64,000 nt of DNA from Conus ventricosus (lineage: Eukaryota; Mollusca; Gastropoda; Neogastropoda; Conidae): the NCBI GenBank assembly GCA_018398815.1, contig CM031616.1, forward strand, positions 68,603,045 to 68,667,044, given 5' to 3'. The notes under the pieces were generated by a model that saw only the letters and a list, made by a program, of their open reading frames with translations, did not search any database and was not told the DNA's origin. This document shows positions 1 through 64,000 of this stretch, in pieces; positions within the stretch are counted from its first letter, which is position 1; each line of letters begins with the position of its first letter. Both the position numbers and the translations under genes were made by a program.

Positions 1-221
1 TTCTGCTCTTCCTGGTCCAAAGAGCTTCTTGTTCGCCTTCTCCAGCTGTTTGCTGGTCGGGATTTGTCACTCTAAAATGACGGTGACATCTGCATCAGCA
101 TCAAATTTGAAGCCTACAGGTCCAAAAGTATCCATATCCATAGTAACTTTTCCATTTCCATGGATGATGTGCAATGACTTTGAGAGCAACCATCCTGAGA
201 TACAAAGTAATGCTTCTCCTC

Positions 222-224
<3 letters not shown>

Positions 225-254
<30 letters not shown>

Positions 255-264
255 TTCTTCTTCT

Positions 265-331
<67 letters not shown>
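225..331. repeat. Compound microsatellite (CAT)n-(CTT)n-(CT)n
   Basis: Three simple repeats run into one another: about ten CAT units, a short CTT block, then about 30 CT units. Open frames here are low-complexity artefacts. I recognise no gene in 1-600. Confidence 0.95.
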
Positions 332-334
<3 letters not shown>

Positions 335-629
335 TCGGTGGATCGTTTTGGAGTGGCAAACAGCAGATATGACATTTTTGGAGGTTCTTCCCACATTACT
401 GCCATGCTGTGAGACTACAAGCGAGGCTGTGGGATACACACGGCAGATGCTTGACGAGGATCGCTCTCAGCTGGTTTGTTCGGCGGTTTGAAGACAGTAC
501 TTCTCTGGGTCCTACCCGCACCTTCGGATGTATTTTGTTCTTTTCTTTTCTTGGTCCTGTTCCTGTGCTATGTCCAAGTGACTGGGAGCTTCCTCTATGT
601 CTGGGTGGATTTGGTTCACTCGGTGGTAT

Positions 630-890
630 AGCCTCCAATGATTGTGGAACACTTCCTGCAAGACTGTCCCATACATCAAAAGCAAAGAGCAGAGACCCGG
701 CATGCCGACACATCGACGAGGGAGAAGCTCTATGGATATCTGGAGGGCCTCCGCCGTACAGCAGCCTTCGTTAGCGCCTCTGGGATCCTGTCTGAGTGTA
801 TGAAGAAGAAGAGAAGAAGAAGAAGAAGAAGAAGAAGGAGAAGAAGAAGAAGAAGAAGAAGAAGAAGAAGAAGAAGAAGAAAGTGGACAA
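630..890 (+). mobile_element. 3' end of a non-LTR retrotransposon with (GAA)n tail
   Basis: The frame from 638 reads VEHFLQDCPIHQKQR, then REKLYGYLEGLRRTAAFV. This resembles the C-terminal tail of LINE reverse transcriptases (the EHxLQDCP...KLxG...L..T..F pattern). The coding part runs directly into an AAG/GAA repeat (about 801-882), a typical simple-repeat 3' tail. Only the end of the element is recognisable. The clade cannot be fixed by eye. Confidence 0.7.
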
Positions 891-1039
891 GACCAGGATT
901 TGTTATGGATGCAGTGTGGGTCTGAGATCTAGATGTTTCATTGGCACAGCAGATATGACTGGTCTTCTCCAAATTTAATTTTTTTTCTCATATTGTGTCA
1001 TCATCGACAGCTGTGACTACTATCTCGCTTATAATTTCT

Positions 1040-2180
1040 TCTTCATTTTGATATTTCAGGGTTTTGCCAGCTTCCGAAGAGCAGCTGTGATGGCGTCTGT
1101 AAGATCTTCCTTGTCCTGGGTCTTTGAGTTATGGGAGTATAATTCATCTCATCATGGGAGCAAGAGTTACCGTACTTATTCGTTATTGACTGTTTATATT
1201 CCCTGCCTTATGTACGATTTCATTTCATACCAATCAAACTGAGGTGACCTGTATTTGGTTCTGTTTCTGTTTGTTTGTTTGCTTGTTTGTTTTTGCGTGT
1301 GTTTGTTTCACTATATTCAAAATCAAAAAGTATGTGCCAGTTTTGAATAAATGTTAATTTGTGTTCGTTCATTACTCTAGTTGTTGCTGGGTACATGTGT
1401 CAGGTAAAGGATATCTAAGGAAGCTTGGAAAGTCTTTATTTTTTCTTCTGTTGTTGTTGTTGTTGTTGTTGTTGTTGCTGCTGCTGCTGTTGTTTTGTTT
1501 TGTTTTTTAGGGATGGGGGTGATGTTTCTGTTTATTCTGTCTGTTCTGTGTCGGTATGTCTGCTGGGCGATTTGGTGCCTTTAGCACCAATCATTTGGAG
1601 TTAAAGGCGGTAATCTCTCTCATCATGGGACCAAGAATTACCCTACTTATTCTTCACTGTTTGCTGTTCCCTACCTTACTTAAAATCGCCCTTCACCCCA
1701 GTCAGACCGGGGTTACCTGTGTTTGTTTCCGTTCGTCTGTGTGTGTATTTGATTTAAAAAAAAAAATAAAGTAAAAAATTATGCCAGTCTTGAATAATTG
1801 TTACGTTGTGCACTCCAATGTTTTTTTTGCTGTATATATGTATCAGGTTCAAGCTACATGAGCAAGCTTGGAGGGGGCGGTTGAGGTGGGGGTGGGAATG
1901 TCTGTTCTGTTTGTCCTGTGTTCACTTTTCTGCGAAACGGTATGGTGTCGTAAACAGCAACCATTTGGAGTTTTCAGCATGTAATTCATCTCTCTTGGGA
2001 GCAAGAGTTATCCTATTAAGTGTTATAAATTTGAGACGGCTATTTTTCACCCTCCTCTTGGTCTTCAAACGAACTTTAAAGTTGATCGTGATAAGGTCAT
2101 GGTCTGTTCCAGCACCAGCGTTTAGAAATGTCCTTGTTTTCGTCTTACTTATGCCAGACCTGTACGGGTGTGGCTGACGT
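1040..2180 (+). repeat. Three diverged copies of a ~330-bp repeat
   Basis: Three segments (about 1040-1400, 1530-1850 and 1885-2180) share the same order of short blocks. These are TTTGGAGTT near the start, CTCATCATGGGAGCAAGAGTTA, then for the first two a CCAGT(C/T)TTGAATAA block. The TTGAATAA...GTTA and GGGAGCAA.AGTTACC words also occur in the elements at 14.6 and 40.8 kb, so this is probably the same interspersed family, tandemly duplicated. No coding potential seen. Confidence 0.6.
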
Positions 2181-2222
2181 GACTTTCACATAGGAATGAA
2201 ACTGACATGACTTATACACAGG

Positions 2223-2223
<1 letters not shown>

Positions 2224-2260
<37 letters not shown>
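2224..2260. repeat. (CT)n microsatellite
   Basis: About 18 CT units. The flanks from 2260 to 2560 are AT-rich and I see nothing else in them. Confidence 0.9.
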
Positions 2261-2670
2261 AGGGACATTGGTCTTATTATTAAAATGTAAGCATCTAAAT
2301 CTTTTGTCTGTTCGTTATGATCCTCAAGAGATCCGCACTTTGTGTATATTTGTTTTTTATTGGACAGTTTAGTGTAAATAGAATGTGACAGTCTGTACGG
2401 TTTGTTTACGTATTACACCTCAGCCAGATCAATCAATTTATTTTATCATATGTTTTATTCTATAATAATATGATATAATATCACAACAGCATGGAATGTC
2501 TTTTTGGTATTTTAGAAATATAACAATGAATATATACGTAAACAAATAAGGTGTCTCTATCTCGCACAGCGAAAGGTTTGTGAATCAAGTTGCTTCCACG
2601 TCGTCTGCATTGTATCGTCGGTGATAGTGATAAAAGTGCCTGGCGGAAGCAGACCAGACAAACGTTTAAA

Positions 2671-8668
<5,998 letters not shown>

Positions 8669-10027
8669 AGTGGAGTCCTGTCAGAAAGGGAAGTGGACGC
8701 ATACAAGGAGTAAGGAGGACCAGAACAACTCCCACGAGCACCATTGCCATTTTTATCTGTTTATTCTTTTCTGTCATTCTTTGCTGTTGCAACACCCCCT
8801 GTCACAGAAAGTCTGTGCTGAAGCACTCTGCCTCGACCACATTCTTTTATCATTGGACTTTGTGGATGAGGACTTCCGGCCATTTCTGGCTAATGAAAAT
8901 GCGCATCAGACACCAGGTCTCAAGATTCGGAACATTCAGGTGGAACCTTGAAGAAGATGACCGTAGTGAGTAATTTTTTACTGAAGAGATTTTTCTCCGC
9001 CATAATTATCAGACTGAACAACAATTGGTCCCTGCTGTCAGATGTTCTGATTGGCCAGACAACCAAACCTTCTAGCCGAAGTGGGGAAATGCTCTCGTCT
9101 TATTTGTCAGCTGAGCGACCCATTTTGGACAGTCGGTGAAAGAGTGACTTGAATAGTCGGCTTCAGCGCGGACTGATCGCACTTCCCTCTTTCCCCCCTT
9201 TTCACTTTCACACAGCCACCCACCACTCTCCTTAAGCATTTTTTTTTTTTAGAATGCAGCCCCAGCAGAACGCCATTTTACAGAGTCATGGCTTGTCTGG
9301 TATGAAAATGAACGCAGCTGTATGCAGGAATTGCGCTTTGACAACGTGGAAACAGCAGATTTTCTTCTATTATTTCCTCTTCTTAGGCACATGCACAGGG
9401 CACGTTTTCATCAACTTTGACCTTTACTTGTAACCCCATTTACTCAGCAAGGGAAGGTAGAAACTTGGTAGGACAAGTAGTTGGATGAAAAAAAAAAATG
9501 ATCTGGGAATTTGTAGCCCAGGATGGAGCTAGACACAGCAGTTGAACTTTCCACAGTAAAGTGGGCAGTAACAGCGCTTGGACGTGGGGCTGATTTAGTT
9601 TGGTCACAGACTGACTTTGCTTTTTTTTTTTTCTCCTTTATTAACGAAGTAATCTTCTTAACTGTAGTGGCAGGCCTTGAATGGTTGGAGGTCTCTGCTT
9701 TTCTTTTAGTTTCGCGGCATGTTGATTTAGATCTGTGACAGGTTGGGTTTGCCCTTTAGGATGAAAGGTAATAATTTGTAATAATTTGAACCGAGCCTGA
9801 CAGTCCCAGAACAGTGGAAACTCTCAGCTTGGGTCAGTGGGGTTGAAACTAGAGTTCAGCGGCTGACTGATTTTGCTGTTGGTTGAAAATTGTAACAATG
9901 TGTTGTGTGCATCTGTTTTTGCTAAATTTTCTTTTTTTTTCTTTTTTTTTTAACCGTTTTGCTTCAGCAGGTAAACTAGCTAGCTGAGTTGTGGGGGAAA
10001 AAAATGCACTTGTATTTTTTAAATAAA
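8669..10027 (+). other. Probable ARL1 3' untranslated region
   Basis: The sequence is not repetitive. It ends at a candidate poly(A) signal AATAAA at 10022-10027, the first canonical one after the stop. The real end could differ. Confidence 0.5.
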
Positions 10028-10729
10028 TGTAATTTACGCGTGGAGTGTATGCATTATGGCATGTATTTTTAACCCTTTATACGTAACTGCCAGGCTGGGC
10101 CAAACAGGACTAGATCTACCCAAACATTGGATGATCCACTGCAGTCAGCCGATGTCCACTGCAGTCGGCTGATTCAAGTTGGACTGTTCATGATACAGTG
10201 ACTTGAACCTGCGATGTCTTATCGCCTGCCATGTCTTTGTCGCTACGTCTTAGTGTCCTTTTTTTAATAATTTGTTTTGCTCCATTCATGGAGTAAAGAT
10301 CAGACCATTTACTTTTTTTTAAGTTTTTTTTTTAGTTTACTCGTTTAGATAACAAAACTGTAAAGAAACTATGGTCAGTCAGGTTATATATCGCTTTGAA
10401 GCACTTTTTTAAAAAGTCACAATCTCCTTAAACTCTAAATATTGCTTGTATGTAAAGATAAATGCCTGGCATAGTGTTTTGCCATAGGAGATGAATAGTT
10501 ACTAACACTATACTTCCCTTTCCCGTGGAAATGTTGATCTTTACCAAGACCTAAATCATACATTTCAGTTGGGTATCAATGAAAAGCCACTTGTCTCCAA
10601 AATCTTGTAACAACAGCAATATTAATAGTTAATTCAAAATAATCATTTATTTGTTTTACATAACAACAAAAGCATTGCTAGTTTCTGAGTAGGTTGACTG
10701 AAAGCTGAAATTGAAACGGGACCATACAG

Positions 10730-11040
10730 AATTACTGCACTGCCAAACAAGTGAACAAAACAAGGTACAGAACAAGCACAACGCGTTTCGACCTAATAGG
10801 TCTCCCTCGGGCAACACAAATGACGTTATAAAAGTCCATGAAAACGAAGGACGAACAGGCTGTCATGTATGTCTTCAACTGGGGTGCAAAATTTAAAAAG
10901 GTAACTGACTGTTCATCCTTTGTTTTCATTGTCTTGGATGTTACTTGTCTTACCTGGACAAGACCTGGTAGATCGAAACGCGTTGTATGTACTTAGTAAT
11001 TTGTTTGTTCCTTTGTGTGTCGGTGCAGTAATTTTGTTTT
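10730..11040. mobile_element. Penelope-like inverted-repeat remnant
   Basis: Two inverted arms. Left: AATTACTGCACTG... to ACAACGCGTTTCGACCTAAT (to about 10815). Right: TAGATCGAAACGCGTTGTAT to GTGCAGTAATTTTG (about 10955-11035). The arms carry the GAAACGCGTTG word preceded by a short hairpin. That is the layout reported for hammerhead-like motifs in Penelope-like elements. Related copies are at 26130-26400, 39490-39712 and 52960-53060. Confidence 0.6.
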
Positions 11041-14000
11041 TTTCTTTTGTTTCAAAAGTATTGCTGTATATGTTTTTAAAATGAAAAACAGCACATCTGG
11101 TTATTAATCAATGAATATATATTATAAGCCTTTTTTTGTCTTTCTTTTCCACTCATCAGAATGAATTGATTAGTTAATTATAATTTTGTAGTTAAGGCCT
11201 CCTGTATTAGTGGCCAGATAAAGAAAGGAAGCTGTTGACGAGTTTTGGTGTTCATTTACGGCTTTTTTTCTTCTTCTTCTTTCTTTGTGTTACTGGTACA
11301 TTTTCTAGAAGTCTGGTGTAGGTCATGCAAATATTGAGCAACACTAAATTTAAAATTTTATGTCGTTTATTTTGGATTGTTTCCTGGATTAAGTTCCAGT
11401 TATTGGTTAAATGTATATGATGTCCTTATTCATTAACTACAAATTTATTTAGATAGAAAAGACACAGAAAGAAAACAGAAAAAAATTCCTCTGCTATTAA
11501 TTTTCATGCATAAGCCACAGTTTGAAAACACCGGAGTAAATATTTTCCTCATAAATATATCTCTTAAGTCTTTGATATATCAAAGTGTCTATTTTGTTGT
11601 TGTTTTTTTAAACGTGTTTTTTCCCAATTGAATCTAATCTGGTGCATGTATTTTGTTGCTCAAAGATGTAAGAAAGAAAACAACATTTAACATCTTTAGT
11701 AACAAGTGCATATGTGTGTGTGTATTCTCAGGTATGGATGCTAACATTGCACATCTTTTCTTTATACCTGTAACAGAATACCTGTATTTCACTTTCGGTG
11801 TTGTCAGTCAGATTTTTAAAAAAGATTATCAGGTGATGATGTGCAATGTATGGTTCTGTTTTTTTTTCTTCTCATATATATAATTATATTCTGTCATTAT
11901 TCTGCATTCTCATGTTCGTGAACGATTGCAGAATTGGAAACAGCAGCTGTGCGATCTGAGGAGGTGATGGATGAGAGGAAATGGTGACGTGTTTTTTCTG
12001 TCATTTGAATGAAAAGAATGGTGTTTCGTTCATTGCAAGTTGTGAAGATGTCTCCACTGTGTGCTAGAATATATAAATTATGATGTGAATGTGTGGACAT
12101 ACCTTTATTTTGTGATGTGAAGATTTCTCTATGGACAAGTAAAAACATAAAAAAAGCTGGTCATTAATCAATGTTTATACATTTTCAGACTTTTTTTTCT
12201 CTTTCTTTTCTACTCATTAGGGTCAGTTAATCATTACTTGATAGTTTTGGTGAGAATCTACATGGTGTAGCAAATTCTTCAGAATGGAGGGGAAAGTGTG
12301 TTGAAAATCTACTCCGTGTAGCAAATGGTAGAATGGTATCGTCATGTAATATTTTAGGACTTCCAGATGACAAAGCTAATAACTCTTACCCACTAAACTT
12401 TAAAGGAAAAAAAAAAGAAGTAATTTGTGATTTTCATGCCTTCTTAAAACCATTTTTCATTCAGATCTTTTCTTTGTAATTTTCAGAGTAGATGCGAGAA
12501 AACAAATGTTTCTGCATTTCTGTCAACTTCTTTGTACGTTTCTTCAATATGTTTTTGGTTGAATGTTCTATTGTACACAAACCATGGAATTATGTACAAA
12601 TACAGAAATGACTGGGATTCAAACTGTGTGGCATTTGTGTTTGCATGTGTACAGCGTGAAAGTGTGTTGGCAGTTGCACTGATGTGGAAATTCACTGGAT
12701 AGGGAAATCGAGGGAACTTGAATACAAAGAGCTGGAGAGCATGGCTTAACACTGCGTTGTTTGTGTACTCAGAAGAAAGCATGGGGTGACAACAAGATGA
12801 AGATAAGAAAAAGACAACTGGACACAAAGAGAAAGTGTGTGTGTACACACTGAAATCACAGCAGTGCTTATCAGTAAGCTTTTACTCAAGATATGAAGAA
12901 GAGCCGCCATCTTACTACTGTGTTGTAGAAATGGAGTCTCGACCGTTAAGACTTTTCCAGGACTGTGATTTTTGGAATGATTTTAGTAGTCTTTGTCTTG
13001 TGATCACTTGAATCCTGAAGATTTGGGTTGCTTTTAAAACGGACTATTGGGCTGTCTGAAACCTGAACTGTTAGGGGTTTGTTTGTTTTAAAAAGTTCTC
13101 ATGGATAGCAAACTGCTAATTGCATTAGTGAGCCATGGTAAGTATGTCAGATTAAACATAATTTTAGAAGGAAAATTTTCTTTATATGTTATCAACATTT
13201 AGGATAGACTTGGTACTGAGATAATAGTACATCAGTTAATGGGAAATATGTAGTCTCTTTGAGCTAAGAAATAATACTAATTGGCATGATATATTTTTCA
13301 TTGTTATACCTGCTCCTTGCTCATCAACTAAAACACCTGCGCACTGACACCTGCCGATGCTCAGACAGAAAATGCCATTCTGTGATCATGTCTTTCATAT
13401 GAATTTGGGTGGAATGTTAACATTTCACTGGTCTGGGATCCCAAAAGAAAGAAAATAATTATGGAGTGCAAATGGATGCTACATTTCATGTGTTACAAGG
13501 TATTGTATTACGTTCTAACGATCCTATAGAATTAAAAGTAATCTCTAGCAAATGTGGTTTTGTACATATCCTTGAATCTAAAAAAAAAAAGATTTGTACA
13601 TGTACGGCAAGTTGACAGGTGTATGTAATAACCCATCCCAACACATAACCTCAATGTGTGGGGCACATTTTCTAGCCCTGACAGTGCCTGGTCCACTGGT
13701 ACAGTCTTGGGTGAACTTTCTTCGATCTGCCAGGTTGACCTATCTGCGAGAGGCTGAATCTCTTCAGATGAAAGACAAACAGGAGATTGCAAAGGCTTAT
13801 CAATAAGATTTTGTAATCCTTGTCTGCGTTTGGTGAGTTACGGAGATACAAAGAGACACAGTATGCATCAGAATATATGGATGGAGATGGTCATCTCAAA
13901 GCATTGCTGTTGAAATAGTGATGAACATTCACATAGCAGCATGATTTTCATGTGTCTGTTGCAGTACTCCTATTGTCATACAGGTTGATGGGAATATTAT

Positions 14001-14060
14001 TTAAAAAATTGCAAGTTGAACCAATCCCCCACCACCCTACCCCCACATCTGCATCTCCAA
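11041..14060. other. Intergenic, nothing recognised
   Basis: AT-rich unique-looking sequence with poly-T tracts. The open frames are short and have no recognisable protein or splice context. I see no gene. Confidence 0.5.
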
Positions 14061-14074
14061 ACATCTCCAGTTCT

Positions 14075-14610
14075 CACCAGCTGCCATGGTAAAATGGTGA
14101 CGCCGTGGACTCCTGACTGGAAGATTGTGGGTTTGATTCCAGTCGGATCTGTGTATTTGTGGGATTCTTGTGAAATTCTGTGTGCGTGTGAAAGTGTGTG
14201 TGTGTGTGTGAGAGAGATCCATGTAATGGTGGGATTTTTCTCACTCAACTGGCTCCTATCCAGAGTTGAGTTTGCTATGGGCTCAACTGGGCAGACTGGG
14301 ATCACACAGTTGGGTTTCATCCATTTAATGGGTGCTTCTCTGAGAGTGTTGCTCAAATTTTCTGATGCTACAGGTGTCCGTATCTCTCAGAACTAGATCA
14401 AATCAGGTGTCACTGAACACTACCAAAGTGACTTGTGAGCAGTGCAATGTCTCCTCTGGTGGGTTGCCTCATAATGACTTAACATTAGCTGCTCTCTGTG
14501 GATTGCTGGTGTCGGAACTGTTGCAGGACTAGCCAGGCTGTGGCTGTGAGCAGGGAGCTGGAATGAGTGGTTTGGACGCAATGCTGTGGAGGTGGCACAG
14601 AAGACTGAAC
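14075..14610 (+). mobile_element. tRNA-derived SINE-like element, second copy
   Basis: Begins with a degraded tRNA-like head (GGTAAAATGGTGACGCCG, then B-box-like GGGTTTGATTCC) and continues with the same body blocks as 5460-6262 in the opposite orientation. Ends with GGCACAGAAGACTGAACAGA, the same end as the other copy. It is followed at once by the palindromic element. Confidence 0.7.
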
Positions 14611-14945
14611 AGACATAATACATAAACAGTAAACAAGTGGGTAATTTTTGCTCCCATAAGAAAACCTAACACAGAGTAACTTTTATTCAAGACTGACACA
14701 GCCTTTTAAACTTGAATAAAGTCAACTACATAGACGAACAATCTAATAGTGGGGGAAAAACGAGCATATTAGATTGTTCGTCTATGTATTTGTCTGACTT
14801 TATTCAAGTTTAAAAGGCTGTGCCAGTCTTGAATAAAAGTTACTCTATGTTAGGTTTTCTTATGGGAGCAAAAGTTACCCCACTTGTTTATTGTTTATTG
14901 TTCCCTGCCTCATTTCATTTCCAATTTTGTTTAGACATAATACAT
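14611..14945. mobile_element. Near-palindromic element flanked by a 13-bp direct repeat
   Basis: AGACATAATACAT occurs at 14611-14623 and again at 14933-14945. Between them lie two inverted arms of about 135 bp (about 14623-14758 and 14763-14897). The shared words are AAACAAGTGGG, TTTTGCTCCCATAAGAAAAC, TTATTCAAGACTG and GACGAACAATCTAATA. The 13-bp repeat looks like a retrotransposition target duplication. A single-arm copy of the same family is at 40780-40955. Confidence 0.8.
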
Positions 14946-15644
14946 GACAAAACAAAAAATATCCAGATCTCTTTCAGACAGTTTTCATAACCCACGTCTT
15001 CTCACCTGCCTTTAAGTTAATCCATTCTGTTAACTCTCTTCACAGTGTCTTCACAATTTTAACAATGTTACAGAAGTGTGGAGACACAACTCCAAACCAT
15101 CACACTACAGAGTTTACAGCCAGCAATAATTATAAAGAGCCAAGATACTGAAAAGTCATGGTAGAGGAAAAGGCGGAAAATAAGGTAACTATTTGATCCT
15201 CTTCATATGTGTACATATTAAGAGGATAACAGCACTTAAGGTCCATGGATTACCTTGACAGATCAGAAAACCACAATCCCCTATACTTGACCTATAAGGA
15301 ACTATTTGACTGGAACCATGGATCTAGCAGAACAATGGGATAAAAGCACAGTGCTCTGACCTCTAGGTGATCATGCCCATCCTGAAACTGGCCTTAAATG
15401 ACTTTTCTGTCGGAGACCGGTCACGATAGCTGTTAAGATGATGTACACATTTAGGTTCATTAAAGTGAAGTCGGCTGAAGCGTGGATACTCTCTTTACAA
15501 CATAAATGTGTGGATCACAACAGGCTAGTGAGGTCATGTACACAAGTTTTTCTCTTGAAGTTTCAGAAAAGGACCCTATCCTTCTTCCTTCTCTGAAGAA
15601 AATCGCCACAGATTCCGTTGCAGATTGTGAATATCGAAGCTTAA

Positions 15645-16080
15645 TCTTCTTCTTCTTCTTCTTCTTCTTCAGGGTATACGGCTACAATCACCCAATTGAT
15701 TTTTACGCCGTTTTGAGGGGGTTGCGATGAAAGAAAAACAAATTATAGAAAGCGATAGACCTAAAAGTGAGGATAAAAACCTAGTCCTGCTCTAAGTGGG
15801 TTCTCCGGCAGGCTACTGTTACTTCAGTTTTCGCCCTTCCGAGCTAGCCGGTCCCTTGCTGATCTAAGACAGCAGGGCCCCAAAAATAAAGAACAAAACA
15901 AAAAGCTATTGGGATAAGAATGGGGAGGGGGAGGGGGGAACCTATTATCTAACTAACTACTGACTGGGGGGCACCCTAGACTTAAAGGTGTCCAAGGTGT
16001 CCGCGGCCACAGCTGTTTCAGGCAGGTTGTTCCAGTCACGTATCGTTCTGGGGAGTCTACAGTAAACGTACAAAATGTGT
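15645..16080 (-). mobile_element. 3' end of a CR1-like LINE with (GAA)n tail
   Basis: Reverse strand from about 16067 to 15960 reads LPRTIRDWNNLPETAVAAD then TLDTFKSRV and a stop. This is the characteristic carboxyl end of CR1/Jockey-type reverse transcriptases (RTxRDWNxLP...FKxxL). The downstream 3' UTR runs to a (GAA)n tail on that strand (CTT repeats at 15645-15670). The element is 5' truncated. Confidence 0.8.
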
Positions 16081-16418
16081 TTGTAAAAAGCGTGCACACA
16101 TAAATCTAAACAAAACAAAAAAACAACCAAAAACAAAAAAAAACCCAGAGAGGGTTCTGATTTGCCTTATATCATCTCAGTTGATGATTTATATAGAGAG
16201 AGTTAACAAGAGAGGCAGTTTGACTGGGCTGTGATGGCTGCATACAATGGTAGCGACAAAGGCCACAGAGTGGTTGGAGATGAAGAGAGGTAGGTAAATG
16301 TTTATGTACCGGCTGCGGCAGACGACACAGCAAGTTTCCATTTTTAAAGAATATGAGGACTAGTTTTCTGCGGTGCCCTGCAACGCTATCACACCCCTAC
16401 CCCTCCTCTTCACTTTTG

Positions 16419-16444
16419 CCCCCCCCCCCCCCCCCCCCCCCCCC
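16419..16444. repeat. Poly-C tract
   Basis: About 25 consecutive C on the + strand, upstream of the DIABLO gene. Confidence 0.95.
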
Positions 16445-16889
16445 TCCTCCCTTATTCTATTTTCCCGTGGTCCAGATCTGCCCTTGCCTTGTCTCTCTCC
16501 CTTCTTTTGTCCCACGTCTTTACAGCAGTCTGAAAGAAGTGTGCTGGTCTTGATTGGCGCTGGTCTTGATTGGCACTTTTTCAGTTAAATACACAAAGGG
16601 CCATCCGCTGGCTTTTGTAGATGTTACAAGTTCATCCCAAGATTAGAAATTTCCCTTTCTTTTTACACGCCTTCCCAAGTCCCTTCCACCATCCACCCTT
16701 CCCATCCCTGTTAGTTACAACAGGAAAGAGAGAGAGATAGTACAGTACAGTTAAGGTGTCATTCCCTTTACTCATGAGTTTTTTCGTTGCTATTTTACAA
16801 TCTATAAGCCAAATATGAAGGGTCGTTTTGGGTTTTTGTTCGAAACGGTGGCTCTGTGGAATCGCACAACTTGACCTCAAAGGTACAAG

Positions 16890-17060
16890 ATGGCTATGAG
16901 GTGTGTGGTGTTACGTACTTCCAAAAGCTGCCGTGTTGCAGTTAGATGTGCATTCGAGTCTCTACCTGCTCCGCGTGTTAACGTCCAGTATGCACGGAGA
17001 GGTATTTTCACAACAGCTGCTGTTCTTGTTTGTGAAGCCAAACAAAAGATCGATCTAAAG
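16890..17060 (+). CDS. DIABLO: DIABLO exon 1: presequence and IAP-binding region
   Basis: ATG in a good context (CAAGATGG). Encodes 57 residues and ends ATCTAAAG before donor GTACGC, phase 0. It includes RRGIFTTAAVLVCEAK. The assignment rests on position, charge pattern, splice phase and the alignment to AVPIAQK, so it is less certain than exons 2-4. Confidence 0.75.
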
Positions 17061-17581
17061 GTACGCTTAGTTCGTTCTCTTGATAGTCGGTTCACTGCAG
17101 TTGCATTGGAAATCGAAAGTTGGGTGGAAAACTCGCGATTTCAATAGCTGGGTAATCACTTCAGCATACATCCCCTCCCGTTCGTACCCCCTCCCCCCTC
17201 CCCCCATCTTTATGTTTGTTTGTGTTGTCATAACCTGTGCATTGTCAATTTTAGTGTGGTAAAATGCTGGATCTGAAAGAAAAGAGGGGCGAGGAGAGAG
17301 ATTACGTATTGAAAGTGGGACAGGAGAGGGAGGGAGAAATGGGAATCGGAATGGCAATATACTTGCGTAACCTAAACAAAAACCAGTAAGTTTAACAAAA
17401 TGATTTCATTCAAACACACACAAGCCTACTCATTTAAGGAAACTTTTGCCTGAAGAAACAGGGAATGTACAAATCAGGGACATGTTTCTTTTCTTTGAAA
17501 ATGCAGTCATGTCTAAAATATACTGTCAAACATCTTTAAGACAGAGACACTGTGTGTGTGTTTTTGTGTGTGGTGTGTGTG

Positions 17582-17624
<43 letters not shown>

Positions 17625-20600
17625 ATGCATAAAAATTGACCAGTAAACATTAAAGACTGCCTTAGTCACAGTAAGTAATGCACCAACTAGAAAATCAAAC
17701 CAATATGGAAGGGAAAAAAGGGCCAGAAGGCCTATACCAACTGGCAGCTTAACACTGCATGTGTCCCTCAGCCACTATTACTTTGATTTACAGTGTCAGT
17801 GCTCTGCAGTTTTCTTCTCACTATGGGAAAAAAAAACCACAAAACATTCTTCTTCTGTCAAACGTCAAGTTATATTTTTTGGATTATATTCTAATGATTC
17901 ATTTACAAGAAAATGTTGCCTCAGTGCAAATGGTAAAGATGATCCTTTCTGTCTCCCTTTTTCCCATAAGTCACCAGACAAGAACAGCCTGAAGGAGGAA
18001 GCCACGCTGAAAGCCGCTTCGGCCAACGTAGCCGACACAGTGACGACATTACTCAGTCAGACTACATATTCACTGATAGAGATGGAACAGAAGTACAGGG
18101 ACGTAAGTATTACAAGGAGCATAGTATATGTTTATACATGTTCGTTTCAAAGTGAAGAGAATGACTGAATAAATGGATTATTATGTGTCGGTGTTGTAGT
18201 CAAGTGGTACTTTAATTGGGTTTGATTTTGTTGTTGTTGTTTGTGACCTCCTGAGTATCAGCTGGGTTGCATTCAGTCCCCTTGTTCTCTGAATCGTTCT
18301 TCTCAATTTCCACAGCCGTACTCAGTTTTCACTCCCTTTTAAATGTAAATTGTAATTCTTACATTCATGCTTCTGCACTTACTTGTAATTCCTCTTTATC
18401 TTTAGCCATGAGACAGCCACAATCATCAGGTTAATGTCTTTACACCCACAATCAGCAGGTTAATGTCTTTACACCCACAATCATCAGGTTAATGTCTTTA
18501 CACCCACAATCAGCAGGTTAATGTCTTTACACCCACAATCATCAGGTTAATGTCTTTACACCCACAATCAGCAGGTTAATGTCTTTACACCCACAATCAT
18601 CAGGTTAATGTCTTTACACCCACAATCAGCAGGTTAATGTCTTTACACCTACAATCATCAGGTTAATGTCTTTGCTGCTTCATGGATTGAGAAAGAAACT
18701 GAAAAGAAAGGGAAAGATCTGCAACAGTAAGAAGCCGAAAGAAAATGTCCAGCTATGCTAAATGCTTTCATTAGCAGCTTACCATATTCTGTTTTTTCTC
18801 TTTAAGTAAATTGTGGGAAAAAACACTCTAACTAGTCTAGCTAGGTAGGAAGCAATCTTGCCTTGGAAAGAGACAACAGAGGAATTTTACTTGCAGATTT
18901 CTGGTAGTTTATGTCATTCTATGATTCTTTTGAGCAGAAATTTGCAATGATGTGTGAACATGTTTTATATCATCTGTCTTCCTATCCAAGACCATCGTGA
19001 TTCCCACTTCATATTTTTTGGATTCTCTCTTGAGGGCACATAAGACCGTATGGCGAAAGTTTGGCTGTGTCTGGAGTGGCACTGTCTTCATCTGTCCGTG
19101 GGCAGGGGTGGTTGGGTCTGTGGGGTGTGCTCGGCAGCTGGAGGGTGGTGTTTTTCGCCGGTGGGCTCTGCAGTCATGAAATACGGGCTGGTACACCATG
19201 GGGGATGCACTTAAGGCTGTTAGAGCTGCATCCTGTAGTCTAATACCTTGAGAGCAGTATGTCCTGAACTTAATGAGTGTGTCGCCTGTACATGTCACAC
19301 AGCTACCAATCAGGGTGTTACAGAATGTCTAAAGCACAAGCAGTGCTTCTGGCATTCCTGCAAGCACCAGGGTTTCTTGCTTTCTTTTTTCTCTAACTTT
19401 GACCTGGAAATGCAGTGGTGGAAATTAACACGTCTCATGAATCCATGATCAGTGGATTCACTACAATTTTTTGATTCTCTCTTGAGGGACATAAGACCGT
19501 ATGGCGAAAGTTGGCTGTGTCTGGAGTGGCACTGTCTTCATCTGTCCGTGGGCAGGGGTGGTTGGGTCGTGGGGTGTGCTCGGCAGCTGGAGGGTGGTGT
19601 TTTTCGCCGGTGGGCTCTGCAGTCATGAAAACGGGCTGGTACCCCATGGGGAGCTACTTTAAGGCTTTATGAGCTGCTCCTGTAGTCTAATTTACCTCTG
19701 TTCAGGAGCAGTTTGTCCCTTATATCTTAATGGAGTGTCCTGTGGTGCCTGACCCATCCGTCAACACAGCGCACCCAAGGGTGGTCAGGACTGCTCTAAA
19801 GGCAGGCGAAGAAGTCTCTCTGGGTCCTCCCCCACCTTGGGTGTTTTTTTTTCTTCTTTCTTACTTCTGTCTCCTGAAAAGCCATCGTGAGTCGAAAATC
19901 CCTACACCACAGTATAATCCTGTTTCTGTTCGCAACGCCACCCACCTTTTTTTTTGGGGGATAGTATCCGATTGAAAACTTTTGATAAATGGAAAGGAAT
20001 CTGTGCATCTGTGGGCGGTGGTATGGTCATGTAGCGATGTCTCGGCTGGAGGGTGGTGTTGTGTGGTGGGTGCGTGGTGCATTTTGATGGGTGTGTGTAC
20101 AACATGTGGGTGATGTGGTCATGCTTAGGTGTTATGATTGATCCTTGTCTATAATTTATCTGAGGACATTATGTCCTAGTATTCTTATGGAGTGCTGTGG
20201 GACAGACCCATACAGCTACACAGCCACATCCATAGTGGATAGGACTGGCATAAAAGGATGGGGCATGTGCATCTCTGGTCCTCCCCGACGCTTCGATTTT
20301 CACATACTCGTTCTTATCAGCTCTTCAGCATCGTGAATTGCCTTGCATATTTTTGTGAATAACAATTCCTATTCCTCTGTTTCTTGCCCCCTCCTCCCCC
20401 CCCCCCTCATTTTTTTGGGGTAGGATAGGTTTAGTAAATCTATTCAGTAGAGCGCAAAATGAGTACAAGGCATGGTGGGACGGCTTATGTGTACAATTCT
20501 GCTAGAAATGTGTTCCAGTAACTAGAGTGTGTTTGGTGTGGTGAAAAATAAGTGGTCAGTGGCAATGTTGTGACTTGATGACAATTGTGTCTGGGTGAAC

Positions 20601-22283
20601 CTGCAGTTCACTTGGGTTTGTTTATGTCTTCAAAATTTTTATCAGCACAAAAACTTGGACTTTCTTTTGGCAGATTGATTAAACTTATACAGCCACTACC
20701 TCCCTCATGTGCTTTGCATGGCCCGCCCCCCCAGACCCGCATGTGCGTCATGCTCGAAGCCAAAGCCCCCCTGCGTGCTTTGCATGAAATTTCATATTTT
20801 CCTTAATCAGATTCTTTGGTGGCCACGTGATAATGCTTGCTAGAGGAAACAAATTCCAGGTTCCTGGCTTGGCTTTTGCACATGGTTATTTCCCTGCAAT
20901 TCACTGGTGTTATTTGGGTAAGACTGATGAATCGTATTCCAGTTAGCAGCGCAATTGATGTACAAGAGCATGTGACAGGGAAACAGTTCATGGAGAAATT
21001 CTGTAGAAAAAGCTGCTTCCACAGGAATACAAAGACATGCATGCAGGTAGGGAGGAAAAAAAAAAGGCATGGACAATGTTGGACTCTGATGACAAAATAT
21101 TCTCCTCGGATAGAACCAGTCCAGTTTTCACTTGGGGTAGTGTGCTGTGACAATTGCACAATGTATAATACAGTCACACCAGAAACTTGGCCTTCTCTTT
21201 GGGAACAGATTATTTATATAGTAATTATAGCAGCACCCACTTACCTCCCCTCCCCTCTGCTTTCCTCTGCCCCCCCCCCCCCCCTCCCCCCCCCCCACCA
21301 CACGCATACCCCCCCCCCTCCTGTCTTTGGATGTAGATTTTTCATCATAATTTTGCCCTGGATGATTCAGGATTCTTTTTGGTGACCCGGATTGTTTTGG
21401 GTGACCAGAATTGCTTAGGATGACCCAGGATTGCTTTTGGGACCCTGGATTACTTTGGATGACCTGGGATTACTTTGGAGGATTCAGGATTGTTTTGGAT
21501 GACCCAGGATTGTTTTGGGTGACCCAGGATTGCTTTAGGGGCCCGGGATTATGTTGGATGACCCGGGATTACTTTGGATGACCCGGGATTGCTTTGGATA
21601 ACCCAGGATTGCTTTGGGAACCCAGGATTGCTTAGGATGACCCAGGGTTGCTTGGGGGGGGGGGGGGACATGATTGCTTGTGTGTGGGGTGGGGGGTTGC
21701 TTTGGATGACCCAGGATTGTTTTGGGTGACCCAGGATTGCTTTGGGTGACCCAGGATTGCTTTGGACGACCCAGGATTGCTTTGGATGACACAGAGTCAT
21801 AGTGTGGGTGCCAGCCCTAAAGTTGCCCTTCACTGCGGCTGTTGCCAGTGTTTTAGGACTGCCGACCGCTGCACTGCCAATGAACTTACAGCCTTCTTAT
21901 TTTGCTTTTTGTTCTGGTTGACTGGTCTAAGTAAGAATTATTTGAACAAGTTTTTAGCTGAGCACTGTATGTCAAGTTTGTATGTGGGATTATACAAAAA
22001 AAGTTTCTTTTGCAGAACTTATGTAAAAAAAAAAAAAACCTCATTGAAATGACGATAATGCTTTGAATTGTGGCCAGGATCTGGAGATGCTGCTGTCGTC
22101 AGTGCAGAAAGTCGCCGACGCATCAGCTGAAGTGGCGTTTCTCACAGGTGACTTGTCATGACTCTGTAGTTCTGTGCAGAGCTGTTGGACAGCGGCTTTT
22201 AAATCATGCACAGTACAGTACACGCATATAGCTGTGTGAACAGAAGTGCGTGTCCATGCATGCATGCATATGTACATATTCAA

Positions 22284-22314
<31 letters not shown>

Positions 22315-23793
22315 TGTATGCATGCACACGCGTGCATACACACACACAGAGAAATTAATCACAGTGAGCATGCAGTAGTGTTTACATGTGTTTGTGTGAA
22401 TGCATAAATCTTAACCCATTTGTACAATGATACTTATTCAGGGATTCTTTTTTCACAAGATGAGAACTTTCCATTGCTGAAAGAAAGTCCCAGTGGATGA
22501 AGATAGGGGTGGGAGTTTTCATGTCTGTCTCCACTGTCTCCTGTTCAAAACTGCTTGGGTTTTCTCCCTTTCCATCACTTTCTCTGCACATTCACAAATG
22601 TATTTGTAACAACTCTTCATTAGCATGAAGCAGGATTAGATTGGGGGAGGGGGGGGGGGGCAGGAGGGATACTGGAAACCTTAGTTAAAGGTGAGGTTTA
22701 CCTCCTTTTGGCCGGAGGCCCTTAAGGACAAAATATCCTTGCAGACCAAAGTCTGATAATCTGGTGGCAGTTGTTGCTGGCAGTAGTGTGTCTAGTTCTG
22801 GATGGGGCTGTGGTCTGTCGTTCTCTCAACTGTAGTTCCATGTGAACTCTGGTGTTCGCTGGTGTTGGTCAGCTGATGGGTGGGTGTTGGGGTTTTCTTT
22901 GCCTCATCTGCAATCAAAAGGCCTGTCTACAGGGTCACCAGGCGGCCTTCTTCATGCTGGGGTGGTGACGGTCTGTGCCATCTGAGGCTGCTTCAAAAAA
23001 GGAGCAGGACAAGTCTGTGGAGTGCTGCCTAGTCCCTTCTATGGTCCATGTAGACTATGGCAGAGAGAGCAGATGTTCAGCCCAACCCAAGGGGGGTGTC
23101 CCCATGTCCAGCCCTCAAAAGCATGGTATCCCAACCTATGGTAATCAAAGTCAGGCAGCACTCCATCGCCGATGGCCCTATATCTCCAGCAGTTGTCTCC
23201 TGGCGACACAGGCTAGACCCTCAGTCACCCAAATGGCTGGAAGGTTTACTGCACCACCTGACACTGACCTGTCACATCGGTGTCCCTGAGAGGAGAGCTG
23301 CCACCTCTCTCTTGGTGTTCACTGCAGTGCCACCTTGCAGGGAACTGTAGATTCCTCAAATCCTAAACTTCTGAAGGAAAGATGATTTATACAGACTTCA
23401 CCGCTGATATTGTTAACGAAATATTCAGTTGCAGTGTGTGTAATTATTCTCAATTTACACGATTGCTGTGCAGGATCGGAGTTCACCAGCACCAGCCTGG
23501 GTGAGCGCATGTACCATGCAAGTCATCACATCGACGCCGCTCGTGAGCAGAGGCGGAAAGCAAAGGCAGAATTACAGGAGGTGGAAGCGCAGCGCACCAA
23601 AGCCATGGCGAAGCATGCCGAGAAAGAGGAAAGGCAAAAGCAGGCAGAGGATGCCATGTTTGGCGCGGACTTAACGGAAGATCTGGAAGAGGGAGAGAAG
23701 GAACTGTCAGAAAAAGATCTACCGGTGGAAGAGGTCACTGAAAGTGCCGAGTCACACCAGCAGGATGAGGAGAACTTGGACAAAGTATTTTGA
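16890..23793 (+). CDS. DIABLO: DIABLO/SMAC homologue, mitochondrial pro-apoptotic protein (four exons found)
   Basis: Join 16890-17060, 17971-18102, 22078-22147, 23474-23793 (693 nt, 230 residues; human has 239). Residues 1-43 are rich in Arg and lack acidic residues apart from one Glu, as in a mitochondrial presequence. TTLLSQTTYSLIE (85-97) is the signature helix of the family. DLEMLLSSVQKVADASAEVA and the following Ala/Glu/Lys-rich helix fit the SMAC helical bundle; the end is acidic. SMAC is released from mitochondria and neutralises IAP proteins through a processed N-terminal tetrapeptide. Here the aligned tetrapeptide is AVLV (44-47). About 44 residues between exons 2 and 3 of this model, relative to human, were not found in the intron. 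Confidence 0.87.
17550..17623. repeat. (GT)n microsatellite
   Basis: Interrupted (GT)n in DIABLO intron 1. Confidence 0.95.
17971..18102 (+). CDS. DIABLO: DIABLO exon 2
   Basis: Strong acceptor CTCCCTTTTTCCCATAAG, donor GTAAGT. 44 codons in phase 0, containing LSQTTYSLIE, near-identical to the vertebrate LSQTTYALIE helix. Confidence 0.93.
18422..18672. repeat. 29-bp minisatellite with alternating variants
   Basis: Nine copies of ATCA(T/G)CAGGTTAATGTCTTTA plus CACCCACA. Odd copies read ATCATCAGG and even copies ATCAGCAGG, so the true period is 58 bp. Confidence 0.97.
19010..20345. repeat. Three diverged copies of a ~0.5-kb unit
   Basis: Copies begin near 19015, 19468 and about 19870. Shared blocks are GATTCTCTCTTGAGGG, ACATAAGACCGTATGGCG, GTGGCACTGTCTTCATCTGT, CGGCAGCTGGAGGGTGGTGT and TATGTCCT..TTAATGGAGT. 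The second copy differs from the first mainly by single-base losses. The third is much more degraded. No protein recognised. Confidence 0.75.
21270..21320. repeat. Poly-C rich tract
   Basis: C runs of 17, 11 and 10 separated by a few bases. Confidence 0.9.
21366..21795. repeat. ~20-bp minisatellite
   Basis: About 20 copies of GGATGACCCAGGATTGCTTT with small indels, split by a poly-G run near 21655. Confidence 0.95.
22078..22147 (+). CDS. DIABLO: DIABLO exon 3
   Basis: Acceptor GTGGCCAG, donor GTGACT. Encodes DLEMLLSSVQKVADASAEVA then FLT plus one base of Gly. It corresponds to the human helix ending AAYQTG. Phase 0 at the start equals the end phase of exon 2, so joining them keeps the frame. 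Confidence 0.88.
22283..22350. repeat. (CA)n microsatellite
   Basis: Short (CA)n tracts with ATGCATGC interruptions. Confidence 0.9.
22690..23350. other. GC-richer block of unknown origin in DIABLO intron 3
   Basis: Several overlapping frames on the + strand stay open for 90-100 codons, but none gives a recognisable protein, and codon use looks random. Composition is richer in CCC/GGG words than the flanks. It may be a decayed mobile element. No ends identified. Confidence 0.3.
23474..23793 (+). CDS. DIABLO: DIABLO exon 4 (terminal coding)
   Basis: Acceptor GCTGTGCAG. Completes Gly and encodes SEFTSTSLGERMYHASHHID, then a Lys/Glu/Ala/Gln-rich helix (AREQRRKAKAELQEVEAQRT...) and an acidic tail ending DKVF. 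The first part aligns with human [20 protein letters not shown]. Stop TGA at 23791. Confidence 0.92.
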
Positions 23794-24203
23794 TTTTCAA
23801 GGGGGTGTGTTTTCAAAGGAAGAGAGGTGAGCTGAGAGAGAGACAGACAGACAGACAGACAGGGAAATACCTACAGTTCAACAGAAAAGTTGCTAGGGAC
23901 GCAGAAGAAAGCATGTATGTTTATACATATATTCCAGAGGTTTCCAGCCTCTTGAAAGAAGAGAGTACAGTGCAAATAGAAGAGAAACAGGAACATTATG
24001 TCAGATACCTACACTTTTCACTGGTGATAGAACTCATCACCATTTCTGCTCAAGAGAGAGATAAAGGGGGAGAGAGAGAGAGAGAGAGATATTTTTTTCC
24101 TGTTACATTTGAAGTCAAGTGAAAAGAGAGAGAATGAGAGGGAGATGTTTTTCTGTCGCATTCAAAATGAAGTGTGTCAACAATGTATGATAACATACTG
24201 ATC

Positions 24204-24209
24204 AATAAA
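24204..24209 (+). terminator. Candidate DIABLO poly(A) signal
   Basis: AATAAA about 410 bp after the stop, the first canonical signal downstream. Confidence 0.5.
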
Positions 24210-24889
24210 ATTTGTGGAAGATGTTATCACATTTGCAGAAGGATGGCTGACCAGCACATAATTTGGAATTTTGAATTACATCTGTTCCACACTGGAGAGA
24301 AATTGTTCATCTGCTTCTCTGTCTGTCGTAGCATGCACTATTTAGCCAACTATGTGAAACTTGATTTATGTTTGAATTTCACCTGTTGTATAGGTCAAGA
24401 AAACTGAGCGCACTCTTTGTTGGACTGAAAAATTCCACAATGATATACTTCTTATGGACATTGAACCCACAACTTCCAGTCACAAGACTGTGATGGCAAC
24501 CATCATGGAATATTATTGGTGAGATACTGAAAGTTTTAACTCATATGAACAACTGCTGTTGATCTTTCTTCTGCTGCAACTATCACGGCTGATCACTACA
24601 ATTATGGCTGCTACTTACATACTTCTACAACAGTAGTATCTCTGTGCAAGAGTGGAGTTGGCAATGACGAGGTATCTAGTAGAATAACACTTACCTAGGA
24701 AGTACGAGACCTCAAGTGTATGGCTTAAATTTTGCACAGGACAGGTCTCTTTTTTTTATCCTTCCCCTCTCCACTTTACCCTTAGTGATCTGATAGAAGA
24801 AACCATAGAATCCAAGTCACACATACTGTGTATTTAAGCACATGTAAAAGATGCCACTGTGACAAAAATGACATCCCAAACAAATTCAA

Positions 24890-25135
24890 TCCCACAGTGA
24901 CAAAGATGTCATCCCCCAACTAATTCTGTTCCACAGTGACAAGGATATATTTATCATCCTCCAGCAAAATTCTATCCCACAGTGACAAGGATATACCATC
25001 CTCCAGCAAAATTCTATCCCACAGTGACAAGGATATATCATCCTCCAGCAAAATTCTATCCCACAGTGACAAGGATATATCATCCTCCAGCAAAATTCTA
25101 TCCCACAGTGACAAAAATGTCATCCCACAGCTAAA
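24890..25135. repeat. 42-bp minisatellite
   Basis: About six copies of ATCATCCTCCAGCAAAATTC followed by TATCCCACAGTGACAAGGATAT. The outer copies are shorter. Confidence 0.95.
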
Positions 25136-25526
25136 TTCTATCTACAAATTTGCGTTAAAACAGTGAGTGGCACAGTGCTATGGTAAAATCCCTGCACAGA
25201 GCAGCCAGAATTTGACAGAGAAATACACTATGTCTGTGAAATGATACAGTTCACTGCAACTCTACTCATTGCTAATTTGCTACAGTATCAGTTGTTGAAG
25301 TAATACAGTTCAATCAACTCTTCTTACTGATAATTTGCTGCAGCCTTAGCTGTGAAAGTAACATCACATGACACAACTTGAATCACTGACAATTGATTCC
25401 AGGGTGACTTGGATGTCACCAGAAGTGATGGTAAAGTGTCAGTAAGAGGGTGGCTTTTACCGTGAACTGTATGCGTCAGAAGGCTTCTGTACTGCTTGAT
25501 GTGCTGGGAACTGAAAGCGAGTGTCT

Positions 25527-25965
25527 TCGTCTTCTTCTTCTTCTTCTTCTTCTTTGTATGCAGGCTGATATTTCTGCGGACACTCCCTATATGGACAGGC
25601 GAGTATTAATCCCATCTATCCAACAAAGGGAGTGCATGACCATTTTTCATCCCGCCATTAAGGCAGCCATACTCCCATCTTCGGGGAAGGTGCATGCCAT
25701 GTGTAACATGTCATCCATACCAACGGCCAAACTGGCCTTCTCTTCCGAAAGTTGGTGATGGGATTTGACGTGTGTGCAAGATGTTACGCGTGTGTTCACA
25801 CACGGAACCTTGGTTTATAGTCTCATTTGAAGGACTGTATGGGAAATGGAGTCAGAACTAATGTTAACTCTGATGGAAAAATCCCCTGTACCGAAACGGC
25901 CCGGCAGAGATTCGAACCCACAACCTTGGATTACAAGTCCGGCGCTCTACCAACTGAGATATTCT
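25527..25965 (-). mobile_element. tRNA-derived SINE, type 1, near full length
   Basis: Reverse strand from about 25965: tRNA-like head with A box ATCTCAGTTGGTAGAGCGC and B box GGGTTCGAATCTC, central domain GAGTTAACATTAGTTCTGAC...GACTATAAACC, a long 3' part (GGCCAGTTTGGCCGTTGGTA) and a (GAA)n tail (CTT repeats at 25527-25554). Other copies: 38697-38955 (5' truncated) and 43900-45125 (interrupted). Confidence 0.88.
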
Positions 25966-26131
25966 GGCCCCGAGTGACTTTGTCTGGGAGCAAGACTAAT
26001 GGCATTCGTTGATCAACAGGATGTCACATTGGATTACAAGTCCGGCGCTCTACCAACTGAGATATTCCGGCCCGAGTGACTTTGTCCGGGAGCAAGACTA
26101 ATGGCATTCGTTGATCAACAGGATGTCACAT
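25926..26131. repeat. 103-bp tandem duplication of SINE head plus flank
   Basis: TTGGATTACAAGTCCGGCGC to AACAGGATGTCACA occurs at 25926-26028 and again at 26029-26131 with few differences. The unit spans the first ~50 bp of the SINE and ~50 bp of flanking DNA. Confidence 0.92.
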
Positions 26132-26400
26132 CCATTTTGCACCCAGTTTGAGGAGATGAATGACCATTTGTTCATGCCTTGTTTTCATTGTCTTGAATGT
26201 GGTTTGCCTTGCCTGAAGAAGGCCCATGAGGTTCAAGTGCACCGTGTTTGTTTTGTAATTTTGTTTTTTTGTCTTTCATCTGGCGGTACAGTAATTTTTT
26301 CTTTGATTTTGTTTCAATTTGCGCCTGCAGTCATCTCACTTTGAAGCTGACTGAAGACATGTTAACTTGCCATGGCTTCTTGTCCAAACTCTATCCCAGA
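26132..26400 (+). mobile_element. Penelope-like remnant
   Basis: TTTTCATTGTCTTGAATG, CCTGAAGAAGGCCCATGAGG TTC, GTACAGTAATTTT and CGCCTGCAGTCATCTCACTT match the copies at 10.9 and 39.6 kb. Only one arm is present. Confidence 0.5.
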
Positions 26401-26408
26401 GACTTGAC

Positions 26409-26890
26409 TTAGTCCTTTTCGTTCCGATCGGAACACAAGGTCTGCACTGCAGATCTCCATCTCGCTCTGTCTTGGGCTGTTCTCTTGGCTTCACCCCAGG
26501 TCATGTTGGTGAACTTGAGCTCTGCCTGTAGAGTTCTTCTCCAGGTGGTGACTGGTCGACCCCTCTTCCACTTCCCCTGTGGGTTCCAGTTGAAGGCGTG
26601 GCATGGGATGTGGGCCTGTCCTCTACGCAGGGTGTGTCCAACCCAACCCCACTTCCTCATCTGGATACTCTTGGTGATTGGGTCTTGCTTCATCCGGCGC
26701 ATGAGTTCCTCGTTGGAGATTCGCTCCGGCCATCTGATGCGCAGGATCTGGCGAAGACAGGTGTTGATGAAGACTTGGAACTGGCTGTCCAGGCTCTTTA
26801 TGCGTCTCCAAGTCTCCGAACCGTACAATAACACAGACTTGACGTTGGTGTTGAACAGCCTTTCCAAAGACTGAGAAGAAATTCTAGAGG
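26409..26890 (-). mobile_element. 3' end of a non-LTR retrotransposon ORF
   Basis: Reverse strand reads SLERLFNTNVKSVLLYGSET, then FINTCLRQILRIRWPERISN, RKWGWVGHTLRR and RDRARWRSAVQTLCSDRNEK before the stop. This is the familiar post-RT region of a LINE pol (YGSETW...CLRxILxIRWP...RKWxWxGHxLR). It is open for about 160 codons, so the insertion is not very old. The 5' end is missing; the frame continues into unrelated sequence above 26890. Confidence 0.88.
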
Positions 26891-27429
26891 CACACTGAAG
26901 AAACTCTTGGTGGATAACATGGAAGAGAAGACTGGTTATAAAACAATCTGCTGTGTAAACCATCACTGAAGATAGAGTGCCGTGGAAATCCCTGGTTTTC
27001 CCATTGTCCATCATAGCATTCCTGCTGTAGTTACTCAAGGTACAACAAATGATGGTGGTGGTGATGCATTACACTCAAGTAATATTCATTCACTCATCCA
27101 CTCAAAATCGCCATGACCATGGCAAGATGAGCATATGCCAATTGAACATTAAGGGATTGTTGCTAACTCATCAATAATTGATTCATCTACCTGTGATAAT
27201 TTACCATGCATTTCTTTATTCCTGTACTGTGGCCAAGAACTGAAGTGGAGATGGAGAGAAGGAAGCCATTCCTGAAGAAAATTCCAGACGACCAGCTGAT
27301 ATGATTGGTGTCCTTTAAACTACAGAAAGTGATGCACAAAAAAAATTGTCGTGGTTTGATTGTACTGGTCATGATGTTAGAAAACAATGAGTGTGGGACG
27401 ATACACTGGATGTGTTTCCACTTGGGCAA

Positions 27430-27500
27430 ACATGTGTGTGTGTGTGTGTGTATATGTGTGTGTGTGCGTTTATGTGTGTGTGTGTGTGTGTGTGTGTAGT
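27430..27500. repeat. (GT)n microsatellite
   Basis: Interrupted (GT)n. Confidence 0.95.
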
Positions 27501-27770
27501 GTGTGTTTGTATTATGACAGCAAGTTTATTTATTTAAAAAAGGTAATTTACTATTTTCCTGTTTCTTTTTTTTTTCTTTTCAACTCCTGACCCACCAGTC
27601 TAGCCTTAAAACTATTGCAACCCCAAACATCATAGCCATCAACATACTGACATAGGATGTGAAGATGTTATTTGTGAGTAACTGGAAAAGAGAATCTTTT
27701 GATTAAAATAAGAATCTGTCCTCACTGCCAGCTCGTCAGTATTATTTATAGCCCAGTCAGCCATGGAGGC

Positions 27771-27955
27771 TGATATAACTACTGTACTCACCAGTAGTTG
27801 GCTGAGGTGAAGATACTGTAATGGGGGCCCCCCTACCTGTGGAGACGTGATCTTGCCTGAGTGCTGACCGTAATTGTACAGTCATGAGTATGGGCCGTTA
27901 CAAGATGGCGCTCCCGCCTACTGACCGGGGTGTCTGCTTACCAGAATCTACTACA
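27771..27955 (-). repeat. 3' LTR of the Gypsy element
   Basis: 185 bp, TGATATAACT...CTACTACA on the + strand. Contains CAAGATGGCGC, which resembles a YY1 site and is also in the other LTR. Confidence 0.96.
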
Positions 27956-27966
27956 TATCCCCCTCT
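27956..27966 (-). other. Polypurine tract of the Gypsy element
   Basis: AGAGGGGGATA on the - strand, immediately next to the 3' LTR, as expected for the plus-strand primer. Confidence 0.85.
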
Positions 27967-28256
27967 ACAAGTCAGTTGCCACCCCAAATCAAATTTCCCA
28001 CTAGTGACTGTTTGTCCTTGGAAGATGTAGTAATGAAACACTAATATTAATAAACTTAAAAGGGGTTCAACAACTGACTCTTTGTCCTGTACAACTTCTT
28101 TTGCTTTGGAACTAAACCCTTCCTTCCCTCACAATGAAACCACAACTGAAGACACAATGTCCCTGGGTTGGAACTAGAATAATAACTATAATTAAACTAC
28201 AACTTGAACAAATTGTAACCATTAACTGATGACTGTCTGGTGACTTGGACAAGTCA

Positions 28257-30677
28257 CTAACATGATCTCAGACTGTTGAGCACAAAGTCTCTGAGGTGCT
28301 TAGGCAGATGTCGTTTACGGACAGGGCGCCGGACTGGTGTTGAAACCGATGCGGTCTCAGATGCAGTAGCTGGGCTCTGGGGTGACCCTACAGCCGGGTC
28401 CTCCTGGAGGGTTGATGAGGAAGGCGCTAACACTGCCCTCTCTGGTGTAAGAGTGTCCTGAGAGAATGGCTGTGGCCCAGTCTCTGTCTGCTCCGATGGG
28501 TTTCCAGATGCCGGAGTCACTGGTGAAGACACAGGGGTCAACAAGGAACTAGGTGACGCTTCCGCACTGATATCCTGCTCTGTATTATCAAATATATCTG
28601 TGACCCCCTGTCGTGGAAGTACGTGATCAGTATGTCGTTTCAGCATTTGACCACTCGACAACCCTACCTCATATGACAATGGTCCTGTCAGCTTCCGAAT
28701 CACTCCAGGCAGCCACTTTGGTCCGATTGCAAAGTTCTTGGCGTAAACCAGATCACCCACTTGGTAGGTTCTCATGCTCGAATGATCATGATTCAGCTTC
28801 TGCTGCAACTGTTTCTGAACCACCTTTCGCTCCATGCACGGTTGGAGGATATCGAACCGAGTGCGCACCTTTCTGTTGAAGAGAAGCTCTGCTGGAGACC
28901 GACCGGTCGTTGTTTGTGGAGTCACCCTGCACCTTGACAAAAACCGCGACACCCTTGTCTCGATGGATCCTTGGTTAACTTTTCTCAACCCCTGCTTCAA
29001 GGTTTGCACAGCGCGCTCAGCTAGACCATTCGTGGATGCATGGTAGGGAGCTGACTTGATATGCTTGATGCCATTCTTCTGTAGAAAATCTTCAAACTCT
29101 GCACTGGTGAAACATGTGCCGTTATCCGATACTAGGATTTCTGGCACTCCATGAGTAGCAAAGGACTGTCGCAGCTTCTCTATAGTGGCCGCCGAAGTGG
29201 ATGACTTCACTGGGTATGCATCAATCCATTTTGAGTGTGCATCGATGATGACCAGAAACATCTTGTTGAGAAATGGTCCTGCGTAATCCACATGCAGTCT
29301 GCTCCACGGACGAGATGGGTGTAAGGGTGCCGGGCTAGGCATGTTGCGCTGTGTTTGGCAGATGGAACAGCTGTGTACAGTGTCTTCAATCTCTTTGTCC
29401 ATGTTCGGCCACCAGATGTAGGAACGAGCTAAGGCTTTCATTCGGGTCATTCCAGGATGTGACTCATGCAGGTCGTGCAACAGACGCTCACGGCCTTTCG
29501 GTGGGACCACCACCCGTGTGCCCCACAACACACATCCGTCTGCGATGCTCAGTTCACTGCGCCTAATCCAGTAAGGTTGAAGTATCTCATCATGGTAACT
29601 GTCAGGCCACCCTTTCAGAGTGTATTCCTTGACTCGAGATAATACTTTGTCTTGGTTTGTCCACTGCTGAATCTGTGTAGCCGTGACTGGCATGGTTTCA
29701 ACTTGCTCTATCAGTAGCACCGTTTCTCCCTGATCCGCTTGCCTTTCTTCAGTCACCTCGAGGGGCAATCTGCTCAGACCATCAGCATTGTTGTGTCTCT
29801 TTCCTTCTTTGTATATGATGGTGTACTCATAAGAGGCCAGGATCAATGCCCATCTCTGAATGCGCATGGCCGCCATGGCTGGTATCTGTTCGTTTTCCTT
29901 GAACAATCCCAGCAGTGGTTTGTGGTCTGTATGAATCTCGAAAGCGTGGCCAAACAAATACTGATGAAATTTCTTCACCCCAAAAATAATAGCCAAAGCC
30001 TCCTTCTCCACCTGACTGTAGTTCTTTTCAGCGCTGTTCAGAGTGCGTGAAGCAAATGCCACTGGACGTTCACTACCATTCTCCATTTTGTGTGAAAGTA
30101 CTGCCCCCACCCCATAGTTGGAAGCGTCACAGGCCAGCACTATGTCCTTTGCAGAGTCAAAGTGAACGAGTAGCTGGGGTGACTGTAACAGCTTCTTTGA
30201 CTCGATCCATGCTTTCTCTTGCAACTCCGTCCATGACCACCTGTTGTCCTTTTTCAGCAATGCATACAGGGGTGCCAGCACTGTGGAGAGATTTGGCATG
30301 AACCGGGAGTAGTAGTTTACCATCCCCAAGTATGCTTGCAGCTGCTTGGCATCCACTGGGCGCGGCATGTCCCGAACCACTTGCATCTTTTCAGGTATGG
30401 GCTTGAGTCCAGTTTGGTCGATCTTCAGGCCCAGGTAGACGAGTTCCGTGGCCAAAAACACACACTTCTGGCTGTTCAACCTTGCACCTGCCGCTTTCAA
30501 GTGTTGCAGCACTGCTGGCAAGGTCTCTAGATGGTCCCCGTGAGTCTTGCCTGCCACCAAAATGTCATCCAGTCGAACATGTACATGAGGAATGCCTTTC
30601 AGAAGGTTTTCCATGGTCCGCTGAAATATACCCGGGGCCGAGGAGATTCCAAAAGGCAGCCGGTTGTAGCGGTACAA
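28257..30677 (-). pseudogene. Gypsy pol segment: end of RT, RNase H, integrase
   Basis: 806 codons open. Begins in the RT at RYNRLPFGISSAPG. The catalytic box reads VRLDDILV, with Arg where YxDD polymerases have Tyr. RNase H: LACDASNYGVGAVLS, EKEALAI and TDHKPL. Integrase: HHCC zinc region (HESHPGMTRMKALARS... CSICQTQR), then the DDE residues in HVDYAGP, VSDNGTCF and LAERAVQ. The C-terminal tail after about residue 690 is Ser/Pro/Thr-rich. It is separated from the upstream RT part by a frame change near 30685. Confidence 0.93.
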
Positions 30678-31006
30678 ACCCGATGCGTGTTGATGGTGGT
30701 GAACTCCTTCGATTTGTCATCCAGTTGAAGCTGTTGGTAGGCCTGTGTTAGATCCAGTTTCGAGAACAAATTTCCTTCTCCCAGTTCTGCTAACACATCC
30801 ACCGTTGCTGGGATTGGGTAGTTGTCCAGCTTGGACGCCTTGTTGACCGTCACTTTGTAGTCTCCACAGATCCGAATGCTCTTATCTGGCTTGACCACCG
30901 TTACAATCGGGGCTGCCCAGTCTGAAAACTGGACTTTCTCGATTGTACCCTCTGCTTCTAGTCTATCTAGTTCTTGGCCGACCTTTTCACGGAGTGCATA
31001 GGGCAC
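30599..31006 (-). pseudogene. Gypsy RT amino-terminal segment
   Basis: Reads VPYALREKVGQELDRLEAEG then SDWAAPIVTVVKPDKSIRIC, GDYKVTVN and FSKLDLTQAYQQL. These are RT blocks 1-4 with the first catalytic Asp in KLDL. It lies in a different frame from both the protease segment before it and the rest of pol after it. Confidence 0.93.
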
Positions 31007-32259
31007 TGGACGTGGCTTGAAGTAGCACGGCTGTACATTCGGATCAACGAATATGTTGGCCTGAACCCCTCTAATGGTGCCCGTACTTCCTCAAACACTT
31101 CTGCGTGTTCATCCAGGATCTGCTGCAGCTCAGAATCAGGGGTTGTGAGTACCTTGTGCATTGCAAAAATCTCTGACCAGTCCAACTGGAGATGTTTCAG
31201 CCAGTCCCGACCCAGTAAACTGGGACCTGTTCCTTTCACTACCACTACTTCCAGCGTCGTTGGTGCCTTATGCTTGTATGTAACTGTCACCGAACAAATG
31301 CCTACCACTGGAATATCCTCTCCTGTGTACGTTTTCAGTCGCCGCCCGCATTTCTGCAAAGGCAGATAAGTCCCTCCTCTTTTGACCTGCCTCAAAGTTT
31401 CTTCACTGATCACGGTGAGAGATGCTCCTGTGTCAATTTCCATCTCGACTGGAACGCCCTGCATGTGTATCGTCACCAGGTATGGTTCTTCTTTGCTCTG
31501 TGTTTTATACACTGTGTACACCTCACTGTCATCATCTGTCCTCTGTTCAAAATCATCCACGTTTCTGACAACTCCACTACCCCAAGTACTTCGTCCCCAA
31601 CGATTCTTTGTTCTTTCTTGATACTTTCGGCACTGTCTTTGAATATGTCCTTTTTCCTTGCAGAACCAGCACTCAATGTCTCTTTTGTCTGTAATCTTCC
31701 TGTGTCCCTTGACGCTATCATTGTTCTGCTTCGCTGAACGGTCCACCCTGAAGACACTTTTAGCTTCGCTGTCAGTGGGATTTGCAGTTGCACTTCCCTG
31801 TATGTCTGCTGCGCTCTTTTCGGCCTGTTCCATGGCTGTTGCTATTTCAAAGGCCCTGGCAAAGGTCAAGTCCGCTGTTGCCAGCAGGCATCGTTGTGTG
31901 CGGTCATTGTTGATGCCGCACACCAACCGGTCCCTGAGCATACTGTCTAATCCCTCTCCAAAGTTACAGTCTGCCGACAGCCTACGTAACTGACTAACAT
32001 AGACTGCTACAGTCTCGTCGGAGCCTCGACTTCTTGTGTGAAACTTAAAACGCTGTACTATCTCCGAGGGCTTGGGCTTGAGGTGGTTTAACACCACCTC
32101 TTTCAGTTGTGTGTACGTTTTATCACCAGGCTTAGCTGATGTCAGTAGGTCACTCATAAGCTTGTAAGTGGCCCCCCCACATGCACTCAAAAGAATGGCT
32201 TTCTGTTTCCCTGCATCATCAATGTCATTAGCCGCAAAATAGTGTTCCATTCTTTCCAC
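30967..32259 (-). pseudogene. Gypsy gag-protease segment
   Basis: About 430 codons. Gag capsid-like region, then a zinc knuckle CWFCKEKGHIQRQC (CX2CX4HX4C) and an aspartic protease with the active site IDTGASLTVI and the flap/end region LLGRDWL. The frame is lost about 30 codons after the protease. The natural start is probably further upstream at 32321, where an ATG lies inside the primer site, in a frame separated by a C/G-run indel near 32277-32281. Confidence 0.92.
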
Positions 32260-32317
32260 ATACTGTTCCCAGTCTTCCCCCTATCCAGCCCAAACTCAGC
32301 TAATCGTCCGAACGTCG

Positions 32318-32332
32318 CCATCCTCGTCGCCA
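32318..32332 (-). other. Primer binding site, tRNA-Ser type
   Basis: TGGCGACGAGGATGG on the - strand, one base after the 5' LTR. It is complementary to the 3' end of a serine tRNA of the GCU type (CCATCCTCGTCGCCA). The tRNA match is from memory of the conserved tRNA end. Confidence 0.8.
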
Positions 32333-32333
32333 A

Positions 32334-32520
32334 TGATATAACTACTGTACTCACCAGTAGTTGGCTGAGGTGAAGATACTGTAATGGGGGGCCCCCCTAC
32401 CTGTGGAGAAGTGATCTTGCCTGGAGTGCTGACCGTAATTGTACAGTCGTGAGTATGGGCCGTTACAAGATGGCGCTCCTGCCTACTGACCGGGGTGTCT
32501 GCTTACCAGAATCTACTACA
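32334..32520 (-). repeat. 5' LTR of the Gypsy element
   Basis: 187 bp, same ends as the other LTR. Very short for a Gypsy LTR. Confidence 0.96.
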
Positions 32521-33101
32521 GAGGCCACATCAGGGATGCTGCAAGTTATGAATATGAGATATTTTTCCTTCAGTTTTCAGTTGCCAGTTGGGAAAGATTT
32601 TTTTTAAAATAAAAAAATGATGGTCATACTTAGTCACACACACAGAGTGTATATGAGCGACATATACACTCATTCATGCAGACATGTACACATACCAATC
32701 ACTGAAAGAAAATGTGATAAAAGAGAAAAGAAGAAATAAACAAAACAAAACAGCAACAAAACAAAACAAACAAACAAAAGAGATCAGCTTATCTCATAAT
32801 TTTTGTTTGCATTTTGTTGTTTATGTCCTGAACAACAACAAACATGTGCTTAAGCTATCAGTAATGTTGGACACAATTGATTGTTTCATTAATCAAATAA
32901 GGTTATGAACCCTTTGATCGACACTGACGAATATATTTAGTAACTGAGTAAGAGACTGCAACATCTCTGCGATAAGGTTGTGCAGATAGATTAGGTGGAT
33001 TGGTCACCCACTGTGATATCATCTTGTTCACGTTAGACAGTACACCTCTATTCAGCTGAACTAAACTCACTTTAAAGACTATTAAAAAAGAAAAAAAAAG
33101 T

Positions 33102-33275
33102 GAAGCTGATGTCCTGCAAATCCACACTTTCTCAGCTGCTTTCATAAACCCTCAGCAGTCGAAGAATCAATGGGCGCAATTAAAGTTTGAAGCTGATGTC
33201 CTGCAAATCCACACTTTTTCAGCTGCTTTCATAAACCCTCAGCAGTCGAAGAATCAATGGGCACAATTAAAGTTT
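33102..33275. repeat. 87-bp tandem duplication
   Basis: GAAGCTGATGTCCTGCAAAT to GCAATTAAAGTTT is present twice (33102-33188, 33189-33275) with two or three differences. Confidence 0.95.
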
Positions 33276-33639
33276 CACGTTCAGGAAGGATTTCCAGCCA
33301 GCCACACTACTTTCCATAAAACGCTTTTTGCCCATCAAGATTAAGGTCAATTTTAAGAAAACATACTTGTTTATGTGTGCATATGCGAGTGTGTGTGTGT
33401 GTGTGCGAGTGTGGGTGTGCGTGTGTGTGTTGAGAGCATTTCTAAATCTGTTTTGATGGAGCAAATACTTCATGGAAACAGAACTCTTACAGACAGGAGA
33501 AGAAACTGGAAATCTTTCCAGTGTATTCTGGTAATTTATTTTGCTGGTTTATTTGCCATTGAAATTTCTTTGCTCCATAATTATTTCACTGATCAGAATG
33601 CAGTTTCCACAGTACCATAGGTGCCCATTGACTCGCAAG

Positions 33640-34048
33640 CTTCAGGTGTGAACAAAAAGATTGATTTCAACTCACTATTCCAGTTAAGCAAATCTAACAT
33701 CACAAGAGGCAATACTGGCAAATTATTTGTTCAATATTCTTGCACTAACCTGAGGAGAAATTCATTTGCTAATAGAGTAGTTGGCAGGTGGAATTCTCTT
33801 CCGAGTTACATCAAACTAACTAATAATATCAACAGTTTTAAGGGCCTCCTCGATGTAGATGTAAATTTTAAAGATATAGTATATGATTTTGATGACTGAA
33901 ATTGTTCTCATCCCAATTTATATAAAATTATATGCAACTGTAATCACGCTGCGCTAAACACCGGGAAAAGTACTGTCATTTCAATTGATGGAGCACATGA
34001 AAGCCGTGAGGCTATAATAGCTCCTACCTACCTACCTACCTACCTAAA
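33640..34048 (+). mobile_element. 3' end of a CR1/Jockey-like LINE with (CTAC)n tail
   Basis: The frame from 33621 reads NITRGNTGKLFVQYSCTNLR, then RNSFANRVVGRWNSLPSYIK and INSFKGLLDVD before the stop at 33897. This is the FxxRVVxxWNSLP...FKxxLD carboxyl end of a LINE pol. About 120 bp of 3' UTR follow, ending in CTAC repeats (34022-34046). Confidence 0.8.
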
Positions 34049-34965
34049 AAGGATGCAAAAGACTGATAATCCCTTTAAAGATTCTGTAATAAAACGATGA
34101 AAGATGGTTACTTTGGTACGATGCCTGATATTTAAAAACAATGTTAAGTCAAACCAATCTTTAAAAAAGGACATAAAAGTGAACCTAGAAGTTACTTGAT
34201 CAGTAAGACTCACATCAGTTGTTAGCTAAGTTTGTAGAAAATTAATACGGGATTAGATGGCTAAACATTTCATTCCTAATAACTTGAAGTCCAACGCCCA
34301 GTTTTGTTTTACGTCTAGTATATCATAGTGTGACACATCTAACAAAGATGACAAATTAATGGATGAGAATACAATTTCAAAATCAAGTAGGCAACAATTG
34401 GGAAGACTGCCTTAGCATTGGGAGTCAGTCAATTATAGTTTTCATGACGCGCATTCACAACATGTAATTAAAAAATGAATATGTTGTATAAAGCGAGCAA
34501 AAGGCTGCCGGCCTTATCGAATCATTCTGTTCCACGATATGCCATTAAGAAAAACAAATGAAATAAATAAAAATAATGATTATTCGCTCTTGTTTGATAA
34601 AGAGACGAGTGGGTAATTCCCCCTGCGTAAACAACGTTGCATGAACGAAGGGAAACACCCCGGAAAGATCAGGAAACTTCGGTTTCTCTTGTTCTCACGC
34701 AACCATCGGCAACATCTCAGGGGCAGTTGTGAGAGGGACACGTTGGACTAGAATGGGTGGGGCAGGTCTACTTATGGGCCGATCAGATTTGGATTGTTAA
34801 CATTTAGTTGGAGACAAATTGACTGCTTACTGCTCGTGCAGACCAGTCGTTGACAGACGACAAAAAAAGACATTCAAAGTTGGACAGAAAGAACAATGAT
34901 AGCAGGATCATCATTAAAACCAAAATAACACTTTGTCGCCCACGCGCTTCGATTTAATCAAACAA

Positions 34966-35450
34966 ATGGCTTTGGATACCAAAGGCTGTCACAGATGTGG
35001 CATTCTCACGCTGTCAGGCACCGTGTACAGAAAAGGGGAGAAAGAAATGTGCAGAGCTTGCAAATGCGCGCAAGAAGCAACAGTTCGAACACCGTGTGGA
35101 CAGAACTATTGCAGTATGTGTGGCATTCTCATCGACCAGCAGGGGGCAAACTACTGTTCAGCGTGCACAGCATTGAAGAACACCTTCATTCGGCCTGAAG
35201 ATTATGGGAGAGCATCAGCAGCACGTTGTAAGTGTGATTTCTGCAGCAATGATTACAGCACGTCACCACCAGCGCACAAGTTTGCAAGACTGGAATTACA
35301 GTTCACACCTTGGAAATCGCCGTCAGAGGGAAGCAGCCAAGTGCTGTCAGAGGGAAGCAGCAGTTCAAAGGAGACGGTTCCAGCCACGTGCCAGTCTGAA
35401 GGACTGCGTGAAAACTTGGTGGAAGAGGAGCTACGAAACAAGTGGGAGAG
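34966..35450 (+). CDS. ENDOV: ENDOV exon 1: RING-like cysteine-rich module
   Basis: First ATG of the open frame; good A at -3. Cys at 8, 11, 29, 32, 34, 44, 49, 52, 64, 67, 88, 90, 93. Spacing C29-x2-C32-x11-C44-x-Q46-x2-C49-x2-C52-x11-C64-x2-C67 fits the RING-HC pattern, except that the fourth ligand His is Gln (PCGQNYCSMC). A duplicated SEGSSxxxSEGSS linker follows. The donor is GAGAG/GTATGC. If the intron is retained the frame runs on to 35568, giving a 200-residue protein without nuclease. The splice to exon 2 is inferred from phase and homology. Confidence 0.75.
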
Positions 35451-37234
35451 GTATGCATGCAACATCAAGTTCAAAATAAGGAGCTTTCTACTGGCAGACA
35501 AAGGTTCAGCTAATTACAATATGGGCAAGTATTCAAATGCGATAAGAGATCCATGTATGATCATGTAGCTTTCTTATGTTACTGGAAGCCTTTGAGGAAT
35601 GCATTTAAGAAATTTTGTATGTTTGTGCACCTATGTGGTTGTGAGTATACGTCTGTGAGCAGCGTGTTTGTACTTAGTTTACATTGTCACTGACAAGCTG
35701 ACAATCATTTGATTCATGTAGTGATCCTAGTACACTTATTTGAAGAAAAGAACCCAAACTAACAGAATTTGTCAGTTATTGTGTGAAAATAGTACAGGGC
35801 TCAGACTATGGCTACAAACATTGAGTTTTGATATCTTCAGGGACAATATATTTTATATAAATTATTGCATTTCATATTAGTCCAGATCCAACTGTAGGTG
35901 ATTGCCAGCATGGATAATTTTACATTCATTTGGTCTTCTACTATTGAGCTTACAGAGGCTTTATCTGTTATCTTCTGACAGATGATAAATACTATAACTG
36001 AATTTGCTAAAAGCATTAAAAAATCAGTTTATCTGTGGGTCATTAGCATTGATTCATAAAGTCAGGGTTGCACATCCACGTCGGACATCGGACATAGACC
36101 GATTGCACATGCAAAATGTCCGATATAACTGGCAGTGAAGAGGACAAATGTCCCATTACTTTGCCGAAAACGCGGTCACTGTCCGATAGCTTTCCGATGC
36201 TCACGGACATGGCACCGGCCGTTTATATCAAGCCCGCATAATTATTTGAGTCCGACCGTCGTACAGAACTCCAGTCTGTAACTTTAGTGTAAGCCCACTG
36301 CCCAGTGAATCACTAGGCCTATTACTAGTCCCGTGTGCCACTGGCACTAAGCTTAGTGGCGAGCTGTGGCGGTCTATTTTTAGCTCGTTGGCTTGCAACT
36401 CTGCCTCCCTGCGAGGTACACGGCTCGCAGCTGAGAGCTCGCAGCCAGCTTGTGTCAGGGTTATTTTTAGCGAAAAGCGGCTAAAGAGCTTGCCATCACC
36501 CTGCCCGTCCATACAGCTGATGTAGAAAGAGGGTTCAGCACTCAGAATTTGATTTTGACAAGTCAAAGGAACAGACTGACAGCAGAAAACCAGGCCATGC
36601 TGATGAGGGTGCAAATGGAAGGACCAAGTGATGTCAAGGGGGAATCAGAATGGGTGTTCAGGGTGACAGAAAAGTGGGGAGAGAAAAGGAAAAGAATGCT
36701 CTTCAACCAAAAAGACGACTCCAAATGAATCAATATTGTACTTGAATACTAGCATTAGCAATGAATAGTACTGATTTAGGAAAGACACTGCCTCTGTGTG
36801 TGTGACTGTGTGTGTGTGTGGACTACTATAGTATGTTTACCAAACATGGCTTCCCACTCTAGGAATATAGTCAGCTTTTGTAATACCATTTTTGTGTGCA
36901 TAAAACTTAATATACATTCAATCTGGCTTGCGTTCAAAATGTCCGATTGATTTTGTTATGAAGAGGACAAATGTCCTATTACTTCAGGGTGGTCCAGGAC
37001 ATTTGTCTATTGATACTGCTAAGGATGAACAACCCTGTAAAGTAATTCAATCTGAAAACTTTAAAACAAACTGAATTTGTTTTATTGCAAAAGATGTACA
37101 TAGCTGCCTGTTTTTGCCTTTTAGACTTCAGCCTGGTGAGTCTGTTGTAAGAGTCAGCTAATTCACATTTTATATAATCATATATCACAATGCTGTGAAA
37201 TATTTGGCGCATGCACATCGATACAGGTGTATGA

Positions 37235-37284
<50 letters not shown>

Positions 37285-37398
37285 CATGTGTTTCTTTGTG
37301 TGTATGTATGTGTGTGTGTGTGTGCGCATGTGTATGTGTAATGTGTAACAAAGTGTACTATTTATATGTATGCAAATTGTTGTGTGTGTATTTTCAGA

Positions 37399-37441
<43 letters not shown>

Positions 37442-39964
37442 TGTGCGTGTGTGTGTGTATGTGTCTGTGTCTGTGTGTTTTAAATTAATTTGCCTCCTTT
37501 GGAGTCTTACTGCTCGACGACTAGTGGTCATGTTGTGACAGGGAACAGCTGTCCCTGAAGAATAAGCTGGTGGCTCAAGACTCCCGTGCCGTGAAGAAGA
37601 TCCTCCAGGCAATCCAGTCAAAGGACACGTCCAAGACATTCTACATTGGAGGTGTAGACATCTCCTTCATCAAGAACAACAATGTTGATGCCTGCGCCGC
37701 GCTTATCATCATCTCTTTTCCGCAGCTGAAGGTGATTGTGGCTATAATCCCTTCTTCTGTTGTTGTTGTCGTACCCTGGCTTAAAGACTCCAGGGATCAT
37801 CCAAACAGCCAAAGTACTTGAACACTATGGTACAAATGCATCAACTAGGGATGAGAACATTATGTGTGTGACTGTTTTTGATTACCCCACCACATGGTCA
37901 GCCACACTCCGAGGGAATCCCTTCTTCTAATATGAATGAAAATCGAAATAGGTTTTTAAAAGAGAGGTATATGGTTACAAAGTGTAAGTTAATTATATGT
38001 TTAATAATGAATTGTAGCATTCTGTCAAGATATGGTTGTCTATGTTTTCTCATTTTGTCAATGTTCAAAGTGAGAAAACTCTATGACAGATCTGCAGAAT
38101 GCATGATCAGATCGAAGACTAGCCACACACAATAAAAATGGATAATGCTCAGGTCTGGAGGTAAGTCTTGTGTATTATCCTTTGAGTCAATTCTGCTGGT
38201 TCTTAGTCTCCAGAACATTGATGGGGACTGCTGTTTGAGGGAGATGGTGACAGGTGTCATGCTTGAGAAAGGGAGCTTTTAGTTGGTCAATAGAGGTAAG
38301 TCATCAGACTTGTGTTCCAAGGTTGGGGGGGAAGGGGGGGGGGGGGATTCCCACTCAAGTTAGCCGAGATAGAAGAGGCTGTCTTTCCAGAATTAACTTT
38401 GCAGACTCCAGTCCACTTCTGGTCATGTGGAAGAGACTTCAAGCAAAGCTCCTTTGAGATAAATCATGAACTCATGCACGAAAACTTCTTGCGAGCATTT
38501 AAAAACCCCATGTCACCTTTTGGAGAAGACTAAGCCATCACATGCCTGTGGTATGCATGACACAAAGGCATGCATGCTGGTGTCCTGTTTAGACATTTTC
38601 CCTGAAGACAGAATGTGGCTACCTGAATGGCGTGATTGAAGATGGTTTTGTATGCAACAGTCTCACCAATGGTCTTTTCTTTCTTTCTGCGTACGTAGGC
38701 TGATACTCCTGCGGACACTCCCTGTATAGCCAGGCAGTGGAGTTTTGTGTGTATGACCCTTTTTTATCCCGCCATTAAGGCAGCCATACTCCATCTTCGG
38801 GGAAGGTGCATGCTATGTGTCACGTGTCATCCATACCAACGGCCAAACTGGCCTTCTCTTCCGAAAGTTGGTGATGGGATTTGACGTGTGTGCAAGATGT
38901 TATGCGTGCGTTCACACACGGAACCTCGGTTTATAGTCTCATTCGAAGGACTACTCACCAATGGTAAACCTCAAGAGTTGTTGCTGAGGAACGAAGGAAG
39001 ACGGGGGGGGGGGGGAGTGGAGCTCATCATGGAACACTGGACTGATCTGCTTGACTCTGGTTTGTGAGTTTAGAAGCAGTCTCTGTCGTCAACAAAAACA
39101 TTGTAGGTGGTGTCCTTTGGATGTCAGAACAGGCGATACTGACTGCTACTGAAGTGACTCAGCAGCATAGCAGTGTCTTCTCGGGATGGGGTTCACTAGT
39201 TGACCGTGGGAACAACAAAGAAAAGAAAGAAACCAGTTATACAGGATTATCATTTTCAGCAACTATAAATTTGATGCTTTCTGTCTTATGTCTCTGAGAG
39301 AGAGTAACTGTCGTCATCTGATCTGAGATTTTACAGTAGAAAGATTTTCAACCAAATTTTGGGTGTGTTTTTAGAAGGTGTATTTTAAAGGGTTGTGTGT
39401 GAATGACTTGACTTCAACGCGGTGACAGCCCTGATATGGCCCTTTTGTGTTCAGCTGGACTGCAAGCAACATTACCTTACCTTACCTCATATTGTAAATG
39501 TAATTAATAGTGAACCGCCAGGAAAATGTAGACTCACGAATCACAAGAGAAAACACGACTCGTTTCGACCTCTTAGGTCTTCTTCAAGCAAGATTTGTCC
39601 TGAGTGTTTTGTCTCTTGCCTGAAGAAGACCTAAGAGGTCGAAACGTGTCATGCTTTGTCTGATTCGTTTGTCTACGTTTTCTTGGTGGTTCGCTATTAA
39701 TTACATTTAAAATTTGTTTAGATTTCCGCCTGCAATCGCCTCACTTTGCAACTAGACCTTATGTGTCCAGGTGGTCTACAAGCGTCTTGAGATGATCCAG
39801 CTGACGGCGCCGTACATCCCAGGGTTCCTGGCGTTCAGGGAGGTAGATTCCCTGATCTCCCTGTACAGAAGCATGCTGAAGAATGCGCCACAGTACAAAC
39901 CAGATGTGAGTCTCCTCTTCCTGACTGGTTTTGCTCTTGTGTTTGTATTGAATAATGCAAGTGT

Positions 39965-40053
<89 letters not shown>

Positions 40054-41009
40054 ATGTGTGTGTGCATATGTATGTGTGTGTGTGTGTGTGAGTGAGTGTG
40101 TGTATGTGCTTGTGTGTATGTGTGTGACTGTGTGTGTGTATATGTGTGTGCCAAATGCTTTTGTTCTGGAAGATAGGTAGTATAATTTGAAAAAAAGAAA
40201 AGAAATTAGTACAAAAAAAAACCTGAAGAGTTTTGATTTATTCAAAGGCTGCTACAGCTCAATTTCTTGACACCATTGTCTGTTAAACTTTCTTGCAGAT
40301 TTTTTGTAGTACAATTATCAAAGGCTCAGTGCAATTTTCACCTTGCTGTACAGTTTTGGGAACCTGTCAACTGTCCTTTCATGTGAAAAGGAAACTTTTG
40401 TTTCATATGTAAACTGTGCCATTCAATCTTTGAAGATTGAGTTATTGTGGGATGAATGAGACTATAAACAAAACACTGTGTGCAGAAGTTGCAGTATGAA
40501 TATGTTGTATATTTATAGAAACTGTGTGTTGCAGACAGTTGTGTGAAAATGTTGTACATCAATACAATGTGTATATTTTTATTCAAATTAAAACCAAACA
40601 AATGATTGTAAAAAAAGAAAAAAAAAAGAGTGCAATTAGCGTCATGTAAACATGCAAGGATGTGTTGCATGCCCAAATGAAAGTGAAACTTACAAGTCAT
40701 GAAAACACAGACATATGGGATCATATATTGCTTTTCACGTCACAAAGAAAGGTTTATCAAGTACATAAATCGGAAATGAAATGAGGCAGGGAACAATAAA
40801 CGATAAACAGTAAACAAGTGGGGTATTTTTTGCTCCCATAAGAAAACCTAACACACAGTAACTTTTATTCAAGACTGGCACAGCCTTTTAAACTTGAATA
40901 AAGTCAGACAAATACATGGACGAACAATCTAATAGTGGGGGAAAAAACAAGCGCAGGCCAACAACTGAACTGTCTTCATAGTAATGACTTGGCAAAGATT
41001 TGGACTTAA

Positions 41010-41040
<31 letters not shown>

Positions 41041-44000
41041 TTGAAGATGGAGAAACTGGGAACATGAAATTAAGAAAATATGTTACAGATATGAAAACTC
41101 TTCACTAGCTGCATAAGGGAACCATCGCAATCCTTTTTGAAGGCAGATATATTTGTATTGCCTGCTCCGAGTACATAAATGATAAGAAATTAAGTCTGGG
41201 GGAAAATGTCAAATGGTATAAAACACACAGAGAAATAATCAGAGGGTGTGGAACCCACAGAATATTCAGTAAGGGCTCTGTTAACCACAATACTGTCTGA
41301 TGTCACTGAAGGCAATAACGGACGTCTTGGCTTTACCTTCCTCCATAGCTGTGTCAGTGACAAGTACTTGCCCTGTACATTTCGTAACAGAGTTGGGAAG
41401 GAGTCGTTCACCAGCCAATCACCAATTGCCTAACATGTGGTTTTTCAGAGTGACCAACCAATCACCAAGGACCTATAATGAGCGCAATCGTCCCCATGAC
41501 ACAGCTGCACCACAGATAAAAGAACAGCATGAGCTGTTGCAGAAACTGTTGATGATTATAGTTTATGTATTCATCCAGTTTACAACTCAGGGCAAAGTGG
41601 ATTCATACTCTCTTCAGAAGACTAAGAAAATCCTATACCTCCAGGGAGAATTTTCAGGGATACAGATTACATTGAAACCCAGTTGAGGGGGGGGGGGGGG
41701 GGGGGAGTATACTGAAGGGTTCTGTTGCTTTGCCATGAGGGACATTTTCAGCACCAGATGATTATGATTTTGCTATAATTTAGAAGCTTTCCCTGGGGAA
41801 CATTCTTCTGTCATGGTACTAGACTTGGTCGTTTGGTGATCAGGAGCTGAGGCAAACTGTTTCATCATGGGCATGTTTTGTGTTCGCTAATGACTTTTTT
41901 GTCGGACAGTTGTGTGGCTCATGGTTAAAAAGAAAGTTCAGGTCTTGAGAGTCTGATGGAGATTATAAAATTGAGTGTGAATCACATGCTTCACAGCCAG
42001 TTATCAGTTCATGAGGAGACCTCTGACGTATAATAAATTTGTATTCCCATCCTTTTCCTGACTTTTCTACATGATTTTACTTCACAGAGTTCTGTACCTC
42101 TTTGTAACATGATCTAGAACATTGACATCTGTACATACAGCTTATGTCATTATGGAAGTGCAATCAAACTTATGTCAATGTAATATATAATATATATATA
42201 TAATTTTATATACACACACTATGTATATACATATATGTATGTATGGAATGTACCCTGTCCAGTACATTCTCGTAATGCATCAGCTGTTGAACAGGTGATA
42301 TTCGTGGACGGAAATGGACGCCTGCATCCACGCGCCTTTGGCTTGGCTGCCACTGGGGGTGTTGCTGGACGTTCCCTGTGTGGGCGTGGCCAAGACGCTG
42401 ATCCACGTCGATGGCATCGAGGACAACGCTGACCACAAGGCGAAGGTAGTTGTTACTCCTTCTTCTTCGTTCATGCGATGTCCACTGCCATCATATTGGT
42501 AGTGTTCACAGCTTTATTTTTCCATCTCATTCGAGACACTAAAGGGCCGAACAGACAAGGCTTAACATTTCTAATCAACATTTTTTGTTGTAGTCCAAGC
42601 AGAGGCATATATCAAACTTGTGTACTAGTTAAATAGGGAAAATTAAGTTCCCAGAAAGTGATGACGTCATTTTTGCACAATTGTGTGTGTGTGTTCTCAT
42701 TGTTTGAATATCACCTGACACTTGCGTACAAGCTTTCATGCGTATCTACATTATCTAAAGGAAAATAAACCTAGTCGAGTTTGGTATTAAAAGAATTGTC
42801 GGGAATTTGCCTATTCAGTCATCTCAAAAGCACATGTATTTTTACATTTTTCATGACAACTACTAATTATCAACTAACAGCCCCACTTGTAATGGCCGTC
42901 AGCAATGCCGAACACATTGTTGCCAGACCGGCTTTACACAGATGACATTCAGTTCGCGAGTACAGCACGGTTAGCTGGCTGGTGGGGAGCAGCCTGCAGA
43001 AAACACCCCTTTCCCTGACCTGCATTCACGGCTTGGCCTCTGCAACTGTGGGCGAGCTGTAAACTCCCCTTCTCTCAAAACTAAGTGGCTTGCTCTGAAC
43101 AGCCATGGTTGACATTCTGTCAATGGAGAGGGGATTGGGGGGGGGGGGGGGGATATCTGGTGGTAAGTTGGATGTTGGAGACAGTGTCTGTTTGGGTGAT
43201 CAACTTCTTTCATTGAGTAGGGAAAACAGAGGGGCAGGGGTGGTGAAGAAGACAGAAGAGGGTGGGGTGGTGATGGGGGCTGGGGTAACGTTTCAGATCG
43301 GATTTGAGGGTGACAACCCTGATGAGATGGAAGACGGTTCTTCTCAAAGATGATACTTGGAAAGAACGAGTATTTCCTTTTACTGGTCTTACATGCAGGT
43401 CGATGCACTGAAGGGGTTGGGGGGATGTTCTTGCAGGAAGGGTTTGGGGTTGGCCTTAGTGGAGTGTTGGTGACAATTTGCCCGGGGTGGAATTGAAAAA
43501 TGGTGCCACCTTGGCAGAGCATCTCCAGTCTTTTAATGGGATCAGTGTAGAAACTTTTAATGGGATCAGTGTAGCATCTTTTAATGGGATCGTGTAGATC
43601 TTTTAATGGGATCAGTGTAGCAGATTGAGCAGATCTTCTACTTGATTTTTGATGGTAGCAGTACCACACTCAGCGGCCAACATTGTTACCATTATCAATT
43701 ACATTATTAAGAATTCTCATATAGCGCTTAACTTTGGTTTAGAGCCCAAGCTCTAAGTCTTTACAGCCCTTCTCTTGTTTATACAGTGGGCGGCCTACTT
43801 GGGCAGAGTGGCTGAAGCTGCTGGTGCTACATTGAGTTGTTTCCCTTGTTACTCAGTGAGGTATCACTCGCTGGGTTTTTTCTGTTAAATCTTTTCGTTC
43901 TTTTGGTACGTGCTTTTGTAGCATGTGTACAGTGTCATCTATTCTGATGCCAAAGTGGCCTTCTCTTCCAAAAGTTTGTGATCGGTTTTTTACTTGTGTG

Positions 44001-47000
44001 CAAGATGTTACGTGGGTGCATGGCTGCCTACCGCCCCAGAGTATCCGTATTTGCCCCCCGAATAATGAAATCATGCAGCCTGTCCTGGAATCCACTTTTT
44101 TATTCTATGTCCCGCAAAAAAAAATTCGGGAGAAAAAACAACAACAACAACAACAAAAAAACGAAGTCGAGTTCGTCAGTGATCCTGACTGACCGACTTC
44201 GGTCGTGGCCATCCTGCCCAAATTCCGTCGGAAAAGACCCGAACATTGCCGAACTGACCAGTGCGCATGCGCATACACGGTCTTCCCGAGTTTTGAAAGC
44301 GAGGGAAAAATGGACGCGAAACACGGAAAGCATAAAAATGCCGACGGCGATCTCAACTATGGGTTCTCTCAGAAGAAGAAACGTCAGCAGACATTCTGTC
44401 AAAATTTTACGAAACCTGGCCGTTCATCAAGCGTGGCAAATCGAGACTTACGCTCCTTGTGAAATTTGTGCGTAGTGATTTCCCCCCCCATCGATTGGAG
44501 GATGAAATAACCCGTCTGTCGCCACAGAAAAGCACAAGAAGAACACAAAAATCCGTGAGAGCGAGAAATCTTGTAACATTAGCGGTTTTCTTTCAGCGGG
44601 GCTCAGACGTCAACCAGTCAGGAAACTTTTGATGTCATAAGAGCTGAAACGATGATGGTTGACCTTGCGCTGAACTGAATTTGCCGATGGCTGGCTGGAC
44701 AAGCTAACAGATGCGTTAAATTGATGTTTCCTGACTCGGACATCGCAAAGAAGTTTCAGTGCGCTAGAAGCAAAGTAGCATTGTAGAAGTTGTACACAGT
44801 GTAAATAAAGGTAAGGTTTCACTTTAATTTTGATGTGGTTTGATATGTGCTACCGCTGCATGTGTCCCTGGAAATCAGTCAGTGTCCTGGTTTTGAAAAA
44901 GTATGTCCCTGAAAGAGGCGGAAGGGGGTAGGCAGCCTGTGGGTGTCCACGCCTTAAAACCATTGTTTTTTAGTCTCATTGGAAAGGTTTTTGAGAAAGG
45001 GAGTCAAAAAACAATGTTAACTCTGAGGGAAAATTTCCTATGCTGAAACTGCTGTTAGCGATTCAAATCAGAAACCCCCAAGATCATGAATCTGGCCTCT
45101 ACGACTGAGCTATTTTGGCACCATTTGGTGCTCAATTTTTTTCTCCAGTTTTCTCACTTTGGTTTCGTAGCTTTCTGCTGATTGTAGAGCGGACACTGCT
45201 TGTGCTTTTTGGTGATACATGCAGACAGAAGAAGCAGTTTTTTCGTGTGTGATGTAGTATGGGAGGGATGTTCGTGTGTGTTGCATGTAAAAATGAACTT
45301 GAAGTTGTCAGTATGTCAGATGTGTATCTACGTGTGCTCATGATTTGGGAAATCTTAAGGCATCGATCCCAATCTAGAGCCCCATTCACAGATAGCTGCC
45401 CAAGTGCCACACTGAATGAGTTCTGATCCGTGCTAAAAGAAAACAGGTTTGAAGAACGATGGGGGCACGTTTCCCTTGACGACCAACAGTGGCGAGGTTA
45501 TGGGCATGGCTCTGCGCAGCACGAGGTCAGCCCCCCAACCCCATCTACGTTGCCCCTGGGTCACAAGATCACCCTGCCGTCCGCGTCACCCTGGTCCAGA
45601 AGTGCTGCAGTACGGGATCCTGAACCCACACGATTTGTAACCCTTCCAGACCTTCCTGACATACCTTTTTTTGTTTGTTGGTGTGTGTTCTTTTAAAAAT
45701 TTTTTTTACTACAAGTACATTGCAGAATTTCTCTTGCACAGAGATCCACTTGTCTGGAAAGGCCTGGCCTCAAGATTTTTTGGGAGGGCCAAAACTCACA
45801 AAAACCTGGCAAGAAAATGAAGATGGTGCGGGGAGAAACAGAATGCTGCGATTCCTGCTGCCCCTCCCCCTGTCTTCCCATGGGAGAGAACAAAAAATTT
45901 TTCAGTTTCATTTTTTTTTGGAGAGGTCTGGGAAGGAAGTAGGGGGATGGGGGAGGAGGGTCTTTCTGGAACACCTGTGCCCCTGCCTTTTCTGCTGGTT
46001 CCCTCCTGCATGGTCCAAGGTGACTGCAGGTGCAGTGCCCTTTATGGTCTGTGTGTGTATCACAATTCAAAGGTTTAGCTTGATAAACATGCATTGAAAG
46101 ACTTCTTGTTTGTTTAGAATTGCTGCAAAAGCAGGATCTCTTTACTGGCAGAAATATGGCAGACCTTTTTTTCTGTTTCTGATTTTTTTTTTGCGTGGCA
46201 CTTTTCTTTCTTTTTTTTTTTTTAACTTTTTTTTTTTTTTTTTCAAACGTCCCATGTTCATGCACTCAGTGTGATTTCTGCACAGCTACATCCAGGGTTA
46301 TCTGTCATGATCCTCATGCCAGAAGCCCACAGGGAGCTACGATTGTTGGGAACTATAGTCCCATCATCAAAGAAGACCTTGCATTGATGAACCAGTGGAG
46401 GTGTCAGTATGACTGTTCTATTGGAGCTTTTCCAGAACTCTGACCCTTGAAACGCTGTGCTGATGACAGTGACTTAAGAGTCACGAACCGAGGAATTTTG
46501 ATCCCACGGCAGTTTTTAAACTGCTGCATTAAGTCGCTTGAGTCAAAGTCTTCAAAAGCGTGAGACGGAAAAGCAGAAGAAACAAATTGTGCGCAGCCAA
46601 AAAGCCCGGTCTGTGGGGGGTCTTGTATCTGTAAGCGTGGAGAATAGCGAACCACACTTTTGCTTTGCTGTCTGTAACGCGCCTATAGCTGACCAGTGTT
46701 TACACAACGACTACACACAGGCGTTTCCTTGACTTGGATGTTTAACCGAGAAAAAGCGGAATTGTCTCTGTCCACAACACCCCGTGAGCTATTTTTTGCG
46801 AAGGTTATCAGTGTGGGGAATATCGTCAAGTGCCAGACAGATTCACCATCCTTCGCTTGCCGGAACAAGTGTCTGTTTTAGAAGCGCTTGAATTCTTACA
46901 CATACACGAACGCACGCACGTACGTGCGTGCGCGGCGCGCGCGCGCGTACACACAACACACACACAACACCCCACACACACACACACACACACACACACC

Positions 47001-47269
47001 ACACCCACATGCCCACACGCATGCACGCATGCGCGCGCACTCACAATATGTACATAAAAGCAGAAACTTACCGTCAATACCTCATTATGATTATTAACAT
47101 TACAGATGTGGGTTTAGGTATGAACTTTTACAGCCTGACTAAAGGAAAAAACAAAAAACAAAAACAAGACCAGCGCTTTGACGAAAACTGCTGCAACCCA
47201 AAGTCGACTGTGTGTGTGTGTGTGTGTTTTGTGTGTGTGTGTGTGTGGTGGCGTGTGTGTCTTTTGAAA

Positions 47270-47300
<31 letters not shown>

Positions 47301-47786
47301 GAAAGAGAATGAGAGAGGAATGGTTGGTAAACATGACTACACAAAACATGCACGCAAATTTCCACTTATAAAATCAATAGGGAAGAAAAGAAACATGCAC
47401 AGTGTTTCACCGGCGCGCTGCAAAAACTGAGAGAGAGAGAGAGAGAGATTGGGGGGGGGGAGGGGACTGATGAGAATACATACATAAAGAAACGGACATG
47501 CACGGATACCTTTGTACACACAAAATCAATAAAAGCATGCACAGAGAGAGAGAGGGAGGAGGGTGGAGGGGGAGGGAGGACTGATTAATAAAACATATAT
47601 GAAAAACTTGACATGCACAGTAGCTTTGTACATACAAAATCAATAAAAGCATGATCAGAGAGAAAATGTTTCACTGACAATGGCTTGCATTAACTGAAAA
47701 TTTCTCTCTCCTCTCTCTCCTCCTCCTTCCCCTCTCTCCTCTCTCTCTCTCTCTTTTCTCCCCTCTCACACACACACAAAACACAC

Positions 47787-47819
<33 letters not shown>

Positions 47820-47822
47820 ACA

Positions 47823-47861
<39 letters not shown>

Positions 47862-48312
47862 ACACACTAAAAAATTACATATTTCACGGCACACAGCATA
47901 CGAGTCTGAGGGGGGAGGAGAGGGAGAGAGAGAGAGAGAGAGAGAGTAGAGAGAGAGGAGAAGAAAAGAAAATGAAATGAAACTGAGTGCATGCATGACT
48001 TCACAGAAAAAAAACAGATCACACACACACACACACACAACACAAAACACACCACACCCCACACACCACACACACACACACACAACATATACACGGACAC
48101 GGCATCGAGACTGAGGTGGGTCAGGGAGGGGAGGGAGGGAGAGAGAGAGAGACAGAGAGAGAGAGGGGGAGGAAGGAGAGAGAGAGAGAGAGGAGAGAGA
48201 AGCTGAATTGAAACTGACGTGCATGCATGATTAAAGAACAAAACAAATCACACACACACAACACACACAACACAAAAACACACACAACACACACCACACA
48301 CACACACACTGA

Positions 48313-48354
<42 letters not shown>

Positions 48355-51300
48355 CACACACACAAACGCACACAACAACACACACGCACGCACGCACGCA
48401 AAAACACACACAAACATGTGTACTCACGACCCTTGAAGGTAAAAGCCATGGTTCTGTGTCAATATCCACTTCTCTTTACATAACTGTTCACTATCACTTT
48501 TAACACAACACAAAACTGTCTTGTCTGCACATGTCTCGTGGGTGTGAGTCCTACACTCTCAGATCAGCGGCTTGTGTTACAGAATAGTGTGACACTGACA
48601 GGGCTTTTGCTGTTATCCCCTTCCTCTCTCAAACCGCCCCCACCCCCACCCGTCCCACCCCCACACTTTAACATGAAGTACACTTTGCCCGTTTGAAAAA
48701 AAAATTTTAACAAAAAATATAGTTGATGTTCAGTAGTTACTCTCACTTAATGTAATATTTTAAAACCTATATTATCAATATTGCATAATCTTGGAAATAA
48801 AGGTCAAATTTTTAGCTATTATATACACCATTACAAACATGCAATTCAACTTGTATCAGTGAACATATGTTAACTTGAAAGTAACATTATAATGCTCTTA
48901 CGTTTTATTTGGATGTTATGTACATAATTTTTGTGTCAATTGGGTAGTACTTATGTATGCTTTTTCATTTCAACAAATCTTACGTATATGAATTTTTCTA
49001 CCTGTTCTTCTCGCTCTGAAATGGATGATCTGCAAAAATCTGCTGGGAAACATATCTTAGAATTTTGTTCGTGAAAAAAATATAAAAAATGCTTTGGGAA
49101 GAATGTACAAACTGACAATTACAAACGTTTCCCCGTAACACACAAACACCCCAATGGGTACTACCAACAACACACTTTTAAATTTTAATTTGCCCATAGA
49201 ATATTTGGTAGTGATTGGAATGAAAATATTATTTTAATTATAATAATTTTCACTTATTATTGTTTGCTACTACCATTACTGTTATCAGTGTATTTTTTTG
49301 CTTGTAGTAAAATTTTGTTATCCTCTACGTTTTCCCCTTTAATTAGGCCCACGTTGCTCTACATGCAAAACCCTAGTACATATAAATGTAGCAACAATGA
49401 AGAAATATGTATATATACAACGGTGTAAATACGGCCCTTTACAAATGCTAACTGACTTTTCATTCACAAAAAATTTTTGCCAACGCCTGGCCTACTTCGG
49501 TCAAAGATAGTTCACTCGTAGGGCGTACAGTCTTTGCTTTGGCTAAAACAAGCACATCAGGCCAACGACGCATGTGCGCACAGGCTATTTGTTTTGCCCG
49601 GTCGCAAAGTCTGTCAGAAAGTTTTAATACGAACTTAATTATGGGTTCTCACAGAGAAGACCGAATGCCAGCTTTTGTCACACCTCTCAAGTACTCACTG
49701 CGCTATTGCTCTCCTACAGAAATTATAGTCTAAAACTTCTGTACAGTAAATATAACTAATGATGTTGCACCAGTCTCGAAGCGTCCAAACCCACACAGCG
49801 TCTGGCAGTGCGGTGGCTGACTGGTTAGGGCCTAGCCGGGGTCAAAAGGCAAAGCGTTGAGCGAACTAAATGCAGTGGCTCTGAGTGTGCCGGCGCCGCC
49901 GTGATACTCCTGTGGAGTGAAGACCGTCAGCATTTGCTTCCCACAGCAGTCCCCACATATCTGCCAACTCCAAAGACGTCAACACTAATTCACCATTGCC
50001 ATAGACAGAGGTAGAGTAGAAATTGAAGTCTAAAGACAAACGCAAATTCACCATCGCCCTAGACAGAGGTAGAGGGGAGATTGAAATATAAAGACAACAC
50101 AAAATTCACAATAGCCATAGACAGGGGTTTAGAGTAGAAGTTGAAGTCTAAAGACAAACACAAATTCATAATGGCCATAGACCAGAGGTAGAGGGAAATT
50201 GAAGTCTAAAGACAAACACAAATTCACAATGGCCATAGACAGAGGTAGAGGGGAAATTGAAGTCTAAAGACAAACACAAATTCACAATGGCCATAGACAG
50301 AGGTAGAGGAGAAATTGAAGTCTAAAGACAAACACAAATTCACAATGGCCATAGACAGAGGTAGAGGAGAAATTGAAGTCTAAAGACAAACACAAATTCA
50401 CAATGGCCATAGACAGAGGTAGAGGAGAAATTGAAGTCTAAAGACAAACACAAATTCACAATGGCCATAGACAGAGGTAGAGGGAGAAATTGAAGTCTAA
50501 AGACAAACACAAATTCACAATGGCCATAGACAGAGGTAGGGGAGAGAATTGAAGTCTAAAGACAAACACAAATTCACAATGGCCATAGACAGAGGTAGAG
50601 GAGAAATTGAAGTCTAAAGACAAACACAAATTCACAATGGCCATAGACAGAGGTAGAGGAGAAATTGAAGTCTAAAGACAAACACAAATTCACAATGGCC
50701 ATAGACAGAGGTAGAGGAGAAATTGAAGTCTAAAGACAAACACAAATTCACAATGGCCATAGACAGAGGTAGAGGGGAAATTGAAGTTTTAAAGACAAAC
50801 ACAAATTCACAATCGCCATAGACAGAGTAGAGGAGAAATTGAAGTCTAAAGACAAACACAAATTCACAATCGCCATAGACAGAGGTAGAGGAGAAATTGA
50901 AGTCTAAAGACAAACACAAATTCACAATGGCCATAGACAGAGGTAGAGGAGAAATTGAAGTCTAAAGACAAAACAAATTCACAATGGCCATAGACAGAGG
51001 TAGAGGAGAAATTGAAGTCTAAAGACAAACACAAATTCACAATGGCCATAGACAGAGGTAGAGGAGAAATTGAAGTCTAAAGACAAACACAAATTCACAA
51101 TGGCCATAGACAGAGGTAGAGGGGAAACTGAAACAGGAATTTTCTACAAGAGTGGCAGGTTTAGCCAGAGAATTTGAGAGAAGGTTTTCGGTTTTGTCTT
51201 GTGATGATGGTGATGATGATGATGTTATGGAATTTTCTCTTGGGTCAGGGACTAAATTACAGTGTTGTATGCATACTTTTGGTGGTATATCCCGATGTTG

Positions 51301-52914
51301 ACCAGGATGTGGACACCTTAAGTATTGGTCAGCAACCTGGAGCAACAGTGTCAGAGAGACGTCCATGAAATAGAAGAGATTGGGCTGACATGTGTTCAAG
51401 TCTGGCTGTAGAACCTGTCATGGCTAAAACATGAAAAAGCCTCAGGGTGATAACAGTCTGATGGAGTTCCTTAATGTGTCATCCCAGTTGTCTGACCTTC
51501 AGCTAATTCCAATGTCAACGGCAGCTGGCTTGGACAGATTCTTACATGGACTTTAGCAACCTGTTGCTTCAGCGCCATTGCAGACAGAGATTCCACAAGC
51601 TCAGACGATTAACAAGCCATAGTTTTTACTCTTTCTCAGACTTTTTGTGAGCATTTTGATAGTCTGTTTTGTATTATAGCATGGTTTAAAAAAAGGGATG
51701 AGAAGAGATTCATATCTGTTTGTATCTTTGCCAGGATTTGATGAGCTGGGTCTTTGTTGGTATCTCAGAGTGATTTTTTTTTTTTCCTTTTTCTTTTTCT
51801 TTTCTTCAAACCATCAGGAAATCGGATGTGATGGTAGAACTCTTGAACTGACACATTAATTAGAGAAAATCATTTTTCCTTTTCAGATTCTTCTGAGATA
51901 ATCATTTTAATTTTCAAAATCTTTTGGAATGGAATACTCTAATGGCTATTTTTCAACAGACTTGGTTGTAATGAATTATTTTCCTCTTAATCATCATAGC
52001 TGCCAACTGTTACGGGAAAACCGGAACATATCGTTTTTTTTTTTAATTTGTTCATATTTTCGTTGTTTGCTGAAAAAATTCCGGTTTACGAGTTTTCAAA
52101 AAAAAAAAAAAAAAAAAAAAAACCCAAAATGAAATAAAAGAACGTTTGGCAACTGGTCCGACTGAACAGAAATCGTAAACTCGGAAGTCAGCATGAAAGG
52201 GGCATAACTAGGCCCATTCCGCGCATGCGCATAGCTGCTGTTCAAATAGTCAACATGGCGTCTTCAAGTGGTAGCACGGAGAAAACCACAAAACCTAAAC
52301 GATTCCAGCGGTATCTGCCAGCTTATAAAGACAAGTTTTCATGGGTCACTTCTTGCCCTTCAAAGGGTAAAAAGTTTGCTTTCTGCACCGTGTGTCGATG
52401 TCCGGTGAATATTTCACATGGGGGAAGAAATGATCTGCCCGATCACGAGAAGACCACGAAGCACAAAAAAAACAACGAAGCTGAGGAATCGGCAGCCGTC
52501 AAAATAATAATAGGCTTGCATTTGATTAGTTTTCCTATCAGGAGATGTGTTACTCTTTTGGACTCTGGGAGGTTGGCAGCTATGAATCATGTAGTTGATT
52601 TTACTTTGATGCTACTTTGACTACCTGTATTGGAATGTTGACATTGAAGTATTGTTTTAACGTTATTGTTCTTTTCTTAAAAGTCAACACAGCTAAAACT
52701 GAGTCTGATGATGAACTGGCTTTACCAGTGTTTTGAGAATTATTCTTTTTTCTTCTTTTAGTTGATAGTCAGTTTTGCAGCCATGATTATGTGGTAATTG
52801 TTTCAGGCGGATCTGCACTCTCGGCAGTATTTGATGGACAACAAAACGGACCCAGAGGAACTGATTGTCAGAGAGGGAGAAAGTCCCCCAATGAATGGCA
52901 GTGAGGATTTGTGA
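34966..52914 (+). CDS. ENDOV: ENDOV, endonuclease V with an N-terminal RING-like cysteine-rich extension (six exons)
   Basis: Join 34966-35450, 37542-37731, 39771-39905, 42295-42445, 45447-45636, 52807-52914. Endonuclease V cleaves next to inosine; the animal enzyme acts mainly on RNA. Visible: catalytic Asp201 in GGVDISFI, Glu249 in FLAFREV, Asp275 in FVDGNG, the PYIP wedge (239-242), GHKITLP, and the PEPTRF/AD junction near the end. Residues 1-161 are an extra module with 13 Cys in 8-93, arranged like a RING finger, followed by a Ser/Glu-rich linker. The RING-like part joins the nuclease through a phase-2 intron that yields LRNKWEREQLSLKNKL, matching the usual W..EQ..L start of the family. 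Exons 4 and 5 carry single-base indels. Confidence 0.88.
36063..37037 (+). mobile_element. hAT-like DNA transposon, internally deleted, 6-bp target duplication
   Basis: Ends CAGGGTTGCACATCC and its inverse (CAGGGTTGTTCATCC). TAAAGT lies on both sides (36057-36062 and 37038-37043). It carries the C-terminal dimerisation segment of a hAT transposase (see next entry). It lies in ENDOV intron 1 on the same strand. Confidence 0.85.
36495..36728 (+). pseudogene. hAT transposase C-terminal fragment
   Basis: 78 codons with stop: ITLPVHTADVERGFSTQNLI then LTSQRNRLTAENQAMLMRVQ. The xERxFSxxxLIxTxxRNRL motif is the hAT dimerisation region, closest in style to ZNF862/KIAA1586-like transposases. The N-terminal and catalytic parts are missing. 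Confidence 0.85.
37235..37482. repeat. (GT)n microsatellites
   Basis: Two interrupted (GT)n tracts shortly before ENDOV exon 2. Confidence 0.95.
37542..37731 (+). CDS. ENDOV: ENDOV exon 2
   Basis: Acceptor TTGTGACAG, donor GTGATT. Encodes Arg162 (last base) to Lys225, with catalytic Asp201 in YIGGVDISFIK and the ACAALIIISFPQLK strand. Confidence 0.94.
37755..37925 (+). mobile_element. Short interspersed repeat, copy 1
   Basis: GTTGTTGTTGTCGTACCCTG, then AAAGACTCCAGGGATCATCC, GGGATGAGAACATTA and TTTTGATTACCCC match 58755-58920 in reverse orientation. No tRNA head seen; origin unknown. Confidence 0.7.
38697..38955 (-). mobile_element. tRNA-derived SINE, type 1, 5' truncated
   Basis: Contains the 3' two thirds of the SINE at 25527-25965 (GGCCAAACTGGCCTTCTCTT, GTGATGGGATTTGACGTGTG, GGTTTATAGTCTCATT on the + strand) and stops within the central domain, so the tRNA head is missing. 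Confidence 0.88.
39418..39489 (+). mobile_element. Short retroelement 3' remnant with (CTTAC)n tail
   Basis: GACAGCCCTGATATGGCCCT then GCAAGCAACATTACCTTACC, matching the copy at 8120-8215. Confidence 0.55.
39490..39712. mobile_element. Penelope-like palindromic remnant
   Basis: Inverted arms of about 100 bp. The left contains AATTAATAGTGAACCGCC and CGTTTCGACCTCTTAGGTCT; the right contains CCTGAAGAAGACCTAAGAGG, GTCGAAACGTG and GGTTCGCTATTAATT. Each arm has a CTGAAGA-hairpin-GAAAC arrangement (TTGAAGA on one). Confidence 0.65.
39771..39905 (+). CDS. ENDOV: ENDOV exon 3
   Basis: Acceptor ATGTGTCCAG, donor GTGAGT. 45 codons in phase 0: VVYKRLEMIQLTAPYIPGFL AFREV... with the PYIP wedge and catalytic Glu249. 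Intact. Confidence 0.96.
39962..40152. repeat. (GT)n microsatellite
   Basis: A long interrupted (GT)n after ENDOV exon 3. Confidence 0.95.
40780..40955 (-). mobile_element. Single-arm copy of the 14.6-kb palindromic element
   Basis: GAAATGAGGCAGGGAACAAT, AACAGTAAACAAGTGGGG, TTTATTCAAGACTGGCACAG and GACGAACAATCTAATAGTGG correspond to one arm of 14611-14945. Orientation is nominal. Confidence 0.85.
41011..41041. repeat. Poly-G tract
   Basis: About 30 consecutive G. A second run of about 18 G is at 41687-41705. Confidence 0.95.
42295..42445 (+). CDS. ENDOV: ENDOV exon 4 (frame disrupted by net -2)
   Basis: Acceptor TTGAACAG, donor GTAGTT. Starts VIFVDGNGRLHPRAFGLA with catalytic Asp275. It then continues in another frame as GVLLDVPCVGVAKTLIHVDG and ends phase 0. 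Length is 151 nt where 153 would keep frame. Two one-base gaps within a stretch of about 12 nt (42351-42362) would explain this. Confidence 0.9.
43260..43430 (-). mobile_element. Degraded CR1-like LINE carboxyl end
   Basis: Reverse strand reads ACKTSKRKYSFFPSIIF, then KNRLPS, resembling the YRKFSFFPRTVRDWNSLP end at 62.1 kb, but with more damage and frame changes. Confidence 0.55.
43528..43625. repeat. ~23-bp minisatellite
   Basis: Five copies of CTTTTAATGGGATCAGTGTAG, with one to three bases missing in some. Confidence 0.92.
44019..44939 (+). mobile_element. DNA transposon with 6-bp target duplication, hAT-like
   Basis: Inverted ends CATGGCTGCCTACC and CAGGCTGCCTACC. TGGGTG on both sides (44013-44018 and 44940-44945). 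The interior has a short frame starting MDAKHGKHKNADGD at 44310, then a Lys-rich stretch. With frame changes it resembles the start of a BED/hAT transposase. Not autonomous. Confidence 0.8.
44263..44272. promoter_or_regulatory. NRF-1-like palindrome
   Basis: GCGCATGCGC within TGCGCATGCGCA, about 40 bp before the ATG of the short frame in the transposon. The same word precedes the BED finger frame at 52255. Confidence 0.5.
45447..45636 (+). CDS. ENDOV: ENDOV exon 5 (multiple frame changes)
   Basis: Acceptor AAAACAG, donor GTAACC. The conserved pieces appear in order but in different frames: NDGGTFPLTTNSGEVMGMAL RST, then PNPIYVAPG, HKITLPSA, VTLVQKCC and PEPTRF. At least four one-base gains or losses are needed, one of them a C6 run. 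The order and the conserved PEPTR end leave little doubt about identity. Confidence 0.85.
45637..46900. other. ENDOV intron 5, first part: nothing recognised
   Basis: Unique-looking intronic sequence with poly-T tracts (about 46205-46243). No repeat family or coding signal identified. Confidence 0.4.
46905..48430. repeat. Compound microsatellite domain, (CA)n and (GA)n
   Basis: At least eight (CA)n or (GA)n tracts. In 47430-47660 a ~115-bp unit (GACATGCAC...TTTGTACA.ACAAAATCAATAAAAGCATG) recurs three times. In 47880-48260 a unit with GTGCATGCATGA followed by (CA)n recurs. The domain appears to have grown by duplication of whole compound units. Confidence 0.9.
48480..49985. other. AT-rich intron segment, nothing recognised
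   Basis: No open frame, repeat array or mobile-element end that I can support. Confidence 0.4.
49985..51128. repeat. 58-bp satellite, about 19-20 copies
   Basis: Unit ACAGAGGTAGAGGAGAAATT, GAAGTCTAAAGACAAACACA, AATTCACAATGGCCATAG. Central copies are nearly identical; the edges are more diverged. Some copies have one-base gains or losses, so long open frames on the - strand are accidental. Confidence 0.97.
51995..52584 (+). mobile_element. 590-bp DNA transposon with BED finger and 6-bp target duplication
   Basis: Perfect 13-bp inverted ends CATAGCTGCCAAC. AATCAT on both sides (51989-51994, 52585-52590). The interior holds a poly-A run, an NRF-1-like palindrome and the first ~70 codons of a BED-finger protein. 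The ends resemble those of the element at 44.0 kb. Lies in the last ENDOV intron, 220 bp before the terminal exon, same strand. Confidence 0.87.
52221..52230. promoter_or_regulatory. NRF-1-like palindrome
   Basis: GCGCATGCGC, 25 bp before the ATG at 52255. Matches the known NRF-1 core (YGCGCAYGCGCR), by eye. Confidence 0.55.
52255..52620 (+). CDS. BED-type zinc finger fragment of a hAT-like transposase
   Basis: Starts at ATGGCGTCTTC; an in-frame ATG also exists at 52225. 121 codons. KDKFSWVTSCPSKGKKFAFC, then TVCRCPVNISHGGRNDLPDH and EKTTKHKKN form a BED finger with Cys44, Cys47, His64 and His70. After about residue 75 the sequence is not transposase-like, and the frame runs through the inverted end of the element into the intron. 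No catalytic domain. Probably not a functional transposase, but the finger itself is intact. Confidence 0.75.
   Translation: MASSSGSTEKTTKPKRFQRYLPAYKDKFSWVTSCPSKGKKFAFCTVCRCPVNISHGGRNDLPDHEKTTKHKKNNEAEESAAVKIIIGLHLISFPIRRCVTLLDSGRLAAMNHVVDFTLMLL
52807..52914 (+). CDS. ENDOV: ENDOV exon 6 (terminal)
   Basis: Acceptor TTGTTTCAG. 35 codons and TGA: ADLHSRQYLMDNKTDPEELI followed by an acidic end. AD after PEPTRF matches the bacterial PEPTRWAD and animal PEPVRQAD positions. Intact frame. Confidence 0.88.
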   Translation, partial: ADLHSRQYLMDNKTDPEELIVREGESPPMNGSEDL

Positions 52915-52955
52915 CATGATTGTAAACTTTGTCCACTTTGGACAAATGAATCTTA

Positions 52956-52961
52956 AATAAA
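52956..52961 (+). terminator. ENDOV poly(A) signal
   Basis: AATAAA 42 bp after the ENDOV stop codon. Confidence 0.7.
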
Positions 52962-53065
52962 TGTTAGCGAACCGCCCAGAGAAACGTGGACAAACGAGCC
53001 GCAAGACAAAACACAACGCGTTTCGACCTCTTAGGTCTTCTTCAGGTAAGACACAAACGAATAAA
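52960..53065 (-). mobile_element. Penelope-like remnant, single arm
   Basis: GTTAGCGAACCGCCCAGAGA and ACGCGTTTCGACCTCTTAGG on the + strand match the left arm of 39490-39712. The reverse strand reads CTGAAGA, a GACCT/AGGTC hairpin, GAAACGCGTT. It begins at the ENDOV poly(A) signal. Confidence 0.65.
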
Positions 53066-53929
53066 ATAAGGAATCATCCAGGTTTTGTGGACCATGTGTA
53101 AGTGTGTGTGTGGGGGGTGGGGGTGGTTTTGGGTTGAGGGAGGGGGCAGGGGGACAGTAGAGGGAATGATTTGTTTTATGCACTATGATAATGATTTCAG
53201 GGCTCCAGGTTCATGTCCAGACGTGCATATTTCAGGCTTTTTGACTTGAAAGTACCTTTTGAAATTTTTTGGACAACTTGACTTTCACACTTTATCACAA
53301 GCGGCTTATGTATACTTCCACCGATTATCATTATTAGAGCATGCCTGAATGACTATTTTTTTATGTAAGGAGACCAGAAGTTAGAAAGTCTCCTGGATTT
53401 CTTTCTATTGCCCCAAGAATTCGCTTGTCATGATGCCTCACAAGCAGGTGATATGCAATCGATCTGTAGTCTTTGTTTCATGAAGTCAGAGAGCTTTGAT
53501 ACAGACATATTTGACTGGACTGTGAAGGTTGTCAGACTGCTCGCGCCCAATAGAACGGCTTGATCTAAATGGCGTTTTGTGCTTTGCCCAAAATGACGAC
53601 TCGTTTTTGACATAGACTCAAAGTCTCCAGCTCCAGCTAAAGGAAAGAGAAAGGCTGGGAATCAGCTCCTCCAGCAGAGAAGAAGAGTAAGTCTGAGACA
53701 CCACAGCTGTGGACTGCTCATTTTTTTTTTAGTACCTCTGTCTTTACTTTGATCACAAGAGCTAGGCTATGACCAAAATATCAGTGTGAGGTGCCGTTTG
53801 TGCTCCAACATCAATTTGAAGTCCATGTCAACAAGAAAGATAAGGAATCATTTTGCCAACGAAGGGTCCTAAAACTTCCAGAGATCAGCTATGCCTGGTC
53901 ATGAGGAAACCAGTAACCACTGCTCAGTT

Positions 53930-54256
53930 TATGCAGTCCTCTTTTCCCTTCTGAAGTTGTACTCTTATGCAGTCATCTTTTCCCTTCTGAAGTTGTACTC
54001 TTATGCAGTCATCTTTTCCCTTCTGAAGTTGTACTCTTATGCAGTCATCTTTTCCCTTCTGAAGTTGTACTCTTATGCAGTCATCTTTTCCCTTCTGAAG
54101 TTGTACTCTTATGCAGTCATCTTTTCCCTTCTGAAGTTGTACTCTTATGCAGTCATCTTTTCCCTTCTGAAGTTGTACTCTTATGCAGTCATCTTTTCCC
54201 TTCTGAAGTTGTACTCTTATGCAGTCATCTTTTCCCTTCTGAAGTTGTACTCTTAC
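53930..54256. repeat. 36-bp tandem repeat, nine copies
   Basis: Unit TCATCTTTTCCCTTCTGAAG plus TTGTACTCTTATGCAG, almost identical between copies. Because 36 is a multiple of three, frames on both strands stay open (for example a 12-residue VIFSLLKLYSYA repeat). I see no sign that it is translated. Confidence 0.97.
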
Positions 54257-57119
54257 CAAACGTTAGAATCAGCCATATGCTTGTAACAAACCTTTGAATC
54301 AGCCATATGCTTTTAAGTTTGAATCGGTCATATGCTGTTGTCAAACTTTTGAACCAATCTTACGCTTTTATTAAACTTTGTAATCTTATGCTGTTGTCAA
54401 ACTTTTGAACCAATCTTATGCTTGTATTGAACTTTTTAATCTTATGCTGTTATCCAACTTTTGAATCAATCAGAATGCTGCATTCATTTAAAATGTTCTT
54501 TTTTCTGTAACAACTTGTTCAAAACTGTCTTTTCTGCATCAGCATGTTTGCGAGTGTGTCTGTGTCTGTGTGCATGAGAGAGAGGGAGAGAGAGAGAGTG
54601 AGCAATCGAGCGAGCGATCATGCTAGAGAGAGTGAGAGGGAGAGAGAGAGTGAGCAATCGAGCGAGCGAGCACACTAGAGAGAGGGTGAGAGAGAGACAG
54701 AACTGGATGCTCACTTGGAAATGTACCTTTTATTTCATTGTCAACCTGAAATTGGTAAAAAAGGAAAGAAACGCTTTGCATATCCTAGTTCCTTTTAAAA
54801 ACCTGAGCAAAAGTGTGTAAGTATCCATTATAATGCGAGAGAAAGGGTGAGCCTACATTCCAAAAACCAGCATAGAATCTGGAGCCCTGAATTTTTGTTA
54901 TTGGATGCGGTTTTTCTTATACAGTGTGTGGTTGAAAAAAGATTGAAATAAAGTGTTACACATGTATGGCAGCTGGCAATAGTTTGTACCTGCATATGCA
55001 AATTTTTCAGCAAGTTCTTGTCCTAAGATACTGTGATATGTTGTTATGAATTTAAAGAAAATTAAACAAATATTTGATGATGACAAAAAAATTCCATGTC
55101 ATGTAAATAGTTTTTAGTTTTTGTGTATACCCATTTGTTTTGTTGGTAATATCATAAGTGTACATACCTGTTGTTGTTTATTCAGTCTTTTACATGAAAT
55201 GTTAGAACACCAATCAATTGAAAATAAACCCGGTGAGAACACATGGATTATTTTTGAAAAAAAAAATTTGACATTTTCTGCAGCGTGAAATAGTAGTGAT
55301 GTGAATGGCTTAGCGCAGTGAATGTCTTCGCACAATTTGAACGTTTTTTTTCTCAGAGCACCAGGAATGTCAGTTCATGAAGACTTCCAGAAACAAAGGT
55401 ATACCTATGTGGGAAGCGCAATGGCTATCTAGGTGTGAAGGACAATGGCTACCTATAGGTAGTGCTTAGCAGTGGACTTGCTGCCTCTGTAAGTACAACT
55501 GACCCCTATGAATTGGCTGTGGTCAATAATTCAGTGTATTTTTCTGGCTTTGTAGGAATGAAGTGGACATCAGCCGTTTAAGTACCCCCAAAACTGGTAC
55601 GGATGAAAAAATAGGGATAAAAAAAATTAAATAAAAAAAAAGCACTGTAGCTTTTCAACATGAAATCCTGATAATCTGTTCAGAACTTGAAACATACTGC
55701 CTGATTTTTGTCTGTGTTGAAATGAGATAGAGACACAGCAAACTCAAAATATGAAGGAAAATCCATAGTGTTTGGTTCGAAATCTGAAATGACATCAAAC
55801 ATTGAAATCGGCCCAGTGCTTCATTTGGAGCTGATCTGTGATTGTAAACAATAATTGTCCAAGAATAACATAAGAATTAAAGGACCCTTGTCCACCATAC
55901 CTGTACTTAATATGTGCCGAAATATTGTCAATTATGATTTGTCAAAACACAAAAGAATGAAAGGAATTAAGGTACACAAATTTGAAACTCACCTCTCTGA
56001 AATTGCTGATGATTCATCACCTTGTCTGGATGGCTGAAAAGAGTCCATTAAAGAAGCTTTTAGCACACCTGTTACCTTTGAGGATATCTCTGGCTTGAAA
56101 CGGAATCTTGAGAAAACCCAGGTCACATGGACTGGAAGCAGAAGAGGTTGTGGTGTAAAAAGTTTCTGTGTTGCATGAATCTTGTTTGTGACCCAGGCAT
56201 TTTCAAAGTCTTGGGTACAAAATTTTCAGTAAATACTGAGCACACTCCAGATTTAAAGTTCAATGGAAAACTCTTTGAACTTAGATTACTGCTTGAAAAA
56301 TGGTCAAGAAGACAGTGAACACCTTTGGGGAGGATTGCTACACTTGTTCTGTCAAACTGATGCATTTGTGTATCGATCTACCTGACCAGTGACTTTTGTA
56401 TTTGAGAACATGAAACACTTTTTTACAAATTTGTATTATGGACAGAGAAACTAGATTAAAAAAAAGAGATTGTATGTTTGCTCTAAGATGAGGGGGATGA
56501 GGGTGAGCCTAAAGTTAATCCCATTGTCTGCTTTCATAGCAACTTTGAGGATCAGTTGGCGGCAAAGGCTATGTGTTGTTTCAGTTTCAAACGTCTTTGA
56601 GAACAGTCTATATTCATATTACAAAACTGCAGTAGTGAATATCCAATCCTTGCTACACTACACATAGATAACCCTTTTCGTTAGAAGATGTTTCAAGTAC
56701 TGCAAGAAATTGTATTCTGAATGTCTTCTGGGAAATGTCAGTGAGTTCTTAGCGGAGTGTATTCATCACAATGCAAGCATTGTTAGGGAAAGACACACTG
56801 AACATTCATGAATGGATAGATGCCAAAATTTTCCTCGACAAACAGCTTGTGAATAATGATAGAAACTTCCTTAGTGTTATGGAGATCAAAGAAGGATATT
56901 CAGCATTTACAAACCAGATTTTCTTTTATCTAATGGTATAACTCAAGCAATTAGGTCTTTCCTAAGTAAGCTGAATATTCAGCTGATGGATTGGTATAAG
57001 ATTGTGGATGCTAAAACGTTGGTAATCATTGTAAGAAGCACTAAAGTTGTACAGTGTTCACTGTGTGGGTCTGATTCCACTCCAGTGGCTGCTAGAAAAT
57101 GGAACCAACATTTTCACGA

Positions 57120-57840
57120 TTAAATGGGTAAAAGATGTTTGACCATTGTTAGGAATCAACACCCAATATTCTACTGAGATGGTGAGGAGGAGAAAGATGT
57201 TTGACCATTGTAAGGAATCAACACCCAATATTCTGCTGAGACGGTGAGGAGGAGAAAGATGTTTGACCATTGTAAGGAATCAACACCCAATATTCTGCTG
57301 AGATGGTGAGGAGGAGAAAGATGTTTGACCATTGTTATAAATTAACACTCAATATTTTTCTTGAGATGGTAAGTAGGAAAAAGATATATGACCATTGTTA
57401 TGAATTAACACCCAATGTTCTTCTGAGATGGCAAGTACACCCAATGTTCTTCTGAGATGGCAAGTAGGAAAAAGATATTTGACCATTGTTATAAATTAGC
57501 ACCCAATATTCTAAATTAACATCCAATATTCTTCTGAGATGGTAAGTAGGAAAAAAGATATTTGACCATTGTTATAAATTAGCACCCAATATTCTAATTT
57601 GACACCCAATATTCTTCTGAGATGGTAAGTAGGAGAAAGGTACTCCATCATTGTTATAAATTAATACCCAATATTCTACTGAAGTGGTAAGTAGGAGAAA
57701 GATATTTGACCATTTTTATAAATTAACACCCAATATTCTAAAGTAACACCCAATATTCTGTTGAGATGGTAAGTAGGAGAAAGATATTTGGCCATTGTAA
57801 TAAATTAACACCCAATGTTCTATTGAGATGGTTTCAGACA
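57120..57840. repeat. ~62-bp minisatellite inside the LINE relic
   Basis: About eleven diverged copies of GAAAGATGTTTGACCATTGT, AAGGAATCAACACCCAATAT and TCTGCTGAGATGGT, with variable length. It lies in the middle of the recognisable ORF2 sequence. Confidence 0.9.
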
Positions 57841-57864
57841 AGGGTTTTGTGCCGCATCCTTCCC

Positions 57865-58015
57865 ACCAGATAAGGTGTATTGTTGTCGATCCTTTGTGCC
57901 TATGTTGTAGACAGGAAATAGAGACTATTGACATCCTTCCCACCAGATAAGGTGTTGTATTGTTGTCGATCCTTTGTGCCTATGTTGTAGACAGGAAATG
58001 GAGACTATTGACCAT
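57865..58015. repeat. ~73-bp tandem duplication
   Basis: CATCCTTCCCACCAGATAAG to GAAAT(A/G)GAGACTATTGAC is present twice. It duplicates the start of the LINE zinc-binding end. Confidence 0.92.
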
Positions 58016-58754
58016 TTGTTCAGGAACTGTCACTTTGTTCATGGGTTTTGGTCAGAGCTGCAATCCAGACTACAACAGTTTTGTCATGTTGATTCTGGTT
58101 ATAGTAAAGATCTTGTTCCTTTAGGAATAAGAAAGAATACATCCACTGATTGTGTGTTTAATTTCATTTTATTGCTCACGAAGTTCTGTGCGTACATGTG
58201 TGGATTCCTCAGCGTTTTTTCCAGCTTTACAGGATTTTCTCAGTGTTTTGAAGCGGAGGCTTACTATTGACAAGTATGCATTGTGCAAACAAAATATTTT
58301 GCCTGGTTTTACGAATGAGTGATCCTTTCATGTGCCTGTAATTAAATAATTTGTAGCAATTGATTTCAGTTATATATTCACAGTGAATGCATTCCAGTTG
58401 TGAGGGGCATGCTCTGAAATCATTTAGAGGCCTGAAATTTGTGAATGTGCACCTGTATGCCTTTCTCCCTCTATCTTGTCTTATATCTTTCCTTGTGACT
58501 TTTCTGTTAGTTTTGTTGTTGTGGTGGTAAGTGGATTGTGTGTGTGTGTGTGTTTGTACAGTCATATATATCTAGCTGTCAAGTGTGATCTTAGTTCTCA
58601 TGTCAGTGTACGCCTTGGCTTAAGGCTGTGTCAGACTAATTGACATAGGCCAGAACACCAAGACTACATCAAAATGTTGTTATGCTCTGCATAGTTATGT
58701 GGGGATTGTCTTCAGTCGTGACAAGCTCCTAGCATAACATTATCAGTCTCCCAA

Positions 58755-58920
58755 ATCCCCCGAAGTCGGAGTGTGGCTGCCCATGTGGCGGGGTAATCAA
58801 AAACGGTCACACACGTAATGTTCTCATCCCCAGCTGATGCATTTGTGCCATAGTGTTCAAATGCTTCGGCTGTTCGGATGATCCCTGGAGTCTTTTAGCC
58901 AGGGTACGACAACAACAACA
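58755..58920 (-). mobile_element. Short interspersed repeat, copy 2
   Basis: Reverse complement of the copy at 37755-37925, ending in ACAACAACAACAACAACA. Confidence 0.7.
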
Positions 58921-58974
58921 ACAACATGTCAGTGTGATGGGTTGGAACACAAAGAATAACTTTGGTTTTTGTAA

Positions 58975-59690
58975 TGAGTGAGATCAAATTAGAACACAGA
59001 GTGGCCTTAATTCTGTTGTTAGTGTGATCAGATTGGAACACAGAAAGTGATCATGATTCTGTTTTAGTGTGATCAGATTGGAACACAGAAAGCGATCATG
59101 ATTCTGTTTTAGTGTGATCAGATTGGAACACAGAAAGCGATCATGATTCTGTTTTAGTGTGATCAGATTGGAACACAGAAAGCGACCGTGATTCTGTTTT
59201 AGTGTGATCAGATTGGAACACAGAAAGCGATCATGATTCTGATTTAGTGTGATCAGATTGGAACACAGAAAGCGATCATGATTCTGAGATTCTGATTTAG
59301 TGTGATCAGATTGGAACACAGAAAGCGATCATGATTCTGATTTGGTGTGATCAGGTTGGAACACAGAAAGCGATCATGATTCTGTTTTAGTGTGATCAGA
59401 TTGGAACACAGAAAGCGATCGTGATTCTGTTTTAGTCTGATCAGGTTGGAACACAGAAAACGACCGTGATTCTGTTTTAGTGTGATCAGATTGGAACACA
59501 GAAAGCGACTGTGATTCTGTTTTAGTGTGATTAGATTAGAACACAGAAAGCGACCGTGATTCTGTTTTAGTCTGATCAGATTGGAACACAGAAATCGACT
59601 GTGATTCTGTTTTAGTGTGATTAGATTAGAACACAGAAAGCGACCGTGATTCTGTTTTAGGGTGATCAGATTAGAACAGAGGTTATAACC
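58975..59690. repeat. 43-bp minisatellite, about 15 copies
   Basis: Unit GTGATCAGATTGGAACACAG plus AAAGCGATCATGATTCTGTTTTA. Variants change mainly at the GATC(A/G)TG block. Confidence 0.96.
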
Positions 59691-60171
59691 TTGGTTCTGT
59701 TGCTAGTCACTGAGTATGATGAGATTGGAACACAAAGCCCCATAACAATTCGCAAAGTACAGAAATTGATTTACCTGCATTGTTTGTTTTGTGCTATGTT
59801 TGTGTGTGTGTGTGTGTTCAGTTTATTCATCTTGTAATGTTAGGATGCATAGTGTGTAGGATTTGTTATATGTGCATGTATGTGTAACAAGTTTTTGTTT
59901 TACTTGGCTTCAAGTATGTTTGATGCATTAACTTGTGTGTGTGTGTGTGCGTGTGTTCGTATGAAGTTTCATGAACAAGTTGTTTTACTTTACCCAGTTT
60001 TTAGATTAATGTGTCAGATGCAATATATTTTTTCACAGAAATTTTTCACATATTTGCCATAAGGGCACTGCATCAGAAATGAAGAGATGTAACAATCGGA
60101 GAGAAGTGTCGGTTCATTGCTTTGAATGTCTTGGGTGTATGGTGTTCTTTTAGATGATGTTGTTGCTGTTC

Positions 60172-60365
60172 TTCTCTCTCTCTCTCTCTCCCCCTCTGTC
60201 TCTGTGTCCTTCTCTCTCTCTCTCTCTCTCTCTGTCCTTTTTGCTCTCTCTGTCTCTGCCTGCCACTGTCTTTGTCTGTCTGTCAGTCAGTCTGTCTGTG
60301 TGTCTCTCTTTCTCTGTGCACATGACTGTCTCGGTCTGTCTGTCTTTCTCTGCACATGCACGCTT

Positions 60366-60422
<57 letters not shown>
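60172..60422. repeat. (CT)n and CTGT-rich low-complexity block
   Basis: Alternating (CT)n and CTGTCTGT tracts. Confidence 0.95.
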
Positions 60423-60423
<1 letters not shown>

Positions 60424-60429
60424 CAGTTA

Positions 60430-61620
60430 GTGCAATAACAACCAAAACAAAACAGAATTAGAAAAAAAGAGCAAAAATCAAGAAATTTAAAAGAACAAAA
60501 AGAAAGAGAAAAAGTGTTGGTTGTCTGTCAGGACAGGTGTAGTGAAAGAAGTTTTCTTTGTGCCATCTGTGGGCTAGTCCTCGCAGCCCTGTCAGCATCA
60601 AAGGGGCAAGATGCTCAACTGCACTAATTCCATGCTTCCATACCAGCTCTTGGGAGGTTAATGCAAGTAATTTTACGATCTATTTTGATCATAGAAATTT
60701 CAAAAAAACATAAAAGTTATCGGAGATTTTCACAATACAAGAATTTTTCTTTGTTATGGACAAATAAATAATGCATTTGCTAAAAAAAACAACTGTTAAG
60801 ACTATGAGCACTAAAAAAAAAAAAAAGCTGTAAAACCCGTTGAGACTGAGGAAATGCTCTCAGTCAAAAGTCAAATTTCCCCCATCTCCGCACACCCCAC
60901 CCTCTTAATCCTCTGGTTTCCACATTTGGACTTTGTAATGCAGCTAGGCATTAAATGAGTCACATTTGTAAGTTTACCTATCTTCCCTAATGCACATACG
61001 CATTTAAATGTATCACATTTGTATGTTAACCAATCTACCCTTCCTACTTAAGTTTTCTGCTATTCTACCTCATCATCATGAATGTCACCTCACAGTGTTG
61101 ATCTCGAAAAGACATTATTTGGTTGGTTGAGGTGTTACAACTGCATTGTTTAAAAAAGGAAATCAGACATTTTCAGTTCATACATTGAAAATGAACCCGA
61201 CAATAACTGTCTGTGCCTAACTGGTGGTGTTTGGTTGTGGTGTTGTTTGTGTTTGACATGCTGGCGCTTTGTGATGATGTTTCTGTATCATGGTCTTTTC
61301 GTCGTTTGCATCTCGGCTGGTTTGTCTTGGGTCAACCTTCAGCTTCTTTTCTCCTCTTGTTGTGTCATCCTCTTCCTTTTCTTCTTCTCTCCATCCTTTA
61401 TTCTCTTTCCTGTTCTTCTTCGCGGGTCTTCTTCCTCCTTTGCCTGTCTTGTCAGCATGGCTGGCTGTGAGCAATGCCATCTTCAGTCTTCTGTTTCAGT
61501 CTCCTTCTCATGTGGTCTCTCTTGCAGTTCATTCTGGTCTTGAAAGACGGACTTTTGATGTCCTTCTTCTTCTTCTTTCTTTAAACATCCGCCATCATCA
61601 TTTTGATGGTTCTGATGTGT
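60430..61620. other. Intergenic, nothing recognised
   Basis: Two frames of about 100-110 codons overlap at 61213-61628 but encode only Ser/Leu/Phe-rich low-complexity sequence. No gene supported. Confidence 0.45.
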
Positions 61621-61629
61621 GTAAATAAA

Positions 61630-61985
61630 AGGGGCCGGATAGCTCAGTTGGTAGAGCGCCGGACTCGTGATCCTGGGGTTGCGGGTTCGAATTTCGGTAT
61701 AGGGGGATTTTTCCCTCGGAGTTAACATTGGTTCTGACTCCATTCCCCATATAGTCGTTCGGATGGGACTATAAACCGAGGTCTAGTCTGTGTCACATGC
61801 ACTAAGATCATACACGGACTCTAAAGATCCCGATGCTCATGTCCTAAGACGGGTGAGTACCGGCTACACGAAAATACACAATGCATGCAACCTGTGTGCC
61901 AGAATAGTCTACGTGAAGACTGTGGGCACGGGGCAGGTTAAAACATCCCCATCTGGAAGAAGAAGACTGGGGGGGTTTCCACCGG
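61630..61985 (+). mobile_element. tRNA-derived SINE, type 2
   Basis: Head GGCCGGATAGCTCAGTTGGT with B box GCGGGTTCGAATTTC, then the same central domain as type 1 (GAGTTAACATTGGTTCTGAC to GACTATAAACC), but a different 3' half (GTGCCAGAATAGTCTACGTG) and a GAAGAAGAAG end. It cannot fold as a functional tRNA because the acceptor arm does not pair. Confidence 0.85.
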
Positions 61986-62039
61986 GTGTTGACATAGATG
62001 CATAGGACTGGCAGTAGGGGTGGGGGGGGGGGGGGGGGA

Positions 62040-62400
62040 GGGGACTTGTGGAGTGGGAGGGAGGGCGCTGGTTGGTCAGATTTGGGACTTGAAACACTCC
62101 ACTGTGGCTGAGGAAATGACCTCAGGAGGCAGGCTGTTCCAGTCCCTGACAGTCCTCGGGAAGAAGGAAAACTTCCTGTAGTTGGTTTTGCAAGCAGGGA
62201 GGAGATAAGTCTCCCCATGAGACTCTCTGCTATGTGATCGATGATACGATGGCGTGGCTCTTGTTTTCTGAGACATGTCCACGTGATTTGGGATCTTCAT
62301 AGCTGAAATGTCATAAATGATGCACAGGCGACCTCGGCGGAAGTGCACCTCACTTCAGAAGTGTTCACAGACGGTCGGGTCAACAAGCAGACGACACCTA
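62040..62400 (-). mobile_element. CR1-like LINE carboxyl end
   Basis: Reverse strand reads RRGRLCIIYDISAMKI, then TRATPSYHRSHSRE, CKTNYRKFSFFPRTVRDWNS, LPPEVISSATVECFKSQI and a few more residues. This is the CR1-type RT tail. A poly-G run of about 20 at 62021-62038 marks its 3' side. Confidence 0.82.
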
Positions 62401-63960
62401 AACTCGCAGAGGACGAATCTGCGAAACTTGTAATAGGGCCTCCAGTTCTTAGGAGACAGACTCGTCTTAGCACAGCGACAGAACTGGCTAGCTATAGACG
62501 GTCACAACGGCATATATATAATAGGAAGGGGGCTTAACAGTATGCCTACTAGTAGGTCTAAAGACTCTGAGACTGACGGAGTGACGGACTCGGACCTCAG
62601 AGACTTTATAAAGGCTAAGACGAGTTCCTAGTAACCGTACTAACAAGAATCCTGACTAGATCCGCAATCTAGTGTCTGGACTGACCCGGTAAAGTGGAGT
62701 GCATGTGTGTTAATGTGCAAATGCTTTAAATATATAAACAAACTCTTCCAAAGTGTAGGGTAAACGCTTTAGAAACCCTCTTGTAAAAAGTGGGCGCAGG
62801 TTCTGGAAGGGGTCGTGGATTTTCGCCCTACGGTCACACTTTTTCATATTGATACAAATGTAAGTTTGCAAAATCCAGCTGATAGGTACCTCTTAGAACA
62901 CACATACACACAATTTAATCACTGCAACTCACAATAACCAAAACACACACACACAGGAGACTTCTATGATAACTGACCACTAAGTACACGAGGTGTTCAA
63001 TGTCCTTGCACTTCAGTAACCAGATGTTATTTTGGCATCACATTTTTTTTGGGGGGGGCCGATTTGTCAGTGCATATTGTTTCGCATGCGATCAACCGCG
63101 TTCGGATGAAGGAGAGAGAGGGGGGAGGGGGAGAGAAGGAAAGAGAGAGAGAGAGAGAGAAATAAACAAAACAAATATCTGTAGCACTCTCCGTGGTGAT
63201 TAAAGACATTTTCCGACGATGAAGGGAGACAAAAGTTACCTCTCCATCTGCAAGTAATGCAGTGCCAAATATATTCATTTTAATGGGGGAAGTGTATGTG
63301 TGTGTGAGGTGAAGGTCGTTGAACCCTTTGGAAAATCTCGTGCGACAACAGAGTTTCACGCGAAAACTCGCGTGATGTCAACACAGCTGGCCAGCTGGTA
63401 ATCCTCATTTGGCACAAGATTGTGCAGACAGCGACGTGTGTGACGCAAAGGAGAGCACTACAGTGAACAGTAAAGCAGCTCGATCAACGACACTGACAAA
63501 AGAACTGGAAATTCTGTAGGGTTGACGTGCTGTCTCAAGTATCTTACTTTCTATAACAACAACAGGAGCAGGAACAACAACAACAACACAAATGACGACG
63601 ATAGAACCGTCCAGTGATGAAGCTTAAACAGAAACTTTCCGTGACGCAAAGCCTTCCTCCATGTGAGGGTTTTTAATTATAATGTTATGCTACTTAATAA
63701 GCAGGGTGAGGGGTCCGCCCTCGTGCTGCCAGAAATGACACTTTTGCAAGCTAGGGGGAAATGGGGAGGCGTTTGGGGGGGGGGGGGGGGGGGGGGGGGA
63801 GGGAAAGTAGCTTCTGGCCCCCTACCTCCTGCTCCGTGTCCGGTCCTGATCGTTATTGTTATGCACTGGGCTTTTGGGTTTCTCTGTCTGCGTGTGTGGG
63901 TTCCTGTGGTACGTCTGGTTTTTTTTTTCCCGTTCTAAACTGGTGTTGGATATGCTGTGT

Positions 63961-64000
<40 letters not shown>
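62400..64000. other. No gene recognised
   Basis: Contains (GA)n at 63113-63160, a poly-G run of about 24 at 63776-63799 and (CT)n at 63965-63996. No open frame resembles a known protein. Confidence 0.4.

Follow-up and report, generated by a model that had tools for sequence, protein, structure and literature searches.

Does the cysteine-rich open frame that lies upstream of ENDOV in Conus ventricosus belong to that enzyme, and, if it does, is the module that it encodes the RING-like domain proposed in a preliminary description of this DNA? The locus lies in a stretch of 64,000 nucleotides (the window), and the question reaches beyond one species: as late as 2024 the in vivo function of human ENDOV was described as unclear (PMC11217400, excerpts), and the covered part of the matching literature, on ENDOV in molluscs, zinc modules and fusions, holds no description of such a module; the apparent endonuclease V matches in PMC5601910 concern endonuclease VIII. 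If a large group of animals has hard-wired the module onto the enzyme, its binding partner would name the pathway in which ENDOV acts.

The frame is open from its ATG at 34966 for 161 codons and two bases, to 35450, with an in-frame stop 5' of the ATG. Both splice sites had been called correctly: a phase 2 donor, GAGAG/GTATGC, follows LRNKWE, and an acceptor, GACAG/GGAACAG, stands at 37542, so that the spliced product reads WEREQLSLKNKL. From these sites, the phase and the relatives we infer a 35450/37542 junction. The proposed fusion of module and ENDOV is upheld, with exon 1 in phase with exon 2 and ending in VEEELRNKWE, which is ENDOV's own N-terminal motif. ENDOVs without the module match this terminal motif (Mytilus IPDEIKDKWEREQ, Lingula ISDELRSEWEGEQ), and W160 is kept in all 14 aligned rows, 12 from gastropods and two of bivalve type. 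Exon 1 is not a chance frame, since from ATG to end it aligns over its full length with the ENDOV N-termini of Nucella, Babylonia and Littorina (tblastn E 1.4e-42, 2.7e-29 and 7e-23, respectively); the start MALD is kept in four of the five caenogastropods in the alignment. The same module precedes ENDOV in record P0017 (361 aa), which reads uninterrupted across a contig of 1,175 bases, as is consistent with spliced RNA.

The gene runs beyond the range first described, through 52914 (Table 1). When the C. ventricosus genome was searched with PF04493, exons 3 and 4 scored 35.5 and 24.9 bits (cut-off 23.4) and exon 2 fell below the cut-off at 21.8 bits; the close relative P0002 scores 207.5 bits. 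Equivalents of D52, Y91 and E100, the catalytic residues of human ENDOV (PMC3741642, excerpts), are present in GGVDISF of exon 2 and APYIPGFLAFREV of exon 3, a likeness to the human enzyme that extends to the N-terminal W-x3-Q motif.

Table 1. Features of the C. ventricosus ENDOV locus, in window coordinates.
Feature	Position	Strand	Basis or remark
ENDOV exon 1: ATG, cysteine module, linker, ENDOV N-terminal motif	34966..35450	+	conserved with Nucella, Babylonia, Littorina, Batillaria
Zinc unit 1 (predicted), residues 8-36, C8-x2-C11-G ... C29-x2-C32	34987..35073	+	profile, AlphaFold2
Zinc unit 2 (predicted), residues 49-73, C49-x2-C52-G53 ... C64-x2-C67	35110..35184	+	profile, alignment
C88-x-C90-x2-C93 motif	35227..35244	+	12/12 gastropod proteins; low model confidence
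ENDOV N-terminal motif VEEELRNKWE	35419..35450	+	likeness to module-less ENDOVs
Intron 1, GT-AG; contains TG repeats and a partial hAT transposase	35451..37541	+	
ENDOV exon 2; GGVDISF, with the counterpart of human D52	37542..37731	+	
ENDOV exon 3; counterparts of Y91 and E100 in human ENDOV	39771..39905	+	
ENDOV exon 4, VDGNG; frame change near 42348-42353	42295..42445	+	
ENDOV exon 5, boundaries approximate; multiple frame changes at about 45530-45610	45440..45636	+	
Last ENDOV exon, ADLHSRQYL... and stop	52807..52914	+	AATAAA at 52956

The cysteines listed at the outset (8, 11, 29, 32, 44, 49, 52, 64 and 67, with Q at position 46) are correctly placed, and C34 and the C88-x-C90-x2-C93 motif have to be added to them. 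Across gastropods the invariant core is C-x2-C-G-x(10-17)-C-x2-C followed by C-x-C-x2-C: C49, C52, G53, L55, C64, C67, C88, C90 and C93 are fixed in 12 of 12 aligned gastropod proteins, and C49, C52, G53, C64 and C67 in all 14 rows once the two bivalve-type sequences are added. Half of the 12 gastropod proteins hold a single zinc unit, and the other half, namely Patella and the five caenogastropods, hold two. Unit 2 of C. ventricosus is the one common to all 12, and unit 1 is an extra unit in front of it, its C8 and C11 kept in all six tandem proteins. A profile built from eight single-unit sequences scores units 1 and 2 at 12.0 and 20.4 bits, against at most 8.7 bits in 200 shuffles with the cysteines held fixed, and places both units above the shuffles in four of the six tandem proteins. 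Each unit has the C-x2-C-G of a zinc knuckle and, in addition, a second C-x2-C, and is predicted to bind one zinc through these two pairs. In many gastropod ENDOVs the enzyme is preceded by such units, one or two in number, together with a CxCxxC motif and a linker of variable length (15-200 residues).

This spread makes the earlier phrase 'lineage-specific' too narrow, the fusion being found across gastropods and perhaps in some bivalves. The proposed search of other mollusc ENDOVs for the N-terminal cysteine module found it in 10 of the 15 named gastropods among the matches listed, counts that rest on the best 120 of 386 matches and the best 120 of 2,809, the latter from a search that scored 7,984 candidates; the matches listed contain no named cephalopod or chiton record. 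Two spaced CxxC pairs occur in 13 of 162 anchorable relatives (of 184), and the remaining 22 of the 184 lack two such pairs in their first 90 residues. Vertebrate ENDOVs among the matches listed have no two spaced N-terminal CxxC pairs, in line with what had been stated for human ENDOV. Within ENDOV itself, C. ventricosus groups with Babylonia and Nucella. Two bivalve-type proteins, from Pinctada (P0024) and in record P0013, begin MDFC-x2-CG and have a second CxxC; common descent with the gastropod module is a suggestion, because a profile of the gastropod unit scores them at 3.0 bits (E 0.93) and -1.4 bits. The profile's own 12 members, which match by construction, score 37-49 bits, and the other 173 of 185 proteins no more than 3.0. 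Thirteen other named bivalves are without the module, in part on a reading of the first 110 residues only.

What, then, is the fold? AlphaFold2 places strands at residues 21-23 and 26-28 and helices at 30-36 and 65-73, with modest pLDDT; at that confidence the prediction is a knuckle, a hairpin and a helix. A zinc knuckle, hairpin and helix make a treble clef by definition (PMC4999995, excerpts). The top fold matches, all weak, are mostly LIM halves, GATA fingers and ClpX-type zinc-binding domains, which share with the module the predicted knuckle-hairpin-helix and two cysteine pairs per unit; the gastropod module differs from these in the absence of a Pfam match and in its extra CxCxxC. The LIM formula is C-x2-C-x16-23-H-x2-C-x2-C-x2-C-x16-21-C-x2-(C/H/D); the two residues that separate its halves compare with 16 between C32 and C49 in C. 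ventricosus, which is therefore outside it. GATA fingers have C-x2-C-x17-C-x2-C, and unit 1 of C. ventricosus has the same spacing, with no match to the Pfam GATA model. The ribbons Auto_anti-p27 and Zn_Ribbon_1 have C-x2-C-G ... C-x2-C in common with the module and matched one protein each of 13 gastropod and bivalve-type ENDOVs, at E values (0.064 and 4.2) that are not significant. The module is predicted to form tandem treble-clef, zinc-ribbon-like fingers and not a RING.

The role that we consider most probable for this conserved N-terminal module of gastropod ENDOV, with some confidence, is that of a docking adaptor made of predicted treble-clef fingers, a pair in C. ventricosus. On its variable linker it would bind an RNA-granule protein or an ENDOV cofactor, and such binding would place the cleavage of inosine RNA wherever the partner resides. 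Control by a partner is plausible because Tudor-SN promotes human ENDOV and stress moves the human enzyme into RNA granules (PMC3741642, PMC5561087, excerpts of both). Alternatively, the module may assist the enzyme by binding nucleic acid, with a higher affinity for inosine-containing RNA as the result, which we hold to be possible and distinctly less probable: the GATA-like spacing of unit 1 points that way, as do the net charge of the C. ventricosus module (+5) and the place of zinc fingers among the commonest partners of RNase H-like domains (PMC3985635, excerpts). The charge is, however, negative in 11 proteins, zero in one and positive in two of the 14, and curated nucleic-acid-binding models all stay below cut-off on the module. 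Docking to a protein is favoured over RNA binding because 12 of 14 modules are neutral or negative.

Whether C. ventricosus itself makes the enzyme is a separate matter. Exon 4 has one frame change, exon 5 has several, and no other ENDOV occurs at E <=1 in the 3.52-Gb assembly (four candidates, three matches, all at this locus). On these grounds the gene could be a recent pseudogene, in which case the fusion would be real in the lineage and not made here; we think this rather improbable. Against it, exons 1-3 (810 bases) are intact, the residues flanking the breaks are conserved, and the indels are packed into two exons, as would suit a local assembly error. The ENDOV branch is short (0.078, against 0.15 for Babylonia and 0.07 for Nucella), a value biased towards conservation by a C. 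ventricosus row built only from the frames that match relatives, with the broken stretches omitted. An assembly error is the likelier source of the frame breaks.

Docking and RING-like chemistry could also be combined, in a speculative scheme to which we give only a small chance. ENDOV would be a dedicated zinc-tethered inosine ribonuclease of gastropods, and perhaps of some pteriomorph bivalves, in which an ancient N-terminal finger takes the enzyme to a specific RNP partner; after duplication in caenogastropods the two fingers would have converged on RING-like chemistry (TPCGxxYCxxC), and a single chain might couple the disposal of edited RNA with a second, perhaps ubiquitin-related, pathway.

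It is very unlikely that the caenogastropod module is a true RING-like cross-brace, acting as an E3 or an E3-binding domain, and the RING label is not borne out. What invites it is a local likeness to the RING-HC of TRAF6 (CxxC-x11-CGxxYCxxC in C. ventricosus and Nucella): no PDB sequence matches either of them better than the TRAF6 RING (E 0.0026 and 0.0038), TPCGxxYCxxC is kept in five of five caenogastropods, and Nucella shows the complete C3HC4 spacing including the His. That His is confined to Nucella (one of 12), C. ventricosus having Q; across the five caenogastropods the position reads Q, H, A, Q and Q, and Ala is not a zinc ligand. Of the RING cysteines, the third is found only in C. 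ventricosus and the other caenogastropods (five of the 12 module proteins) and is missing in the other seven. The pattern also straddles two zinc units, taking its first two cysteines from one and the rest from the next, and would leave C8 and C11 unpaired though both are kept in six of six tandem proteins. C52 is followed by an invariant Gly, which suits a knuckle; a RING has a helix there. The label lacks support, moreover, because six gastropod proteins with a single unit cannot form a RING, and the single-unit N-terminus of Aplysia has no RING match. Profile searches found no RING model in Pfam at E <=10 for C. ventricosus and 13 relatives, HMMER filters discarding most matches above about 0.1, nor in NCBIfam at E <=1 for seven proteins; the sole Pfam row for C. 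ventricosus at E <=10 is ASFV_p27, an IAP-like viral family (E 1.8), which leans towards the RING. The fold comparisons also list RINGs, as weak matches that rank lower than LIM and GATA in two of them and are level in Z with LIM halves in one. The RING reading was rejected on the ligands, the absent profile matches and the single-unit relatives, with the TRAF6 match and the tied fold rows standing contrary. In one lineage, the doubling of a small zinc unit would thereby have produced a pattern like that of a RING, which is a warning for motif-based calls.

That the frame at 34966 is a separate gene, or an artefact of the gene model, can be dismissed: some molluscan ENDOV records do carry other N-terminal sequences, but the splice is in phase, exon 1 ends in the ENDOV motif, an equal junction is found in the 10 named gastropods and the intron-free contig, and among 17 word-sharing candidates of 88-281 residues none is a stand-alone relative of the module at E <=1. 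Retention of intron 1 would give a predicted protein of 200 residues, with its stop at 35565.

The cysteine-rich module belongs to the ENDOV gene, as the preliminary description had proposed: ENDOV's own N-terminal motif is already encoded in exon 1, the following acceptor is in phase, and the same architecture recurs in other gastropods. Exon 1 proved to be as first described, with an ATG, 161 codons and two further bases before the donor GAGAG/GTATGC, and the acceptor at 37542 gives the joined reading WEREQLSLKNKL. The last ten full codons of the exon, VEEELRNKWE, constitute the ENDOV motif, which has a counterpart in the module-less ENDOVs of Mytilus, Pecten, Lingula and Lineus. With the joined exon 1 and ENDOV sequence as query against 5.8 billion proteins, the same architecture was found in Nucella, Babylonia, Littorina, Batillaria, Haliotis, Aplysia, Gigantopelta, Patella, Bulinus and Elysia. 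A further relative, P0017 (361 residues, module and ENDOV), is encoded uninterrupted within a 1,175-base contig, as expected of a spliced transcript. Among the matches listed, the module was present in 10 of 15 named gastropod species and absent from the ENDOV records of Pomacea (labelled low quality), Lymnaea, Lottia (partial), Candidula and Bradybaena, and from a second Nucella ENDOV at a nearby locus number. Two spaced CxxC pairs occurred in 13 of 184 relatives: 11 gastropod proteins, Pinctada and one other relative, P0013.

Features of the ENDOV locus and neighbouring elements
Feature	Position	Strand	Remark
Retrotransposon pieces (reverse transcriptase, RNase H, integrase, aspartyl protease, CCHC knuckle)	28257-32280	-	before ENDOV
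ENDOV exon 1	34966-35450	+	encodes the module
hAT transposase dimerisation region fragment	36471-36725	+	ENDOV intron 1; Pfam E 0.00044, 20.4 bits, slightly below cut-off
Later ENDOV exon	39771-39905	+	
Later ENDOV exon	42295-42445	+	
Later ENDOV exon	about 45440-45636	+	
Later ENDOV exon	52807-52914	+	
AATAAA	52956	+	after last ENDOV exon

Across the 12 aligned gastropod proteins nine positions are invariant (C49, C52, G53, L55, C64, C67, C88, C90 and C93), and the gap following the invariant glycine measures 10-17 residues. Six proteins (Haliotis, Aplysia, Gigantopelta, Bulinus, Elysia and P0017) carry a single C-x2-C-G...C-x2-C unit and a C-x-C-x2-C, and an extra unit precedes the shared one in five caenogastropods and Patella. 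A profile of eight single-unit sequences, controlled by 200 shuffles with cysteines held in place, matched both units of the window protein (residues 8-36 and 49-73) at 12.0 and 20.4 bits, against a shuffled maximum of 8.7. Both units likewise beat shuffles in Nucella, Littorina and Patella (where the unit 1 match spans only residues 2-11), Babylonia passed for unit 2 only, and neither Batillaria unit exceeded its shuffles. Because the profile finds both units in the window and several tandem proteins, the preferred reading of the module is a duplicated small unit, predicted to bind zinc.

The cysteine and glutamine positions initially listed for exon 1 are correct; the RING label placed on them is not borne out. 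A RING would join C29 and C32 of unit 1 to remaining ligands from unit 2, and was rejected. The third RING cysteine, C44, is restricted to the five caenogastropods, in which the RING histidine position reads Q, H, A, Q and Q. RING models were absent from the Pfam matches of the window (sole row ASFV_p27, an IAP-like family, E 1.8) and of all 13 relatives searched, with the limit set at E 10, and from the NCBIfam matches of seven proteins with the limit at E 1; weak rows in the relatives included zinc ribbons (Auto_anti-p27 0.064, Ribosomal_S27e 0.082, zn-ribbon_14 4, Zn_Ribbon_1 4.2), none significant. In favour of a RING, the top PDB sequence match was the TRAF6 RING (E 0.0026 for the window, 0.0038 for Nucella), a likeness residing in CxxC-x11-TPCGxxYCxxC; the Aplysia unit retrieved no RING from the same database. 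The TRAF6 match is best taken as a resemblance in caenogastropods, possibly a convergent one.

In a midpoint-rooted ENDOV tree of 37 rows, gastropods form a single group (98/92), within which the window protein pairs with Babylonia (97/84) inside a set including both Nucella proteins (100/98). Because the module is spread over the Patella, Haliotis-Gigantopelta, caenogastropod and heterobranch lines, the simplest dating puts the fusion in the gastropod ancestor, and subsequent loss or an overlooked first exon would account for the records that lack it. The second Nucella lapillus ENDOV (P0006, ACOMHN_037590), three locus numbers from the module-bearing gene, has a repetitive N-terminus at the module's place and a long branch (0.47), and may be a duplicate that lost or replaced it. 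The Candidula and Bradybaena ENDOVs (P0028, P0029) carry long Cys/His-rich repeats of NLDSKSCEPHH type there. Three scallop ENDOVs (P0012, P0123, P0124) share a similar first segment (MYRR...FIFGD), and P0016, which clusters with them, has an apparently cut-off zinc unit (MDCG...CGNC); these N-termini may be alternative first exons.

Equivalents of the human catalytic residues D52, Y91 and E100 (PMC3741642) are present in exons 2 and 3. An ENDOV family search of the whole 3.52 Gb assembly scored four candidates and gave three matches at E up to 1, all inside the window, and an exon 1 search gave one match among 14 candidates, at this locus only. Frame changes occur in exon 4 (near 42348-42353) and, at several points, in exon 5 (between about 45530 and 45610). 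They would suit a young pseudogene, an unlikely reading given that exons 1-3 are free of breaks and that conserved residues lie on both sides of those in exons 4 and 5; assembly error is the likelier cause. The changes resemble small indels, several next to G or C runs, and may reflect the quality of the assembly at this spot. The window branch is short (0.078, against 0.15 for Babylonia and 0.07 for Nucella), a length biased by typing the row from frames matching relatives and leaving broken stretches out.

Between C-x-C-x2-C and the ENDOV motif lies a linker of 15 to 200 residues, a spread that would be expected of a tether moving independently. Since module net charge is mostly negative (11 of 14 proteins, with one zero and two positive; window +5), direct binding to RNA is mildly disfavoured. 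Human ENDOV is described as promoted by Tudor-SN (PMC3741642) and as relocating under stress to RNA granules, where it encounters PABPC1 (PMC5561087). The module would probably dock ENDOV onto a protein partner, and inosine RNA would then be cut at a chosen place. No zinc module on ENDOV was described among the limited literature matches listed, and a word search of an ENDOV diversity review (PMC4693234) returned none of 'zinc', 'mollusc' or 'fused'. Module-bearing proteins are named in databases as endonuclease V, endonuclease V-like, uncharacterized or hypothetical.

The Babylonia areolata protein (P0003) bears C-terminal tandem repeats, SDWGVDQDAHPSA, which are probably the source of its Pfam Lysostaphin_N label. 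The retrotransposon pieces before ENDOV, which we take to be Ty3/Gypsy-like, differ in frame from piece to piece.
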